64,000 nt of DNA from Planctomycetota bacterium (lineage in GTDB: Bacteria; Planctomycetota; Planctomycetia; Planctomycetales; Planctomycetaceae), in NCBI GenBank assembly GCA_018242525.1, contig JAFEBS010000051.1:1-64000 (forward strand). The letters are read 5' to 3'. The notes beneath the pieces were generated by a model. That model was not told where the DNA came from. It did not search any database and worked only from the letters and a program-made list of their open reading frames with translations. Shown piece by piece: positions 1 to 64,000 of this stretch. The position numbers and the translations under genes were made by a program. Position 1 is the stretch's first letter, and each line of letters opens with the position of its first letter.

Positions 1-899
1 TGCGGTTCACCGTGCGCTTACGGAAAGACGGAAAGGTGATCGGCTATCAGGACGTGGTGAATGATCCGGGGGTTAGCGACAAACGTTTGCTCGCCTTTGA
101 AAGCGAATTCTCGGCACTTCTGAAAGCGAAGTCTCGCGAAAAGAACTCACTGTCCGAAGTCTTGCGGCAGGCATGGGATTCCGGACGTTTGCGAACTGCT
201 GCCAAAACCTGCCCGGCGAAGTCGACCGACGCTCATGTCTCCCTGATTGGCCACATCACACCGGGCGAACTTCGAGAAGTGTCGGCGGAAGTGGACATGA
301 CCAACGGTCTGGCCAATCGGTTTCTGTGGTGTTGTGTCCGCCGGTCGAAGCTGCTCCCGGAAGGAGGAGAGATTCACCAAGTAAACTTTGACCTGGAACT
401 CGCGAAGCTGCGGGGGGCTGTTGAATTCGCTTCTGAAGAGCGGCAGATCATACGCGATGGCGACGCAGTCACAGAATGGTGTCGACTCTATCCTGACCTG
501 ACTGCCGAACGCCCTGGACCCGTAGGGGCCGTCTGCAACCGTGCTCCTGCTCAAGTTGTTCGACTGTCTCTGTTGTATGCCGTTCTGGATATGTCGCCCG
601 TCGTGACCATTGAACATCTGCGCGCGGCTATTGCGGTCTGGGAATACTGCGAATTATCGGTCAAACACATCTTCGGCCAAAGTCTGGGAAACCGAACCGC
701 AGACACCATCATTTCCGCCTTGAAGGAACGTGGGACTGCCGGATTGTCTCGGACAGAAATCTCCGAACTGTTCAATCGGAACAAGCCCAAGCCTGAACTC
801 GACACGGCACTGCAACTTTTGGTCTCCGAAAAGATGGCCCGGCGAGAGACGATACCGACTTCTGGACGTGGTATCGAAATGTGGTACTCGACCGCATGA
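1..899 (+). CDS. DUF3987-type replication/helicase-like protein (C-terminal part, 5' truncated by window)
   Basis: The reading frame is open at base 3, so only the last ~298 residues are present and the true start lies outside the window; the GTG at 12 is only the first possible start inside it. Short stretches such as 'SLIGHITPGEL', 'NGLANRFLW' and 'RSKLLPEGG' match the C-terminal part of DUF3987-type ATPases, which are often fused to a primase domain in phages, plasmids and integrated elements. The last ~70 residues ('LSRTEISELFNRN') look like a winged-helix DNA-binding domain. It lies 225 bp upstream of a tyrosine integrase in the same direction, which fits a mobile-element replication module. 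The family call rests on remembered motifs and the exact activity (helicase or primase helper) is inferred. Confidence 0.7.
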   Translation, partial: RFTVRLRKDGKVIGYQDVVNDPGVSDKRLLAFESEFSALLKAKSREKNSLSEVLRQAWDSGRLRTAAKTCPAKSTDAHVSLIGHITPGELREVSAEVDMTNGLANRFLWCCVRRSKLLPEGGEIHQVNFDLELAKLRGAVEFASEERQIIRDGDAVTEWCRLYPDLTAERPGPVGAVCNRAPAQVVRLSLLYAVLDMSPVVTIEHLRAAIAVWEYCELSVKHIFGQSLGNRTADTIISALKERGTAGLSRTEISELFNRNKPKPELDTALQLLVSEKMARRETIPTSGRGIEMWYSTA

Positions 900-1123
900 G
901 GCGACGAAAGTACGAAATTGACGAAGAAAGCGGTCTTTGACTGTGATCTTCGCCCTCGCCAGTTCGTTTAGTTCGTTTCATTCGTACGTTTTTCAATCCT
1001 TGTCAATCATCACGTTGCGAAGCTTTACGAGTGTTTACGGATTGCGCGCTCCTTCGACCGGTGATATTCTCAACAGCACATCGACCGGCAGATGACCGGT
1101 TTCCTCAGAAAGGTTCGAATACA

Positions 1124-2469
<1,346 letters not shown>

Positions 2470-2663
2470 GGGGCTGTTGGTTTCGGGGTGCGGAACCGTC
2501 AGAGTTCAATTTGTATCGCCTTCCTCAGGGGACGGCAAGGATTTCGTGGGATCTGGATGACTCGGATTCGGATTGTTTGATGCCTGTCGTGGCAGTGCTT
2601 GACGATTGTAGGGGATTGGGGGCTCTTGGCACCGGTTTGAACGCGGCCGTTGCGAAGTCAGGG

Positions 2664-4178
2664 TTACGAGGGGTTCGACCGTGTTGGTGGTGACTGGTAA
2701 TGGTGTCTCAACAGGGTCCGCCAATCGGTCAGGATCTTTGCCGATTGGGGATCCCGCCTGGCACGGTACAGGTCTTGATCGCTCACCAGGGGATGGGGCA
2801 GGCCTTCGCTGGCGATCTGGATCAGGCGTTTCAGGGTTGGCCAGTCGGTCTGGTCCAGGCGAGGGTCGGCGATGAGTGCGGTCATCAGGTCCTTTTTATC
2901 CTCGCGTTTATTCGAACGGAGGAAATCCAGGAAGTCGACGGCGCCGTTGTTGGATTCATCATGGGATGCCTGAATGGCTCTGGCTTGCAATTGATAAAAC
3001 CAATCGACCACTCGTTGCTGTTCCTGGATTCCGTGGATCTGCCAGTAGCTGGTCAGCAGGACGGCCTGCTGCGGGCCGCCCTGGATGGCGTCGAGTGGGA
3101 ATCGTTCTACCGCGGCGTTGATGATCTGGCTGGCGGCGGCCCGGTCGGTTTTTCCCACCAGTCGTGCTGCCGCGGCGGCCCAGGCGGGGGAAGGGCCGAT
3201 CAGGGTGGCGGCGCGATTCGACTGTTGATCTCGTTCGCAGTCGAGCAGCCTCGGGGCGTCGTCTGCCGTCAGTAACTCATCGGCATGCTCCAGGATGAAA
3301 TGAGCCATCCACGAATAGGTTCGGCCGTTCTGTAAATTGAGTTGCTCGAATTGCAGGTCGGGATCGGCGCAGACTCGTTGGCGCTGCAGGAACTGCACAA
3401 TCGCCCTCGACCCCACCTGCTTCAGGTCGGCGAGACAACGGGTATCTGTCAGCAGGGAATCCAGAGCGGTAAAACTCAGGCAGCGCAGATAAACCTGAGT
3501 CCAGGCACGATCTTCGACAGACAACGGGTCCAGTTGTTTCAGGACGCGCGCGAGGTCGGCCTGGAATTCGGGTTGCAGGGGTGACACGTTTCGCGTGGCA
3601 CGCTGTGTCTTCACGAGGAACCAGCCGGCGCAGGTCTGACGATCCCTTCGCGCAGACCAATAGCGGTCAAATTGCTCCGCGACAGTACCCGACTGGTCAC
3701 TCGTGGCTGTCGCCAGATACGGGGCGAGGATGGCCCGAGCGACCTCACCCACGGTCTGAGGCGATTCAAACTCGGTCAGGTCTGTGACGACGGGGGCACT
3801 GTTCAGGGACTGGTGAATGTGAATGAACGTGGGCGATTTGTCGTCGACGAGCGCATTGATCAGGGGCAGGTCATGGGGTTCTTCAAGCACGCAGAGTGTG
3901 CCGAGCACCAGTGTCCGCACCTTGGGATCCGGGTGACGAATCAGGGTGCGGACCGCTGCGGGTTGTTTCGACCAGCACAGCAGATCGGCGCGCAGATCAG
4001 CCTGTTCCCGGAGCATTTCCCGGGGCCACCGCCGTTCGGACTGACTCTGGTTTTTCACGATTTCACTGGTGGAGAATCGCGAATACCGCTTGGCGGCGGA
4101 TTCCATCTGGACTTGAAGGTCCGGATCGCTGTCGGCACCGGCCAGGCTGTAACTGAGAAGGAAGATCCAGAGTGACAT
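2664..4178 (-). CDS. Secreted hypothetical protein, possible HEAT-like repeats
   Basis: A 504-residue protein with a short N-terminal hydrophobic signal (residues 1-15, 'WIFLLSYSLAGA') that predicts export. The body is helical in character, rich in Leu, Ala, Gln and Arg, with segments such as 'LIRHPDPKVRTLVLGTL' that resemble HEAT repeats. I recognise no catalytic motif. The start ATG at 4178 has an AAGGA-like ribosome site about 8 bases upstream. It stands alone on the minus strand, divergent from the C1 cluster and upstream of tRNA-Val. Function unknown. Confidence 0.6.
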   Translation of the reverse strand: MSLWIFLLSYSLAGADSDPDLQVQMESAAKRYSRFSTSEIVKNQSQSERRWPREMLREQADLRADLLCWSKQPAAVRTLIRHPDPKVRTLVLGTLCVLEEPHDLPLINALVDDKSPTFIHIHQSLNSAPVVTDLTEFESPQTVGEVARAILAPYLATATSDQSGTVAEQFDRYWSARRDRQTCAGWFLVKTQRATRNVSPLQPEFQADLARVLKQLDPLSVEDRAWTQVYLRCLSFTALDSLLTDTRCLADLKQVGSRAIVQFLQRQRVCADPDLQFEQLNLQNGRTYSWMAHFILEHADELLTADDAPRLLDCERDQQSNRAATLIGPSPAWAAAAARLVGKTDRAAASQIINAAVERFPLDAIQGGPQQAVLLTSYWQIHGIQEQQRVVDWFYQLQARAIQASHDESNNGAVDFLDFLRSNKREDKKDLMTALIADPRLDQTDWPTLKRLIQIASEGLPHPLVSDQDLYRARRDPQSAKILTDWRTLLRHHYQSPPTRSNPS

Positions 4179-4583
4179 GGGGTTGGTCCTTGGGGGCTGT
4201 TGCCTGCGAGAATTCTACCACAATTTCGGGTTGCAATGGTGAGGGAATGTGATTTCAGTGTGTAGTCGAGGTCGGAACGCTGAGTCATGCCCCAGTGTGG
4301 TCCATGCAGCCCCTGGGAACAAACGGACTTTGACGCTGGCAGCGTCGGGCAGGTCCATCGCCTCTTTCAAATTGGGGATCGTGTGCCAAGTTCTTGAGTC
4401 CTCGACATAGCCGTGCTGGTTGAGCACTCGCACGGCCTTCCCGAAGACGGTAAGACCGTGGCACCCCAATTGAAAAAGCCGATGGACCTGCAGCATCGGT
4501 TACGGTTGGTTGCGTCGATTGAGCGAATCTCCAATACTTTTGAATATGAACTCCTGTTTCTCAACGTGCTGGAAGGTTCTACC
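4179..4583. other. Divergent intergenic region with long inverted repeat
   Basis: Separates the minus-strand secreted protein from the esterase/AOR/Fhc cluster. It must hold promoters for both directions, but I see no convincing -35/-10 pair. Its main content is the imperfect inverted repeat at 4350-4490. An open frame runs through the right part (from 4413), but it continues the esterase frame upstream of a better GTG start with a signal peptide, so I treat it as non-coding. Confidence 0.5.
4350..4490. repeat. Imperfect inverted repeat (MITE-like or large hairpin)
   Basis: The left arm 4350-4377 (caggtccatcg ... attgggg) pairs with the right arm 4464-4490 (ccccaatt ... cgatggacctg) with few mismatches. 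A second, inner pairing joins gccgtgc at 4410-4416 with gcacggc at 4430-4436. Total span is about 141 bp, about 95 bp upstream of the esterase start. It could be a small non-autonomous element or a leader-RNA structure of the downstream operon. Confidence 0.55.
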
Positions 4584-5888
4584 GTGACATCGACTCTGAC
4601 TCGTCGGCCATTCGTGATTCTGGCTCTTGTGCTGGCACCGTTCTCGGCCGCGCTGGCGCAGGAGAATGTGCCCGCGGTCACACTGAAGGTTTTCGTCGAT
4701 CGAGCGGATGCCATTTATCACGCGGGTGAGGCGGCGACGTTCTCCATCGAAGCTTTGCGGGGAGATCAAGCTTTGCCAGAAGGGAACGTGGTCTGCGTTT
4801 TCTCCAGGGATGGCTGGAAGCCTCAATCGCCACAGACCGTGGCGTTGAAGGATGGCAAGGGGACGTTGACGGGCAAACTGGACGAGCCGGGTTTCCTGAT
4901 GCTGAAGGCCACGTTGGGAAAGACCTCGGCACTGGCAGCGGCGGCGTACGATCCGCTGCAACTGAAGCCGAGCCTGTCGGTGCCGGAGGATTTCGATGAG
5001 TTCTGGTCTGCTCAGAAAGCAGCCCTCGCCAAGGTCCTGGTGAAGTCGACGCTGACATCCGTTACGCCTCCGGCGAAAGGGATCGAAGCGTTTGATGTGC
5101 AGGTCGATTGCCTGGGCAAGCCGGTCTCTGGGTACTACGGTCGTCCACTGGATGCGAAACCAAAGTCGCTCCCCGCGATCCTGTTTGTGCATGGTGCGGG
5201 CGTTCGCAGTGCCAACCTGGCGAGCACTCACTGGGCGGCCAATGAAGGGGGAATGCTGGCGCTGGATATCAACGCACATGGAATTCCCAATGGCAAGCCC
5301 GCGGAATTCTACACCGACCTGGCCGCCGGGGACCTGAAGGATTATCGCAGCGTGGGTCGCCAGAATCGCGAAGAATGCTATTTCACGGGAATGTTTCTAA
5401 GGTTGATCCGGGCCATCGACTTCCTGGCGGAACAGCCCGAGTGGGATGGGAAGACGATGATTGTCTATGGCAGCAGCCAGGGGGGCTTCCAGGCTCTGGC
5501 CGCTGCGGGGTTGGACTCTCGTGTGACCTTCATTTGTGCGGGGGTGCCCGCCGGATGCGACCACACCGGGATCGCCGTCAATCGAATCAACGGCTGGCCC
5601 AAGATTGTTCCCAACGACGACCAGGGGAAACCGGACGCCGCTGTGCTGCAGGCCTCGCGGTATATCGATTGCGTCAACTTCGCCACACGAGCCCGATGCA
5701 AGGGCGCCGCTGTGACGGTCGGTTTCATCGATACGACCTGTCCTCCCACTGGCGTTTATGTCGCTTACAATGCACTGCCGGTTCCGAAAGAAATTCACGC
5801 TGATGTCCTGGCCGGCCACACAAACACGCCGGGTGCCTCGAAGTTCATGCAGGAAGCGGCATTCAAGCATGTGCGTGCGATGAAATGA
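4584..5888 (+). CDS. Secreted acetyl xylan esterase-like alpha/beta hydrolase
   Basis: From GTG 4584 (GGAAGG ribosome site 7 bases upstream) the product is 434 residues and starts with a clear signal peptide (hydrophobic 'FVILALVLAPFSAALA', cleavage after ALA). An N-terminal beta-sandwich-like part (~30-130) is followed by an alpha/beta hydrolase of the AXE1/cephalosporin-C deacetylase family. The nucleophile is Ser298 in 'YGSSQGG', Asp383 is in 'GFIDTTCPPT', and His412 is in 'AGHTNTPG'. It would remove acetyl groups from polysaccharides or small glycosides outside the cytoplasm. Its stop overlaps the start of the AOR gene (ATGA), so the two are translationally coupled, which is odd for a secreted esterase and a cytoplasmic tungsten enzyme. 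The exact substrate cannot be read from sequence. Confidence 0.82.
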   Translation: MTSTLTRRPFVILALVLAPFSAALAQENVPAVTLKVFVDRADAIYHAGEAATFSIEALRGDQALPEGNVVCVFSRDGWKPQSPQTVALKDGKGTLTGKLDEPGFLMLKATLGKTSALAAAAYDPLQLKPSLSVPEDFDEFWSAQKAALAKVLVKSTLTSVTPPAKGIEAFDVQVDCLGKPVSGYYGRPLDAKPKSLPAILFVHGAGVRSANLASTHWAANEGGMLALDINAHGIPNGKPAEFYTDLAAGDLKDYRSVGRQNREECYFTGMFLRLIRAIDFLAEQPEWDGKTMIVYGSSQGGFQALAAAGLDSRVTFICAGVPAGCDHTGIAVNRINGWPKIVPNDDQGKPDAAVLQASRYIDCVNFATRARCKGAAVTVGFIDTTCPPTGVYVAYNALPVPKEIHADVLAGHTNTPGASKFMQEAAFKHVRAMK

Positions 5889-7681
5889 CACCAAACGTCC
5901 CCGGATATCACAGCGGCTACCTGCGAATCGATGTGACGACCGGTCTGGCCCAGAAGCGGACGCTGCCGGAGCGGACGTTGCGACGATTTCTCGGGGGCAG
6001 CGGCCTGGGTGTGGCCCTGCTCTTGAAAGAGAGAACTGCGACCGTGGATCCACTGGCGCCTGCCGCGGCGCTGGCGTTTGTGTTCAGCCCACTGGTGGGG
6101 AGTCCGCTGACGACATCGGCAAAGTTCGCGGTCGTCAGCAAAAGTCCGCTGACAAACCGGATCAATGATTCCCTGGCCAGCAGCGGGTTTGCACTGGCAG
6201 GCAAGAAGACCGGTCACGATGCGATCCTGGTGGTTGGCCGGGCGGCGCGCCTTTCCATCCTGGTCGTGGACGATGATCAGGTCCGTCTGGAACCGGCGGA
6301 AGATCTGGCGGGCCTGTCCAACCAGGAGACTCAACACCGGATCCGCGAGCGATTGGGGGCGGACTTTCAATGCGCGACGATCGGCCCGGCGGGAGAGAGT
6401 CTGGTCCGGTACGCCACGATTTCACACGATGGTCGTCATGCGGGACGCGGGGGCAGCGGCGCGGTCCTGGGTTCGAAGAACATCAAGGCGATCGCCGTGC
6501 GCGGTTCACGCCGCTGTGATTGGTCAGCCCCGGCCGAACTGGTCGCACTGGCGAAGCAGTTGTCCGAGAAATCGTTTGGTCCGGCGACAGCCAAGTATCG
6601 TGAACTGGGAACCGCTTCCAACCTGTTGACGTTCAATCGATTGAATGTGCTGCCGACCCGCAACTTTCAGCAGGGAAGTTTTGACGGGGCGATCGCGATT
6701 TCTCCCGAGCAATTGGGAGTGGCGCGCGAGCGGACCCGCGCGTCGTGTGTCGCGTGCACGATTGGCTGTGAACACCTGTACAGTTTGAACAGTGGTCAGG
6801 GGTCGGTCCGGCTGGAATACGAAAACCTGTTCGCGCTGGGTCCGTTGTGCGGCATCGATGATCCGGAAGTGGTGTTGGAGGCCTCGCGCCGTTGCGACAA
6901 GCTGGGGATCGACACCATCAGCGCCGGGGGAACGATTGCGTTTGCCATGGAGTGCGCTGAGCGGGGATTTCTGGACGAACCCTGGTTGCGCTTTGGTGAT
7001 GGTCAGGCGTTGCTGCAGGCGCTGGATCTGATCAGCAGCGGCGAGGGACTGGGGAAGTCGCTGGCACTGGGAAGCCGCAGTCTGGCGCTGGAAATCGGTC
7101 GGGGGACGATCGATTTCGCGCCGCAGGTGAAAGGTTTGGAGATTCCCGGTTATGATCCTCGCGGGTTGCAGACGATGGCGTTGGGATTCGCCGTCGGAAC
7201 CCGCGGGGCGGACCATAACCGGTCGGGAGCGTATGAAGTCGACTTTTCCGAGGCGGTGGATCGGCGGAACGTCGGGCCCGAATCGGCGCTCCTGGCGATC
7301 GAAACCGAGGACAAGGCGGCCCTGATGGACTCGCTGATCCTGTGCAAGTTCCTGCGGGGTGTCTTCGCGGAATTCTTTGCCGAATCCGCCGAAATGCTGC
7401 GACTGGTCACCGGTTGGGACGTTTCCGCCGGGGAATTGCGGCGAACCGCCCGGCGGATCGTGACGGCCCGAAAGCAGTTCAACATCCTGGCCGGCTGGAC
7501 TCCACAGGAGGATACGCTGCCGGACCGGATGCTTCGGCAGGCTTTGCCAGAGGATGCACGCGCGGAATTGTCGCCGGAACGGTTGTCGGCCCTGGTAAAA
7601 GCGTACAATCTCGGACGGGGCTGGAGTCCCGAGGGGTGGCTGCCCGAAAGTGAACTCGGCAGCGATCTGGAATTCGAGTAG
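5885..7681 (+). CDS. Aldehyde:ferredoxin oxidoreductase, tungsten-type (AOR family)
   Basis: A 598-residue member of the AOR family, which oxidises aldehydes to acids (or the reverse) with ferredoxin, using a tungsten bis-pterin and one [4Fe-4S] cluster. The N-terminal pterin-binding part has 'FLGGSGLG' and 'GRGGSGAVLGSKNIKAI'. Cluster ligands Cys288, Cys291, Cys295 ('CVACTIGC') and Cys487 ('LILCKF') are all present. Glu313 and His444 fall where active-site acid and histidine residues lie in studied archaeal AORs. Full length for the family. The start overlaps the esterase stop, and the gene is followed 76 bp later by a FwdD-like gene. The physiological aldehyde is unknown; its neighbours suggest a C1 or acetyl-derived compound. 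Confidence 0.88.
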   Translation: MTPNVPGYHSGYLRIDVTTGLAQKRTLPERTLRRFLGGSGLGVALLLKERTATVDPLAPAAALAFVFSPLVGSPLTTSAKFAVVSKSPLTNRINDSLASSGFALAGKKTGHDAILVVGRAARLSILVVDDDQVRLEPAEDLAGLSNQETQHRIRERLGADFQCATIGPAGESLVRYATISHDGRHAGRGGSGAVLGSKNIKAIAVRGSRRCDWSAPAELVALAKQLSEKSFGPATAKYRELGTASNLLTFNRLNVLPTRNFQQGSFDGAIAISPEQLGVARERTRASCVACTIGCEHLYSLNSGQGSVRLEYENLFALGPLCGIDDPEVVLEASRRCDKLGIDTISAGGTIAFAMECAERGFLDEPWLRFGDGQALLQALDLISSGEGLGKSLALGSRSLALEIGRGTIDFAPQVKGLEIPGYDPRGLQTMALGFAVGTRGADHNRSGAYEVDFSEAVDRRNVGPESALLAIETEDKAALMDSLILCKFLRGVFAEFFAESAEMLRLVTGWDVSAGELRRTARRIVTARKQFNILAGWTPQEDTLPDRMLRQALPEDARAELSPERLSALVKAYNLGRGWSPEGWLPESELGSDLEFE

Positions 7682-7757
7682 GGTATTCAGTTCCAACATT
7701 GCGGAAACGCCCCGGCTTACGCTTCGTTTGATTTCTTCTACAGCTTGAGACCACTGC

Positions 7758-8102
7758 ATGCCTGAAACATTCATTCTTATCCCGGGCCGGACCAGCGATC
7801 AGGGCTGTGGGATCAGCGAGGGAAAATTCCTGGAGAAATACCAGCGGGAGATCAACACCCTGCAGGTTCCGCCCGGCGATATGGCCCGCCTGGGACTGGT
7901 CGATGGCGACCGCGTCCGGTTGACGGGTGAAGACGGACAGGTGGTCGAAGTGAATATCACTCCGGCAAAAAAGGACGAGCTTCCAGAGGGGATGCTGTTC
8001 ATCGCCTATGGCGACATTTCCAGCCGCCTGATGGGTGGAGACACGCACGGATCGGGAATGCCAACCAGCAAGGGGATGGACGTTCGTTTGGAGAAGGTTT
8101 GA
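7758..8102 (+). CDS. fwdD: Formylmethanofuran dehydrogenase subunit D-like (molybdopterin dinucleotide-binding)
   Basis: A 114-residue protein matching the FwdD/FmdD family, the small beta-barrel domain that closes over the Mo/W bis-pterin cofactor held by FwdB. Recognisable stretches are 'LIPGRTSDQG', 'DMARLGLVDGDRVRLTGEDG' and 'MPTSKGMDVRLEKV' (G-x-P-x-x-K-G near the C-terminus). It lies between AOR and fhcB in the same direction. The methylotroph Fhc hydrolase works without a metal-pterin, so a FwdD partner here is significant. It could also serve the AOR product only by chance of neighbourhood; AORs do not need such a subunit. Confidence 0.85.
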   Translation: MPETFILIPGRTSDQGCGISEGKFLEKYQREINTLQVPPGDMARLGLVDGDRVRLTGEDGQVVEVNITPAKKDELPEGMLFIAYGDISSRLMGGDTHGSGMPTSKGMDVRLEKV

Positions 8103-8231
8103 CGACGCACGCTGTGCGGTTGCGTCGGGAGTCCCGCTGGACCAGAATGGGGCTTCGCAGGAAGTCGTTTCCCCTTTGGCTGGGGAAAGTTACGGCGAGT
8201 CGATAGTCGATTCCACAGACTGAGGTTTCAG

Positions 8232-9572
8232 ATGGCCGCGACCACCGAATCCACTGCCACTCCCCCAGGGGAATTGAAAATTGTCCAAGACGCGACCTGC
8301 ACGTTCTGCGGGTGCGTGTGCGACGACATCGATCTGACGGTTCAGGACAATCATATTACCGAAGCCAAGCGCGCCTGCGTGCTTGGCAAGGCCTGGTTCC
8401 TGAATCACAGCATCGAAGACCGCCCCAGTTGCCTGGTGGACGGCAAGCCCGCCACGCTGGAAGCGGGTTATGATCGCGCAGCCCAGATCCTGACGACCGG
8501 CAAATATCCGATCATCTACGGACTGAGCGATTCGCCCTGTGAAGCACAGCGGGTGGCGGTCAGCATCGTGGACTGGATCAACGGGACGATCGACACGACC
8601 ACCAGTGTCTGTCACGGACCGTCCGGCATGGCGTTCCAGGGAGTCGGGGAAGTCACCTGTTCACTGGGTGAAGTGGCCAACCGTGGCGATCTGATCATGT
8701 TCTGGGGATCGAACCCGGCCGAAAGTCATCCGCGTCACTTCACCAAGTACAGCCTGATGCCGAAAGGGATGTTCCTGCCCAACGGACGCAAGGACCGCAC
8801 TTGCGTGATCGTGGATGTGCGCCGTACGAAGAGTGCCAAGGCCGCCGACATCTTCGTCCAGATCAAGCCCCGCGCCGACTTTGAAGGCCTGTGGACGTTG
8901 CGAGCTCTCGCCAAGGGGATCGACCTGGATCCGAAAGTCGTCCTGCGGGATACGGGAGTCGAACTGGCTGTGTGGACGGACCTGATGGCCCGGATGAAGG
9001 CTGCCAAGTTTGGTGTCATCTTCTTCGGCATGGGAGTCACCATGACCCGCGGCAAGCATGCCAACAGCGAAGCATTGCTGGCATTGACCCGTGACATGAA
9101 TGCCTACACGCGGTTCGTCGCCAAGCCGAACCGCGGACACGGCAACGTGACCGGAGCGGACAACGTCGTGGCGTGGCGAACGGGATATCCGTTTGGCGTC
9201 AATCATTCACGCGGATATCCCCGGTTCAATCCGGGTGAATACACCACATCGGACACACTGGCCAACGGCGAAGCGGACTGTGGCATGACCATCGCCTGCG
9301 ATCCGATGGCGAACTTTTCGCAACCCGCCCGCCAGCATCTCAGCTCCATTCCGTACATCGCCCTGGACACGAAAGAGACGCCGACAACCCGTGCCGCCGC
9401 GGTCGCCTTTACGGTTGCCACTTATGGGATCAATACGGGTGGAACTGTCTACAGGATGGATGACGTGCCGATTCCGTTGCGTCCCGCGTTTGATTCGCCA
9501 CACCCCAGCGATTTTGAAGTGTTGACGCAGATCGAACGCCGGGTCAAGAAGATTGTCGGAATCACGAGCTGA
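8232..9572 (+). CDS. fhcB: Formylmethanofuran dehydrogenase subunit B
   Basis: A 446-residue FwdB/FhcB protein of the molybdopterin oxidoreductase superfamily. The N-terminal [4Fe-4S] motif is intact: Cys23, Cys26 and Cys30 in 'CTFCGCVC' and Cys49 in 'KRACVLGKAW'. Cys127 in 'TTSVCHGPSG' corresponds to the cysteine that binds tungsten or molybdenum in archaeal FwdB. Pterin-binding stretches include 'LIMFWGSNPAESHPRH', 'VIVDVRRT' and 'TVYRMDDVPI'. In archaea the complex reduces CO2 to formate for FwdA. In aerobic methylotrophs FhcB has lost these ligands. Here they are kept and a FwdD partner is adjacent, so a redox-active complex is a fair inference. Confidence 0.9.
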   Translation: MAATTESTATPPGELKIVQDATCTFCGCVCDDIDLTVQDNHITEAKRACVLGKAWFLNHSIEDRPSCLVDGKPATLEAGYDRAAQILTTGKYPIIYGLSDSPCEAQRVAVSIVDWINGTIDTTTSVCHGPSGMAFQGVGEVTCSLGEVANRGDLIMFWGSNPAESHPRHFTKYSLMPKGMFLPNGRKDRTCVIVDVRRTKSAKAADIFVQIKPRADFEGLWTLRALAKGIDLDPKVVLRDTGVELAVWTDLMARMKAAKFGVIFFGMGVTMTRGKHANSEALLALTRDMNAYTRFVAKPNRGHGNVTGADNVVAWRTGYPFGVNHSRGYPRFNPGEYTTSDTLANGEADCGMTIACDPMANFSQPARQHLSSIPYIALDTKETPTTRAAAVAFTVATYGINTGGTVYRMDDVPIPLRPAFDSPHPSDFEVLTQIERRVKKIVGITS

Positions 9573-9705
9573 AAGAAAACACGAGCCCGACGCACCTGCG
9601 AGAGAAACGTCACAGGGTTCCATACTCGTGCGTCGTTGGTGTGCAGATAACGCCCCTGGGTCAAGACTCGGTCCCATCCCTTCCGAAACAAAGACGCACC
9701 ACCTG
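9573..9705 (+). other. fhcB-fhcA gap with small inverted repeat
   Basis: The 133 bp between fhcB and fhcA hold a perfect 8-bp inverted repeat, cgacgcac at 9588-9595 and gtgcgtcg at 9628-9635, with a 32-base spacer. The frame of fhcA is open through it (giving peptides like EPDAPARETS), but the proper fhcA start is ATG 9706. The stretch resembles dispersed intergenic repeats I remember from planctomycete genomes, which is a weak recollection. It could attenuate or process the mRNA between the two genes. Confidence 0.4.
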
Positions 9706-11364
9706 ATGCCCAACCTCGACTATCTCAAGATCTCCCAAGGGACCGTGTACGACCCGGCCAACGGCATTGATGGCGAAATCCGTGACTTGTGGATTGCCGA
9801 GGGACGGATTGTCGATGCACCCACCGATCCCTCGGTCCGACCTTCGCGAACGATTGATGCTGCCGGACTGGTCGTGATGCCGGGGGGCATCGACATGCAT
9901 TGCCACATCGCGGGGCCCAAGGTCAATGTCGCCCGCAAGATGCGACCCGAGGAAAAGCGCCGCGGCGTGCCGATGCCCCGCACCAGTATCGCGCATAGCG
10001 GCACCATGGGAAGTGTTCCGAGCACGTTTGCCACCGGTTACAAATATGCGGGGCTGGGGTACACGACTGCGTTTGATGCCGCCATCCCGCCGCTGGGTGC
10101 TCGCCATGCCCACGAGGAATTCGACGACACACCCTGCCTGGACAAGGGCTTCTATGTCCTGATGGGGAACAATCACTTTGTCATGCAGTCCATTCAGCAG
10201 AATGAACCGCAGAAGCTGAAGGCATTCATCGGCTGGCTGCTGACCGCGACCAAGGGGTTTGCACCGAAGCTGGTCAATCCCGGTGGTGTCGAAGTCTGGA
10301 AGTCACACCAGGCGGGCAACGTCAGCGGGCTGGATTCCGATGTCGATCACTTCCACGTCACGCCCCGACAGATCATTCGCGGTGTTGCCCAGGCGGCTGG
10401 TGAACTGGGGTTGCCACATCCGGTCCACATCCACTGCAATAACCTGGGGATGCCCGGCAATTGGCATACCACGCTGGATACGATGCAGTCGCTGGAAGGT
10501 CATCGCGGCCATATCACTCACGCGCAGTTTCACAGCTATGGCGGTGGTAATGGTGACGAGAACACGTTCAACAGCAAAGTGCTGCCGCTGGCGGATTATG
10601 TCAATTCGCACTCCAACATCACCATCGACGTGGGCCAGGTTCTGTTTGGTGAAACCACCAGCATGACGGGCGACGGGCCGCTGGGTTACTTCCTGTCCAA
10701 GATCTACGGCGGAAAGTGGTTCAGCGGCGATACCGAGATGGAATCGGGTTGCGGGATCACTCCGATCAAGTACAAGAACAAGTCGCTGGTCCATTCGCTG
10801 CAATGGGCGATCGGGCTGGAGTGGTACCTGCTGGTGAACGATCCCTGGCGTGTTGTCATGAGTACCGACCATCCGAACGGCGGTTCGTTCCTGGCGTATC
10901 CGCAAATCATCCGCCTGTTGATGGACCGGACCTACCGGCAGGATGTCCTGAAGACATGTCCACCGGAGATCCTGCAGCGATCGACTTTGGGCGATCTGAC
11001 CCGCGAGTATACGCTGAACGAGATCGCAATCATCACCCGGGCGGGACCGGCGAGAATCCTGGGCCTGAAGGACAAGGGGCACCTGGGAATCGGGGCGGAC
11101 GCCGACATCACCATCTACACGCCTCATGAAAACAAGGAAACGATGTTCGAGCTGCCGCGACTGGTGATCAAGTCCGGTCGGATCGTCGTCGAACAGGGAG
11201 AAATCCGCGATCCGCTGATTGGAAAGACGCTGCACGTCCAACCCGATTACGATCATGACCTGGAGGGTAGCATCCAGGAATGGTTCGAGAAGTATTACTC
11301 CATCCGCTGGCGAAATTACCCGGTCGACAGCAGTTACATGCATGAATCGTGCGTGGTGAAGTAG
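9706..11364 (+). CDS. fhcA: Formylmethanofuran dehydrogenase/hydrolase subunit A (amidohydrolase)
   Basis: A 552-residue FwdA/FhcA of the amidohydrolase superfamily, which interconverts formate and formylmethanofuran at a binuclear zinc site. His65 and His67 in 'GIDMHCHIAG' are the first metal ligands, Lys188 in 'KLVNPGG' is the likely carboxylated bridging lysine, histidines in 'VHIHCNNLG' and 'HAQFHSYGG' follow, and 'STDHPNGG' supplies the final aspartate. ATG 9706 is chosen because family members begin near 'LDYLKISQGTVYDPANG'; the upstream extension to 9553 has no homolog-like sequence. It acts together with FhcB and FhcD of this cluster. Confidence 0.92.
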   Translation: MPNLDYLKISQGTVYDPANGIDGEIRDLWIAEGRIVDAPTDPSVRPSRTIDAAGLVVMPGGIDMHCHIAGPKVNVARKMRPEEKRRGVPMPRTSIAHSGTMGSVPSTFATGYKYAGLGYTTAFDAAIPPLGARHAHEEFDDTPCLDKGFYVLMGNNHFVMQSIQQNEPQKLKAFIGWLLTATKGFAPKLVNPGGVEVWKSHQAGNVSGLDSDVDHFHVTPRQIIRGVAQAAGELGLPHPVHIHCNNLGMPGNWHTTLDTMQSLEGHRGHITHAQFHSYGGGNGDENTFNSKVLPLADYVNSHSNITIDVGQVLFGETTSMTGDGPLGYFLSKIYGGKWFSGDTEMESGCGITPIKYKNKSLVHSLQWAIGLEWYLLVNDPWRVVMSTDHPNGGSFLAYPQIIRLLMDRTYRQDVLKTCPPEILQRSTLGDLTREYTLNEIAIITRAGPARILGLKDKGHLGIGADADITIYTPHENKETMFELPRLVIKSGRIVVEQGEIRDPLIGKTLHVQPDYDHDLEGSIQEWFEKYYSIRWRNYPVDSSYMHESCVVK

Positions 11365-11445
11365 CGGTTGGCGATCACAGTCATCCGCAATGCCGTTCAC
11401 AACAGCCAAGTTTCCATCCAACCACATTTCCATTCGGATCACCCG

Positions 11446-12372
11446 ATGACGTCGGATCCCACTCCAGCACCAGTCCTGCTCAACCTGAACGGCGTCGAAG
11501 TGGTCGACACGTTTGCGGAAGCGTTTCCGATCAAGGCGGCCCGGCTGATCATCACCGCGGTCAGTCCGAAATGGGCGGAAACGGCCGCGACCGTCCTGTG
11601 CGGGAATGCCACCAGCGTGATCGCCTGCGATGTCGAAGCCGCCATCGAGCGTACGCTGGATGGGGATCAGACACCCGATGGACGTCCGGGTGTGTCAGTG
11701 CTCGTGTTTGGATTCAGCACGGACAGCCTGGCCAAGTCGCTGCAGGGGCGTGTTGGACAATGCATTCTGACCTGTCCCACGACGGCCTGTTACAACGGGA
11801 TCCTGGACTGTCCCCGGGAAAAGCGAATTCGCATTGGTGGCGGAATCCGTTACTTTGGGGACACCTTTCAAAAGTCCAAGAAGCTGGGTGATCGCCGTTT
11901 CTGGCGGATCCCGGTGATGGATGGCGAGTTCCTGTGTGAAGACTATTTCGGAACAGTGACAGGCGTGGCCGGTGGCAATCTCTTGATCTGCGGTACGAAC
12001 TCCGCCACCGCATTACTGGCGGCGGAAGCAGCAGTGGACGCCATTCGTCGGGAGCCGAATGTGGCGCTGCCGTTTCCTGGCGGTCTCGTGCGATCTGGTA
12101 GTAAAGTGGGATCGAAGTACCCGAAGCTGAAGGCCAGCACGAATGACGCCTATTGCCCGACATTGCGAGGCATCACGGCGAGCGAGCTTCCTGCGAGTTG
12201 TCAGGCCGTCTACGAAATTGTGATCGATGGACTGAGCTTTGATGATGTGCAGGCTGCGATGCGGCGGGGACTGCAGACCGCCGCTACTGTTGCAGGCGTC
12301 ATTCGGATCACTGCCGGAAACTATGGTGGAAAGCTGGGGAAGCACCATTACCACTTGCGAGAATTAATGTAG
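11446..12372 (+). CDS. fhcD: Formylmethanofuran--tetrahydromethanopterin formyltransferase
   Basis: A 308-residue Ftr/FhcD protein that transfers the formyl group between methanofuran and tetrahydromethanopterin. Family stretches include 'VEVVDTFAEAFPIKAARLIITA', cut here to 'DTFAEAFPIKAARLIITA', then 'RVGQCILTCPTTACYNG', 'RYFGDTFQ' and 'TAGNYGGKLGKHHYHLREL'. Length equals archaeal Ftr. ATG 11446 is the first good start; the open frame upstream to 11368 has only a TTG. It is the last gene of the cluster, 81 bp after fhcA. No fhcC follows, unlike the fhcCDAB or fhcBADC sets of other bacteria. Confidence 0.93.
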   Translation: MTSDPTPAPVLLNLNGVEVVDTFAEAFPIKAARLIITAVSPKWAETAATVLCGNATSVIACDVEAAIERTLDGDQTPDGRPGVSVLVFGFSTDSLAKSLQGRVGQCILTCPTTACYNGILDCPREKRIRIGGGIRYFGDTFQKSKKLGDRRFWRIPVMDGEFLCEDYFGTVTGVAGGNLLICGTNSATALLAAEAAVDAIRREPNVALPFPGGLVRSGSKVGSKYPKLKASTNDAYCPTLRGITASELPASCQAVYEIVIDGLSFDDVQAAMRRGLQTAATVAGVIRITAGNYGGKLGKHHYHLRELM

Positions 12373-12766
12373 TAATCATCGCAGGCGGCAAGATGTCCGC
12401 AGATCTGCGTGGCATGTTTCTAGTCAATTCCTTTCGCTTTTGTGACTGGCGGGTCAGAAGTGTTGCAAACGTCTTACGCGATGGTAGAATCTTCACGTTG
12501 AGTTGGGCGTATTCACCGCCAGCCAGCGGCCATGGGTCGCGAGCCAGCAGTCACAACAGTCGGGCCGCATTAAAAACCTATTTTTGTTGAGCGGCCTAGC
12601 GCTGAGAGTCTTTTTGTTGCTGCGAAATCCCACCTTACTGCCTCGTTAGATTCGGAGGCAATCTCAATTCTCCAGATTTCTTCGAACTTTGGGGGGGCGA
12701 CTTGGGTATTCAGCGTTGAGAGACGACGGTCCGGGGCCGTTCCAGTAATGTAATGGAGGCGAATTG
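12373..12766. other. Intergenic leader upstream of the Fis-like gene
   Basis: 394 bp without a convincing gene. It holds one sigma70-like promoter candidate (12463-12490), a short palindromic patch around 'gccagccagcggccatgg' and an A/T-rich patch near 12570-12590. If the promoter is real, the mRNA leader of the Fis-like gene would be about 270 bases, long enough for a regulatory structure that I cannot identify. Confidence 0.4.
12463..12490 (+). promoter_or_regulatory. Candidate sigma70-type promoter
   Basis: TTGCAA at 12463-12468 and TAGAAT at 12485-12490, separated by 16 bases, close to the bacterial housekeeping consensus. It would drive the Fis-like gene at 12767 with a long leader. Support is motif match only. 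Confidence 0.3.
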
Positions 12767-13051
12767 ATGTCTGCACCTGAGTTCACACCGGTGGGCGAGC
12801 CTGCAAATGCGTTCGGAACGCTGACCGATTTTGTCGCCAGACTGTTGACCGAGGGGCAGCCTGAAATCTATCGCCAGGTGATTCAGGAAGTGGATCGACA
12901 CATGCTGGGTGAAGTCATGCGGCACTGCCGCGGCAACCAGCTTCAAGCGGCGGCCCGCCTGGGAATCTCGCGGATGACCCTGCGGTCCAAGCTGAGGGCT
13001 CTGGGCATGATTCATAAGCGAGCAGAGACTTCGGACCAGTCGGTGCATTGA
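12767..13051 (+). CDS. Fis-family small DNA-binding protein
   Basis: A 94-residue protein whose C-terminal half is a Fis/NtrC-type helix-turn-helix ('GNQLQAAARLGISRMTLRSK'). The N-terminal half is helical ('EVDRHMLGEVMRHC'), as in Fis, and probably dimerises. ATG 12767 is preferred over the TTG at 12764 because GGAGG at 12755-12759 is 7 bases upstream. There is no receiver or AAA+ domain, so it is a stand-alone nucleoid-type or local regulator rather than an NtrC activator. It sits between the C1 cluster and the convergent aldehyde dehydrogenase operon; control of either is possible but not shown. Confidence 0.8.
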   Translation: MSAPEFTPVGEPANAFGTLTDFVARLLTEGQPEIYRQVIQEVDRHMLGEVMRHCRGNQLQAAARLGISRMTLRSKLRALGMIHKRAETSDQSVH

Positions 13052-13069
13052 TCGGCGATGATTGGTCGA

Positions 13070-14479
13070 TCAGTGGATCACGACCATCTTCTCTTCGGTC
13101 ATTTCACGAATGGCATACCGTGGGCCTTCCTTGCCCAGTCCGCTGTCCTTCAGCCCGCCATAAGGCATCAGGTCTGCACGCCACTGGGTGCCCCAGTTGA
13201 TGTGCAGATTGCCCGCATCCACCTCGCGGGCAAACCTCAGGGCGCGGTCGATGTCCTGGGTAAAGATGCTCGCGGCCAGACCGTAGTTCGTGCTGTTCGC
13301 CAGCATCAGGGCTTCGTCGAATGACTGAAACGACGTGACCGCGACCGCGGGACCGAACAGTTCTTCGCGGCTGATTCGCTGCGCGGGATCGACGTCGCAG
13401 AGGATCGTGGGGGTGTGCAGTGTCCCCTGACGAGTTCCACCAGTCACCAGTGTCGCCCCGCCCGAGATCGCTTCGTCCACCCACAACTTCACCCGTTCGG
13501 CGTCCGCGTCGCGGATCATCGGCCCCATCGCGGTCGCCGGGTCGAGCGGATCACCGACAGCAATCGCCTGGACCTTTGGTTTCAGTGCATCCAGGAAGTC
13601 TCCGTACCGCGAGTGTGATGCCAGAATCCGTTGAGCCGAAATGCAGACCTGGCCGGCATTCCCGTATCCGGACGCCGCGACCAGCGTCGATGCTTTTTCG
13701 AGATCCGCGTCGTCCATGATGATCACCGGGCAGTTGCTTCCCAGTTCCATCGTCACCCGCTTCACCCCGGCCATGCGACAGATCTCCTCTCCCACGGCAT
13801 GACTGCCGGTGAAACTGATCTTGCGCACTCGAGGATCGGTGCAGATCGCCCGGCCCAGTTCCGCGCCCGGTCCAGTCACACAGGCAATCGCCTGGGGCGG
13901 AATCCCGGCATCGAGCAGCACCTGCACCAGCCGCAGGGCGGACAGTGGAGTGTTCCCGGCGGGCTTGATCAAGACCGCGTTTCCCGCCGCCAGTGCCGGC
14001 CCCACCTTGTGCATCACCAGATTGAGCGGGAAGTTGAAGGGACAGATCGCCGCCACGATCCCACATGGGACTCGCATCGTGAAACCCAGCTTGCCCGCAC
14101 CACCCGGTGCCGCGTCCAGGGGAAGCACCTCACCCGAGATCCGTTTCGCTTCTTCGGCCGAGACCTCCAATGTTTCTGCAGCCCGACTGACTTCCAGCGT
14201 GCTTTCCGCCAGGATCTTGCCTTCTTCGAGAGTGATGGTCCGGGCAATCTGTTCCGCACGCTGCTGGAGCAGCCCAACGGCAGCCCGCAGGATTCGACTC
14301 CGTTCGGCAGCCGGCATCGCACGCATCAGGCGCGCCCCTTCCACCAGTGTCCCGAGCGCGACATCGACATCCGCGGCCGATCCGCGTGGAACCGTGTCAA
14401 TCACTTCACCATTGAACGGATTCACCACGTTGATCGATTGCACACGATCCTGCCATTGACCGGCGACAAACATCTGCAT
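13070..14479 (-). CDS. NAD(P)-dependent aldehyde dehydrogenase
   Basis: A 469-residue member of the ALDH superfamily. The catalytic cysteine is in 'GNAGQVCISAQR', the general-base glutamate in 'VTMELGSNCP', and cofactor-binding sequences are 'CPFNFPLNLVMHKVGPALA' and 'FTGSHAVGEEI'. The C-terminal 'MPYGGLKDSGLGKEG' pattern resembles lactaldehyde, phosphonoacetaldehyde and non-phosphorylating glyceraldehyde-3-phosphate dehydrogenases, so the substrate is probably a small polar aldehyde. ATG 14479 is chosen (GGGAG 9 bases upstream), since the longer frame to 14542 would prepend an unconserved hydrophobic stretch. It follows the DUF6807 gene by 82 bp in the same direction, a likely operon. Confidence 0.88.
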   Translation of the reverse strand: MQMFVAGQWQDRVQSINVVNPFNGEVIDTVPRGSAADVDVALGTLVEGARLMRAMPAAERSRILRAAVGLLQQRAEQIARTITLEEGKILAESTLEVSRAAETLEVSAEEAKRISGEVLPLDAAPGGAGKLGFTMRVPCGIVAAICPFNFPLNLVMHKVGPALAAGNAVLIKPAGNTPLSALRLVQVLLDAGIPPQAIACVTGPGAELGRAICTDPRVRKISFTGSHAVGEEICRMAGVKRVTMELGSNCPVIIMDDADLEKASTLVAASGYGNAGQVCISAQRILASHSRYGDFLDALKPKVQAIAVGDPLDPATAMGPMIRDADAERVKLWVDEAISGGATLVTGGTRQGTLHTPTILCDVDPAQRISREELFGPAVAVTSFQSFDEALMLANSTNYGLAASIFTQDIDRALRFAREVDAGNLHINWGTQWRADLMPYGGLKDSGLGKEGPRYAIREMTEEKMVVIH

Positions 14480-14561
14480 CAGCGGGAACTCCCGGGCCGC
14501 GTTGATCAAGAGGATCGCCGCCAGCCAGTCAGACAACGTCACGAGCCAGTTTGTGCAGCGT

Positions 14562-15497
14562 TCAAGTCGACCGCTTGACGGACCAGGTTTCGTGTCTGGC
14601 CGTTGCTTTCGAGACAGTCAGTGCGGGCAGAGCGGCGAATTGATCGGAGACTTCCGTGGCACGCGTGACATTCAGTTTGGACGAATGTACATGTAACAAG
14701 TATCGCAAGACCAGGGGCTGAGCTTTGGTTGTGACCAGCGGTTCCGCAAAACAGGCCGAAGCCCCCATCCAGCCATCTTCGCGAACGTGCCAGTGCGTCG
14801 GAAAACCGGGATTGGTGGGATGATCGTGATACGTGATCCCTTCGATCCGATCCCCCGGTACAGGACCGCTGTAATCCATCCAGCGGGCTCGGTTGCCGAA
14901 GATCGCCGGCTCACCAACGCGGCCTTCACTGTCGGTGATCACGCCACCCCCAAAATGAGCAGACAGGCTCTTCGCCACTCGCACGGCCAGAAACCCGAAG
15001 TTCGTCTTGCCGAACTCCAGCATGTCCGCAGTGGGATGAAACGTGGACTGCAGTTCCACCAGAGTTTCCGTGGCGGTCTCTGAACCTGCGGGGCCGCCAG
15101 GCCGGACAACGATCATCAGTTCCTGATTGAGCAGTTCCTTGGGATCGTGGCCATCGTACCAGCCCAGCTTGACGGCCATGATGGCTTCGGCATCGCTGTC
15201 GACATAGGCCAGCCATTCCTTCTGGCGAATGCGCGGCGGCAGGTTGTTGGCCCAGAAGTCGATCCCCAGCACCTTGTGGTGCGCAAACCAGACTGATTGA
15301 TGATGGTCATGATTGGGCGCACCCGGATGACCCATCCGAGTCAGACTGGTTCCCCCGGGACCGTTCAACGGATAGAGGAATGGCCGGGGATAGTGCGATC
15401 CAAAATGCCACCGCAATCGCTCGTGGCCATCCACCCGAAACGACGCCTGGTCATCGGGCAGCGGTTCAATCTGGCAGCGTGGCAGGGCGTTCGGCAT
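14562..15497 (-). CDS. DUF6807 / 'PmoA family' protein
   Basis: A 311-residue protein that I recognise as the DUF6807 family, named 'methane oxygenase PmoA' in Pfam despite no relation to particulate methane monooxygenase. It is rich in His and Trp motifs ('HYPRPFLYPL', 'NHDHHQSVWFAHHKV', 'ITYHDHPTNPGFPTHWH') and probably forms a beta-sandwich resembling sugar-mutarotase-like domains. No signal peptide is seen. In planctomycetes such genes often sit beside sugar dehydrogenases and secreted proteins. Here it lies 8 bp after DUF1501 and before an aldehyde dehydrogenase, which suggests carbohydrate breakdown. The reaction is unknown. Confidence 0.75.
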   Translation of the reverse strand: MPNALPRCQIEPLPDDQASFRVDGHERLRWHFGSHYPRPFLYPLNGPGGTSLTRMGHPGAPNHDHHQSVWFAHHKVLGIDFWANNLPPRIRQKEWLAYVDSDAEAIMAVKLGWYDGHDPKELLNQELMIVVRPGGPAGSETATETLVELQSTFHPTADMLEFGKTNFGFLAVRVAKSLSAHFGGGVITDSEGRVGEPAIFGNRARWMDYSGPVPGDRIEGITYHDHPTNPGFPTHWHVREDGWMGASACFAEPLVTTKAQPLVLRYLLHVHSSKLNVTRATEVSDQFAALPALTVSKATARHETWSVKRST

Positions 15498-15505
15498 TCG
15501 TCAGT

Positions 15506-16837
15506 TCAACCAACCAGTTCGGGGATCGGTTGCCCTTCATTCAGGACAGGCAGGGGACGACGACCTTGATCATAGAAGACATGGTGATGGTCGATCCCCA
15601 GTGTATGATACATGGTCGACAATACGCACCCGGGCGTATACGGTTTGCTGGTGGGATATTCCGCCTTGGAATCGGTGGTGCCGATCGCCTGGCCCATCTG
15701 CAATCCCCCGCCGGCGAACAGGACACTCATTGCACCCGGCCAGTGATCGCGGCCAGCCTGGGGATTGATGCGCGGGGTGCGACCAAATTCGCCCATGGCC
15801 ATCACCAGGACTTCCTCCTGCAGGCCCCGGACGAACAGATCATCGACCAATGCAGCAACGGCACGGTCAAACTGGGGCAGCAATCGGTTCTTCAGTTCGG
15901 CGAAGTTGTTGCCGTGCGTATCCCAACCGCCCCCCGCCTGCACGGTGACGTAGGTCACTCCTGATTCCACCAGTCGGCGGGCCAGCAGGCAGCTTTGTCC
16001 CAGGTCGTTACGGCCATACTTTTCACGCAGACGGGGATCTTCCTTGTGGATGTCAAACGCCCGCAGGGCCTTTTCGTTCGTCACCATCTCGAACGCATCG
16101 AGATAGAACTTGTCGAGACCGACAATATCCCCCTTGGTGTCGATGTCACGGCGGATCGTGTCGACCTGGCCGAGCAATTGCTGGCGGCGTTCCAGTCGAC
16201 TGAGCGACAGATTACCCGGCAACTTCATGTTGCGGACCTGGAACCCCTGATCATTCGGGTTGCTGTCGGGTGAAAACGGATTGAACGAGGCACCCAGGTA
16301 GGCTGCCTTCCCCAGGTCCAGCCGGTTGGGGACATTGCAATAGGCGGGCATCCCGGGCTCATTCGGACCTCGCAGGGCCGCGACGACGGAGCCGCACGAA
16401 GGATAGATGTTGTCGTTGACTTCAATCGTTGGCTGATAGCCAGTCAGCATCCACTGGGATCCCATGCCGTGTCCGGCATTGGTATGGAATGCGGAACGAA
16501 CCACCGAGAACTTGTCGAACATCGCGGCCTGCAGCGGCAGATGCTCGCCGACTTCGATCCCGGGGACATTCGTCGGAATCGGCTTGAATTCGCCCCGGTA
16601 TTCCGCCGGTGCCGTGGGCTTCAGGTCGTACATGTCGAGATGGCTGGGGCCACCGGCCTGCCAGACCAGGATGACTGCTTTGCGCCGGGCGGACGTCCCG
16701 GACTCCTTGGCCAGTGCTTCACCCCGCAGCAGATTCGGCAGTGTCAATCCGCCGACGGCCAGGCTGCCAACCCGCAGGAAGTTGCGGCGAGACACACCAT
16801 CGCAGGTACGATTCGTGGAACCAAGAATGTCGAACAT
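15506..16837 (-). CDS. DUF1501 family exported protein
   Basis: A 443-residue DUF1501 protein, a family of the alkaline phosphatase/sulfatase fold expanded in planctomycetes. A twin-arginine signal ('SRRNFLRVGSLAVGGLTLP') predicts Tat export. Typical segments are 'VWQAGGPSHLDMYDLKP', 'SAFHTNAGHG', 'LARRLVESGVTYVTVQ', 'MAMGEFGRTPRINP' and 'GRDHWPGAMS'. ATG 16837 starts directly before the signal; the TTG at 16861 is less likely. It follows the DUF1549/DUF1553 gene after 33 bp, the standard planctomycete pairing. The substrate of these proteins is not established. Confidence 0.88.
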   Translation of the reverse strand: MFDILGSTNRTCDGVSRRNFLRVGSLAVGGLTLPNLLRGEALAKESGTSARRKAVILVWQAGGPSHLDMYDLKPTAPAEYRGEFKPIPTNVPGIEVGEHLPLQAAMFDKFSVVRSAFHTNAGHGMGSQWMLTGYQPTIEVNDNIYPSCGSVVAALRGPNEPGMPAYCNVPNRLDLGKAAYLGASFNPFSPDSNPNDQGFQVRNMKLPGNLSLSRLERRQQLLGQVDTIRRDIDTKGDIVGLDKFYLDAFEMVTNEKALRAFDIHKEDPRLREKYGRNDLGQSCLLARRLVESGVTYVTVQAGGGWDTHGNNFAELKNRLLPQFDRAVAALVDDLFVRGLQEEVLVMAMGEFGRTPRINPQAGRDHWPGAMSVLFAGGGLQMGQAIGTTDSKAEYPTSKPYTPGCVLSTMYHTLGIDHHHVFYDQGRRPLPVLNEGQPIPELVG

Positions 16838-16870
16838 GTTGTCATCCCGTTGCCAGGTCAAACGTGTGGA

Positions 16871-19294
16871 TCAATGATTGAACAGGAATTCTCGCGAATT
16901 GAGAAGCGTCCAGAGCAAATCTTCGACGGCTTTGCGCGGCTCGGAATCGCGTTCAATGTAGCTGGTGGCGTTGGTCACTTCCGGCGGAGTTGGATACCGG
17001 GAAAACGTCGCGAGGTATAGCTCTTCGATCATTTCCGGGGTAGACCGCTTTGCCTCAAACAATTTTGCGATGCGGGCGTTGCCGTTTTGCAGCTTTCCTT
17101 CGATCTCGTCGGAATTCGACAGCAGCAGGACTTGAGACAGCGTGGCGCTGGTGGACCGTTCGCATTCGCAGCCGCTGACTCGCTTGGGCCTGTCAAACGT
17201 GTCCAGGAAGTACGAACCGAACCGTTCGTGCGGCAGGTCGATGGCCCGCGAATCCGCACTCATGTTGCTGAAGTTTGTTTTGAAGCCGGTGGCCTGCTCG
17301 ACCGCATCATGCGCGACCTCAGCCGGAAGGCGTCGCGCATAAAAGCGGGCGAAGTTCTGCTGGTCCTTGCGATTGTCGTCAGTTGGATCCGAAGAGAGCT
17401 GATAAGCATGGCTCTGCACCATCAGACGGATCATGTGCTTGATGTCGAACTTGTGGTCCCGGAACTCGCGGGCCAGGGCTTCCAGCAGTTCGGGATTGGA
17501 GGGGGGATTCGTTTCCCGCAGATCGTCGACTTCCTGAACAAGCCCGCGTCCGAAGAAGTGGCCCCACAGCCGGTTGACCAGGGCCTTGGAGAAGAACGGA
17601 TTCTCCGGCCGGGCCATCCAGTCGACCAGCGCATGTCGTGGATCTTCTTCAGCCGTGAATTTGGCGATGGTGCCATCCAGGTACTTGGGCTCAATCGGCT
17701 GCCCGGTGACGGGATGCCGCTCGCCAATCGTCACGCTGGGCGAAGTGAAATACGGAGGAGGCTCGCCAAACGACTTGCGTCCCAACCGCGTGTAAAAGCC
17801 CGCCAGCCCGTAATAGTCGTCTTGTGTGAACCGTTCATACGGATGGTGGTGGCATTTGGCGCATTGCAGTCGCAGTCCCAGGAACACCTGGGCGGTGTCG
17901 GCGGTGACCTGATGCAATTGATCATCACGGGACTGCCAGAACCAGTTGATGGCCGGGGCATCGGCCCATTCACCACTGGCGGCCACAATTCCGCGGACGA
18001 ATTCGTCATAGGGACGATTGCGCGCGATCATGTCCTTGAGCCAGTTGTGGAATGCATACGAAGCGCGGTCGGCACCTGCCAGATTGGAATTCCGCAGGAT
18101 CGATCCCCACTTTAACGCGAAGTAGGCGGGGTAATCGGGCGCCGCCAGCAATCGTTCGATTGCCTTGTCACGCTTGTCTTTGTCGGAATCCGCCAGGAAC
18201 GAGCGAGTTTCATCGACGGTTGGCAGTCGGCCACACAGATCAATCGTCACACGGCGCAGGAAGACAGGATCGCTGCAGGATCCAGAGGGTTTCAGTCCCA
18301 GCTTCTTCCATTTTTCGGCCGCCCGTTGATCGACAAAACTCCGTGGAGTGAAATCCGGCAAACTCGCCAGCGGGGCTCCTTGTGGACGAAGCACTCGACA
18401 CACCGCCACCTGTCCCATGTAACGGGTCATGATCGCCGCTTCACCCGTCGGTTCGTTGGCGGTCACAAGTCCGTCGTCGTTGACGATGGCCACAACATCC
18501 AAATTGGTTGAATACTGGGCGGCGCGCGTCACATCACGGCGAGTGCCGTCCGAGTAATCCGCCAGGACAGCCAACTGCTGCTGTTCATTCGCGTCCATCA
18601 CCCGTTCGGCGGGAACCATCGACAGCTTGACCACGTGAGGGACATTCGCGGCGGAAGCGGGCGCGCCCGACTGGATCCAGGAAAGGATCAGTCGATACGG
18701 TTCAGATCCCAATTCCAGGCGCCGACCGCCACCGTGTGGAACTGCCCCGGACCCCTTGAGCAGCAGCAGACTCTGTTCTGGTGCCGACACCATCACCCGT
18801 CGTCCGCGTCCTTCGCTCACCAACGTGTGATAATCGAACTCGGTGTCGAAGCCGAACAGCGAGAGTTTAAAGCCGTTTTGACCGCTGGCCTTGCCGTGAC
18901 ATCCACCCGAATTGCAGCCAAACCGACTGAGCAACGGTTCGACTTCGGTGGCAAAGTCGACGGGACGCAGGCTGTCGAACCCGGTCACCTCGACGGGAAC
19001 CAGCCGGTGCTGACCATTCAAGGTGACTTCGACGTCGGTGGTTCCGCTAGAATGAGGCACCAGATATCCGGTCGCATCCACCGAGACGATGGAAGGCTGG
19101 CGGCTGAGATACGTTGCCCGGCGAGTGACGTCATGTCCGCCATTGCTGACGAGCAACTGTCGCCTGGCAAACGCATCTCGCAATTCGACCCGTGCAGGCT
19201 CCACCTGCAATTCCGCCGCACCCAGGTCAGTCCCCAACAGAACTACGGCTGTGGAAAGCAGGAGGTTTACAATTCGTGTCGGCGTCAAATGCAT
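16871..19294 (-). CDS. DUF1549/DUF1553 secreted protein with heme-type cysteine motifs
   Basis: An 807-residue exported protein (signal residues 1-26, ending 'GAA'). In order: a bacterial Ig-like domain (~30-105), a cytochrome-like segment with 'CNSGGCHG' (a C-x4-C-H variant of the heme motif, ~132-138), a second Ig-like part (~225-310), DUF1549 (~325-535) with 'CAKCHHHPYERF' (a true CxxCH), and DUF1553 (~565-800) with 'NRLWGHFFGRGLVQEVDD'. These proteins are a hallmark of planctomycete secretomes and probably carry c-type heme. The DUF1501 gene downstream is its usual partner. Function is thought to be in polymer breakdown or redox chemistry but is not proven. Confidence 0.87.
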   Translation of the reverse strand: MHLTPTRIVNLLLSTAVVLLGTDLGAAELQVEPARVELRDAFARRQLLVSNGGHDVTRRATYLSRQPSIVSVDATGYLVPHSSGTTDVEVTLNGQHRLVPVEVTGFDSLRPVDFATEVEPLLSRFGCNSGGCHGKASGQNGFKLSLFGFDTEFDYHTLVSEGRGRRVMVSAPEQSLLLLKGSGAVPHGGGRRLELGSEPYRLILSWIQSGAPASAANVPHVVKLSMVPAERVMDANEQQQLAVLADYSDGTRRDVTRAAQYSTNLDVVAIVNDDGLVTANEPTGEAAIMTRYMGQVAVCRVLRPQGAPLASLPDFTPRSFVDQRAAEKWKKLGLKPSGSCSDPVFLRRVTIDLCGRLPTVDETRSFLADSDKDKRDKAIERLLAAPDYPAYFALKWGSILRNSNLAGADRASYAFHNWLKDMIARNRPYDEFVRGIVAASGEWADAPAINWFWQSRDDQLHQVTADTAQVFLGLRLQCAKCHHHPYERFTQDDYYGLAGFYTRLGRKSFGEPPPYFTSPSVTIGERHPVTGQPIEPKYLDGTIAKFTAEEDPRHALVDWMARPENPFFSKALVNRLWGHFFGRGLVQEVDDLRETNPPSNPELLEALAREFRDHKFDIKHMIRLMVQSHAYQLSSDPTDDNRKDQQNFARFYARRLPAEVAHDAVEQATGFKTNFSNMSADSRAIDLPHERFGSYFLDTFDRPKRVSGCECERSTSATLSQVLLLSNSDEIEGKLQNGNARIAKLFEAKRSTPEMIEELYLATFSRYPTPPEVTNATSYIERDSEPRKAVEDLLWTLLNSREFLFNH

Positions 19295-19592
19295 GGCGGG
19301 CTTGCTTGTAGGCAGGATCTTTCGGCGGCAATTCGCAATCGGTACTATGCCGGCAACCGAACGCGAACGGATGGATTCGAGCTGCGTCCATTAAGTATTG
19401 GCGCAACTCGACGATCCGTTACTCAGATCGGCATCCGTTTAATCGTACTCCGTGGAAAAACCCGTAGCAATCTCCCCGACGCTCCTGAAGACGAATCAGC
19501 CATCAATCTGTAACGGTTGGGATGGCTGTCGGGCTCTGGAATTCGGACGGCAGAGCCCCAAACTTCCCCAAGGAACGGAAAGTCACGCCGAC

Positions 19593-19940
19593 ATGCGCTT
19601 GTTTGAAGGAACCGCCTGGGATCGCCCCCCAACGTGCGAGGTCTGCGGGAAACCGCAGTCGGAGTGTTCGTGTCCGCCTGCACCACCGCCGCTTCGATTG
19701 GTCCCCCCCGATCAGCAGACTGCGCAACTGGGGGTCGAGAAGCGGAAGAAAGGGAAACTGGTGACGGTGGTTCGTGGACTATCAGCCGAGTCCAACGATT
19801 TGACCGCACTGTTGTCGCGACTGAAGAATTCCTGCGGTGCGGGAGGCGCTGTGGATGGCGATTGTCTGGAGATCCAGGGGGACCATCTGGACCGACTGCG
19901 AAAATTACTTGTGGAGATCGGCTACAAGGTCGCGCGCTGA
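19593..19940 (+). CDS. eIF1/SUI1-family translation factor (YciH-like) with cysteine knuckle
   Basis: A 115-residue protein. Residues ~45-115 form an SUI1 domain ('KGKLVTVVRGL', 'CGAGGAVDGDCLEIQGDH', 'LLVEIGYKVAR') as in archaeal aIF1 and bacterial YciH. The first 40 residues contain four cysteines ('CEVCGKPQSECSC') that could bind zinc. ATG 19593 fits the family length; the open frame further upstream is not homologous. YciH-type proteins affect start-codon fidelity in E. coli. The gene stands alone, followed by a strong hairpin terminator. Confidence 0.85.
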   Translation: MRLFEGTAWDRPPTCEVCGKPQSECSCPPAPPPLRLVPPDQQTAQLGVEKRKKGKLVTVVRGLSAESNDLTALLSRLKNSCGAGGAVDGDCLEIQGDHLDRLRKLLVEIGYKVAR

Positions 19941-19983
19941 CTGGATGTGACCACAAGACAACGTCGGCACCGGGCACAAAGAA

Positions 19984-20022
19984 AGGAAAGAGGCGGGTGG
20001 TAAACCACTCGCCTCTTTCCTT
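19984..20022. terminator. Bidirectional hairpin terminator
   Basis: A 19-bp stem with one G-T pair (aaggaaagaggcgggtggt with accactcgcctctttcctt) and a 1-2 base loop lies between the SUI1-like gene (plus) and the H1-like gene (minus), both of which end here. The ends are A-rich on one side and T-rich on the other, so it can stop transcription from both directions. Confidence 0.75.
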
Positions 20023-20058
20023 CGTTGTAGCAATCGAGTCAGACCCGAGGGTCAGACT

Positions 20059-20187
20059 TCAGGCTGGCGAGGCGGCCTTCTTCTTGGCGGCCTTCTTGGC
20101 GGCCTTCTTCGCTGGGGCCTTCTTTGCAGGGGCCTTCTTCGCGACCTTCTTGACGGCCTTCTTCGCAGCTGCCTTCTTCTTTGCCAC
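20059..20187 (-). CDS. Histone H1-like Lys/Ala-rich small protein
   Basis: A 42-residue protein made almost only of Lys, Ala, Pro and Val in AKKA/PAKK units, like the tails of bacterial H1-like proteins (Hc1/AlgP type). It starts at GTG 20187, with an excellent GGAAGGAG ribosome site (20196-20203) 8 bases upstream. The stop is TGA at 20059-20061. Such basic tails bind DNA without sequence preference and compact chromatin, which fits the condensed nucleoid of planctomycetes. The gene is too short and too biased for standard gene finders. I infer DNA binding from composition only. Confidence 0.75.
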   Translation of the reverse strand: MAKKKAAAKKAVKKVAKKAPAKKAPAKKAAKKAAKKKAASPA

Positions 20188-20284
20188 TGTAGCTTCTCCT
20201 TCCAAGAGAATACCGTGACTGGTCATTGCCGTTGGCACACCGGGCTTCGCTAATCGGCAGACAAGTCACCATCCGAATCCATTC

Positions 20285-20306
20285 GACCCGTCAACCTTGA
20301 CAGGTC
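20285..20306. promoter_or_regulatory. Operator-like palindrome upstream of the H1-like gene
   Basis: gacccgtcaa and ttgacaggtc form a 10-bp inverted repeat with a 2-base spacer and one mismatch, about 100 bp upstream of the H1-like start. The size and spacing suit a dimeric repressor or activator. No regulator is assigned. Confidence 0.35.
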
Positions 20307-20725
20307 GCGTGTCAATCCATTTGGGGTCTGTTAAGTGCATCTTGAATCGCGGCAGCAATTCGTAGACGTTGACTTGACAGCATGTGAACCAAATGTCCTG
20401 ACACCAAACTGGGCGTCATCCTACGAATTTCATGAAATACTTCAAGCCAATTCTGTGCAATGAACATGAGAAAATTGACGTTTTGTAAAAGATTCGCGCG
20501 CACTCGCGCAGCACACGCCGGACATCAACGTGATTCTTCCGTACTGAAGAGGCTCGCTTTCACGCGCTGTTTTCTGCTTGGAAAAGAGATGAAATCAGAT
20601 CCATCGTTCATTCATCACCTGCCCGATGATGATGATGATCCAGTCGTCCTGCGGTCTGATGAACGACGTCATCAGTCATGCGATGTGGATTGATTGGCAA
20701 CAACGCTGTATCTTCGCATCAATGA

Positions 20726-20752
20726 GAAAACCCCTGTTTTTCAGGGGTTTTC
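20726..20752. terminator. Hairpin terminator after the TIM-barrel isomerase gene
   Basis: A perfect 11-bp stem, gaaaacccctg with caggggttttc, and a 5-base T loop, about 80 bp past the stop of the minus-strand gene. It ends in a T-run on both strands and resembles a rho-independent terminator. Confidence 0.65.
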
Positions 20753-20833
20753 TTGGCTTCAGTGTCTCATCACAGTCGCAGGAGTGATGCGCGAGTCATG
20801 TACTTCGCGCACCAGTCACGAGGCCATCATCAA

Positions 20834-21670
20834 TCATGTTGCTGAGTGACCATCAAGGTCGCGCAGCACTCGTTGCATGTACTGCAGACTCTCGCGCGCA
20901 ATGAACTCGGCACCGGGTTGATAGTCGAAGACTTCCACTGACACCCACCCTGAGTAACCGGTCGTACGCAGCGCTTGAAGAATTGGATGATAGTCGGTGC
21001 GGCCCATGCCCGGACCCAGCAGATTGTCGTCGTTGACATGGAAGTGGCATGTCTGCGCGGCGTACTGCGCGATCAAGTCGGGGATCGGTGTCGACTCGCT
21101 CAACATCGCTTTCACGTCCTGATGCAGCGCGAAGTTGGGATGATCGACGAGTGCCATCAACTCCACGGCGTCAGCGCATGAGTTCACAAAGTTCGTTTCC
21201 TTTGGTGTCAGCGGTTCCATGGCAATGGTCACGCCACGATCGGCGAGGACAGGTGTGACTGCGCGGAAGACTTCGGCCGCGTGCGCGTATGCCTGTTCAC
21301 GCGACACTCCGGGTTGAAGATTGCGCTGACCCGGCGATCCGAAGACCATGATCGATCCGCCCAGGTCCGCGCAGGCGTGCGCCAGTTCGGTGATGTATTG
21401 TGACGTGGCCCGGCGGACGGCAATATCTGCCGTCGTCAGATGCAACCCCTCGGTCTTCGCCAGCAACCAGTGCAGGCCACAGATCGTCAGACCGTGGGAT
21501 TCCGCCACGGACTTCAAGTCACGCCGGCGCTGCGGACTGACGTCCCCAATCCGACTGGCCAGTGTAAATGGAGCCAGTTCGATCCCGGTATACCCGATCG
21601 AGGCGATCGCCTGGCACTGCCGCTCCCATTCCCATCCTTCAAACAGTTCCTGGCAGATCGCAAACTTCAT
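20834..21670 (-). CDS. Sugar phosphate isomerase/epimerase-like TIM-barrel protein
   Basis: A 278-residue protein of the AP-endonuclease-2 / xylose-isomerase-like TIM barrel superfamily. Metal-binding patterns are 'IAMEPLTPKE' (Glu), 'FALHQDVKAM' (His, Asp), 'CHFHVNDDN' (His) and 'VSVEVFDYQPG' (Glu). Relatives include hydroxypyruvate isomerase, tagatose epimerase and IolE/IolI. No signal peptide is seen. ATG 21670 (GGGAG 7 bases upstream) starts at 'MKFAICQELFEGW', a typical family N-terminus; the frame upstream is non-coding. The gene stands alone and its substrate is not evident. Confidence 0.82.
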   Translation of the reverse strand: MKFAICQELFEGWEWERQCQAIASIGYTGIELAPFTLASRIGDVSPQRRRDLKSVAESHGLTICGLHWLLAKTEGLHLTTADIAVRRATSQYITELAHACADLGGSIMVFGSPGQRNLQPGVSREQAYAHAAEVFRAVTPVLADRGVTIAMEPLTPKETNFVNSCADAVELMALVDHPNFALHQDVKAMLSESTPIPDLIAQYAAQTCHFHVNDDNLLGPGMGRTDYHPILQALRTTGYSGWVSVEVFDYQPGAEFIARESLQYMQRVLRDLDGHSAT

Positions 21671-21825
21671 TCGGTTTCTCCCGCAAGCGAATCGAAAACG
21701 TGACCGGATGAATATCGTGAGCAGTTTCGTCGACGGTGTCGAGCGGACGAAGGGCCGGAAGGGGTCGGAAGGAACCGGCAGTTTCCGCCGTTGCCCATGC
21801 GGCCCGCGCAAGAGCGGACAACTAG

Positions 21826-21848
21826 GTGGGGTCAGACCCCCTGACACA
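21826..21848. repeat. Palindromic GGGGTCAGACCCC motif
   Basis: A 6-bp inverted repeat around a single A, extended by gtcag/ctgac. Similar GTCAGAC/GTCTGAC cores occur near 20040-20060 and in the inverted repeat at 51381-51478. It may be a REP-like dispersed motif. Confidence 0.35.
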
Positions 21849-22091
21849 CGACTCTGATGACCGACAGGTGGCATTCGAGCGGCGTCGACCACGAAATCCG
21901 CCTTCCCAGTTCCAGCACCCGGCAGAATCAGCCGAAACCTCCAGAGGTGGTCCGATTTTTCCGCGCATGCCGGTGGTAACTTTAAGGCGGTTTACGTCGG
22001 ATCGCCAATTCGAAAGGAATGTTGAAAAGTGCAGTGCCAGACCTGCCGATCTCGTAAGCGGAACCCTTTCGTGTAAGGGAGTTCCGTTCAT

Positions 22092-22116
22092 GGCACCCCC
22101 TGCAGTCGGGGGTGCC
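22092..22116 (+). other. Stable hairpin in the YTV leader
   Basis: ggcaccccc and gggggtgcc form a perfect 9-bp GC-rich stem with a 7-base loop, about 180 bp upstream of the YTV start. No T-run follows, so it is not a standard terminator. It may be an mRNA stability element. Confidence 0.35.
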
Positions 22117-22298
22117 GAATTCGGTCACTGGAGGACGCAGCGAAGGATTGCGGCGCGAAAATGCGCGCTTTGGCTCAAGCAGGATGGGTTTGCGGGCCGA
22201 TCTCTTAGGATGAGGGATCGAGTTCTGCGCGCAATTATTGAAGACACCTGATTGACCAGCTTGAATTCGCCCGTTCTGACAGGGACAAGGATCTACTC

Positions 22299-23618
22299 AT
22301 GAGATACACAGCCTGGATGGTCCTCGCCGCGGGGTTAATGGCCCTGGCCTGCGACTCACAAGCCAACGCGTTTTACTGTGGTGCCGCCAGTGCCAAGTGC
22401 TGCCCCTCGGACGCCTGCGCACCAGGTGGTACCTATTGCGCTGCCAAGCGATGCTGCGGCACCCGTTACCAGACCATCCGCGAAACCGTCTGGGAACCAC
22501 AAACGTACAACTGCTGCCGGACCGTTTACGAACAGTGCTGCGAACAGGTTCCCGTGACCTGTACCCGGACCATTCACGAAACGTGCTACCGTGATGAATG
22601 TTACACGGTCTGCAAGCCCTGCTATCAGACCTGCTATCGCGATGTCTGCTGCACCGTTCGCAAACCGTGCTTCCAGACCTGTTACCGCGACGTCTGCTGT
22701 ACCGTTCGCAAGCCCTGCTATCAGACCTGCTACCGCGATGTCTGCTGCACGGTCCGCAAGCCCTGCTTCCAGACCTGCTACCGCGACGTCTGCTGCACGA
22801 TCTGCAAGCCGATTTACGAAACCAAGTGCCGCGAAGTCTGCTGCACCAGCTACAAGACCGAAACGGAAACCTGTTACCGTGACGTCTGCTATACGGTCTG
22901 CAAGCCGGTCACCGAATCGCGTCAGATCGAAGTCTGCACCGGTGATTGGGTGACGGAAACGAAGCAGATCCCCTGCCCAGTCTGTCCGCAAACCTGCTCG
23001 ACCGGTGATTCCTGCACCAGCGTTGCCCCGTGCCAGACCTTCCGCACCGTCTGCTGCCGTCGGTGGGTTCCCCGTACGGAAACCCGCACGGTCTGCTGCA
23101 CTCGAATGGTTCAGGAAGTCCGTCACTGTCAACAGCCCTACACCGTCTGCCGCCGGGTGCCCGTCACCTGTGTGAAGCAGGTTCCCTACACCTGTGTCCG
23201 CTACGAACAACAGTGCATCACCAAGCGAGTCCCGTACACGACCTGTTCGTGGACCTGCGAAACGATCACCAAGCGAGTTCCCTACACCACTTGCTCGTGG
23301 ACCTGTGAACAGATCACCAAGCGAGTTCCTTACACGACCTGTTCGTGGACCTGTGAAACGATCACCAAGCGAGTTCCCTACACCACCTGCAGCATGACCC
23401 AGGAAGTTCGGACCCGCCGGGTTCCGTACACCACCTGCCGTCAGGTCTGCGAAACGAAGATGGTCACCAAGACCACCTGCGTTCCCCGCCAGATCACCGA
23501 AACCAAAGTTCGCTGCGTGCCACGCACGGTTTGCCGCCGGGTTCCGGTCCAGACCTGCTGCCCAACGGATCCCTGTGCCCAGCCCGGCTGTGCCGCTCCC
23601 GGGACCTGCACTCAGTGA
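22299..23618 (+). CDS. Cysteine-rich YTV-motif cell-wall protein
   Basis: A 439-residue exported protein with a signal peptide (~1-24, 'MVLAAGLMALACDSQANA'). It has very high cysteine content in two arrays of 16-residue repeats. The first array (residues 96-207) has seven units like 'CYRDVCCTVRKPCYQT'. The second (~307-386) has five units like 'ITKRVPYTTCSWTCET'. The repeated Tyr-Thr-x motifs match the planctomycete YTV family, proposed as disulfide-linked cell-wall material. A GGACAAGGA-like ribosome site precedes ATG 22299. A strong terminator follows the stop directly, so it is a single-gene transcript. Structural role inferred from family and composition. Confidence 0.85.
   Translation: MRYTAWMVLAAGLMALACDSQANAFYCGAASAKCCPSDACAPGGTYCAAKRCCGTRYQTIRETVWEPQTYNCCRTVYEQCCEQVPVTCTRTIHETCYRDECYTVCKPCYQTCYRDVCCTVRKPCFQTCYRDVCCTVRKPCYQTCYRDVCCTVRKPCFQTCYRDVCCTICKPIYETKCREVCCTSYKTETETCYRDVCYTVCKPVTESRQIEVCTGDWVTETKQIPCPVCPQTCSTGDSCTSVAPCQTFRTVCCRRWVPRTETRTVCCTRMVQEVRHCQQPYTVCRRVPVTCVKQVPYTCVRYEQQCITKRVPYTTCSWTCETITKRVPYTTCSWTCEQITKRVPYTTCSWTCETITKRVPYTTCSMTQEVRTRRVPYTTCRQVCETKMVTKTTCVPRQITETKVRCVPRTVCRRVPVQTCCPTDPCAQPGCAAPGTCTQ
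22584..22919 (+). repeat. Tandem 48-bp coding repeats (7 units)
   Basis: Seven in-frame 48-bp units in the YTV gene, each coding 16 residues with 3-5 cysteines. Units 2-4 are nearly identical at the DNA level, which points to recent unit duplication. Not a CRISPR: there are no spacers. Confidence 0.85.
23217..23456 (+). repeat. Tandem 48-bp coding repeats (5 units)
   Basis: A second in-frame array in the YTV gene with consensus 'ITKRVPYTTCSWTCET'. The first three units are almost identical and the last two diverge. The unit length equals that of the first array although the sequence differs, so a 16-residue structural period is likely. Confidence 0.82.
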
Positions 23619-23645
23619 GTTCGGTCTCAATCGCTGACAAATCAC

Positions 23646-23682
23646 AACCGCAGGCGGTTATCACGACCGCCTGCGGTTTTTT
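23646..23682 (+). terminator. Rho-independent terminator of the YTV gene
   Basis: A perfect 13-bp stem (aaccgcaggcggt with accgcctgcggtt), a 7-base loop and a run of T, 28 bp after the YTV stop. Confidence 0.88.
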
Positions 23683-23786
23683 CGTTTGTGCCCGTCAAAT
23701 CGGCGATCGCATCAGAATGGGCTTTTGCGAACGTGCATCCACCGATACCATTTCTTCAGCCCCTTTGGATTTGCGGGAGATTGGTG

Positions 23787-25133
23787 ATGCTCAATGTGAT
23801 TGGACATTCGGTTGGTTCGGCCCGAATCGGTCGACGTGGGTTTCTTTCCGTTGGGGGATTGGCCGCCGGAGGATTGACCCTGGCCGATCTCATTCGCGCG
23901 CGGCAGGCTCAGGCCAGCCAGACTCGTCGGAACACAAGCGTCATCTTCTTTTTTCAGGCAGGTGGGGCATCTCACATTGATACGGTCGACATGAAACCGG
24001 CCATGACGGCGGAGGTGCGCGGACCGTTTTCGACCATCGAGACCCGCCTTCCGGGTTTTTCGGTCTGCGAACTGATGCCCGGTCACGCCGAAGTCGCCGA
24101 CAAACTGGCCGTGATTCGTTCCATCAAGCATCATCTGTCGGTTCACGACGACGCGACTCACTGGCTGCAGACGGGCTATCCATTGCTGAATGCCCGCCAG
24201 CAGGGACAGCAACATCCCTCTCAGGGCTCGATTGTGTCGGCATTGCAGGGAAGCCATTCACCCGGATTGCCGGCCTACGTCTGCATCCCGGAAGACTATC
24301 GGCGTCACATGGGCTTTTACGAACACGCAGCCTTCCTGAGTGCACGCCACAACGCACTCGATGCTGGCGGCGATCCCAGCCTGGGCAACTATCGTGCGCC
24401 GGGATTTTCATTGCCAGCGGATGTGACCATGCCGCGTCTGGAAGACAGGCGCGCTTTGCATCAGCACCTGGATCGACTGGCCCGACGTGTCGACGCCAGT
24501 CTTGAATACGGATCACTCGACGAAGTGCAGCGCCAGGCCCTGGAATTAACCTCCGGTTCCACCGCCAGAAACGCCTTTGACCTGTCTCAGGAACCAACCG
24601 AATTGCGCGCCGCCTATGGCAAGCATGCCTACGGACAATCCGCCTTGCTCGCTCGGCGATTGGTCGAGGCGGGGGTGTCGTTCGTGACGATCAACCTGTA
24701 CGAAAAGGACATCGACTGGTGGGACGATCACACGACGATCGAAAAGAACCTGCGGAAGCGACTGCCACCGTTCGATCAAGCCGTTTCCACGTTGATCCGT
24801 GATCTGCAGCAACGAGGTCAACTCGGCAATGTCCTTGTTGCGGCATTTGGCGAGTTCGGTCGTGCCCCGCGCATCGACGCTGGAGCAGGCCGCGGTCATT
24901 GGCCGGGCGCGATGAGTGCCGTTCTGGCCGGTGGCGGAATCCGGGGCGGCCAGGTGATCGGCGCGACAGACGCGACCGGAGCCACTCCGATCAACCGCCC
25001 CCTGGGCCCCGGTGATCTGCTGGCCAGCATCTATCAAGTGTTGGGAATCGATCCGCAAAGCACCATTCGTGATCGCCAAAACCGCCCGATTCCGATCCTC
25101 GAGTCCGGCCAGCCGATCGCCGAGTTGTTTTAG
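23787..25133 (+). CDS. DUF1501 family exported protein (second copy)
   Basis: A 448-residue DUF1501 protein, unaccompanied by a DUF1549/DUF1553 partner. A Tat-like signal ('GRRGFLSVGGLAAGGLTLA') is followed by 'FFQAGGASHIDTVDMKP', 'SIKHHLSVHDDATHWLQTGY', 'ARRLVEAGVSFVTINLY', 'FGEFGRAPRIDAGAGRGHWPG' (shown here as separate short motifs 'FGEFGRAPRI' and 'GRGHWPG') and 'LASIYQVLGID'. ATG 23787 has GGGAGA 6-8 bases upstream; the open frame further upstream overlaps the YTV terminator. The activity of the family is not established. Confidence 0.87.
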   Translation: MLNVIGHSVGSARIGRRGFLSVGGLAAGGLTLADLIRARQAQASQTRRNTSVIFFFQAGGASHIDTVDMKPAMTAEVRGPFSTIETRLPGFSVCELMPGHAEVADKLAVIRSIKHHLSVHDDATHWLQTGYPLLNARQQGQQHPSQGSIVSALQGSHSPGLPAYVCIPEDYRRHMGFYEHAAFLSARHNALDAGGDPSLGNYRAPGFSLPADVTMPRLEDRRALHQHLDRLARRVDASLEYGSLDEVQRQALELTSGSTARNAFDLSQEPTELRAAYGKHAYGQSALLARRLVEAGVSFVTINLYEKDIDWWDDHTTIEKNLRKRLPPFDQAVSTLIRDLQQRGQLGNVLVAAFGEFGRAPRIDAGAGRGHWPGAMSAVLAGGGIRGGQVIGATDATGATPINRPLGPGDLLASIYQVLGIDPQSTIRDRQNRPIPILESGQPIAELF

Positions 25134-25380
25134 ACGGCGTCACGTTGGTGAAGCGCTTTGCACAACGACGGCGGATAACGTTGGAATCCGATCATCGAAT
25201 CTCGAAACGGTACAGATTCCGGTCCCCCACTCGCCGAACAAGAGCGAAGCGTGACCAAGGTATACGAACTGATGTCACTTGACTCCCCGAATGCCAAACT
25301 GACGTCATTGAGGAACTGATTCCCGATAAGTACAACTCGAACAGTAAAAGTCCCCGAACTTCAGTTGCGAAAATCAACGC

Positions 25381-27513
25381 ATGGATGCGACCACCTGGTT
25401 CACCGCTGACATCGGCGAAGTCATGGAAGCAGCCATCGACACTGGTCAGGGCATTCAAGAATTCGCCTTCGACCTGGTGTTTTGGACCACGAACACCATC
25501 GCTGCAACAGTGCCCCTTTTTGTACTCGTTCTTCTGATCACCTCGCTGGGACGACGAGGGCTTGCGCCTTGGGCTCGATGCGCACTGTGGACCCTGGTGT
25601 TGATTCGAATGATTCTCCCGATCTCTCTGACCAGTCCGGTCAGCGCGCAGATTGCATGGCCTCTGGCAGCTCACGCTATTGCCGACAAGCCGCTGCCCAC
25701 GTTGACCATCGAACAGCTGGCAACATCAGACGTGTCCCCTCCGACAGTTTTTCCTCCGTCGCGTCGGGCGCATTCATTCATCGATTGGCTGGACTGGGTT
25801 TCAACAACAACTTTGGTGCAGTCCGTCCAGGCGTTGTTTGTCGCGGCAACGATGCTGTTCGCGGTCGCAACTCTCATCTCGTTCCATCGACTGGTCGGAT
25901 GGCTCAGATTTGGCGAGAAGCTGAGCGATCCGACCTGCCTTAGATTAATTGAAGAAGCGCGCAGACAGTTTGGAATCCGTGCCAGCATTCGTGTTCTGAA
26001 AGTCCACGAACTCGAACATCCTGCTGTTTTTGACGGGTTCTGTCCCTGGATCCTGTTGCCCGAAACATTTACATCGTTGTCGACGGCACAACAGCGATGT
26101 GCGGTGTGGCACTGCTTGGCAACCATTCGCCGCGGTGATTCTGTTGCCAGCCTGCTGGCATCCGTGGTCCGAGTCCTTCAGTGGTGGAATCCGCTATTCT
26201 GGTGGACTCATCGAGCCTGGCAGACCGAGCGACTTTTGGCCTGCGACAATCTGGTGATCGAACGGATGAATCCCGATGCGTTGCAGGATTACTTCCAATA
26301 CCTTTCGATTTCTCATTACCCGTCTCGCGGACATTGGCAGACGCTGTGGATCGATCCTCCAGGACTTGTCACATCGGCAACATGCCCCTCGATCACATCT
26401 CGACGCACGACGATACTGAACTTGGCCATGACAAGTGAAAGTCGTTGGAGATACTGGGCTTCGTGGTGCCTGATCGGAATCCTGGCCGGTATCGGGCTGA
26501 CCGATCCGGCACCAGTTTCGTTGAAGGATCTGCCGATTCAGTTGCCTTCGGGTACGACCTGGGAGGAAGCACCGACAGATCCGGAAGACGGCACAGAATA
26601 CGAGCAGCGCGAATATGACATTGCGCGTTGTGTCTCAAGGCTGCAATCCGACGATCCCGCCGCAACCGAAGACACGATTGCTCGCCTGGTCCGACAGTTC
26701 ATCTCGCTGCAACATCGCGAGCGATCGCCGCAGGTACCGGCCGACGCTGGGCCAGTTTGGATCGAGGACGGCAAGCTGATCGTCCGCACAACTGAAAAGC
26801 GTCATGCCCGGATTGCACGACTGATCCAGGACTGGGAACTCCGTTCCCGTCGCAGTGTCTGCATTGAAACTCGATGGCTTTCCACAGAGATTGAACTGCG
26901 CGACCTCCTTCCGTCGCAGGGAGGCTTCCTTGTCAATTCGCAAATCGTTCCAGGAAGCCCGTCCCAACAAACGGTGCCTGTGTCCGGAATCGCCACGACT
27001 TCAATCGTCCAACGGCCACTCCCAGTGTTCGTCCGACTGTTGACGGATTCCGAATTCGTCGAATTCGCGAATCGTATCATTGGAAACAGACGCATCTCCC
27101 TGTTTATTCCAAAGGTGACTGCATCCGAAGGGGAAATTGCGAAGATATCCACGGGCGCGATTCGCCCATTTGTGACCGGATACCACCGCGAAGAAAACGG
27201 CGTCATCACTCCACTGGTATCGTCGCCTCAGGATGGATTCGGCCTCGAATTCCTCGCGTTGACGGATTCCGACAGAATTCAAATGCGAATTGTCTGTCAC
27301 TCCACAAGAATTGATGATGTGCTTCAGCGGAAACTGAAATCGCCAACGATGGACGTGAAGATTCAGGTTCCGTCAATTCGCAGCGAAGTCATCACGGCCA
27401 ACGTCACGCTTGGTCCCGATGAATCCCTGCTGCTGGTACCGCTCGTTCGCGATGACAATGGGCAACTGAATATGCAGGTCATCAGCCCGCGAGTGATCGA
27501 ACCGGATGAATAA
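25381..27513 (+). CDS. BlaR1/M56-like membrane protein with degenerate zinc motif
   Basis: A 710-residue protein. The N-terminal 1-300 resembles M56 sensor peptidases: transmembrane helices near 35-55, 65-85 and 145-165, then 'HELEHPAVFDGFCPWILLP'-type sequence near 209-227 and 'NPLFWWTHRAWQTERLLACD' near 270-289, where Glu284 is the expected third ligand. The HEXXH zinc motif, however, is replaced by H244-C-L-A-T248 in 'WHCLATIRRGD', so peptidase activity should be lost. A helix near 455-475 leads to an exported C-terminal region (~480-705) with secretin-like beta stretches ('IETRWLSTEIE', 'LGPDESLLLVPLV'). No BlaI/MecI repressor gene is adjacent. Likely a non-proteolytic sensor or scaffold. 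Confidence 0.72.
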   Translation: MDATTWFTADIGEVMEAAIDTGQGIQEFAFDLVFWTTNTIAATVPLFVLVLLITSLGRRGLAPWARCALWTLVLIRMILPISLTSPVSAQIAWPLAAHAIADKPLPTLTIEQLATSDVSPPTVFPPSRRAHSFIDWLDWVSTTTLVQSVQALFVAATMLFAVATLISFHRLVGWLRFGEKLSDPTCLRLIEEARRQFGIRASIRVLKVHELEHPAVFDGFCPWILLPETFTSLSTAQQRCAVWHCLATIRRGDSVASLLASVVRVLQWWNPLFWWTHRAWQTERLLACDNLVIERMNPDALQDYFQYLSISHYPSRGHWQTLWIDPPGLVTSATCPSITSRRTTILNLAMTSESRWRYWASWCLIGILAGIGLTDPAPVSLKDLPIQLPSGTTWEEAPTDPEDGTEYEQREYDIARCVSRLQSDDPAATEDTIARLVRQFISLQHRERSPQVPADAGPVWIEDGKLIVRTTEKRHARIARLIQDWELRSRRSVCIETRWLSTEIELRDLLPSQGGFLVNSQIVPGSPSQQTVPVSGIATTSIVQRPLPVFVRLLTDSEFVEFANRIIGNRRISLFIPKVTASEGEIAKISTGAIRPFVTGYHREENGVITPLVSSPQDGFGLEFLALTDSDRIQMRIVCHSTRIDDVLQRKLKSPTMDVKIQVPSIRSEVITANVTLGPDESLLLVPLVRDDNGQLNMQVISPRVIEPDE

Positions 27514-27547
27514 AGACGACAGGCCTCTGCGGCCACGTTTGTGATTG

Positions 27548-28579
27548 TTACACAGGAAACGGATTCCGTTCAGCAAACCCCTGCTGGTGCCAGTAGGGAT
27601 AGGCGAACCGGCGGATGCTGGCGGCGTCAAGTCTGGCAACCTGATCTTTAGTCAGGTTCCAGCCGACGGCTCCCAGGTTCTGACGCAGTTGCTCTTCGTT
27701 GCGGGCTCCAATGATCACCGAGGAGACGGTCGGACGCTGCAACAGCCAGTTCAGTGCGACCTGGGGCACCGTCTTGCCAGTCTCCTGAGCCACCTCGTCT
27801 AGTGCGTCGACGACCTGGTACAGGTACTCATCGTCGATCTGTGGTCCCAGTTCACGCACACGTTGACTTTGCAGGCGGCTGGTGACTGGCAATGGCTGAC
27901 CGCGACGGATCTTGCCGGTCAATCGGCCCCAACCCAGGGGGCTCCAGATGACCGCGCCAACCTGCTGGTCCACTCCCAGCGGCATCAATTCCCATTCGTA
28001 GTCGCGACCGACCAGCGAGTAATAGGCCTGGTGAGCCACATACCGCGGCCAGCCGTATCGATCCGAGGTCGCCAGCGACTTCATCAGGTGCCAACCGGAA
28101 AAGTTCGAGCAACCGATGTAACGGATCTTGCCCGCGCGGACCAGTTGTTCCAGCGTGGCCAGGGTCTCTTCCACCGGGGTCGACGCGTCGAAGCCATGCA
28201 ACTGGAACAGGTCGATGTAGTCCGTTCCCAATCGCTGCAATGATCCTTCCACGGCCTTGATCAGATGAAATCGTGACGAACCGACATTATTCGGGCCTTC
28301 TCCCGCGCGAAATGTGGCCTTGGTGGAAATCAGGACCTGATCGCGACGCCCCGCGATCGCCTTGCCCAGAATCGACTCGGCGGCACCACCTGAATAGATA
28401 TCTGCGGAATCGAACATCGTCAGTCCGGCTTCCAGGCAGATGTCGACCAGTCGCGTCGCTTCGGAAACTTCCGTCTGCCCCCAGGCCTTGAAGAATTCGG
28501 TCGTCCCGCCAAATGTTCCCGTCCCCAGCGTCAACGCCGGGACCTGCAAACCCGATCCACCCAATCGTCGATATTCCAT
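27548..28579 (-). CDS. Aldo/keto reductase
   Basis: A 343-residue AKR-family oxidoreductase. The catalytic set is visible: Asp and Tyr in 'MFDSADIYSGG', Lys in 'LISTKATF' and His in 'LFQLHGFD'. NADPH-binding elements are 'YIGCSNFSGWHL' and 'VIIGARNEEQLRQNL'. ATG 28579 ('MEYRRLGGSGLQVPAL') has GGAG 8 bases upstream and matches the family start; the longer frame to 28645 is not conserved. The C-terminus 'YWHQQGFAERNPFPV' is typical of the YghZ/Tas-like group. Substrate unknown. Confidence 0.9.
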   Translation of the reverse strand: MEYRRLGGSGLQVPALTLGTGTFGGTTEFFKAWGQTEVSEATRLVDICLEAGLTMFDSADIYSGGAAESILGKAIAGRRDQVLISTKATFRAGEGPNNVGSSRFHLIKAVEGSLQRLGTDYIDLFQLHGFDASTPVEETLATLEQLVRAGKIRYIGCSNFSGWHLMKSLATSDRYGWPRYVAHQAYYSLVGRDYEWELMPLGVDQQVGAVIWSPLGWGRLTGKIRRGQPLPVTSRLQSQRVRELGPQIDDEYLYQVVDALDEVAQETGKTVPQVALNWLLQRPTVSSVIIGARNEEQLRQNLGAVGWNLTKDQVARLDAASIRRFAYPYWHQQGFAERNPFPV

Positions 28580-28668
28580 GCTTGTTCTCCTGTTAATTCT
28601 GATCTGCGGAATACAGAATCGCCCGACGCGCGAGGGAATTCCCACGCTGACGCGTCGGCCTGGCGTGC

Positions 28669-30063
28669 TTACACTTCAAACGATTGCCCGAATTGTGGAA
28701 CAGTCACGGGTTCATCGCAAACGTGTTCCAGCAAATGAGCCAACGCCTGCGCCGAGTCGGGTTCTCCATGGACCACAAATGCCCGGCCGACGCCGCGGTC
28801 CGCGGCCAGGCCTTCAAACCACCATTTGAAGTCTTCGGCATCCGCATGAGCGGACAATCCCTGCAAGGATTCGACCTCGGCATTCAATTCCACCAACCGG
28901 TCAAAGATCCGAACCGTGCGCCACTTGTCGTGCAGCTTGCGGCCCAGGGTGTTCTCTGCCTGGAATCCGATCAGGACGATCGTGTTGTTCGGATCCTCGA
29001 TCGAATGCCGCAGGTGGTGAACCACCCGGCCGGCTTCACACATGCCGCTGGCGGCAATCACCACAAAGGGCCCCTTCCGATGATTCAGGTTGACGCTTTC
29101 CTGCTGAGTCGCCACGTACTTCAGCCCGGGAAAGGCGAACGGATCCCTGTCTGTCTGCAACACTCGCTGAAACTCGACATCCATGATGTCTGAATGCCGT
29201 TTGTAAACGCCGGTGATTTCCCGCGACAGCGGGCTGTCGACGAACACGGGGATCGAGGGCAGTTCACCGGCGTTGAACATTTCGTTCAGAAAATAAACCA
29301 GCGTCTGGGTCCGTCCCAGGCTGAATGCAGGAATCACCACTTTGCTGCGGCGATTCGCAGCGGCGGTCAGGATCCGCTTCAAGTTCTGCTTGATGTCATC
29401 GGTCGGCGGGTGAATCCGGTTTCCATACGTGGATTCAGTGATCAGCACATCGCAGCCTGCCACCCGCTGCGGATCATTCAACAACGGCAGACCGCGCCGA
29501 CCCAGGTCGCCCGTAAAGACGACCCGTTTCCACTCGCCTTTCTCGCGGATCTCCATTTCAGTGATCGCCGATCCCAAAATGTGACCGGCATCGGAAAACC
29601 GCAATCGAAAGTCCTTGGAAAGCTCGTGCCATTCACCATACGGTATGGTTTCGATGCAATCGATGATCCCGGCGACGTCATCGTCGTCATACAGCGGTTC
29701 GATGGGAGGATGATCCGGCCCCAACCGCTGTTGCAGGTATTTCGCGTCTTCCTGCTGAATGTGCGAACTGTCGAGCAGCATCACATGGGCGATGTCCTGC
29801 GTCGCCGGAGTGCAGAAAACGGGTCCGCGAAACCCCGCCTTGTACAGTCCGGGCAGGTTGCCGCAGTGGTCGGCATGTGCGTGCGACAGTATGACACCGC
29901 TCAGTTCCTTCGGCCGACAGAGGAATTGCTCATTCTTCCGGCGTGCTTCGGCCCGGTGTCCTTGAAAGAATCCGCAATCCAGCAGGACTCGCAGCGTCTC
30001 CGTTTCGATTAGATGCTGGCTGCCGGTCACTTCGCCGGCAGCACCCAGGAAGGTGATTTTCAT
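28669..30063 (-). CDS. Metallo-beta-lactamase fold RNA-processing nuclease (beta-CASP)
   Basis: A 464-residue protein with a metallo-beta-lactamase domain ('ILSHAHADHCGNLPGL', HxHxDH), a beta-CASP insert ('VVIPAFSLGRTQTLVYFLNE') and a C-terminal RMMBL motif ('LQGLSAHADAEDF'). It resembles Ysh1/CPSF73-like exonucleases found in archaea and many bacteria, which cut RNA. ATG 30063 begins at 'MKITFLGAAGEVTGSQ', the expected N-terminus. It is divergent from glnE across 239 bp. Confidence 0.9.
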   Translation of the reverse strand: MKITFLGAAGEVTGSQHLIETETLRVLLDCGFFQGHRAEARRKNEQFLCRPKELSGVILSHAHADHCGNLPGLYKAGFRGPVFCTPATQDIAHVMLLDSSHIQQEDAKYLQQRLGPDHPPIEPLYDDDDVAGIIDCIETIPYGEWHELSKDFRLRFSDAGHILGSAITEMEIREKGEWKRVVFTGDLGRRGLPLLNDPQRVAGCDVLITESTYGNRIHPPTDDIKQNLKRILTAAANRRSKVVIPAFSLGRTQTLVYFLNEMFNAGELPSIPVFVDSPLSREITGVYKRHSDIMDVEFQRVLQTDRDPFAFPGLKYVATQQESVNLNHRKGPFVVIAASGMCEAGRVVHHLRHSIEDPNNTIVLIGFQAENTLGRKLHDKWRTVRIFDRLVELNAEVESLQGLSAHADAEDFKWWFEGLAADRGVGRAFVVHGEPDSAQALAHLLEHVCDEPVTVPQFGQSFEV

Positions 30064-30302
30064 GGACAGTCTCAAGGGGTGAATCAGGATGCGGATTGAC
30101 GGATTCCGGTTCGGCAAGCATGAGTTGCCACCAGTATGAAGCGATCTGGCGTCCGATGCCATCCGCAATCGTAAATCCCGAAGGTCTCATCATCCCTTTC
30201 CCCGACGTTGCCTGACACCTGGCACGACGAACCCGTACAATCGTCACGGTTCAAGGATTCCTGTGCACGGAAACGATTTTGAACTCAGGAGACTACTTCG
30301 GA

Positions 30303-33300
30303 ATGTTGAACTCGCTCCGCCGGATGTTGGCGAATGACGAATCGGACAACGTCGCCATTCAAGAACAACTGGCGATCCTGGGGTTTCGTGATCCCGTCTC
30401 CATCGCCCAGCGGACGCGCGCACTTGTCGGCACCGGCGTCGATGTCGACGAAGCCTCCGAGTGTCTGTGCAAGCTGATTACCCTGCTGTCTGATTCCGCG
30501 GATCCCGCCGCGGGTCTGGGTGACTTTGAGCGGTTTGTGCAACGGGTTGGCGATCGCGGTGATCTGTTTCGATTCCTGAGCGCGAACCCGCGCGCGATTG
30601 AGATGCTGGTCCGGTTGTTTACCAGCAGCCGTTATCTGACGGAAACCTTGCTCCGCAATCCCGACGGCCTGCGCGAGCTGACTCAACATCGCCGCCTGGC
30701 AGACCTGAAAAGTCGCGAGGAGTTCCTGGAAAACGCGATGGCTGCCACGGCGACCACCGTCGGCTCGGCGGCACACTTCGACGCACTGCGACGTTTTCAG
30801 CGGTACGAAATCCTGCGAATCGGCGCGTGCGATCTGTTCGGTTTGATCGACCTGCGCGCCGCCACGGTGCAACTGAGCCTGCTGGCCGACAGCCTGGTTC
30901 AGGCCTGCCTGGTCCTGTCGGCGCGCGAATTGAGCGTCGATCCGTCATCGCTCACCGTCGTCGGTCTGGGAAAGCTGGGGGGCGAAGAGCTGAATTACAG
31001 TTCCGACATCGATCTGGTCTTTCTGACCGATCGCAAACCGGCCGACGTCATGCCACTGGCTCAACGCCTGATCAAGGCGATGCAGGACGCGACGTCCGAA
31101 GGCTTTCTGTATCGAGTGGATGTCCGTCTGCGTCCGTGGGGTCGATCCGGGGAACTGGTGACCACGATCCCTTCCTATCTGGAATACATTCAGACGAATG
31201 CCGAGTTGTGGGAAAAACAGGCATTGCTGAAAGCGCGGATTGTGGCCGGCAAAAGATCGGTGGGAGTCGAACTGTTGAAGCGGGCTGATCCTGTGATCTA
31301 CGCCGGAGCCCCCCGCGACGTCCTGGCGGCGGTGCGGCAGGCCAAGGACCGCATCGAAGCCGAATTACGAAGACGGGGACGGGAATGGGGTGAGGTCAAG
31401 CTGGGAACCGGCTCGATCCGCGACGTGGAGTTCGTCGTGCAGGCATTGCAACTGGTCCACGGTGCCGCGTCCCGCCATGTTCGCTCGCCCAACACCCTCG
31501 ACGGCTTGGTGCGGTTGACGGATGCGGGAGTTCTGCACGCCGATGAGTACCGCCGACTGACGGACGGATACGTCTTCCTGCGAACGATCGAACATTCACT
31601 GCAACTGATGCACAATCGCCAGGAACACGCGATGCCCACCGACCCGCGCGAACTGTCGTCGCTGGCGCATCGCTTGGACTTCGCCGACACGGATCAACTG
31701 CTGTTGCACTACGAAGGGCATCGGGCATCAATCCGGTCGATCTTCGAAAAGTATCTTTCCGACGAACGGGCTCTGACGTCTGCCCCGGCGACACTTTTGT
31801 CGCCACCGCCGCCCCAGAACCGGGCCTCCATTGCCACGTATGAAACGGTGTTTACGAAGGACGAACAGCGGCGGCATCGGGGACTGTTTGCCCAGATCGA
31901 ACCGGATCAGCCAGTCCGGGTCCTGGCCGACGCGGTCGCGGGGGGATTGTGGCGGGTCACAATTCTGGGGCACGACTGTCCCGGGGAACTGTCGATGATG
32001 TGCGGACTGATGTTCGCCTATGGATTTGACATCGTGACCGGGTTTGTATCGACCGAACCCCGGACTGCACTCAGCGGTGATCGTGCCCCGTGTGGTTTTG
32101 TCGATGTCTTTCACGTGCGAACCGAACTGGATGTCGTCCTGCCGGAGGCCTGGCAGCGGTATGAGGATGATCTGTGCGACCTGGTTCGCATGGCACAGTC
32201 GGGTCTCGCGGACGAAGCGCAGGGACGACTCGCCAAACGAGTCGCCGATGCTCTGGAAGGATCGCCCGCCACCACCACCCGCCCGTCGCCACTGGATGTG
32301 CGGATCGACAATGATGCACACGAGACTGCCACGGTCCTCTACATTCGCGGCGATGACACCATCGGATTTCTGTATGAGTTGTCCAACGCACTGACCCTGA
32401 GCGAAGTGAATATCGAGCAGGTCCAGATCAGTGTCGAACAGGGGCTGGCGCTGGACACGCTGCTGGTCACCGACGCCCGACGGGGAGGCAAGATTCTGGA
32501 ACCGAGTCGGCTGCAGGAACTGCAGGCGGCCGTGGTCCTGATCAAGCACTTCACTCACCTGCTGCCCGGCGCTCCGGATCCAACCGCCGCGCTGCTGCAC
32601 TTCCGCAGCTTCCTGCGTGATTTGTTCCAGCGTCCCGACTGGTTTGAACAACTGTCGTCGCTGGAGCGACCTGAAGTGCTGTCGGCACTGGCCCGCCTGC
32701 TGGGAGTCAGTGACTTCCTGTGGGAGGACTTTCTGCGGTTGCAGTACGCCAACCTGTTCCCGGTCTTGCGGGACATGGCCGGTTTAGAGCACACCAAGTC
32801 GGCATCGCAACTCGACCAAGAGCTGAAGGATGAGTTGAGCTCCGCCACAAACAACGATGACCGCCGGCGTCGTTTGAATGAATTCAAGGATCGCGAACTG
32901 TTTCGCATCGACATGCGCTATATCCTGGGACGCAGCAGCGGTATTGAATCGTTCGGCCGCGAGATGACGGATCTGGCGGAAGTCATCGTCTCCACCAGCG
33001 TCCAGCTTTGTCAGTCCGAACTGGTCGAACGGTTTGGCAGTCCGCGGGCACCGGATGGCCGCCCCTGTCGCTTGTCCGTCTGTGCACTGGGAAAATGTGG
33101 CGGTCGTGAGCTGGGCTTCGCATCGGACATCGAATTGATGTATGTGTACGAAGACGAGGGGGTGACCGACGGTCGGGAATCGATTGCCAACGCCAGTTAC
33201 TTTGCCCGATTAGTCGACGGTGTCAATCACTCGATTCGATCGCGCACCGAGGGAGTGTTCCGAATCGACCTGCGACTGCGACCGTATGGGAGGGCAGGCA

Positions 33301-33917
33301 GCCTGGCGGTCAGTCGCGATGCCTTCCGTCAATACTTTCACCTGGACGGTCCCGCATGGCCGTATGAGCGACAGAGCCTCGTCAAGCTGCGGCCGATCGC
33401 GGGCGATGCGGAGTTTGGCAAGACACTGGTCCAGTTGCGGGACGAAATCGTCTATACCGGCCAACCTGTGGACTTCGCTGCCATTCGCGCCATGCGTGAA
33501 CGACAGGTGCGGCATCTGGTGGGGGCCGCGACATTCAATGCCAAGCTCAGTCCTGGCGGACTGGTCGACCTGGAATACCTGGTCCAGGCCCTGCAGATTT
33601 GCCACGGCAATCGTCTGCCCGGACTGCGAACCACGAATACACGCGATGCCCTGCAGTTGTTATCGCAGTTGAAGTTGATCGATGAAGACACGTATCAACG
33701 CTTGACCGCCGCGTATGCCTTTCTGCGAAACGTGATCGAATCGCTTCGAATGGTCCGGGGCGACGCACGGGATCTCGCCGTTCCAGCACCGAAGTCGGCC
33801 GACTTCGAATCCCTGGCCCGCCGAATGGAATATGGCGGCAACTGGCAGCGCCTGCAAAACGACCTGGCACGTCACACGCAATCCGTGAACGATGCGGTGC
33901 GACAGATCTTTCCCTGA
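30303..33917 (+). CDS. glnE: Glutamine synthetase adenylyltransferase/adenylyl-removing enzyme with internal ACT domains
   Basis: A 1204-residue GlnE, longer than the usual ~950. The N-terminal half has a nucleotidyltransferase site with Asp235 and Asp237 ('SDIDLVF') and 'KLGTGSIRDVEF', like the adenylyl-removing domain. The C-terminal half has 'ALGKCGGRELGFASDIEL', where the second metal aspartate is Glu944 after Asp942, and 'RIDLRLRPYGRAG'. Between them (~545-740) are two ACT-like stretches, 'WRVTILGHDCPGELSMMCG' near 549 and 'TVLYIRGDDTIGFLYELSN' near 675, resembling the C-terminal glutamine-sensing domains of GlnD. ATG 30303 is chosen over TTG 30279; AGGAG lies 11 bases upstream. It should control glutamine synthetase by adenylylation; direct amino-acid sensing is my inference. 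Confidence 0.85.
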   Translation: MLNSLRRMLANDESDNVAIQEQLAILGFRDPVSIAQRTRALVGTGVDVDEASECLCKLITLLSDSADPAAGLGDFERFVQRVGDRGDLFRFLSANPRAIEMLVRLFTSSRYLTETLLRNPDGLRELTQHRRLADLKSREEFLENAMAATATTVGSAAHFDALRRFQRYEILRIGACDLFGLIDLRAATVQLSLLADSLVQACLVLSARELSVDPSSLTVVGLGKLGGEELNYSSDIDLVFLTDRKPADVMPLAQRLIKAMQDATSEGFLYRVDVRLRPWGRSGELVTTIPSYLEYIQTNAELWEKQALLKARIVAGKRSVGVELLKRADPVIYAGAPRDVLAAVRQAKDRIEAELRRRGREWGEVKLGTGSIRDVEFVVQALQLVHGAASRHVRSPNTLDGLVRLTDAGVLHADEYRRLTDGYVFLRTIEHSLQLMHNRQEHAMPTDPRELSSLAHRLDFADTDQLLLHYEGHRASIRSIFEKYLSDERALTSAPATLLSPPPPQNRASIATYETVFTKDEQRRHRGLFAQIEPDQPVRVLADAVAGGLWRVTILGHDCPGELSMMCGLMFAYGFDIVTGFVSTEPRTALSGDRAPCGFVDVFHVRTELDVVLPEAWQRYEDDLCDLVRMAQSGLADEAQGRLAKRVADALEGSPATTTRPSPLDVRIDNDAHETATVLYIRGDDTIGFLYELSNALTLSEVNIEQVQISVEQGLALDTLLVTDARRGGKILEPSRLQELQAAVVLIKHFTHLLPGAPDPTAALLHFRSFLRDLFQRPDWFEQLSSLERPEVLSALARLLGVSDFLWEDFLRLQYANLFPVLRDMAGLEHTKSASQLDQELKDELSSATNNDDRRRRLNEFKDRELFRIDMRYILGRSSGIESFGREMTDLAEVIVSTSVQLCQSELVERFGSPRAPDGRPCRLSVCALGKCGGRELGFASDIELMYVYEDEGVTDGRESIANASYFARLVDGVNHSIRSRTEGVFRIDLRLRPYGRAGSLAVSRDAFRQYFHLDGPAWPYERQSLVKLRPIAGDAEFGKTLVQLRDEIVYTGQPVDFAAIRAMRERQVRHLVGAATFNAKLSPGGLVDLEYLVQALQICHGNRLPGLRTTNTRDALQLLSQLKLIDEDTYQRLTAAYAFLRNVIESLRMVRGDARDLAVPAPKSADFESLARRMEYGGNWQRLQNDLARHTQSVNDAVRQIFP

Positions 33918-33956
33918 TGAGGCACCCGCGTGCTTACTAGTGGGCGATTGGAATGA

Positions 33957-34985
33957 TCAGCGTGCCGACAATCGTTCCAGGGCCGCTTGCATCTCGCGAT
34001 GATGCCGCTGCGCGTGCAGGATGTATTTCTGCAAAGCGATCTTCAAATCGGGGACGGCATTCAGATGTTCTGAATCCAGATAGACCTGGACCGTGTCGAG
34101 GGACTGATTCAGCTCCCCCAACCGCTGGCGATGTTCCGTGGCCAGTTCCTGAATCGTGTTTCCAGTCTTCTCGACCGGTGGTGCGAGCGTGGACTTTGAC
34201 TCGAACGGAGCTGCGCTGACTTCCGCACGAAACGCCCCCAGTTGCACGACATCACCCAGGTCCAGGGATTCCAGCAGCAACTTTTGCTCGTTGACGCGCA
34301 GCGAATCGTGACGGCAGAGATTAATCAGCCAGCAGCCGGACTCCGTACGAATCAGGCTGGCCAGTACGCACGGGATTTCCGGATGGTCCAGCCGCAATTT
34401 GCAATGCGAACCCCGACCGATCAGGGTCAGGTTACGGTCGACCGGCCACAGGTTGTCTTGCTGTTCGACTCCGTCAAACTTCAGTTGAACCTGCGGAACT
34501 TCGTCCGCCAGTCCTGGGTTTCGAGATTGTGGATCCGCGATTCCTTCGACGGTGTCGATGTCCGGCACCGACAACCGAAACGGCCCGAACTTGACGGGCT
34601 TTCGCCCGATCCAGTGAGTCACCGGTTTGGCAGAATCCAGACTGCATCCAAACAGCCGACCGTCGATCCACTGGACACAGACATGACACGGTTGCACGTC
34701 TGGATGGTCGATTTGAACATCGCACCACGAACCGGCACCAAGGATCAGGAACGGTTGATCCAGCGAAATCTTGCGGGCGTGTGCTTCGCCGGTCACTTCC
34801 AGCACGAGTTGCAGACCCGATTGCCCCCGGCACTCTGCGAACAGCGACCGCCTGGCGACGACTGGATCGGTCTGTACGTGGCCGCGACCAGGATGTGCGA
34901 CGTCCCTGCCGGCTGCGGGGCCAGAATCATTCTGCTGGAGCAACATCAAACGACGTCGACGTTGCAATGAGTTTGCATCGCGCAC
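33957..34985 (-). CDS. Double FHA-domain protein
   Basis: A protein of up to 342 residues with two FHA-like domains, one near 75-150 ('LILGAGSWCDVQIDHPDVQPCH') and one near 185-260 ('LTLIGRGSHCKLRLDHPEIP'), here cited by short parts 'GAGSWCDVQIDHPD' and 'GRGSHCKLRLDHPE'. FHA domains bind phosphothreonine peptides. The C-terminal ~75 residues are predicted coiled coil ('ELATEHRQRLGELNQSLDTV'). The start is uncertain: GTG 34985 or ATG 34946. It is convergent with glnE, 39 bp apart. It probably acts as a phosphothreonine adaptor for a Ser/Thr kinase; partner unknown. Confidence 0.72.
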   Translation of the reverse strand: MRDANSLQRRRRLMLLQQNDSGPAAGRDVAHPGRGHVQTDPVVARRSLFAECRGQSGLQLVLEVTGEAHARKISLDQPFLILGAGSWCDVQIDHPDVQPCHVCVQWIDGRLFGCSLDSAKPVTHWIGRKPVKFGPFRLSVPDIDTVEGIADPQSRNPGLADEVPQVQLKFDGVEQQDNLWPVDRNLTLIGRGSHCKLRLDHPEIPCVLASLIRTESGCWLINLCRHDSLRVNEQKLLLESLDLGDVVQLGAFRAEVSAAPFESKSTLAPPVEKTGNTIQELATEHRQRLGELNQSLDTVQVYLDSEHLNAVPDLKIALQKYILHAQRHHREMQAALERLSAR

Positions 34986-35183
34986 AGGAGGGGTCTCGCA
35001 CCGGACACATCAGGCAAAGGGTATTTACTCCATCGTCCTTCGCCACCTCTCAATCCTGCGGCATGAACCTCACTCTGTCAACCTGATCCGACGGCGGGGA
35101 AGGAACATATTGATGCGATTGCACCGGTTAAATGGTTTGTGTGAGATGTCGGAGGGATCGGGAGACCCTGTGGAACAGGGAGT

Positions 35184-38100
35184 TTACGCATGGTCGATCA
35201 GCGGTTCTGGTTTTGCGACACCGCGATCATCTTTAACAGCCAGGGAATACAGCGCGGGGACTACCACCAGTGTCGTGACCAGACCTGCCAGCAGGCCGCC
35301 GATCACCGCTCGTCCCAGCGGAGCATTCGCTTCACTGCCGCGTTCAAGGGCCAGGGCCATTGGAACCAGGGCAAACAAGGCCGCCAGCGCCGTCATGATG
35401 ACGGGACGGGCCCGGATTTCTGCAGCCTTGACGATCGCTTCGGTCGGGGACATGTCTTCACTGGTGCGCAAGCGTTGAGCGAAGTCTGTGAGCAGGACCG
35501 TGTTGGCAACAACGATTCCCACCATGAAGATCACCCCCAGCAACGACTGCACGTTGATGGCGGTCTCCGTGAAGTACAGCGCCGGGATCACACCTGCCAG
35601 TCCCACGGGGACGGCTGACAGGACGATCAGAGGGATCACGTACGAATCCAGCAACATGACCATCAGGCAGTAGACCAGCAGCATCGCCAGTAACAGCCCG
35701 AGCCCGAAGTTGCGAAAGGTCTCTTTCATGCGGGCATACTCGCCACTCATGACGATTTCGCTCCCTGGTAAGATCGTATGATCATCGGTTGCGGGATCAA
35801 ACGGCAGCCATTCGCCATGACCGCCTGGCTGACCGACGGCAGCCAGTCGGCTTTCAATCTCGGCGGCGACGTGACCGAGATCACGACGGTGTACGGACAG
35901 ATTGATGTCGATTGTTGAACGCAGGTTGTAATGCGAAATTTCGGCCGGGACGCGAACCGGCTTCAGTGAAACAACGTTGCTGAGTGGGATCGGGTCTCGC
36001 TGCAAGGGGCCGGTGATGGGAATGTCCAGCAGTGTCTTCAACGACTTGATATCTTTTTCCGGGTATTGCACACCCACGTAATACTGATTGTGGCTGATGG
36101 GGTCGATCCAGAAGTTTTTCTTGTTGAATTGAATGCTGGAATTCATGGCCGCCACGACATTGCGAATGACCTCCTGCTGATCCAGTCCCAATTGGGCGGC
36201 AACGGTACGATCAACGTCCATCATGTACTCGGGATAATCCAGCCGTTGCAGAATGCGGACGTCGACAACCCCGTCGACGGTTTCCACTTCCTTCCGGATC
36301 TTCTCGGCAATCTGGCGTGACTGATGCAGGTCCTTTCCGTGGACACTGATGTTGATCGGTGTGACGCGACCTTCGTTGAGGGCGCTGCGGATTGTCCCCC
36401 CGGAATTGAAGGCCACTTCCAATCCTGCAAACCGGTCGTCTTCGGAAATCGCCTGTCTCATCTGTTCCACGTAGGCCTGTGACGACTGCTGCCGCTCGGG
36501 AATCAACTGAACTTTGATGACGGCATCCATCGGGCCGGAGTTGGGGGTGTATGCGGCAGACCAGTCCGCTCGGACTCCCAATTCGCTGACGATCAGTTCC
36601 AGATCCTGATGCAGCGTGTTGCGAATCAATTGCTCCAGATCGCCGACCTGTTTCTCCGTCAATTCGATACGCGTTCCGGTGTTGGCACGCACATACATTT
36701 CAAAGGCACCCGCATCGACGTCCGGGAAAAACTCGCGCCGCAATCTGGTTCCCATCGTGATGATCACCAGCAGCAAAACGGCCACCGCGGCGACGACCGT
36801 GGCGATCCGATGGCGCATCGCGCGGTTCAGCAGGCCCACGTACCATTTCAGTCCCGCATCGATTCCTTTCTGAATCGCCATTGCCACCCGTCCCAACAAT
36901 CCAGGGCGCGGCATTTCGATTCCGTCGCCTGCAGAATCGTGTTTGGAATGCTTCAGCCAGGCAGCACACCGTACGGGAACAAACGACATTCCCAGCAGAA
37001 ACGCCGCGATCATGGCAAATGTCACGGCAAAGGCCATCGGTCGGAACAGGAACTGGCCTGTTCCCGGCATCAGTGCCAGCGGAGCCAGCACCAGCAAGGT
37101 ACTGCAGGTGGCAACCAGTTCCGGCATCACGACTTCCCGGGCACCGTTATACGCGGCCTGACGTGGAGCGATTCCGGACGACAGGTGCCGATGCGTGTTT
37201 TCCAGGCAGACGATGGCGATGTCGACCAGTGGACCGATGGAAAGTGCCAGCCCGGCCAGCGTCATGACATTTATAGTGTTTCCGGTCGCATACAAGCCGA
37301 TCACGGCTGCCATGACCGAGAACGGAATCATGAACATCGCGATCACAGTCATGCGCCATTGTCCAAGAAAGATCAGGATCACGAGCGAGCACAGGCCGGC
37401 CCCCAGCAGTCCTTCGACGATCAGGCTTTTCAGTGACTGCCGGACATAGATGGATTGATCCATGACCATTTTCAGATTGATTCCGGGCCGGCTGAGGCGA
37501 TCCTCCATCTTGGGTAGTTCGCCCCGCAGGTCTTCCACGACTTTCAGAGTGCTGGAACCATGCTGGCGAAAGACGGGAATGTAAACTTCACGCTTCCCAT
37601 CCACGCGGACGATGTTCTGCTGGATCAGGCTTGAATCCCTGGGGACTGCGACATCACCCAGGAATTCCGCACTGTCCGGACCGACGCGCAGGGGGATGTC
37701 CCGCATGTGGTCGACCTGCTTGTACATCGAGTTGGAATCCAGCGCGTAGTCCAGGCTGCCGAGTTTCACGTCGCCGGTTGGCAGGAAGATGTTGAAGTTG
37801 TCCATGGCCTTCATGACGTCCAGGGGGGAAAGCTTGCGGGCTTCGAGCGCAATTCGATCGATATACGCCAGCACGGCGCGCAGCTTTCCACCGTACACCA
37901 CGGGGGCGACGGCACCTGGAGAATTCATGATCATGTTCCGGACTTCGTATCGTCCAACGTCGTACAGGATCGATTCGCCCTGAGTCTTGCTGTCGACGGC
38001 GACCAGGCACGCTGGCACAGTTGCGGTCGGATCATACGGCAGAATGACCGGCGGCAGCGTGCCGGGCGGCAGGTTGGGGATCGCCGCGGATGCCAGAGAG

Positions 38101-38429
38101 TTCACTTGCGTCAGTGCCCCGTTCGGGTCCACGTCATCGCGGTAAAAGTTTGTGACAATGCTGGCTCCCAGGATCGACCTCGATTCCTGACGACGCAGGC
38201 CGGCCGATTGCCCCGTCCAGCGCTCCATCCGGTTCGTGATATCCTTGGCGACGTTGTCGGCTGGCATTCCGCCATAGAACGTCAGCACTTGAACCGCCGG
38301 GCTGTTGAAGACCGGCAGGATATCCACGGGCACAACCGTAGTGCACAAAAGTCCGATGACGACCAGGACCAGCAGCACGACAGTGACGCTGCGAGGATGT
38401 TCCAGGCACGAGCGAATGAATCCTTGCAT
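35184..38429 (-). CDS. RND-family efflux transporter permease
   Basis: A 1081-residue inner-membrane transporter of the AcrB/CusA superfamily. It has an N-terminal transmembrane helix ('VTVVLLVLVVIGLLCT'), a porter region ('VQVLTFYGGMPADNVAKDIT'), and TM4 with the proton-relay motif 'IGPLVDIAIVCLENTHRH' holding a single Asp rather than the Asp-Asp pair of drug exporters. The C-terminal half repeats the fold ('NVQSLLGVIFMVGIVVANTVLL'). ATG 38429 fits family N-termini; the TTG at 38450 is weaker. With the adaptor gene upstream it should form a tripartite pump; no outer-membrane channel gene is nearby. Substrate (metal or organic) not decided by sequence. Confidence 0.88.
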   Translation of the reverse strand: MQGFIRSCLEHPRSVTVVLLVLVVIGLLCTTVVPVDILPVFNSPAVQVLTFYGGMPADNVAKDITNRMERWTGQSAGLRRQESRSILGASIVTNFYRDDVDPNGALTQVNSLASAAIPNLPPGTLPPVILPYDPTATVPACLVAVDSKTQGESILYDVGRYEVRNMIMNSPGAVAPVVYGGKLRAVLAYIDRIALEARKLSPLDVMKAMDNFNIFLPTGDVKLGSLDYALDSNSMYKQVDHMRDIPLRVGPDSAEFLGDVAVPRDSSLIQQNIVRVDGKREVYIPVFRQHGSSTLKVVEDLRGELPKMEDRLSRPGINLKMVMDQSIYVRQSLKSLIVEGLLGAGLCSLVILIFLGQWRMTVIAMFMIPFSVMAAVIGLYATGNTINVMTLAGLALSIGPLVDIAIVCLENTHRHLSSGIAPRQAAYNGAREVVMPELVATCSTLLVLAPLALMPGTGQFLFRPMAFAVTFAMIAAFLLGMSFVPVRCAAWLKHSKHDSAGDGIEMPRPGLLGRVAMAIQKGIDAGLKWYVGLLNRAMRHRIATVVAAVAVLLLVIITMGTRLRREFFPDVDAGAFEMYVRANTGTRIELTEKQVGDLEQLIRNTLHQDLELIVSELGVRADWSAAYTPNSGPMDAVIKVQLIPERQQSSQAYVEQMRQAISEDDRFAGLEVAFNSGGTIRSALNEGRVTPINISVHGKDLHQSRQIAEKIRKEVETVDGVVDVRILQRLDYPEYMMDVDRTVAAQLGLDQQEVIRNVVAAMNSSIQFNKKNFWIDPISHNQYYVGVQYPEKDIKSLKTLLDIPITGPLQRDPIPLSNVVSLKPVRVPAEISHYNLRSTIDINLSVHRRDLGHVAAEIESRLAAVGQPGGHGEWLPFDPATDDHTILPGSEIVMSGEYARMKETFRNFGLGLLLAMLLVYCLMVMLLDSYVIPLIVLSAVPVGLAGVIPALYFTETAINVQSLLGVIFMVGIVVANTVLLTDFAQRLRTSEDMSPTEAIVKAAEIRARPVIMTALAALFALVPMALALERGSEANAPLGRAVIGGLLAGLVTTLVVVPALYSLAVKDDRGVAKPEPLIDHA

Positions 38430-38453
38430 GATGGGTGATCTCCGCGACAATTC

Positions 38454-39428
38454 TCAGGACAGTGTCGCTACTGTTATCGGAGAATCAAAATCCACGGGCT
38501 TGACGGCAAGCACCGAACAGGTCAACTGAGGCAGCAGTCGCTCTGCGGTGTTGCCGACAAGGACGCCGGCGATTCCGCTTCGACCGATGATGCCGATGGC
38601 CAGAAGATCGATCCGGCACTCATCGACAAATCGCAGAATGGCGGCATCTGTATTGAGGCTTCCATCAAGGATTTGAGTTTCAATCGAGACCACCGGATCA
38701 CGGGTTTCAACGAGTGACAACTGGTGTTGCAGTCCGTCCGCGGCACGTGTGCGGAGTTTCTGGTGATATTGATCCATGACCGCGTCAGGCAGGCCGGTGG
38801 TCCAAGTTCGGTCCAACGGAAAATCGACAGAGTTGATCAGGTGGATGCGGGCTCCTGTCTGTTTCGCCAGACTGAGTGCCGCCTGCAGGGCGCGATCGGC
38901 GACCGGGGAGAAATCGCTGGCGACGGCAATTTCCATCAATGCTTCGCAAGAAGCGGGCGTCGGTTTCGTGACCCAGACTGTACTGGGGCATTTTCGCAGC
39001 AGCTTCATTGCCGTGCTGCCCACGAGCAATCGCTGGATCGTTCGCAGGTCACGAGTGCCAACGATGACCAGATCATGATGCTCATCAAGTACCTGGCGGA
39101 TGATTTCGACAGCCGCCTTCCCCAACCGCACCACAGCACGGGCATTGACGGAAACGGCTTTCGCGCGTTCGACCAGCAGATTCAGTGCTCTCCTGGCCGC
39201 CGTGTGCATCGCCTGCAGGACCTGCTTCTGGTCGCCATCCGACAGGACCTCGAAACCGTGTTCCGACCCGTCCAGCACCGCCAGAAAGGTCAATTGCGCC
39301 CCGGTCTTTTCCGCCAGCCACAGACCTCGATGAATCGCCTCTTCAACGGGCCGGGAAAAGTTCACACTGTCAGGTTGCTCGAGACGTGTGATGTCGACCC
39401 CGACCAGAATGTTCTGAAACTGTTCCAT
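38454..39428 (-). CDS. Universal stress protein, tandem UspA domains
   Basis: A 324-residue protein with two UspA folds (~1-155 and ~160-315). The second has a full ATP-binding signature ('GIIGRSGIAGVLVGNTAE', G-2x-G-9x-G-N/T). The first has a partial one ('LLVGSTAMKLLRKCP'). Both domains end with 'VWVTKP' or 'VLAVKP' strands. It lies between an RND adaptor gene and an RND permease gene, 24 bp and 18 bp from each, so it is co-transcribed with them. It probably binds nucleotide and adjusts the pump or stress response; the link is inferred from position. Confidence 0.88.
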   Translation of the reverse strand: MEQFQNILVGVDITRLEQPDSVNFSRPVEEAIHRGLWLAEKTGAQLTFLAVLDGSEHGFEVLSDGDQKQVLQAMHTAARRALNLLVERAKAVSVNARAVVRLGKAAVEIIRQVLDEHHDLVIVGTRDLRTIQRLLVGSTAMKLLRKCPSTVWVTKPTPASCEALMEIAVASDFSPVADRALQAALSLAKQTGARIHLINSVDFPLDRTWTTGLPDAVMDQYHQKLRTRAADGLQHQLSLVETRDPVVSIETQILDGSLNTDAAILRFVDECRIDLLAIGIIGRSGIAGVLVGNTAERLLPQLTCSVLAVKPVDFDSPITVATLS

Positions 39429-39446
39429 GGATGACGCTCGATTCGA

Positions 39447-40859
39447 TCATTGGCCAGTCCCCGACGATTTTGCCTGCGAGTGTTCGGATCCTGATTGACG
39501 GGTGGCTTCAATCGGTGCCACTGCAGTTCCATCCGATAGCTCTTGCCCGGGACTCAGGACGAGAAGATCGTCAGCGTCGAGGCCTGACAGCACTTCGGTG
39601 TGGATGCCATCGCTGTCCCCCAGGTGGAGCGGAGTCAAATGTGCCTTCCCGTCGTGGACGACGTAGACGCCCTGCTCATCCGCAGACGTCGAGACCAGCG
39701 AGGAGGTGGGGATAGCCAGAGCGGACTTTGCCGAATCAAAATGAATGAGAACCTTGCCATACATCCCGTCGAGTAACAGGTTTTCGTCATTCTTAAGATC
39801 GACTTCCGCGCGCATTGTGAGATTACGGCGATCCTCAGATCGGGCAATCCGCGAGACCTGTCCGTCAAAGGTCTTGCCCGGCAGCGTTTGGATGACGACT
39901 GAAGCCTGATTGCCAACATGTGTATGAGGTACGTCGGAATTGGGAATCTGAATGACGACCCGCATCAGATCGCGCCGGGCAACAGACAACATTGGAATCT
40001 GACCGCCACTGGAAGCATCGCGAATGAAATCTCCACGGTCAAAATTCCGCTGCGTGACGATGCCGTTATAGGGACTGACGATTTTTGTGTAGGCCACATA
40101 GACTTTTGTTTTCGCAAGTTGCGCCTGTGCAACATCGACTTCGGCGCGAGCTTCAACCAGGTTGGCATTGGCTTCTGCCACACCCGCGGCAGCGGATCTG
40201 ACTTTGGCTTTGGACGTTTCGATGGCCACTTTGGAGGCATGGACATCGGACGCAGCGGCTTCCTGCTGATCCAGTTTCTCGTCGACAACACGCTCGTCGA
40301 TCGATTTCAATTCCAGGAGCGACTTCAGTCGTTCGTATTGCTTTTGACGGAGACTCAGTAACGACTCTGCCCGTTCCAGATTGGCCTCGGACGTGCCCAC
40401 GTCGATTTTCAGGGCTTCCAGATCGGCCTCGGCCTTGGAGACGCGGGCTGTCATCAATTCAACCGTCGACTGCGCCTGCTTCAGCAGCGCCTCGGCGTGT
40501 TCCATCTCCCTCAATCGTTCCGGGGCATCAATCTCGGCGAGAACCTGACCTTCGTGGACTTCATCGCCAATATCCACAGACTGAGTCTTCAGGATTCCCG
40601 AGACCTGCGCATACAAGTCAGCCTTCTCGAATGCCGCCACGAGACCAGGCTGTTCGGTTGTCCGCTGATATCCTCCTACAGTCGGGTGACCAACCCTGAC
40701 CTTAACGAGTGGATCTGCTTGAGATGTCTTTTTGGAGGACGCCGGCTGACCTGCCTGCGTGTCTGCCGATCCTTCCCGGAAGACAACCAGTGCCGTCAGC
40801 GACATGACAGCCACCAGAATTACGCCAAACCCACTCAATGTTCTCAATCGCGTCGCCAT
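39447..40859 (-). CDS. RND efflux periplasmic adaptor (membrane fusion protein)
   Basis: A 470-residue HlyD/CzcB-type adaptor. An N-terminal helix ('FGVILVAVMSLTALVVF') anchors it in the membrane. A lipoyl half ('VSGILKTQSVDIGDEVHEGQ') is followed by a long alpha-helical hairpin (~130-260, rich in Ala/Glu/Lys, 'AESLLSLRQKQYERLKSL'), a second lipoyl half ('IVSPYNGIVTQRNFDRGD') and beta-barrel and proximal domains. The start ATG 40859 has AAGGTGAG about 8 bases upstream. It is the first gene of the adaptor-USP-permease operon. Confidence 0.88.
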   Translation of the reverse strand: MATRLRTLSGFGVILVAVMSLTALVVFREGSADTQAGQPASSKKTSQADPLVKVRVGHPTVGGYQRTTEQPGLVAAFEKADLYAQVSGILKTQSVDIGDEVHEGQVLAEIDAPERLREMEHAEALLKQAQSTVELMTARVSKAEADLEALKIDVGTSEANLERAESLLSLRQKQYERLKSLLELKSIDERVVDEKLDQQEAAASDVHASKVAIETSKAKVRSAAAGVAEANANLVEARAEVDVAQAQLAKTKVYVAYTKIVSPYNGIVTQRNFDRGDFIRDASSGGQIPMLSVARRDLMRVVIQIPNSDVPHTHVGNQASVVIQTLPGKTFDGQVSRIARSEDRRNLTMRAEVDLKNDENLLLDGMYGKVLIHFDSAKSALAIPTSSLVSTSADEQGVYVVHDGKAHLTPLHLGDSDGIHTEVLSGLDADDLLVLSPGQELSDGTAVAPIEATRQSGSEHSQAKSSGTGQ

Positions 40860-41184
40860 CGAAAGCTCACCTTCTAAAGAGGTCAGAGTCGTTCTTTGGT
40901 CCGCTTGTTGTCTCCTTCAAATTGAGCAATTCGTGTTCCGCCCAACGATGATCGAAAGGTCTGTTCAGGATCGCCAGCAACCTGTATTTGCAATCGCCAA
41001 AATGGCTGACGAAATGGCTGAAATGCAAACTTTTTGGCTGAGAGATCTCCACCTTTCAGAAACGCAATCTGCAAAGTGCCTGCGGCCACCCCGATGTTGA
41101 CGGATCGTAATGGATGAGACTATTCCAGGGTGGATGACATTCGAACAGTTTAAGACTGTTCTGGAGTTGGCGGGATTGTCAGGA
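40860..41184. other. Intergenic region upstream of the RND operon
   Basis: 325 bp between the RND adaptor and TrmB ends. It probably holds the promoter of the efflux operon. I see a short direct repeat (aaatggctga / gaaatggctga near 40999-41018) that could be a regulator site, and no recognisable gene. A plus-strand frame at 41110-41337 overlaps trmB and is a shadow. Confidence 0.4.
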
Positions 41185-41805
41185 TCACTTGCGCAGCCAC
41201 AGACCTCGGTAGATGTTGCAACCTGCCAGTTTTCGGCGGCGGTGGAAGCCGGTCAGATAGTCGAGATCGTCTTTCCCCTCCGGTTCCGGGGGCGGGATCC
41301 GGGGTTCGAATTCGGCGTGGTTATTCATCAATGCTGAAATGACAGTGAAATAATCTTCAACATCGGTCCATGAATGGACATGACCGCCGTGCATCACGAC
41401 ACGGGCCAGCAGATCCGCGAATTCGTCGGTGAACAGCCGGCGCTTTTTGTGCTTGGTCTTCCACCAGGGATCTGGGAAGTAAACCCGCGCCGCCTGGACG
41501 GAATGAGGTTCGATGTGCTTCGTCAGCAGATCTTTCGCGTCCCCACCGATGACGCGGCCATTGGGGAGTGCACGCTTGGAGATTCGAGTGGCACCACGTC
41601 GGCCTTCGGAGTAATCCAGTTCCACACCCAGCCAGTTGATTTCGGGATGAGCCACCGTGGATTCGAACAGGAATTTCCCCCGTCCGCAACCGATGTCCAT
41701 CTCGACTGGATGATCGTTCCCGAAGAACGTGGTCCAGTCGATGACTCCTTCGATTTCGTCGAGGGCCACAAAATACGGATGCAGATCAACAATCGGTGCG
41801 GGCAT
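41185..41805 (-). CDS. trmB: tRNA (guanine-N7-)-methyltransferase
   Basis: A 206-residue TrmB that makes m7G46 in tRNAs using S-adenosylmethionine. The SAM site is 'MDIGCGRGKFL', followed by 'WLGVELDYSE' and the signature 'VYFPDPWWKTKHKKRR'. The C-terminal 'RGLWLRK' closes the domain as usual. ATG 41805 begins the family sequence and length is standard. It follows the FabZ-like gene after 122 bp in the same direction. Confidence 0.93.
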   Translation of the reverse strand: MPAPIVDLHPYFVALDEIEGVIDWTTFFGNDHPVEMDIGCGRGKFLFESTVAHPEINWLGVELDYSEGRRGATRISKRALPNGRVIGGDAKDLLTKHIEPHSVQAARVYFPDPWWKTKHKKRRLFTDEFADLLARVVMHGGHVHSWTDVEDYFTVISALMNNHAEFEPRIPPPEPEGKDDLDYLTGFHRRRKLAGCNIYRGLWLRK

Positions 41806-41927
41806 GGCGCTGACTTTGTAACCCGAAATGGACGCGGGCTCGTCATTGAGCGAGATCGGCGAAGGTTCCTTCGTGTCGCCGGCTCATGGTACCGCAATGC
41901 TCCGCATCGCGTGGTCAACAACGCTGG

Positions 41928-42443
41928 TCACTCGGACACAGCATCGACTGTCTGGCGGTCAATGTGAATCGGAACCCCGATCATCTGGCCGCTGTAGACC
42001 ATCTTGTCTTTGACGAAACCCTGGAAATTGAATTCGGCTCGTTGACCGGCGCGCATACGATGCAGACGGGCCATGATGATCAGCCGGTCGCCGATGAACA
42101 CCGGGCTGCGAAAACGGACTTCCTCCATCCCGCCGAACCCCAGGAAATCGCCCCCCAGCAGCTTGTACTTGCGGGCATAAAAGCCAGCCAGTTGGGCAGC
42201 GCATTCGCACAGGACGACGCCCGGCATCAACGGGAATCCTGGCATGTGTCCACGGACCCAGAATTCATTGGGAGTGATGTCCTTGTAGCCGACCAACCCA
42301 TGACCTTCGCGATCGACGGTAAGAATCGCCGTCAGTTGCTCCATCTCGAACCGTTGAGGATTGATCTCACGGATGTCGTCAAGATTGAACAGCGGCTTGG
42401 ATTCGTCGAAGGAATTGAAGTCATACAGTGTCTGGGGTGGCAT
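41928..42443 (-). CDS. FabZ-like 3-hydroxyacyl-ACP dehydratase (hot-dog fold)
   Basis: A 171-residue hot-dog protein with the FabZ/FabA active-site pattern 'GHMPGFPLMPGVVLCE' (catalytic His and Glu). The hot-dog strand 'VRFRSPVFIGDRLIIMARL' follows. The N-terminal ~40 residues ('FNSFDESKPLFNLDDIREI') are longer than in E. coli FabZ. ATG 42443 has AAGGAG 6 bases upstream. It would dehydrate hydroxyacyl chains in lipid or polyketide synthesis. The lone location does not show which. Confidence 0.88.
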   Translation of the reverse strand: MPPQTLYDFNSFDESKPLFNLDDIREINPQRFEMEQLTAILTVDREGHGLVGYKDITPNEFWVRGHMPGFPLMPGVVLCECAAQLAGFYARKYKLLGGDFLGFGGMEEVRFRSPVFIGDRLIIMARLHRMRAGQRAEFNFQGFVKDKMVYSGQMIGVPIHIDRQTVDAVSE

Positions 42444-42606
42444 CAGCGTCTCCTTGTCTCGCGGATATTCGGAGGCGAAGAATGAAGGAAGCTGTCGGAA
42501 AGATCAAGTTGACTTTACCATCCTGCGGCCCGGATTGAAGTTTTCACCTCATTTTCGGCCGGATCTGGTTTCCTGCAAACGTCTTGGGTGTCATCAGCGG
42601 TCGTTG

Positions 42607-43563
42607 CTATAAACTGAGCAGATCACGGATCTGTGTCAAGTTGGTCAACAACCGATCTGGTTTGGTGGCAGGATCTTTCAGTTCGTCTGGCGTCACCTGC
42701 AGCCCCAGTTTTTCGGCTGCGTATAGAGCCGTTCGCATACCCAGCGATTTGGCCACCGCCAGATCGTCGGCGACCCGCGAACTGACATGCAGGATCTGCT
42801 CGGGCTCAATGCCGATCTTCACGAATCGATCGACTGCGCGCAAAAAGAGCGTCTTGGAAGGCTTGCGGACTCCCTCCACGTAGGAAAAGGTATTCAGCGA
42901 CGGCGTAAACAGGGCATCGGGACGCGGAATCGTTCCCTGTGTCAGCAGGGCTCGGAAGACCTGAACGATGGTGAACGGCTGTCCGTCCGTCAGCAGCGAC
43001 TGGCGCAGCCCGCCCCCCTGTACCGCCAGCAGTGCCGGCAACGCTCCCTCAACCGCTTCCACTCCTTGCAGGGAACAGTGGAAAAAGTAGGCGACCTTTT
43101 CAGACAAGTCGTCCAGATCGCCGTAAAAGTCCGCGTCGTACTCGTAATCCTTCTTGTCGAGCATCGCCAGCAGGCGTTTCCAGAGGTGGGCCGAATTGAC
43201 TTCGGTAATGTCTCCCTTGCGTCCCGAGCTGGCCATTTTGAGTTCATCGAAGACATGCAGGTATTTCTGCTGCATGTATTCAAACGGCTTGCCGGGTTTG
43301 CGCGTCATACTGTTCCACATGTTGAATTCCTGGATGGTCTTATCCAGGGCAATCTCCATGCGGATCGCTTGCGGGTGTTGAAAGAGCAAATCGCCGTCCG
43401 AAATCCGCAGCAGCGTTCCGTAGACGTTCCAGGTAACCGCTCTAATTCCTGACAGCGGTTTCAGATACGGTGTGGCCTTGGCGGATTCCACCTTCGGGGC
43501 TGCCGGCCACCGTAAGTTTCGTTCTGTCAGCCATTCCGCGTACTCGAACAGCGATTTCGCCAT
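42607..43563 (-). CDS. HAD-like protein with substituted nucleophile
   Basis: A 318-residue protein of the haloacid dehalogenase superfamily. The motif I region is 'RAVTWNVYGTLLR', where the nucleophilic aspartate of D-x-Y-G-T-L is Asn46. Motif II is 'SLLTDGQPF', motif III 'RKPSKTLFLRA', and motif IV 'SSRVADDLAVAKSLGMR' is intact. The cap region is long (~65-200). The start ATG 43563 is a compromise: a longer frame reaches 43977 but runs into the divergent hisC promoter. Asn in place of Asp would abolish normal HAD phosphatase chemistry unless deamidated. Function unknown. Confidence 0.75.
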   Translation of the reverse strand: MAKSLFEYAEWLTERNLRWPAAPKVESAKATPYLKPLSGIRAVTWNVYGTLLRISDGDLLFQHPQAIRMEIALDKTIQEFNMWNSMTRKPGKPFEYMQQKYLHVFDELKMASSGRKGDITEVNSAHLWKRLLAMLDKKDYEYDADFYGDLDDLSEKVAYFFHCSLQGVEAVEGALPALLAVQGGGLRQSLLTDGQPFTIVQVFRALLTQGTIPRPDALFTPSLNTFSYVEGVRKPSKTLFLRAVDRFVKIGIEPEQILHVSSRVADDLAVAKSLGMRTALYAAEKLGLQVTPDELKDPATKPDRLLTNLTQIRDLLSL

Positions 43564-43799
43564 GCGCTGGTGACTCTCGGTTGCGTGGCCAGAAGTGATT
43601 TGTCGGGCTTTGCCCCACTTGGGAGTTCCCCAATCATAGCGGTAAACTGATCGGATCAAATCCCAAATCAGAAGTTCCCGGCCGCCGGCCGATTTTGAGG
43701 TTTGGAACTCGGTTGCAGTTCTCTGAACCTCCTCCGACAATTCGTGTCCCCAGAGCTGCCATTGAGTCCACGACTTCCGCTGCGAAAGCAATTGTGCCG

Positions 43800-44876
43800 A
43801 TGAGCCTATTCCGACCAGAGATCGATCGCATTGCCGGCTATGTGCCGGGGGAACAGCCCCAGGATTCCGGCTGGACCAAATTGAACACCAACGAGAATCC
43901 GTACCCCCCGTCGCCGCACGTTGTCGAAGCCATCGTGGAGGCGGCGCGAGGAAAGTTGAACATGTACCCGGACCCACTGGGAACCCGGTTCCGCAAGGCG
44001 GCGGCCAATGTGCTGGGATTTGATCCCGACTGGATCCTGCCTGGCAATGGCAGTGACGAAGTCCTGACGATCCTGACGCGCTCGTTCGCCGGATCGACCG
44101 ACCAGATCGCGTATCCGTATCCGAGCTACATCCTGTACGAAACGTTGTCCGACCTGCAGGGTGCCCGTCACGAGCGGCTGCTGCTGGAACCGGACTGGTC
44201 GTGGGACTTCGACAAGATCAGTCCTCAAATCGAACGGAGCAAGTTGATCTTTGTCCCGAATCCCAACTCCCCCTCGGGAAATCGCTGGACCTGGGACGAC
44301 CTGTTGACACTGACTCCGCCGCACGGGATCCTGGTTCTGGACGAAGCCTACGGCGACTTCTGCGACACGCCTCATCGGGGCGAACTGCTCAACAGCAGCG
44401 TCGGTCGGCAGGTCGTCGTCACCCGGACATTCAGCAAGAGCTACAGCCTGGCAGGAATCCGGTTTGGATTTGCCCTGGCCCATCCCGATCTGATTGCCGG
44501 CATGCGCAAGATGAAAGACAGTTACAATTGCGATTCGCTGTCCCTGGCGGCCGCAACCGCCGCCATCGAAGATCAGGACTGGATGCTGCAGAACACCGCC
44601 CGCATCCGTTCGACCCGTCAGCGGCTGACGACGGCCCTGACGGCCCTGGGTTTCCATGTGGTCCCCAGCCAGACCAACTTTGTCTGGGCGACTCATCCCA
44701 CCGGGCAGCACAAGACGCAGTACGAAGCGTTGAAAGCGAAGAAGATTCTGGTCCGTTACATGTCCTTTCCAGACGTGGCGTGGGCACCGGACCAGAAACT
44801 GGAGGGACTGCGGATTACGATTGGTACCGATCCGGAAATTGACGCACTGTTGATGGCGTTGCGAGAAATCGTCTGA
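43800..44876 (+). CDS. hisC: Histidinol-phosphate aminotransferase
   Basis: A 358-residue PLP-dependent class I/II aminotransferase. It converts imidazole acetol phosphate to histidinol phosphate in histidine synthesis. Family stretches include 'KLNTNENPYPPSPHV', 'NPNSPSGNRW' and 'VLDEAYGDF', and the PLP lysine is in 'TFSKSYSLAGIRFG'. ATG 43800 starts at 'MSLFRPEIDRIAGYVPG', a normal HisC N-terminus. hisB follows after 47 bp in the same direction. Confidence 0.94.
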   Translation: MSLFRPEIDRIAGYVPGEQPQDSGWTKLNTNENPYPPSPHVVEAIVEAARGKLNMYPDPLGTRFRKAAANVLGFDPDWILPGNGSDEVLTILTRSFAGSTDQIAYPYPSYILYETLSDLQGARHERLLLEPDWSWDFDKISPQIERSKLIFVPNPNSPSGNRWTWDDLLTLTPPHGILVLDEAYGDFCDTPHRGELLNSSVGRQVVVTRTFSKSYSLAGIRFGFALAHPDLIAGMRKMKDSYNCDSLSLAAATAAIEDQDWMLQNTARIRSTRQRLTTALTALGFHVVPSQTNFVWATHPTGQHKTQYEALKAKKILVRYMSFPDVAWAPDQKLEGLRITIGTDPEIDALLMALREIV

Positions 44877-44923
44877 ACCCGGATCAATGAACAGACAGGC
44901 TCGAACAGACAGGAATTCGTCCG

Positions 44924-45511
44924 ATGGCCCGCACCGCCAAGATCGATCGCAGTACCGCCGAAACACAGATCGTGTTGTCGCTGAACCTGGACGGCACCGG
45001 CGCTGCCCGGATTGAAACCGGGGTCGGATTCCTCGATCACATGCTGACCCTGTTTGCCAAGCATGGCCTGTTCGACCTGGATGTCGTTGCCAAGGGGGAT
45101 CTGCATATCGATGCCCATCACACGACCGAAGATGTCGGCATTTGTCTGGGCAAGGCCTTGCTGCAGGCCGTGGGCGACAAGCAGGGATTGACACGCTACG
45201 GATCGATGACACTGCCCATGGAAGAGACTCTGGTCACATCGGCACTCGACTTGAGCGGCCGGATGAAATTCATTTACAAGGTCGACTTCCCAACGGAAAA
45301 GATAGGGGAGTTTGATTCCGAACTGGTCGAGGAATTCTGGCAGGCCGTTTCTTCCAACGCGTTGATGAATCTGCATCTGGTCCTGCACCATGGGACGAAC
45401 AGTCATCATATTTCAGAGGGCTTGTTCAAAGCGACCGCGCGTGCCTTGCGACAGGCGACAACAATCGATCCCCGTCAGTCCGGCGTGCCATCGTCAAAGG
45501 GGACATTGTAG
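44924..45511 (+). CDS. hisB: Imidazoleglycerol-phosphate dehydratase
   Basis: A 195-residue single-domain HisB, the metal-dependent enzyme upstream of HisC in histidine synthesis. Two metal-binding motifs are present: '[14 protein letters not shown]' with '[12 protein letters not shown]', and '[18 protein letters not shown]' with 'DHxxE-type' histidines. ATG 44924 with '[16 protein letters not shown]' is the usual start. It follows hisC, and the two form a small his operon apart from other his genes. Confidence 0.95.
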
Positions 45512-45591
45512 GCCTGGTGCGGCAGTACCAAAGGGCAAATTGGAACTGGTGCAAGCGTGACTCCCAACATCGTGCAGCCGGAGGTGCAGTG

Positions 45592-46968
45592 GTGCGTCGG
45601 ATTCGAAAGTTGCAAAACGCTGACAACCGATGGTCTTCGTCACGTCAATTTCTCGTTGTCAGCGTCTGGGCGACAATGTGTGGATTACTGGAAGCCGGCT
45701 CGCCGGCCGACTGGGAATCTCAATCGCGTTCAACGGGAACTGGCACGATCTTTGTTTCTCTCAAGGGCAACGACCAGAATTCAGGTGATTCGCCTGAAAA
45801 ATCGCTCAAGTCACTTCTCACTGCAGTTCAGCGAGCCCGCCCGGGAGACGTCGTGTGTTTCGATGCCGGCACCTATCCCCCCTTGCGAATCGTCGACAAG
45901 AAGGGCACCCGCGAGAAGCCGATTGTGTTCCAATCATTTCCGGGAAAGGAACGAGCCGCGACCTTTTCGTCCGGCAGACGATCCGCTGGTACGGGAATCT
46001 CCGTCGAGTCGTGTGAATACGTCGAAGTGCGGAACCTCCGCGTCACAGAGTCTCAAAAGGGAATCGATTGCTGGAGCGTGTCCAATTGCGCCGTGCGAGG
46101 GAATCTCCTGGAGCAACTCGGCCAGGAAGCGATCCACGTTGGCCGGAAGCACACTAACGATGGCACGAAGCAGTTTACCGGCCCCGCTTCGCATCATGTG
46201 CAAGTACTGGGCAACAAAATCCAAGGTACGGGCAAGGACAAAGAACAATACGGCGAAGGGATTTACATTGGTACCGGTGCGTTTGGTGGCGATGACACGC
46301 ACGACGTGCTCATCGAGGGAAACATCCTCGGCGACATCTCGGCAGAAGGCATCGAGCTGAAACCGGGCACACACGACCTCGTCGTCCGCGGCAACTGCAT
46401 ATTCAACACGCATCACAGATACAATGCGGCGATCACGGTGGCCGTCGAAGGCGTGTCTTCCGGAAACGGAAACTATCTGATCGAAAGCAACCTGGTCTGG
46501 GATGTGAAGAAACTAGAGCACAGCGTGGCCGGAATCGGTCTGGGCCACGGCAACGCAATACTCCGCAACAACATCGTCTGGTCTGTGCAGAACGGGGCAG
46601 GGATTCGGGTCTACCAGACATTCAAGAATCCGCAGGCCGTACGAATTGTGATCGAGAAGAACTCGGTGAGCGGCGGGATGGGTGCCGCGGCACTTCTCCT
46701 GAATGACGGCGGGCCGCGCGAATTACAGACTTCGCTGAAAGCCCTCGTACAGGTGTCGAATACATTCACCAACGACGGTTCCGCCGGTACGGCCGTCGCG
46801 GCGACCGATTTGTTTCGCGGGCCATTTACGGGTGATGCCGATGGCGGTGCTGGTGCCGGATCCGGCTTCGCACTTAAGAACTATCGAGGTATCGGAGCGG
46901 ACTACAAGAAGATCAAGAAACTACTCGACGAGTATTGGCGACAACCGCCTGCGCGATCCGCGAAATGA
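45592..46968 (+). CDS. Secreted right-handed parallel beta-helix protein
   Basis: A 458-residue exported protein. GTG 45592 is chosen because GGAGG (45580-45584) is 7 bases upstream and the product starts with 'MRRIRKLQN', then a signal helix ('FLVVSVWATMCGLLEAGSP'). The body is a repetitive beta-helix: 'SCEYVEVRNLRVTESQ', 'NCAVRGNLLEQLG' and 'HDVLIEGNILGDISAEG' are turn-like coils of NosD/pectate-lyase type. A 'DSPEKSLKSLLTAVQRARPGD' element near residue 65 matches DUF1565-type starts. It probably binds or cleaves a polysaccharide; active-site residues are not evident. Confidence 0.8.
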   Translation: MRRIRKLQNADNRWSSSRQFLVVSVWATMCGLLEAGSPADWESQSRSTGTGTIFVSLKGNDQNSGDSPEKSLKSLLTAVQRARPGDVVCFDAGTYPPLRIVDKKGTREKPIVFQSFPGKERAATFSSGRRSAGTGISVESCEYVEVRNLRVTESQKGIDCWSVSNCAVRGNLLEQLGQEAIHVGRKHTNDGTKQFTGPASHHVQVLGNKIQGTGKDKEQYGEGIYIGTGAFGGDDTHDVLIEGNILGDISAEGIELKPGTHDLVVRGNCIFNTHHRYNAAITVAVEGVSSGNGNYLIESNLVWDVKKLEHSVAGIGLGHGNAILRNNIVWSVQNGAGIRVYQTFKNPQAVRIVIEKNSVSGGMGAAALLLNDGGPRELQTSLKALVQVSNTFTNDGSAGTAVAATDLFRGPFTGDADGGAGAGSGFALKNYRGIGADYKKIKKLLDEYWRQPPARSAK

Positions 46969-46992
46969 AAAAACTCCGTCAGGCGGTTGTCG
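46939..46992. terminator. Inverted repeat straddling the beta-helix stop
   Basis: A perfect 13-bp inverted repeat (cgacaaccgcctg at 46939-46951, caggcggttgtcg at 46980-46992) with a 28-base spacer that contains the stop codon and a run of A. It lies between convergent genes and could be a weak bidirectional terminator. The long loop lowers confidence. Confidence 0.4.
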
Positions 46993-47076
46993 TATTCGTA
47001 CTCCGGGCACCTTACATCATCGTGGCAACTCTGCCGGACTTGTGTGAAGAGGACATCGCCGACTCTGGCCTTCCTA

Positions 47077-47778
47077 TTATGGGATATCCTCGCCTGACGA
47101 GGACACGTGACGGGAAGAACTTACCTGCTGGTGATACTCGGTGACCAGGAGGTATGCGCTGACCAGAAATACCCAAAATGGAAAGAGCAGAGCGATCCAC
47201 GCAAAATCTGTGATGACCGCCAATAACGTCAGGCCAACGGCGAAACCGCTGAATGCAAGCCAGCGCGGCAGGAAGGCCGTGCGCAGTCCAATTGTAGACG
47301 TGACGAACGTGAAGACCGCCGCCATCTTGATCCCAAAGGTGTTAATGAGAATATAGCTCAATCTCCGAGCGACTACATACGTGTCGCTCCGGGCGGACAT
47401 CCGACCTTCCACCACACTTTCCAGCATGGAGCTGGAGACGGCAGTGGCAGTGAACAGCATCGCAACGAAGAGCAGCCCGCTGCCAAGGAACACCGTCGCG
47501 AGGAACCGATCCTCCATCAAACCGACCCGATTGCGCAGCGCCGCGATGAACCAGAGAAACGCAATCCCGGCAAACGGAACCAGGTTCAACCCCAGGCGGA
47601 CCATGGCGCGAAGGCTGGCGACTGCAATCCACTCCCCCGGATCGATCGGGTCGGCCGGGACGGCAAGCCGAATCAGCACCAGACCGGCAGTAAACAGCAC
47701 AGAAAAGATGATGCCGCTGATGGCAACTCCGCGCGGGGGCACCGGCGGTGTGCGAAGTTCAGTCGGTATCGTGGTCAT
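47077..47778 (-). CDS. Multi-pass membrane protein of unknown function
   Basis: A 233-residue integral membrane protein. About six transmembrane segments are seen, e.g. 'GIIFSVLFTAGLVLIRL', 'LVPFAGIAFLWFIAAL', 'FLGSGLLFVAMLFTATA', 'MAAVFTFVTSTIGL', 'WLAFSGFAVGLTLLAVI' and 'LLFPFWVFLVSAYLL'. The C-terminus is short and polar. ATG 47778 is preferred over 47793, since M6 begins a plausible cytoplasmic N-terminus. It follows a DUF4337-like gene by 54 bp and both are minus strand. No family I can name with certainty. Confidence 0.7.
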   Translation of the reverse strand: MTTIPTELRTPPVPPRGVAISGIIFSVLFTAGLVLIRLAVPADPIDPGEWIAVASLRAMVRLGLNLVPFAGIAFLWFIAALRNRVGLMEDRFLATVFLGSGLLFVAMLFTATAVSSSMLESVVEGRMSARSDTYVVARRLSYILINTFGIKMAAVFTFVTSTIGLRTAFLPRWLAFSGFAVGLTLLAVITDFAWIALLFPFWVFLVSAYLLVTEYHQQVSSSRHVSSSGEDIP

Positions 47779-47832
47779 GGCTCGTTTCCACATCGCGGGA
47801 GGACAGCAAAAGCGGACATCGTAGTCGCGCCA

Positions 47833-48501
47833 TCATTCCTGGCAGATGGGCATGGTTCCCAGGAAGGCCACCGTGACCACGAAGAGGACCAGGGCAATTG
47901 CCAGGATGATGATGCGCAGGCGACGCGATTCGAGCGTCCCTGCAATGCCGCCAAAGAACAGCACGGATGCGAAGAGGACGGTCAGCAGCACGTAAGCATC
48001 GGATGTCTGATTCGCCTGCATGGCCGCGTCATATTCTCGCGAGGAGAGTTCGTCCTGCCGTTTTGCCTCAGCCAGCTCGGGCTGAGCATATTCCGTCATC
48101 TTCATGGGACCCAGCGGTGCCGTCGGGTTGCTGAATGGGTCCGTTTTTAGCCATGCTTCAACGGCCTTCTTCATTTCAGGACGAAAGCGATCAAACAGGA
48201 ATTTCTCCTGAAGGTCATTGCCTTCGTGTTTGGCTTGCATCCAGCTGATGCCCATCGATGCGTCGAAAGCCTGCAACTGCAAGGCCGCCAGATTCGCCGC
48301 CGAACTGGCGCGGCTGGCCTTGTTGACCGCCGCCAGGCGAAATGTCTGGACACCGCTCCAACGGGTCGATTGATAGGCACACCACGCCGAAGACATGGTG
48401 GCCAGGGACAGCACGACAGCACAGGTGATCTCCACCCAATGATTACGACGGTCTTTTTCCACCGCTGTCAGGATTCGATGCAACAACGCATCCGTTTCCA
48501 T
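47833..48501 (-). CDS. DUF4337-like membrane protein
   Basis: A 222-residue protein with an N-terminal helix ('WVEITCAVVLSLATMSSAWCAYQ') and two C-terminal helices ('YVLLTVLFASVLFFGGIAGTL', 'IIILAIALVLFVVTVAFLG'), with a soluble helical middle rich in Ala, Gln and Lys. The shape recalls DUF4337-type proteins, though the match is from memory. ATG 48501 has AAAGGA 5-6 bases upstream, stronger than the site of ATG 48543. Function unknown. Confidence 0.6.
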   Translation of the reverse strand: METDALLHRILTAVEKDRRNHWVEITCAVVLSLATMSSAWCAYQSTRWSGVQTFRLAAVNKASRASSAANLAALQLQAFDASMGISWMQAKHEGNDLQEKFLFDRFRPEMKKAVEAWLKTDPFSNPTAPLGPMKMTEYAQPELAEAKRQDELSSREYDAAMQANQTSDAYVLLTVLFASVLFFGGIAGTLESRRLRIIILAIALVLFVVTVAFLGTMPICQE

Positions 48502-48657
48502 CGGAGTCCTTTCATTCGGTGACGGAGCTTCCAAACGACTCATAACGACATTTCCCGGTCAACACGCTGGGTGTGGCGATTCAACGTCCACAGGCACTAC
48601 CAGTTTCTTCGCATGCACATTCGATCTGGTTGGCTGCCGGCGCTATGCGTGAGAGAA

Positions 48658-50082
48658 TTATGAATCATCTTCGACCAGCGCCTCGATCACACCGGCGTTC
48701 ACCGAGGCCACAAGTGCTGCGTGATCTTTCTCGTTCTGGTCCGCGTAAGCCAATGCAAACTCACCAATCGCCTGGTCGAAGTCATCCGATTTGCCGAGGT
48801 ATCCGCTGATCAATGCGGCATCACCCGATTTGGCATGAGCGTGCGCGAGGGTCCGACCGCATAACTCGGCGTACAGCATCGCTTGCTGGGCCGATGCACC
48901 TTCTTCGATTCGAGCCGACATCTTCATGTCTCTGAGCTGGCGAACGAAGAAATCGCGACCTCGCCGACCCCGCATCCAGCCAAGAAAGATGTCGCTGGCG
49001 GATTGCATCAACCGCTGACCCACAACGACACGCTGGCCGTGGTTTTCATACAGACTTTTACCTGCGTAGGGTTCCAGCACGGAGGGGCAGGCCTGTTTGA
49101 ATTGCAGCAGCAGAGGGTGATTCTCCGCAGAGAAAAACAACCCGACAAAGCAGGCGGTGCCGACGCTACCGATGCCCACGGCTTTGACAACAACATCCTC
49201 CAGGCTGTATCGATCAAAGAGAATTCGGCGTTCATCAGGCAGGGATAACCGGTAATCTTCCAGTGCCTCATGAACGATTGTCTCATGCTCAGGATCGACT
49301 TCTCTGGTGACATGAAACAATGCCGGCGGTTGGTCGATCAGACGTCGACGCCCTGCGACCTCTTCGCTGATCCGCGGATAAAGATAATCGCTGATCCGCT
49401 GCCGGGCCTTGGCAACGATCTCTTCTCGATTTTTCCTGATCGTGGCATCGGGCGCCATGTCGATGATCGTTTGAGCATCCAGGCGGTCATACCAGATGTC
49501 CAACGGACTCATCTTCGAGTATTCCCGCAATCGCTCGCGGTAAGCGCGAACGCAGTCAACGGCGGCAGCCTGGGCTTGCGTGTCACTGAGTTTGATATCG
49601 CGTACAGCGACGACAAAACTGACTGCCAGACGTTTGACGTCCCACTCCCACGGCGCGGGGAGTGTTTCGTCGAAATCATTGATATCGAAGATCAGATTGC
49701 GTTCGGGTGTCGCAAACAGGCCAAAATTCAACAGGTGGCAATCGCCACAGGCCTGGACCCGCAAGCCTGTGGTCGGCGTGTTGGCCAAATCGGAGGCCAT
49801 CAACGTCGCGGATCCACGTAGAAAAGTGAACGGACTCGGCAACATTCGTCCGTAACGGATCGGGACGAGTCGAGCCAGTCGATCTTGATTCGATTCCTTC
49901 AGGATTTCGATCGGATCCCGCCGGTTCGCTGGCGCTTTCCAACCCGCGTGACTTTGACGCGGCACATTTGTACGCAACGCCTTACCGGCGGCGATGCGAT
50001 CGTCGCGTGAACGAAAAACGGGGCTGACTCTGCCCGACACAACTTCCATATTCAGCGGTGTTTTGGAACCATCGTGTTGCAT
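48658..50082 (-). CDS. DUF2252 family protein
   Basis: A 474-residue DUF2252 protein, a kinase-like fold family of unknown activity. The hallmark motifs are 'ACGDCHLLNFGLF' (H-x-x-N-F-G) and 'IFDINDFDETLPAPWEWD' (D-x-N-D-F-D-E), followed by 'DVKRLAVSFVVA' and 'DYRLSLPDERR'. ATG 50082 is picked because the conserved domain starts near 'GKALRTNVPRQSHAGW'; the open frame further upstream to 50352 has no homology I recognise and no good start. It may phosphorylate or adenylylate an unknown small molecule. Confidence 0.82.
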   Translation of the reverse strand: MQHDGSKTPLNMEVVSGRVSPVFRSRDDRIAAGKALRTNVPRQSHAGWKAPANRRDPIEILKESNQDRLARLVPIRYGRMLPSPFTFLRGSATLMASDLANTPTTGLRVQACGDCHLLNFGLFATPERNLIFDINDFDETLPAPWEWDVKRLAVSFVVAVRDIKLSDTQAQAAAVDCVRAYRERLREYSKMSPLDIWYDRLDAQTIIDMAPDATIRKNREEIVAKARQRISDYLYPRISEEVAGRRRLIDQPPALFHVTREVDPEHETIVHEALEDYRLSLPDERRILFDRYSLEDVVVKAVGIGSVGTACFVGLFFSAENHPLLLQFKQACPSVLEPYAGKSLYENHGQRVVVGQRLMQSASDIFLGWMRGRRGRDFFVRQLRDMKMSARIEEGASAQQAMLYAELCGRTLAHAHAKSGDAALISGYLGKSDDFDQAIGEFALAYADQNEKDHAALVASVNAGVIEALVEDDS

Positions 50083-50358
50083 GTATAACTCTTGGGGGCG
50101 CGGTACAGCCGCGTTCGGCAACTGGAAAGAAGTTGGCGATTCTATCGTATTGGCAGCGGTTCCAGGAGTCACGCTCACTAACGCCGCCGACTGACAATAC
50201 CAATTCAGGACCCCACCCAACCCCGATGAGTATTCGATGTCGTCGATGAAGGTATCGCCCAACCTTGAAGGGGTAGCCATCGTCAGTTTCTTGGCCGCGA
50301 TTCCAAGCATGATCAGAGCGTTGAAGATCATGTCGATGCCGATGACCCACAATTCTGA

Positions 50359-50553
50359 GACGGGCCAATCCTGCAGGATGCCTTCAGCAAGACTTTCGTC
50401 CCTGAATCCGCAGAAGCCGGACTTGTTGCAGAAACCGTGAAACGGATCGGGGAACTATTGGAGATTTCCGGCAAAGAGAAAACGCTGACGGAGATCGTGA
50501 CGGTCGCCCTGTACGATGCTCAGGAGATGATCGTGAATCGGATCGATTCGTAA
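50359..50553 (+). pseudogene. Possible gene remnant (orphan coding-like stretch)
   Basis: One plus-strand frame is open from 50359 to a TAA at 50551 and gives protein-like, amphipathic sequence ('VAETVKRIGELLEI', 'TEIVTVALYDAQEMIVNRI'). A TGA (50356-50358) precedes it and there is no ATG with a ribosome site, so if it was a gene its 5' part is missing. A GTG near 50434 could start a 38-residue peptide. No family recognised. Confidence 0.3.
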
Positions 50554-50648
50554 GTCTGTTTGCGCATTCGTGGCGGCGCGAACGGAATGCCGGTAATCTC
50601 AATCATTCAATTTGGACCTGTCTGCCTCGCGACTCGAAAGAATGCCAG

Positions 50649-51380
50649 ATGCCACAACTCGCCAATCAAGTTGCCGTGATCACCGGAGCCAACCAGGGAA
50701 TTGGCAAGGCGATCGCCACGGCCTTCGCTCAAGAGGGGGCGTCCCTGGTGCTGTGTGCCCGTAATGCAGAAAAGCTGGCCAGCGTGGCGGACGGGTTTCG
50801 AGCGGCCGGGACGGATGTTCTGGCTCAGCCGTGCGATGTCTCCTGCGAAGCGGACGTCGAGAATCTGTTCGCGGCGGTCCAGAAGAAGCATGGGCGGGTG
50901 GATCTGCTGGTGAACAACGCGGGGGCGTTCGACGGAGGCCCTTTGGACGAGGTGTCACTGGAGGCATGGAACAACGTGATCGGCTCGTGCCTGACCGGGA
51001 CATTCCTGTGCAGTCGCGCCGCCTTTCGGATGATGAAACCCCGACGATCCGGCAAGATCCTGAACATCGGTTCGATCTCGGCCCAACGACCGCGTGAAGG
51101 GAGTGCTCCCTACTCGGCGGCCAAGTTTGGCGTCTGGGGACTGACTCAGGCGATCGCTCTGGACGGTCGTCCGCACGGTATCGTCTGTTCGTGCCTGCAT
51201 CCGGGCAACGTCCAGGTGGAACGCCGCATCGATTCGGGCCAGATCTCGGATGACGAACCGATGATGTCCCCGGAAACGATTGCCCGCGCCGCGCTGGCGA
51301 TGATGACATTGCCCGCCGACGTCAACTTCCTGGAAGCAATCGTCCTGCCCCGTGATCAGGTCTATCTGGGACGTGGTTAG
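50649..51380 (+). CDS. Short-chain dehydrogenase/reductase
   Basis: A 243-residue SDR oxidoreductase with a classical Rossmann site ('VITGANQGIGKAIA'), 'LLVNNAGAFD', 'NIGSISAQRP' (catalytic Ser) and 'PYSAAKFGVWGL' (Tyr-x3-Lys). Length and motifs match NAD(P)-dependent 3-ketoacyl or sugar/alcohol dehydrogenases of the FabG type. The ATG at 50649 is the family start. It is followed directly by an inverted-repeat element at 51381. Substrate not evident. Confidence 0.9.
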   Translation: MPQLANQVAVITGANQGIGKAIATAFAQEGASLVLCARNAEKLASVADGFRAAGTDVLAQPCDVSCEADVENLFAAVQKKHGRVDLLVNNAGAFDGGPLDEVSLEAWNNVIGSCLTGTFLCSRAAFRMMKPRRSGKILNIGSISAQRPREGSAPYSAAKFGVWGLTQAIALDGRPHGIVCSCLHPGNVQVERRIDSGQISDDEPMMSPETIARAALAMMTLPADVNFLEAIVLPRDQVYLGRG

Positions 51381-51478
51381 CAGCCCGTGGCAATAGGTGT
51401 CTGACCCTCTCCGGGCACACGATGTTCGAGGTGAATTCAATACCCTCCAAAGGGTCAAACACCTTTTTCCACGGGCTG
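51381..51478. repeat. Inverted-repeat element (REP/MITE-like)
   Basis: A 28-base arm at 51381-51408 (cagcccgtggcaataggtgt, then ctgaccct) is the reverse complement of 51451-51478 except for about three positions. The 42-base centre carries no coding signal. It starts right after the SDR stop and lies between convergent genes, so it can act as a terminator as well. The ggtgtctgaccct core recalls dispersed REP-type motifs. Confidence 0.65.
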
Positions 51479-51552
51479 TTAGGAATGCTTCGTCAATCCT
51501 CGGTATTGGCGTCCGAATTCTCACGAATTCGGCTACAGGAACGTCCGAGCTC

Positions 51553-53652
51553 TCACAAGTTCGACGACTTGCCTGCTTCGGGCGTCGCGGCACGTGTTGC
51601 GAAGATTTCATCACGTTTGATGATCGCTTCGGCTTCCAGCATCAGTTCATTGGGCACTTCGGTGAATGCGATCACTGTCAGGTCTGACAGGCCCCGCTGC
51701 AGCAGTTGGCGGACCGGGCGTCGCAGTGTCGAATCGACCAGCAGGGCAACCTCGAGTCCTTTCTGGCCGGCGTCCCGCAGCACGTTGGCCAGCTTGACGA
51801 TGAGTGCCTCCAGCGCATCGGGGTTGATGGCCAGCTTCTTGTCCTGCAGGACCCGCCGCATTTCCAGTTCCAGGGACGGTTCAAACAGCACTCCATGGAT
51901 CCGACCCTGGGTGTCAACAAACGGATCGCAGATCGCCCGAGACAAGTAAGTGCGAGCCCGCTCGGCCAGTTCGGTCGGTTCCTTCGTGGTGGGGGCGTTG
52001 TGGGCCAGGCTCTCCAGGATGCGGGTCAGATTGGTGATCGGCACCCGTTCGTCCAGCAGCAAGGTCAGTACGCGATGGACGGCCCCCATGGACAGCATGT
52101 TCGGGATCAGCTCATCAATCACCGCTGCGGATGTCTCACGCGCCTTGTCGATCAGTTTTGTCAGGTCTTCTCGACTCAACAGTTCACCCGCATGTCGCCG
52201 CAAGACCTCCCGCAGGTGAGTGGTAATGACCCCGGGAGCATCGACGACCGTGCAACCCGTCAATTCCGCCTGCGAGCGATCACTTTCGACAATCCATTTC
52301 GCGGGCAGACCGAATGCCGGATCCTTCGTTTCGACACCCGGAAACGGAATGCGGTTGCCGGATGGGTCGATTGCCAGGACGTGATGCAGTTTCAATGTGC
52401 CGCGTCCAACTTCCTGGCCGCCGACCATGATCCGGTAGTCCTGGTCGTTGAGCTGACCGTTGTCGCGAACACGCACCAGCGGAATCCACAATCCGCAACG
52501 TTTCGCGAGATCCTTCCGTACAGTCGCGATTCGCTGCAACAGGCCCAGGTCGCGCTTCGGGTCCACCAGCGGAATCAGTTGTCGACCAATTTCGATGCAG
52601 GCGCGATCCGTTTCCAGGAATTCGGACAGATGCTCTTCCATGGGTGACAGCGGGACCGCCTGCCGTTCCGGTTCGGACTTTTCGGGAGCGCTGGCGGCAT
52701 TCGACAGTTGTCGCGCGCCGTACCACAACACACCGGACATGACCAGGAATGGCAACATTGGCATGCCGGGTGTGACGGCCAGCAGCGCCAGCAGCCCGGC
52801 ACCGATCTGCATGGGTCGCGCCTTCGTAAAGAACTGGCCGCCGATTTCCGTTCCCAATCCGAGTGAATTTGAAGACTTGGTGACCAGCATACCGGCGGAC
52901 GTGGCGACGATCAGGGCGGGGATCTGTGAGACCAGGCCGTCTCCGACCGACAGGATCGAATAGGTCTGAACGGCCTGCATGATCGGCATCCCGTTCATCA
53001 ATCCGATGATGACGCCGCCCAGCAGATTGATCCCGGTAATCACCATCCCGGCGACGGCATCGCCGCGCACGAATTTGCTGGCCCCGTCCATCGCCCCGTA
53101 GAACTCGGCTTCCTGCAGCAGATGAGCCCGGCGGCGCTTGGCCTCGCCATCGTTGATCGAACCGGCATTTAAATCCGCGTCGATCGCCATTTGTTTACCG
53201 GGCATCGCGTCCAGGACAAATCGGGCACCGACTTCCGAAATACGCGTCGCCCCCTTGGTGATGACAACGAACTGGATGATCACCAGGATCAGGAACACGA
53301 CCAACCCCACGACCAGGTTGCCACCGACGACGAAGTTTCCGAATGTCTCAACAATCCGGCCGGCATCCGCCTGCAGCAAGATCAGTCGGGTCGTGGCGAC
53401 GTTGAGCGACAGTCGGCCCAGCGTCAGCAGCAACAGCGCCGAGGGAAAAACGGACAATTCCAGCGGCTGCTGGACGCTCAACGTGACCAGCAACAGCAGG
53501 ATCGTGATGCTCAGATTCAGCGTCAGCAGGACATCCAGCAGGGCCGTCGGCAGCGGGACGATCAAAACAACCAACACCGCCATCACGGCCAGTGGAAACA
53601 CCAGCTCGCTGCGTTGATTGATGCCCAGTGGTTTTGTCACCACGCTCGACAT
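51553..53652 (-). CDS. flhA: Flagellar export apparatus protein FlhA
   Basis: A 699-residue FlhA, the nonameric export-gate protein of the flagellar type III system. The N-terminal half (to ~330) has about eight transmembrane helices with the conserved loop 'KQMAIDADLNAGSINDGEA' and 'FYGAMDGASKFVRGDA'. The rest is the cytoplasmic docking domain. It is the last gene of the flagellar block, 111 bp after flhB. A complete start is seen at 53652 (ATG). Confidence 0.96.
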   Translation of the reverse strand: MSSVVTKPLGINQRSELVFPLAVMAVLVVLIVPLPTALLDVLLTLNLSITILLLLVTLSVQQPLELSVFPSALLLLTLGRLSLNVATTRLILLQADAGRIVETFGNFVVGGNLVVGLVVFLILVIIQFVVITKGATRISEVGARFVLDAMPGKQMAIDADLNAGSINDGEAKRRRAHLLQEAEFYGAMDGASKFVRGDAVAGMVITGINLLGGVIIGLMNGMPIMQAVQTYSILSVGDGLVSQIPALIVATSAGMLVTKSSNSLGLGTEIGGQFFTKARPMQIGAGLLALLAVTPGMPMLPFLVMSGVLWYGARQLSNAASAPEKSEPERQAVPLSPMEEHLSEFLETDRACIEIGRQLIPLVDPKRDLGLLQRIATVRKDLAKRCGLWIPLVRVRDNGQLNDQDYRIMVGGQEVGRGTLKLHHVLAIDPSGNRIPFPGVETKDPAFGLPAKWIVESDRSQAELTGCTVVDAPGVITTHLREVLRRHAGELLSREDLTKLIDKARETSAAVIDELIPNMLSMGAVHRVLTLLLDERVPITNLTRILESLAHNAPTTKEPTELAERARTYLSRAICDPFVDTQGRIHGVLFEPSLELEMRRVLQDKKLAINPDALEALIVKLANVLRDAGQKGLEVALLVDSTLRRPVRQLLQRGLSDLTVIAFTEVPNELMLEAEAIIKRDEIFATRAATPEAGKSSNL

Positions 53653-53763
53653 GAAGAGTTATTCCTGGTCAATCACTCCGAACGAAGAGTCCGGGGCCTG
53701 ACGGCACCCGGCTCACTGAAATCACTATGCGTGCCTCGATCGTCAAGAGGTCAGCGGGGGAGG

Positions 53764-54828
53764 TCATCCAGACAGCCCTCGCAATCGATAGACGTAGCCC
53801 AGGACTTCGCTGACCGCAACGTACAAGGCCTGGGGGATTTCCTGACCGACTTTGACCATCTTGAATAATGCTCGCGCCACCGGTTTTCGCTCGACGACGG
53901 CAATGCCGTGGCGGCGGGCCCTGGCAGCAATCTGCAGTGCGAATTGATCTTTTCCTTTCGCGATCACGACCGGAGCGCCCGTGACCCCCCGCTCGTAGCG
54001 CAGGGCGACTGCCAGGTGCGTGGGATTTGTGATGACCAGCGTCGCCTTCGGTACTTCTTCCAGCATGCGGCGCTGGGACACCAGTTCGCGGGCGCGTTGA
54101 CGGCGACGGGAAAGAATTGCCGGATCACCGGTGTCGTCCTTTTGTTCCCGCTTTAATTCTTCGCGCGACATGCGCAGCATCTGTTCGTTGCGCCACCATT
54201 GCCAGCCATAGTCCAGCGCGCCAATCAGCAGCAGTACAGACGCGGCGGCAATCATCAATTCTGTCGCGATCCCCCAGGCGATCGAAACACTCGTGGTCAG
54301 CAGTCCGTCACTCAATTGGGCGATCTGCACTCCACGGTCGCTTAGCACCCACCATGCCGCGACCCCGACGAACGAGACCTTGCAGAGTGCCAGGCCGCCG
54401 CGCATCAGGCCCTCGGTCGAAAACAGGCGGTTCCAGTTCATCGCGGGATTGATCTTGTCCCACTTCGGGCCCAGCGATTCGGTGTTGATATGCAGCCCGG
54501 CTTGGGCGAGATTCGCGGCCAGGCTGACGGCGAAGATTCCCACCACCAGACCGCCGATCAATTGCAGTCCGCGATGCAGCATGCCGGTGACGTACGAGGG
54601 AATATCGCTGACGGTCAGTTCCATTCGCGGTGTCCGCAGATGGAGTTGCAATTCCTGGCCGAGTCCGCCTGCCAGTGCTGTGCCGCACCACCACAGGCCG
54701 ACGGTTCCCGTCATCAGGAGCAGCCCGTTGAGCAACTCGTGGCTGTACGCGAACTGGCCCTGCGCCCGGGCTTCCTCGCGCCGGCGCTGTGTTGGCAGTT
54801 CTGTCTTGTCAGAATTGTCTTCAGACAT
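53764..54828 (-). CDS. flhB: Flagellar export switch protein FlhB
   Basis: A 354-residue FlhB. Four transmembrane segments lie in the first ~215 residues. The autocleavage site 'NPTHLAVALRY' (cut after Asn) is present, with the C-terminal 'RKPVARALFKMVKVGQEIP' typical of export-substrate switching. Residues 'DKTELPTQRRREEARAQGQ' form the usual N-terminus. It starts 4 bases after fliR ends, so co-expression is certain. Confidence 0.95.
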   Translation of the reverse strand: MSEDNSDKTELPTQRRREEARAQGQFAYSHELLNGLLLMTGTVGLWWCGTALAGGLGQELQLHLRTPRMELTVSDIPSYVTGMLHRGLQLIGGLVVGIFAVSLAANLAQAGLHINTESLGPKWDKINPAMNWNRLFSTEGLMRGGLALCKVSFVGVAAWWVLSDRGVQIAQLSDGLLTTSVSIAWGIATELMIAAASVLLLIGALDYGWQWWRNEQMLRMSREELKREQKDDTGDPAILSRRRQRARELVSQRRMLEEVPKATLVITNPTHLAVALRYERGVTGAPVVIAKGKDQFALQIAARARRHGIAVVERKPVARALFKMVKVGQEIPQALYVAVSEVLGYVYRLRGLSG

Positions 54829-54831
54829 GAA

Positions 54832-55602
54832 TTACCGGCCATTTAGCAAACTGGAGAAACGCTGCAGGACAATGCCCATTTGCGGGGCGATATCGGGCCA
54901 CAGGATCAATGTCGCGATCAACCCCACGACAATTCGCAGTGCGTACCCGATCGACATCAGGTTCAATTGCGGAGCTGCGCGGGCCATGATCCCCAGGATC
55001 AACGACGTGATAAACAGGCACGAGGCGATCGGTGCCACCAGCAGCAAGCCCCATTCGGTGGCGGAGGACATTGCCTTCATCTGAATGGCGACGGGGACTG
55101 CCAGGATCGAACCACCGATCGGCTGGCGGGCAAATGATCCATGCAGGGCGTAGATAAAGAGATGATGCACGTTCTGCGAGAAAAAGACGACGACCCCCAG
55201 CAGTTCAAACACTTCCCCCATCACAGTGGACATGGCCGGACGCGTGGGATCGGTGATTGTTCCCAGGGTCAGCCCCATTTCCTGGCTCAGGTATTCACCG
55301 GCCACTCGAAACGGCACCAGGAACAGTCCGAAGACATACCCCAGGGCGCAGCCGATGATTGCCTCCCGCGCGACAGCCAGCGTGAACGCCAGCCACGGCT
55401 GGTCACTCATCTGCATCGCCACTTTCAGCGAGCTTGCTCCTGAAACATTGAACCAGAAGCAGGCCAGCGCCAGTGCCGTCCCCGCCTTGACCACCCGGGG
55501 CACAAAGCGGCCACCCAGATACGGGATGGTGGCAACGAAAGCCGACACGCGGGTCAGGATCAACCCGAATGTCATCACCCATGTGTCGAGCAGCGCGTCC
55601 AT
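54832..55602 (-). CDS. fliR: Flagellar export protein FliR
   Basis: A 256-residue membrane protein of the FliPQR gate. It has helices such as 'FGLILTRVSAFVATIP' and 'GCALGYVFGLFLVPFRVAGE', plus 'MGLTLGTITDP'. ATG 55602 overlaps the fliQ stop (TGATG arrangement), which fixes the start; a longer frame to 55671 would overlap fliQ. Normal length for FliR. Confidence 0.93.
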   Translation of the reverse strand: MDALLDTWVMTFGLILTRVSAFVATIPYLGGRFVPRVVKAGTALALACFWFNVSGASSLKVAMQMSDQPWLAFTLAVAREAIIGCALGYVFGLFLVPFRVAGEYLSQEMGLTLGTITDPTRPAMSTVMGEVFELLGVVVFFSQNVHHLFIYALHGSFARQPIGGSILAVPVAIQMKAMSSATEWGLLLVAPIASCLFITSLILGIMARAAPQLNLMSIGYALRIVVGLIATLILWPDIAPQMGIVLQRFSSLLNGR

Positions 55603-55871
55603 CAATGACCTATCTGCGCCGCGCGCGAAAACATCTGGACCGTGAAGTAAATCGACATCTGCAGCAACCACGGCATCGTGACGACGAACAACCCGGCCAG
55701 GGCCAGGATCCTGGGTGCAAAACTCAGCGTCTGTTCCTGGATGTTGGTCACCGCCTGAAAGATGCTGACCACCAATCCGACGACCAGACTGACCACCAGC
55801 GCCGGCAGCGTCAGCAGGACGGCGTGATAGAAGAAATCGCGGCCCATCGACACCGCATCCAGTTCATTCAT
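55602..55871 (-). CDS. fliQ: Flagellar export protein FliQ
   Basis: An 89-residue protein with two transmembrane helices ('FYHAVLLTLPALVVSLVVGL' and 'LALAGLFVVTMPWLLQMSI') and the conserved link 'IFQAVTNIQEQTLSFAPRI'. ATG 55871 gives the exact family length. It lies between fliP (13 bp away) and fliR. Confidence 0.95.
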   Translation of the reverse strand: MNELDAVSMGRDFFYHAVLLTLPALVVSLVVGLVVSIFQAVTNIQEQTLSFAPRILALAGLFVVTMPWLLQMSIYFTVQMFSRAAQIGH

Positions 55872-55884
55872 TGGTTGATCTCCC

Positions 55885-56565
55885 CTATCCAAAACTCTGG
55901 TTGAGTGACAGGGCGACCAGGTGCCACCCATCCGCCAGGACGAACAGCAACACCTTGAAGGGCGTGGAGACAATCACGGGGGGCATCATCATCATCCCCA
56001 TCGACATCAGCACCGTGGCGACCACCATGTCGACCAGCAGGAACGGGACATAAATGCAGAATCCCATAAAGAAGGCGGTCTTCAATTCGCTGATGATGAA
56101 GGCGGGGATCAGCACGCTGATCGGCGTTTCACTGGCCTGCGAAATCGGTTCCGACTTCGACATGTGAACGAACAGCGCCAGGTCGTGCTTGCGCGTCTGT
56201 CGCAGCATGAATTGCTTGTGGATCTCGGTGCCGCGGCGAAACGCTTCGATCCCCGTAATCTGATCATTCATGTAGGGCAGCACCGCTTCGTTATTCAACC
56301 GCGACAGCGTCGGCTCCATGATGAAGACGGTCAGAAACAGTGCCAGCCCGATCAGGACCGTGTTCGGTGGAATTTCCTGAGTCGACAGCCCGCGACGAAC
56401 GAATGACAATACGATCGCAATGCGGGTAAAACAGGTCAGGCAGGACAGCGCCGCGGGCAACAGCACCAGGCTGCCCAGGAAGATTGCCATCTGCAGCGGC
56501 GGAGACAGGTTCTGGAGAAATCCAGATTCGCCCATCCGTTCCGCCAGTTGATCAAAGTTGGTCAT
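55885..56565 (-). CDS. fliP: Flagellar export protein FliP
   Basis: A 226-residue FliP with the signature 'TCFTRIAIVLSFVRRGL', 'LIGLALFLTVFIMEPTL', 'PAFIISELKTAFFMGFCIYVP' (given as its short core 'FIISELKTAF') and 'MGMMMMPPVIVSTPFKVLLF'. It lacks a long cleavable signal sequence, as in many bacteria outside proteobacteria. Part of the FliPQR export gate. Confidence 0.95.
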   Translation of the reverse strand: MTNFDQLAERMGESGFLQNLSPPLQMAIFLGSLVLLPAALSCLTCFTRIAIVLSFVRRGLSTQEIPPNTVLIGLALFLTVFIMEPTLSRLNNEAVLPYMNDQITGIEAFRRGTEIHKQFMLRQTRKHDLALFVHMSKSEPISQASETPISVLIPAFIISELKTAFFMGFCIYVPFLLVDMVVATVLMSMGMMMMPPVIVSTPFKVLLFVLADGWHLVALSLNQSFG

Positions 56566-56574
56566 CGGCTGCTC

Positions 56575-57147
56575 CTATGCCGCGGCCGCGGTGGATAACC
56601 GCAACTCAAAGTTGTCAGGAGTCACCGCGTCAGCGGCAGGCTGATCTGCAGCGTCGTTTCCGCCAACTTGTTCCTCAAGTACGTCCTTGAATGAGGATGG
56701 CAGGGTGATCAACGATTTCAATCCCGTCGGATCCGTCCCGGCAACCAGTTGGGTATCGCCAACTTTGATCAGGTACAGGACCGCGCGATTTCCCAGGGTG
56801 ACACTCCCTTCAATCTGCAGTGCCTGCCCTCCCGTCGCGGTAACCCCCTGCAGTTTCAACAGCCAGGGCTTACCCAGCCACAGCGACACCACACAGAGTG
56901 TCAGAACGAAGACCGTACCCAGGACCAGTCGCAACAACATGGCACCTGTGTTGGGTGGCTCGGGCCAGTTCGGCGAATATACCAGAGAATCACCCGGGCT
57001 GGCGCTGGTGGCGGGTTCGTCGCCCTGAACGCTGGTAACGGGGGCATCAGCGGGTTGCGGTTGCGGATCGGCAGCACACGACTCAACCGTCCATGAAACC
57101 ATGAACGCGAGCAGACCCCAAAACAACAGTTGCGACCAACGTCTCAT
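56575..57147 (-). CDS. fliO: Flagellar biosynthesis protein FliO
   Basis: A 190-residue FliO. An N-terminal signal-like helix ('LLFWGLLAFMVSWTVESCAA') is followed by an acidic Pro-rich linker, a second transmembrane helix ('LVLGTVFVLTLCVVSLWLG') and a cytoplasmic domain with 'LGNRAVLYLIKVGDTQLVAG'. The last two features are diagnostic. FliO helps assemble FliP. It is 9 bp from fliP. Confidence 0.88.
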   Translation of the reverse strand: MRRWSQLLFWGLLAFMVSWTVESCAADPQPQPADAPVTSVQGDEPATSASPGDSLVYSPNWPEPPNTGAMLLRLVLGTVFVLTLCVVSLWLGKPWLLKLQGVTATGGQALQIEGSVTLGNRAVLYLIKVGDTQLVAGTDPTGLKSLITLPSSFKDVLEEQVGGNDAADQPAADAVTPDNFELRLSTAAAA

Positions 57148-57189
57148 CGGACACCGCCCTCCCTGGCTGATGTCAGCGTTTGCGGCGAT

Positions 57190-57573
57190 TCAGCCGCCCG
57201 ATCCGGATGTATCCGTGATTTCCGTGATACGAATTGCGAACTGGTCGTTGACCACCACGACTTCGCCACGTGCAACCCGCACGTTTTGAACGATCAGGTC
57301 AACCGGGTCTGAAATCAGACGATCGAGGGTGACGACCGAACCAATGTCCAGCTTCAGCAGGTCTTCGACAGCGAAATCCGCCCGGCCCAGCACGGCTTCC
57401 GCATCCAGGCGGACGCCATACAGGTGATCGAGTGATTTGGCGGGCGAGGGTTTTCCGGGAGTCAAGTTGGAAAAAACCGGGGCGCGCGCCGCAATGTCCG
57501 CAGCTACACTGTCACTGTCGCCATTCAATTCGCGGTCAACCGTCGCCATTACGGCATCCAGTGTTTCCGACAT
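57190..57573 (-). CDS. fliN: Flagellar motor switch protein FliN
   Basis: A 127-residue FliN with a C-terminal SpoA domain ('LDAEAVLGRADFAVEDLLKL', 'NVRVARGEVVVVNDQFAIRITEI') that forms the C-ring with FliM. ATG 57573 is chosen (GGAG 6 bases upstream) over the GTG at 57591. It follows fliM by 36 bp in the same direction. Confidence 0.92.
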   Translation of the reverse strand: MSETLDAVMATVDRELNGDSDSVAADIAARAPVFSNLTPGKPSPAKSLDHLYGVRLDAEAVLGRADFAVEDLLKLDIGSVVTLDRLISDPVDLIVQNVRVARGEVVVVNDQFAIRITEITDTSGSGG

Positions 57574-57609
57574 ATCGACTCCCTGTTCCACGATTTTGTC
57601 CGATTTCGA

Positions 57610-58503
57610 TCAGGCGGCATCAGACGGGTCCGTTCCGAACCGCGCCTGCGGATTTCCCAAAGCTATCTCGAATCCCTGTCGGTTCCCGACTCGACCTGCC
57701 CAGCCAAGGTATTTGGGCTCTCCCCGTACCGAGGCTTGCAACGGTTCACCAACTCGCTGATCCAGCACAACCACATCCCCGACCCTCAGCGCTGCCAATT
57801 CGGGTCCCGTCAGTTGCACTCCACCCAGTCGAACTTCCAACTCGCTCTGCATCCCGCGAACCAGTTCTTCCAGATGTCTGCGACTGGTGTGGTCATCGAC
57901 GGGGCGCTGAGGACGAATTGGCAGGTCAAACAGGTGAGCCAGGAATTCGTTTGTCAGCAGCCAGGTCCACGAGGAATCACCGATGGATGTCTTGGCGGAC
58001 GAACGGCAGACGAGGATTGGCTCTGTCAGCCGAAATCGTTTCGTCCGGCGCAGATTCGTTTCGGTTTCACCGACACTCAATCCGATTCCCGACTCTCCCT
58101 GCCAGCTTTCTTTTAATCCCCGAACAATGGTTTCGACCGCGAATTCTGCCACGGATTGCTCCGCCGGAGTCAGGTCTCGTTCCGTGAGCGATTCCTCAGG
58201 AGAATCGCCCAGCAAACGAGTCACCAGGTCCTGAACCAGGGGATTGGGCAGCGCCACCACGGACTGGGATTCGCGGCCCGTCAGTTTCACTTGAATCGCC
58301 AGCGTTTTGTCAGTCCATTGAGCCAATGCTTCGGTCGGATAAAGCGTCGTGATCTCATCCAATCGTAATTCCACCGGTACCGACATTCCCGCGAACAACT
58401 CGGCCAGCAATGTATTCGAACGACCCAACCATTGAGCCAGTTTGGCTCGCAAATTGGGGGCAAGCGGTGGCGGGCGGGTGAAGTCGTAGCGAATGACGTT
58501 CAT
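57610..58503 (-). CDS. fliM: Flagellar motor switch protein FliM (short N-terminus)
   Basis: A 297-residue FliM. It starts 'MNVIRYDFTRPPPLAPNLRA', matching the region after the usual N-terminal segment, then has the CheC-like middle domain ('LDEITTLYP', 'LTERDLTPAEQSVAEFAVETI') and the C-terminal SpoA domain ('LRVGDVVVLDQRVGEPLQASV'). The common N-terminal CheY-P-binding peptide L-S-Q-x-E-I-D is missing. The start is fixed by ATGA overlap with the fliL stop, so the absence is real. Motor switching may therefore use another interface. Confidence 0.92.
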   Translation of the reverse strand: MNVIRYDFTRPPPLAPNLRAKLAQWLGRSNTLLAELFAGMSVPVELRLDEITTLYPTEALAQWTDKTLAIQVKLTGRESQSVVALPNPLVQDLVTRLLGDSPEESLTERDLTPAEQSVAEFAVETIVRGLKESWQGESGIGLSVGETETNLRRTKRFRLTEPILVCRSSAKTSIGDSSWTWLLTNEFLAHLFDLPIRPQRPVDDHTSRRHLEELVRGMQSELEVRLGGVQLTGPELAALRVGDVVVLDQRVGEPLQASVRGEPKYLGWAGRVGNRQGFEIALGNPQARFGTDPSDAA

Positions 58504-59063
58504 TGGATATAGAATTCTTCGAATAGGATATCCTGGATTCGTTCGCGTCCATCGGTGAACAGCAGGGCATTAAAATTGTCCTGGATTTCGCGACGCAGGC
58601 GATTGACCCCGACCTTTCCGCGGATGTCTTCCAGCGACTTGTCGGCCAGATGACTTGTGAGCCAGGTCTGCAGGATCGGTTTGCGCGATTCCAGCGCAGT
58701 CTTCACTTCCTCTTCGTCCTGGCCGTCGGCCTGCATGGTCACTTCCAGCGACAGGTATCGCGCCAGTGCCGGATCGTTCAAGTTGACAACCGTGCGACCA
58801 AACGGAATGAAGGTGGGGCCATTCACGACCACCTTGGGTGTTCCTTCTTTCCCGTGGGCATCCGTGGCACCGTGTCCACCGGCACCGTGATCATCGGCTT
58901 TGGCCTTTTTCTTGTCGTGGCCTGCTTCATGCCCAGCCGCTTCCGCTTTCGCGGGATCGGCCCCTTCGTGGCTCTTCCCCTGCATCATCTGGGGAATGGC
59001 GATGCCAGCCGCAGCCGAGGCGAGCCCAACTCCTCCCAAAAGTGCGATTTTCTTGATGTTCAC
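58500..59063 (-). CDS. fliL: Flagellar basal body-associated protein FliL
   Basis: A 187-residue FliL. An N-terminal transmembrane helix ('IALLGGVGLASAAAGIAIP') is followed by a His/Lys/Asp-rich linker (~35-75) and a periplasmic stomatin-like domain ('VNLNDPALARYLSLEVTMQ', 'DILFEEFYIQ' at the C-terminus, matching 'VLFTEFVIQ' in other FliL). It is the first gene of this flagellar block as seen in the window. Confidence 0.88.
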   Translation of the reverse strand: MNIKKIALLGGVGLASAAAGIAIPQMMQGKSHEGADPAKAEAAGHEAGHDKKKAKADDHGAGGHGATDAHGKEGTPKVVVNGPTFIPFGRTVVNLNDPALARYLSLEVTMQADGQDEEEVKTALESRKPILQTWLTSHLADKSLEDIRGKVGVNRLRREIQDNFNALLFTDGRERIQDILFEEFYIQ

Positions 59064-59193
59064 GACTGTGTTACCTCAATCTGACAACCACTTTCCGGTA
59101 CAAAGACGCACGGAAATCGGCCAGTCTGGGATGGCGTATCGGATGAATCGGATGCCGCGGCGTAAACCTTGAGGATTTCGGTGACTTTTCCGA

Positions 59194-60165
59194 TCAGTGT
59201 GTTTGCGCAGGCGGCGAGGAGAATCCGGGTGTGCAGTCTAAGGCAGTTTCTGCCGGTCGTGGAACGAAGTCGCTGGCTGACTTCAAGAGTCCCAAAACGT
59301 TCCGTTCAATCGTGGCTGTGAGTCCATCCAGAGGCAGGTGGCTCAAGCTGTCTTTGGAGAATGGGTTTTCCATTTCGACTCCAATCTGGTCCAGACACAG
59401 CAGTGGGTACGCCACAAGCATGGTGATGAATGGCACGAGCCAATCGGTGCTGAGTCGATGAAGCAGAACGAGCGGAAGCGTCAGTAGTAGCAGGACAATG
59501 AACCGACGAGTCTTGATGGAATAGACCCGTGGGAGTGGTGTATTCAGGATTCGTTCGCAGGCTCCCACATGATCGATCAGCAATGACCGTTCGCGCTCGA
59601 TTTGCAGGAATGTGAACCGATCCATCTTCGATTCGTCACAGGCAGTTCTCAGGAAGTTGCTCAGCTTCATGGCGACAAAACTCGGCATATGATCTGCTGC
59701 CGCAATCTGAGCCGCTGACTCTTCTCCGACCAGTCTCGTGATTTCCATCGAAAGTGGTTCACCGCGGAGGCTGCAACGCGTCACATGTGAAAAGACTGCA
59801 GTCCATCGAACCGCCTGTTCCTGCCAACCCGGTTCGGCGGGCCCATAAGACAGTGCTCCAATTACGAAATTCCGCGATTGGTTGACGATGGCTCCCCACT
59901 GCTTGCGGGCTTCCCACCATCGGTCGTACCCTGCATTTGTCCTCAGGACGAGCAGAAGCCCCAGGGCGACTCCGGCGATTTCAAACGGTGCGACTTCCAA
60001 CCCGAGTCGTACGTTAAACCTGCGTTCCACAATCCAGGTGACTGAGCATATGCCACTGGAGATCAGGCCAAACACCACGACGAGCGGCAAGATCTGGGGA
60101 GTGACCGACCCTCGTAATGCGAAGGCTTCCTGCCAGAATCCTTGCCGTCGCTGACGATTCATCAT
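59194..60165 (-). CDS. Bestrophin-like anion channel (UPF0187/RFP-TM)
   Basis: A 323-residue membrane protein of the bestrophin superfamily. The 'RTNAGYDRWWEARKQWGAIVNQSRN' signature (short core 'GYDRWWEARKQWG') and later helices 'FIVLLLLTLPLVLLHRLS' and 'FITMLVAYPLLCLDQIGVEMENPF' are characteristic. It forms a pentameric chloride/bicarbonate channel in relatives. It lies 30 bp after a beta-carbonic anhydrase gene on the same strand, so bicarbonate is a likely cargo. The start ATG 60165 begins 'MMNRQRRQGFWQEAFALRGS'. Confidence 0.88.
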   Translation of the reverse strand: MMNRQRRQGFWQEAFALRGSVTPQILPLVVVFGLISSGICSVTWIVERRFNVRLGLEVAPFEIAGVALGLLLVLRTNAGYDRWWEARKQWGAIVNQSRNFVIGALSYGPAEPGWQEQAVRWTAVFSHVTRCSLRGEPLSMEITRLVGEESAAQIAAADHMPSFVAMKLSNFLRTACDESKMDRFTFLQIERERSLLIDHVGACERILNTPLPRVYSIKTRRFIVLLLLTLPLVLLHRLSTDWLVPFITMLVAYPLLCLDQIGVEMENPFSKDSLSHLPLDGLTATIERNVLGLLKSASDFVPRPAETALDCTPGFSSPPAQTH

Positions 60166-60195
60166 GTTCGATCCCTCAACGGCAACCGGCCCGAT

Positions 60196-60864
60196 TCAGA
60201 TCATGTGAGACGTTCGTCGCCAGGCATTGGATTCCGTTCGTGACTGGTATTCAGCAAGTTTTACGAACTGGGACTGATGGACATCGTAGGCGAACACTTC
60301 GCCGGTTTCGATTTTGTAGACCCAACCATGCAGGTTCAGATCGCCCCGGACCATACGAGATGCGACGGCGGGAAGTGTGCGCAGATTCTCCAGTTGAACC
60401 AGCACGTTCTCCTCGATCGTGGCCGTCAACAAGGATGGTCCCTGAAGATGTCCGTAATTGTCACGAATGATTCGGCGTGTCGTTTCCGCATGTGACAACC
60501 ACGATGAAACCGCCGGAAGCGTGGCAACCTGTTCCGGTTGCAAAAGCCCCTGCATGGCTCCGCAATGCGAATGACCGCAGACAATGATGTCTTTGACGCC
60601 AAGCATCGCAACCGCGAATTCAATCGTCGCGGCTTCGCCCCCGATTCCCGCGCCATGCGGCGGAATAATATTTCCGGCGTTGCGCAGAATAAACAATTCA
60701 CCAGGCTGAGTCTGAGTCAGCAGGCTCGGATCAATTCGCGAGTCGGAGCATGTGATAAAGAGGGTTTCCGGGTGCTGGCCTTTTGCCAACTGTTGAAACA
60801 ATCCCTGAAGCGGCAGAAAACCCTCGGATTGAAATTGATGGATTCCTTCAATCAGCTTCTGCAT
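60196..60864 (-). CDS. Beta-carbonic anhydrase
   Basis: A 222-residue beta-class carbonic anhydrase, which interconverts CO2 and bicarbonate. The zinc ligands Cys39, His98 and Cys101 ('[10 protein letters not shown]' and '[10 protein letters not shown]') and the Asp41-Arg43 dyad are all present. ATG 60864 has GAGGAA upstream and starts '[16 protein letters not shown]', typical of the SulP-linked and prokaryotic CynT group. It is the first gene of an operon with the bestrophin-like channel. Confidence 0.94.
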
Positions 60865-61100
60865 GTGCAGTTCCTCTTCCTGGTCTTGGGTAAACTCGCA
60901 AACATTTACCAAATAGTATCTTGTGATCGATCCGATTGGCTGTCAGCCGGCTGGCGCTTGATGGCAATCACTGGAATATAACGAAATCGTAAGCATGTGG
61001 CGGCGCGAGTCAATGTTAAAAATTACGAAAAAGTTATATTTATTCGGATGGCTGAGCGAAGCCTGAAATCGCCCGCCTGATGATTGTGAAGGCGGTACCG

Positions 61101-62096
61101 CTATTTCCGGGCCAGTTGAATCAGGGACGCTTTCACGGAGGCCAGATTCCCAACAATGACAAATGAGCGGAACAAGTAGTCGGTTGCGGGAATCCCGTTT
61201 TCCGGATCACGCCTTCGGTAGACGCAATTCCATTTCACGACCTTCTCGGTCTGAAAGTGAAATCGACCGTATCCCGGTCCAACCATTCCCCCGGGTGGCG
61301 GATCGCGCGCGAGAATTCCCATCGCGTGCGAACCATCAGCAGTCGCCAGGACCACGGGGAACGGCTGTTCCCCCGGTCCATCGCTGAGTGGAATCAGTTC
61401 CCGTGTTTCAGGGTGGTAACACCAGAATGATTGGAATTCGGCAGGCATGTAACCAGTGACAACTTCGAACTGTGCCGACGTGTGCTTTTCGCCGACTGGC
61501 ACGCCAAACGTCACATCGTATTGGATGACCTGCGGCAGATTCTTGTATCCAATCGTGACTCGCTTGGTCAGCAGATGATTGGAAACTACAGTCGTATTTC
61601 GGGCCGGATGTCCCGCGGACTGTCCGTTGGGCGACAGCCAGAACGCCATTCGATTCGTGGTCTGCAGGACATTATCCTTGGCGAGCAGATGCAGCAACAC
61701 ACTCGACGACGTCGGCCCCGCTCCATCATCGACCGACCCCGCTTCGGTCGGATTGAACGTCTCCGGCAAGAACGGACCACCGGCATCGAAATTCGCTGCG
61801 GACTGGATCTGACGACCATGGTCCGTGCTATCGACGAATTCCCTGCCCTTCCAGGTCAATGAATGAATGGCCCCAGCCAGTCGGGAGGTTGTCGTGATCA
61901 CGATTTCGGAATCGACAGTCCCTGCCCGGATCACCGCATCCCCGGACGGGAGCGGTGGCGAAGGCTCCTCGGAAATGCCGACCAATGGGACTGCGAACAG
62001 CAGACCGATCACAATCAGAGAACACCGGGGGACTTGCCATAGAACGGAACGTGTTCCGTTCGCCGCGGCAATCCTCCCGCGCCCGGAAATCATCAT
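61101..62096 (-). CDS. Secreted protein of unknown function
   Basis: A 331-residue exported protein. A signal-like helix (~20-42, 'CSLIVIGLLFAVPLVGIS') follows a polar N-terminus. The rest is beta-rich with segments such as 'IHSLTWKGREFVDSTDHGRQ', 'RVTIGYKNLPQVIQYDVTF' and 'ILARDPPPGGMVGPGYGRF'. It may be a galactose-mutarotase-like beta-sandwich, but I do not recognise a family. It follows the nitroreductase after 18 bp, so it is probably the last gene of that operon. Confidence 0.65.
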   Translation of the reverse strand: MMISGRGRIAAANGTRSVLWQVPRCSLIVIGLLFAVPLVGISEEPSPPLPSGDAVIRAGTVDSEIVITTTSRLAGAIHSLTWKGREFVDSTDHGRQIQSAANFDAGGPFLPETFNPTEAGSVDDGAGPTSSSVLLHLLAKDNVLQTTNRMAFWLSPNGQSAGHPARNTTVVSNHLLTKRVTIGYKNLPQVIQYDVTFGVPVGEKHTSAQFEVVTGYMPAEFQSFWCYHPETRELIPLSDGPGEQPFPVVLATADGSHAMGILARDPPPGGMVGPGYGRFHFQTEKVVKWNCVYRRRDPENGIPATDYLFRSFVIVGNLASVKASLIQLARK

Positions 62097-62114
62097 CGAA
62101 GTTGCGCCTTCCGA

Positions 62115-62708
62115 TTAATACGCTGATTGTCCCCACTGGCCGCGGTAGACGAACTCGCTCAAAGTCTTTCGACCCCGACCCGCTCGATCCCGCTCGGCAA
62201 GCTGCGGGTCGCTGGCGTCAGGCGAGGCGGCATAGCCGATGGCGATCGCAGTGACGATCGTCTGCGACTCCGGGATTCCATAGGTCACCCGGCACTTGTC
62301 CGGATTGATCCCCGCCATCTGGTGAACGCTCAATCCCAGCGCCGTGGCCTGCAACGACAGGTTCCCGGCCGCCAGCCCCAGGTCATGTTGAGCGACCCGG
62401 TTCGGATTCCCGTTGCGGGAAAATGAGTTTGAGACAATCCCGAGGAGCAGGACCCCGGCGTGCTGTGCCCAGACTTGATTCGCTTCCAGCAGGCATCCCA
62501 GCAATTTCGTGAACTCGGCCTGATCGTCACGTGTGGCCATGATATATGTCCACGGCTGTTCATTGTAACTGGATGCAGCCCAGCGGGCGGCTTCCAGGCA
62601 CGAGGCCAGCTTGTCGGGTTCAACCGCCCGCGGCTCGAAACAATAGGGGCTCCAACGCTGTGCGATCAGTTCATGAATTGGATGATCCGGCTGGGCGATT
62701 TTGCTCAT
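62115..62708 (-). CDS. Nitroreductase-family flavoprotein
   Basis: A 197-residue nitroreductase-fold protein that would bind FMN and reduce nitro or quinone compounds with NAD(P)H. Typical features are 'QRWSPYCFEPRAVEPDKL', 'ARWAASSYNEQPW' (FMN site), 'QHDLGLAAGNLSLQATALGL' and 'VTAIAIGYAA'. ATG 62708 overlaps the stop of the upstream glycoside-hydrolase-like gene (ATGA). The real substrate is unknown. Confidence 0.9.
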   Translation of the reverse strand: MSKIAQPDHPIHELIAQRWSPYCFEPRAVEPDKLASCLEAARWAASSYNEQPWTYIMATRDDQAEFTKLLGCLLEANQVWAQHAGVLLLGIVSNSFSRNGNPNRVAQHDLGLAAGNLSLQATALGLSVHQMAGINPDKCRVTYGIPESQTIVTAIAIGYAASPDASDPQLAERDRAGRGRKTLSEFVYRGQWGQSAY

Positions 62709-64000
62709 GGAGATTCTTCCTGTTTTGGTCGGCCTTCGTACTGAATGTCATCGAGATAAATCGTCAGGGGGGTCCCTGATGAAGCAACGTTGATGACGAA
62801 TCCGGTTTTGATCCGGTTCAGTTTTTTGCCTGCCAGATCGATCCGATACTGCTGCCACTCAGTGGTCATGCGGACATTTTCGAGTTTCGCAGAACCCGAA
62901 TCCGAGAACTTTTTGTCGGCTCCCAGAATGCCGAGTTGAAACGAGGCCACTTCGCCTCCCCTTTCTCCGCGAGCCCAGAACGAAAGATGCTTGGCTCCCG
63001 TGACATCCCACCCGCCGGGCTTGTCACCCCAATCATTCGGCGGACTCTGCCAGACGATACCACCCCAACCGTCAGCGGCGTTGAACTGAAACTTCAGGCA
63101 GGATTTTCCGGAATGTGGATTGGTCTGGCAGGATTCGTCCAGTTTCATCGCCTTGGCATTTCCCATCCAACCGGTGGGAACATAAGGGGGCTTGTCGCGT
63201 CCTCCGTCGTTGTAAACGACGAACGGCAACGATGCGGCTTGAGCCATCGGGACTCTGACCGGGGCATCGACGTACAACGGAAGATTGGCCACCGCAGCGC
63301 CCCCTTTGGTATCGCGGACATATGCGAACAATCGATATCCACCGCCACCGTCCGGCAACTTGAGTTCTGCCGACGATAGATCCGATTTCACGAGCGCTTC
63401 AGGAAACGTGGGTGGCACGGCTTCGGCATCACCGCCGACGCTGAATTCCTGCGGTTCGGCCTGCAGGATCCATTGGACTGTCAAAGGATCCCGTTCGGCG
63501 TCCTGAACCTCCAGTCGAACAGTGAGATTTGCGTGCGGCTTGACCCTGGCATCACCCACCAGCGTCAGCGACGTGATCGCGGGGCAGCGATTGGAAACCG
63601 GCTGACCGGTCCAAAGTTCACTCAACGCATCGACAGCCGCCAAACGGGATCCATCCGGCAGCAACAGGCCAAACCAGGTGGCTGTCGCCTCCTGCTTCTG
63701 ACCCCACAAAAAGGCGTAGCTTCCCAGGCACTGTTCTGAGTTGCCCGTTACGTTGGCCACGTAAGTCGCCTTGTAGAACTCTGCCTTCTGTGTGCTCGTC
63801 GGTTCGGGCGCGGCACCCCAACCTGTCTTTTCAATTTCCCACATTCCTGGCGGACCAAACTCGGTGATGACGTACGGCTTCGTTCCGCCCGCGTCACGAT
63901 AGCGTTTGGGCAGCGTCGCGGCACCGCCGTAACTGTTGATCCCCACGACATCGATCTCGGGGCACAGGCGATGAATGTTCTTGACCCGGTCTCCACCAAT
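62705..64000 (-). CDS. Glycoside-hydrolase-like protein with C-terminal binding domain (5' part outside window)
   Basis: The frame is open to the window end, so only the C-terminal ~430 residues are present. The first part is the end of a TIM-barrel hydrolase with 'PEIDVVGINSYGG' and 'YVITEFGPPG', where the Glu is the probable nucleophile (GH2/GH5-like). A fibronectin-like or Ig-like segment follows ('RVKPHANLTVRLEVQDAERD', near the middle), then a carbohydrate-binding beta-sandwich at the end ('AKHLSFWARGERGGEVASFQ', 'TPLTIYLDDIQYEG'). It probably cleaves a plant or algal glycan outside the cell. Overlaps the nitroreductase start by 4 bases. Confidence 0.78.
   Translation of the reverse strand: MGGDRVKNIHRLCPEIDVVGINSYGGAATLPKRYRDAGGTKPYVITEFGPPGMWEIEKTGWGAAPEPTSTQKAEFYKATYVANVTGNSEQCLGSYAFLWGQKQEATATWFGLLLPDGSRLAAVDALSELWTGQPVSNRCPAITSLTLVGDARVKPHANLTVRLEVQDAERDPLTVQWILQAEPQEFSVGGDAEAVPPTFPEALVKSDLSSAELKLPDGGGGYRLFAYVRDTKGGAAVANLPLYVDAPVRVPMAQAASLPFVVYNDGGRDKPPYVPTGWMGNAKAMKLDESCQTNPHSGKSCLKFQFNAADGWGGIVWQSPPNDWGDKPGGWDVTGAKHLSFWARGERGGEVASFQLGILGADKKFSDSGSAKLENVRMTTEWQQYRIDLAGKKLNRIKTGFVINVASSGTPLTIYLDDIQYEGRPKQEESP

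What the first reader, a model, noticed from the sequence alone, without database searches (positions are those of the whole stretch)
5885..12372. AOR next to FwdD, FhcB, FhcA and FhcD: possible redox-active bacterial formylmethanofuran module
The order AOR, FwdD-like, FhcB, FhcA, FhcD is in one direction with small gaps. The methylotroph Fhc set is known as a formyltransferase/hydrolase with no metal-pterin. Here an intact AOR and a pterin-binding FwdD sit in front of FhcB, which suggests a tungsten- or molybdenum-using C1 complex linked to ferredoxin, closer to the archaeal enzyme. Family assignments are established knowledge; the joint function is my inference.
Basis: partly seen in the sequence, partly recalled or inferred. 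Interest (0 to 1): 0.8.

Follow-up and report, generated by a model that had tools for sequence, protein, structure and literature searches.

The report
Bacterial metal-dependent formylmethanofuran dehydrogenase gene cluster
This planctomycete carries genes for an enzyme, best known from methane-making archaea, that probably uses tungsten or molybdenum to burn one-carbon units to CO2, next to a second tungsten-type enzyme and in addition to the metal-free version usual in bacteria, so one cell may have two ways to finish formaldehyde oxidation.

Summary
The five genes are real and in the stated order: AOR (5885-7681), FwdD (7758-8102), FwdB/FhcB (8232-9572), FwdA/FhcA (9709-11364), Ftr/FhcD (11443-12372). 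The B subunit is not the metal-free Fhc scaffold: it keeps the W/Mo ligand Cys127, His128, Arg301 and the four [4Fe-4S] cysteines of archaeal FwdB. The same genome encodes a second B subunit whose ligand is Gly. FwdD accompanies every near-full-length Cys- or Sec-type FwdB found in 392 planctomycete genomes and none of the Fhc-only ones. Relatives occur in Planctomycetota, Gammaproteobacteria, Chloroflexota and Nitrospirota. Planctomycete clusters often hold AOR, MoaD and MobA; gammaproteobacterial operons continue with a ferredoxin and a putative ferredoxin:NADP reductase. Best reading: an oxidative, ferredoxin-linked formylmethanofuran dehydrogenase. AOR is linked by proximity and co-occurrence but is not a constant subunit. 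Redox-type bacterial Fwd was reported before (Sec form in one Rhodopirellula; Cys118 in an actinobacterium). I found no report of the Cys clade with AOR/MoaD/MobA, its coexistence with the ligand-less paralogue, or the Fdx-FNR operon, but the literature held was partial. Activity, metal and direction are inferred.

The parts
5885..7681 (+). AOR: tungsten-type aldehyde:ferredoxin oxidoreductase, 598 aa
   Evidence: AFOR_N/AFOR_C; best PDB match 1aor E 4e-97. The alignment keeps the residues recalled as the 4Fe-4S ligands C288/C291/C295/C494 and the W-site E313/H448 of 1aor (motifs CVACTIGC, EYENLF, RGADH, LILCKF located).
7758..8102 (+). FwdD: molybdopterin-dinucleotide-binding subunit, 114 aa
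   Evidence: Molydop_binding, NF042908 FwdD (below curated cut-off), PDB 2ki8/9sfi_S/5t5i_D; conserved GRTxxQG and GMPxSKG motifs in relatives
8232..9572 (+). FwdB/FhcB: catalytic W/Mo subunit, 446 aa, with [4Fe-4S] Cys23/26/30/49, metal ligand Cys127, His128, Arg301
   Evidence: TIGR03129 465 bits; alignment to 5t5i_B and 8rja_B; ligand motif kept in 79 of 80 related loci
8610..8615 (+). codons of Cys127-His128 of FwdB (W/Mo ligand and neighbouring His)
   Evidence: numbering; Gly-His in the second FwdB of the same genome and UGA(Sec)-His in type II planctomycete FwdB
9709..11364 (+). FwdA/FhcA: amidohydrolase-type formyl-transfer subunit, 551 aa
   Evidence: TIGR03121 749 bits; PDB 8rja_A E 1e-151, 5t5i_A, 6s6y_A
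11443..12372 (+). Ftr/FhcD: formylmethanofuran:tetrahydromethanopterin formyltransferase, 309 aa
   Evidence: TIGR03119 434 bits; Pfam FTR and FTR_C

Best explanation
The cluster encodes the core of a redox-active, W- or Mo-dependent bacterial formylmethanofuran dehydrogenase (FwdB-FwdD-FwdA with Ftr; FwdC from another locus). It most likely works oxidatively as the last step of the tetrahydromethanopterin formaldehyde pathway. Formaldehyde is captured on H4MPT (Fae) and oxidised to formyl-H4MPT. Ftr moves the formyl group to methanofuran/methylofuran. FwdA hydrolyses it to formate. FwdB-FwdD oxidises the formate to CO2 at the metal-bis-pterin, and electrons leave through the FwdB [4Fe-4S] cluster to a ferredoxin. 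The same cell also has a ligand-less FhcB that could only support formate release. AOR is a separate ferredoxin-linked tungsten-type enzyme kept nearby, probably because both draw on the same ferredoxin pool and W-pterin supply. Shown: gene content, active-site residues, phylogeny, linkage and co-occurrence. Inferred: activity, metal, direction, electron acceptor and the role of AOR.
For: Metal ligand, His, Arg and cluster cysteines align with crystal structures 5t5i and 8rja. In 9 other planctomycete genomes the ligand codon is an in-frame UGA (HTSL-U-HGPT); 8 of the 9 have a strong tRNA-Sec (at least 65 bits; the ninth is 62% complete), and a hairpin follows the UGA in the 4 loci where the scan located it. 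Cys/Sec exchange is expected at a catalytic redox residue. All 17 genomes with near-full-length Cys/Sec FwdB have FwdD; none of the Fhc-only genomes does. A MobA-like protein (the guanylyltransferase type that makes bis-MGD) lies near FwdA/FwdC in 12 planctomycete loci, and a MoaD-like protein lies beside AOR in about 16. In 9 gammaproteobacterial loci the operon is fwdD-B-A-ftr-C, ferredoxin, pyridine-nucleotide oxidoreductase of putative ferredoxin-reductase type. FwdB of this clade evolves slowly, whereas ligand-less planctomycete FhcB has clearly longer end branches. Fae is in all 16 genomes tested. The own genome has a MobA-like gene (below the curated cut-off) and no FDH hit above the TIGR01591 cut-off.
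Against: No biochemistry. No ferredoxin/FNR pair, MoaD or MobA was found in the 64 kb window. FwdC is distant. FwdE/F/G-like subunits were not sought genome-wide. In vivo the reaction could run in reverse or be minor. The own genome has FDH-like molybdoenzymes of unclear function (C93, C52), so an independent formate route is possible.
Confidence: 0.75

Rival explanations
1. It is an ordinary metal-free formyltransferase/hydrolase (Fhc) complex: FhcB is a scaffold, formyl-methanofuran is only hydrolysed to formate, and FwdD is a leftover.
For: FwdA and Ftr are shared with Fhc; planctomycetes are known for Fhc-type genes; a 2016 review states that fwdD is absent from planctomycetes (PMC5020050).
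Against: Full W/Mo ligand set and 4Fe-4S cysteines, strict co-occurrence with FwdD, Sec at the same position in sister sequences, MobA and ferredoxin neighbours in relatives, and a separate ligand-less FhcB in the same genome.
Confidence: 0.08
2. The complex runs reductively: CO2 is fixed onto methanofuran with reduced ferredoxin, as in methanogens, and AOR helps supply or consume the ferredoxin electrons.
For: The archaeal enzyme is reversible and AOR can generate reduced ferredoxin from aldehydes (established biochemistry, from memory); an actinobacterium with fwdDBA-ftr-fwdC has a Wood-Ljungdahl pathway (PMC7325909).
Against: Fae (formaldehyde entry) is present in all 16 genomes tested; gammaproteobacterial operons sit with MtdB and MptG and a putative NADP-type reductase. 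CODH/ACS was not searched for.
Confidence: 0.12
3. AOR, FwdD, FwdB and FwdA form one physical complex in which AOR and FwdB exchange electrons directly.
For: AOR directly before FwdD with a gap under 500 nt in 12 loci; AOR in 6 of 6 type I genomes of the family against 3 of 22 others (hypergeometric p 2e-4, not corrected for kinship); AOR stays next to FwdD in G291 although FwdB is elsewhere.
Against: AOR is absent from the Sec and gammaproteobacterial systems, on other contigs in G087, G257 and G365, and common without FwdB; no linking subunit was seen.
Confidence: 0.08
4. AOR is a chance or merely inherited neighbour with no functional tie to the Fwd genes.
For: AOR occurs with MoaD and MobA in a planctomycete locus without FwdD or redox-type FwdB (L174).
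Against: AOR lies near FwdB in 16 of 29 loci, in three different arrangements and in several families.
Confidence: 0.2

Closest known systems
Archaeal tungsten/molybdenum formylmethanofuran dehydrogenase (Fwd/Fmd; PDB 5t5i, 8rja, 7bkb, 9sfi)
   Same: FwdB with Cys/Sec ligand, His, Arg and 4Fe-4S site; separate FwdD; FwdA amidohydrolase; FwdC (elsewhere in this genome)
   Different: No FwdF/FwdG polyferredoxin seen beside it; FwdB in a bacterial clade, 41% identical to archaeal FwdB; AOR/MoaD/MobA or Fdx-FNR neighbours
Bacterial formyltransferase/hydrolase Fhc (Methylorubrum extorquens, PDB 6s6y)
   Same: FhcA, FhcB and FhcD homologues; role in formaldehyde oxidation via H4MPT
   Different: The Methylorubrum FhcB is metal-free and matches the window's B subunit only weakly (E 1e-13 over part of it); the window's B keeps the metal ligand and comes with FwdD
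Selenocysteine fmdD-fmdB-fmdA-fmdC of planctomycete P2 (Rhodopirellula; Kim et al. 2016, PMC4807772)
   Same: Redox-type FwdB with FwdD in a planctomycete
   Different: Sec instead of Cys and fwdC in the operon; the Sec-type genomes examined here have no AOR and form a separate, fully supported subclade
fwdDBA-ftr-fwdC of the Hakuba actinobacterium (PMC7325909) and fmdDBAC of Methylomirabilis (cited in PMC4807772)
   Same: Bacterial Fwd; Cys118 and 4Fe-4S site reported for the Hakuba FwdB
   Different: No AOR, MoaD or MobA linkage described in the passages read; different metabolic settings
Aldehyde:ferredoxin oxidoreductase (Pyrococcus furiosus, PDB 1aor)
   Same: AFOR domains and all metal-site residues checked
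   Different: Linked to formylmethanofuran genes and MoaD in planctomycetes; substrate unknown

Membership tests
W/Mo formylmethanofuran dehydrogenase (Fwd/Fmd) | Cys or Sec metal ligand followed by His in FwdB | tested here: met
   Cys127-His128 aligned with 5t5i_B CHGPS
W/Mo formylmethanofuran dehydrogenase (Fwd/Fmd) | [4Fe-4S] cysteines in FwdB | tested here: met
   C23, C26, C30, C49 invariant; also kept by the ligand-less planctomycete paralogue, so not discriminating
W/Mo formylmethanofuran dehydrogenase (Fwd/Fmd) | FwdD pterin-binding subunit | tested here: met
   (NCBIfam score below its curated cut-off)
W/Mo formylmethanofuran dehydrogenase (Fwd/Fmd) | FwdA and FwdC subunits | tested here: met
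   FwdA in the cluster; FwdC at G000:C47
W/Mo formylmethanofuran dehydrogenase (Fwd/Fmd) | FwdF/FwdG ferredoxin subunits | tested here: inconclusive
   none recurrent beside planctomycete loci; genome not searched for them
W/Mo formylmethanofuran dehydrogenase (Fwd/Fmd) | bound W/Mo and redox activity | not testable with these tools
   needs purification
Fhc formyltransferase/hydrolase | FhcB lacking the metal ligand | tested here: not met
   Cys127 present; the other B copy (C58) has Gly
Fhc formyltransferase/hydrolase | no FwdD | tested here: not met
   FwdD at 7758-8102
AOR family | AFOR N and C domains with 4Fe-4S cysteines and W-site Glu/His | tested here: met
AOR family | tungsten content and aldehyde substrate | not testable with these tools
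   needs biochemistry

The most novel reading that the evidence does not exclude
One FwdA/FwdC core is shared by two interchangeable B subunits: the Cys-type FwdB-FwdD makes it a ferredoxin-reducing dehydrogenase, the ligand-less FhcB makes it a hydrolase, so the cell switches between CO2 plus low-potential electrons and formate according to metal or oxygen supply.
Probability: 0.3. Interest if true: 0.82.

Novelty: new variant of a known kind. Interest (0 to 1): 0.63.

Why it matters
Bacterial H4MPT/methanofuran metabolism is usually described as ending in a metal-free hydrolase, and one review states that fwdD is absent from planctomycetes. A broad bacterial clade with an intact W/Mo site, in some genomes the only B subunit detected and in others beside a ligand-less paralogue, gives a natural two-version system for asking how Fhc arose from Fwd. 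It also suggests that some planctomycetes and gammaproteobacteria (including an upland-soil methanotroph genome, USCg_Taylor) finish formaldehyde oxidation with reduced ferredoxin or NADPH instead of formate release. The Gly/Cys/Sec exchange at one codon makes the question directly testable.

Tried and rejected
A formate-dehydrogenase test (TIGR01591) was meant to show that redox FwdB replaces FDH; it did not: most AOR-bearing genomes of the family also have an FDH above cut-off, while G000 and G087 do not, and the other hits are ambiguous nitrate-reductase or FdhF/YdeP types. The AXE1 esterase that overlaps AOR by 4 nt was considered as part of the unit and rejected: no relative has it nearby. 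The promoter/terminator scan gave no more than shuffles. A first FwdB tree left out the Sec sequences and held very long branches; it was replaced. Adam et al. 2019 and Hemmann et al. 2019 were not held, so prior description there cannot be excluded. Structure prediction was not used: FwdB is already about 41% identical to crystal structures.

Full report
Observation. The five genes are present and intact at 5885-12372, in one direction, with gaps of 76-136 nt. Profile and PDB searches assign AOR, FwdD, FwdB/FhcB, FwdA/FhcA and Ftr/FhcD. FwdD matches the NCBIfam FwdD model at E 9e-18, below that model's curated cut-off. No FwdC is in the window; the only copy found in the genome is on contig C47. 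The organism is a planctomycete: the closest FwdB sequences with names (up to 89% identity) are from Planctomicrobium, Schlesneria and other planctomycete MAGs.

What the B subunit is. Aligned with the crystal structures 5t5i_B and 8rja_B, the window protein keeps C23, C26, C30 and C49 (the FwdB 4Fe-4S site), C127 (aligned with the metal ligand, Cys118 in 5t5i numbering), H128 and R301 in RGHGNVTG. The motif SVCHGP is kept in 79 of 80 related loci and the four cysteines in all 80. The same genome has a second B subunit on contig C58 (45% identical) in which the ligand reads Gly (TSEGHAPS) and RGH reads RVV. This is what a metal-free Fhc-type scaffold would look like. So one genome holds both versions.

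Two redox types in the phylum. In 392 planctomycete genomes FwdD is found at E<1e-17 in 18. Near-full-length FwdB of the redox kind is in 17 genomes, all of them FwdD-positive; genomes with only the Fhc-like B lack FwdD at that level. One further genome (G079) holds a redox-type fragment at a contig edge and no FwdD hit. Type I (window-like, 8 genomes) has Cys at the ligand. Type II (9 genomes) has an in-frame UGA exactly there, HTSL-U-HGPT. Strong tRNA-Sec hits (65 bits or more) are in 8 of the 9 type II genomes, the ninth being 62% complete; two type I genomes also have one. Weak hits to this RNA model occur in every genome including the controls, so only the strong ones are counted. In the four loci where the scan located the motif, the bases after the UGA fold into a hairpin. 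Cys/Sec exchange at a metal ligand is expected of a catalytic site and not of a scaffold.

Phylogeny. With five archaeal sequences as outgroup, bacterial FwdB splits into the planctomycete Fhc-like clade (100/99) and a redox clade (92/98) with planctomycete Cys, Gammaproteobacteria/Chloroflexota/Nitrospirota Cys, and the Sec clade (100/100). End branches are mostly under 0.25 in the redox clade and 0.33-0.89 in the Fhc-like clade, as expected if the latter is under weaker constraint. The archaeal sample is small, so the direction of transfer is not addressed.

Neighbourhoods. A scan of genome contigs returned 80 loci with window-type FwdB; the list was truncated to the best 80 of 571. Among 65 planctomycete loci, 52 have FwdD directly upstream. 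AOR (>50% identity) occurs in 23, within 5 kb in 20, and directly before FwdD (same strand, gap <500) in 12. Of 29 loci with at least 8 kb on both sides, 16 have AOR, against about 0.4% expected per locus for one randomly placed gene (loci are not independent). AOR is found upstream on the same strand (15), upstream on the opposite strand (6) and downstream (2), in Planctomycetaceae and Pirellulaceae. MoaD-like proteins sit beside AOR in about 16 loci and a MobA-like protein lies near FwdA/FwdC in 12. Nine gammaproteobacterial loci read fwdD-B-A-ftr-C followed by an FdxA-type ferredoxin and a 459-aa pyridine-nucleotide oxidoreductase. I call the latter a putative ferredoxin:NADP reductase from its sequence type and position; no family model searched names it so. 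One of these loci (L256) has a classical Fhc set directly downstream.

AOR. It keeps the cluster cysteines and the W-site Glu and His of 1aor (the residue roles are from memory of the 1aor structure). In the family it is in all 6 type I genomes and 3 of 22 others (hypergeometric p 2e-4 without correction for kinship). It is on other contigs in G087, G257 and G365, absent in type II genomes, and widespread without FwdB elsewhere in the phylum. In G291 it stays beside FwdD although FwdB is elsewhere. I therefore take it as a linked but separate enzyme.

Subunit counts. The five other type I genomes of the family have two FwdB but one FwdA and one FwdC; the window's genome has two FwdB, two FwdA, two Ftr and one FwdC. 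This suggests, without proving, that the two B subunits share a core. In G061, G130 and most type II genomes only the redox B was found, though one search scored at most four candidates per genome.

Mechanism. Most likely formyl-H4MPT to formyl-methanofuran (Ftr), hydrolysis to formate (FwdA), oxidation to CO2 (FwdB-FwdD), electrons to ferredoxin. Fae is present in all 16 genomes tested and a MobA-like gene in the window's genome (below the curated cut-off). The steps beyond sequence and linkage are inference from the archaeal enzyme.

Known and new. Kim et al. 2016 (PMC4807772) reported a Sec FmdB in an fmdDBAC operon in a planctomycete, Gly forms in three others, and the same operon order in Methylomirabilis. 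PMC7325909 reported fwdDBA-ftr-fwdC with Cys118 in an actinobacterium. PMC10100899 reported bacterial FwdB acquired from Archaea. PMC5020050 stated that fwdD is absent from planctomycetes, which these data contradict. I found no description of the Cys clade with AOR, MoaD and MobA, of its coexistence with the ligand-less paralogue, or of the ferredoxin/reductase operon, but two key papers were not held.

Noticed in passing
L059-L067 (genomes G353, G343, G117, G307, G306, G344, G148, G266, G320); also L042-L051: Planctomycete FwdB with in-frame UGA at the metal-ligand codon (HTSL-U-HGPT), fwdD upstream, usually fwdA and fwdC downstream; such a selenoprotein was reported once in PMC4807772.
   Followed up: partly
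L238, L244, L246, L250, L251, L252, L253, L255, L256: Gammaproteobacterial operon fwdD-fwdB-fwdA-ftr-fwdC-ferredoxin-putative ferredoxin:NADP reductase, often near MtdB and MptG; suggests NADPH formation from formyl-methylofuran.
   Followed up: partly
L256:9604-21266: Redox-type fwd operon and a classical Fhc gene set side by side in one gammaproteobacterial contig.
   Followed up: no
L247 (Chromatiales bacterium USCg_Taylor): An upland-soil-cluster-gamma methanotroph MAG carries the Cys-type fwdD-fwdB-fwdA.
   Followed up: no
L048:1917-3209 (G266) and L073 (G152): Fhc-like B subunits that still have Cys at the ligand position, inside the otherwise ligand-less planctomycete clade; possible intermediates or reversions.
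   Followed up: no
window 4578-5888: AXE1-like esterase gene overlaps the AOR start by 4 nt (ATGA), but no relative has it near AOR.
   Followed up: yes
window 12-2437: An ORF resembling a replication/primase-type protein (12-899) and a tyrosine-recombinase-like ORF (1031-2437) at the left end look like part of an integrated element; judged from the translation only.
   Followed up: no
L196 (PBMS01000038.1): Record titled 'Euryarchaeota archaeon' carries a FwdB 78% identical to the planctomycete one, so it is probably mislabelled or mis-binned.
   Followed up: no
L166-L168 (genomes G024, G137, G194): AOR 58-63% identical to the window's in genomes that have only the Fhc-like B and no FwdD, so AOR can persist without the redox FwdB.
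   Followed up: partly
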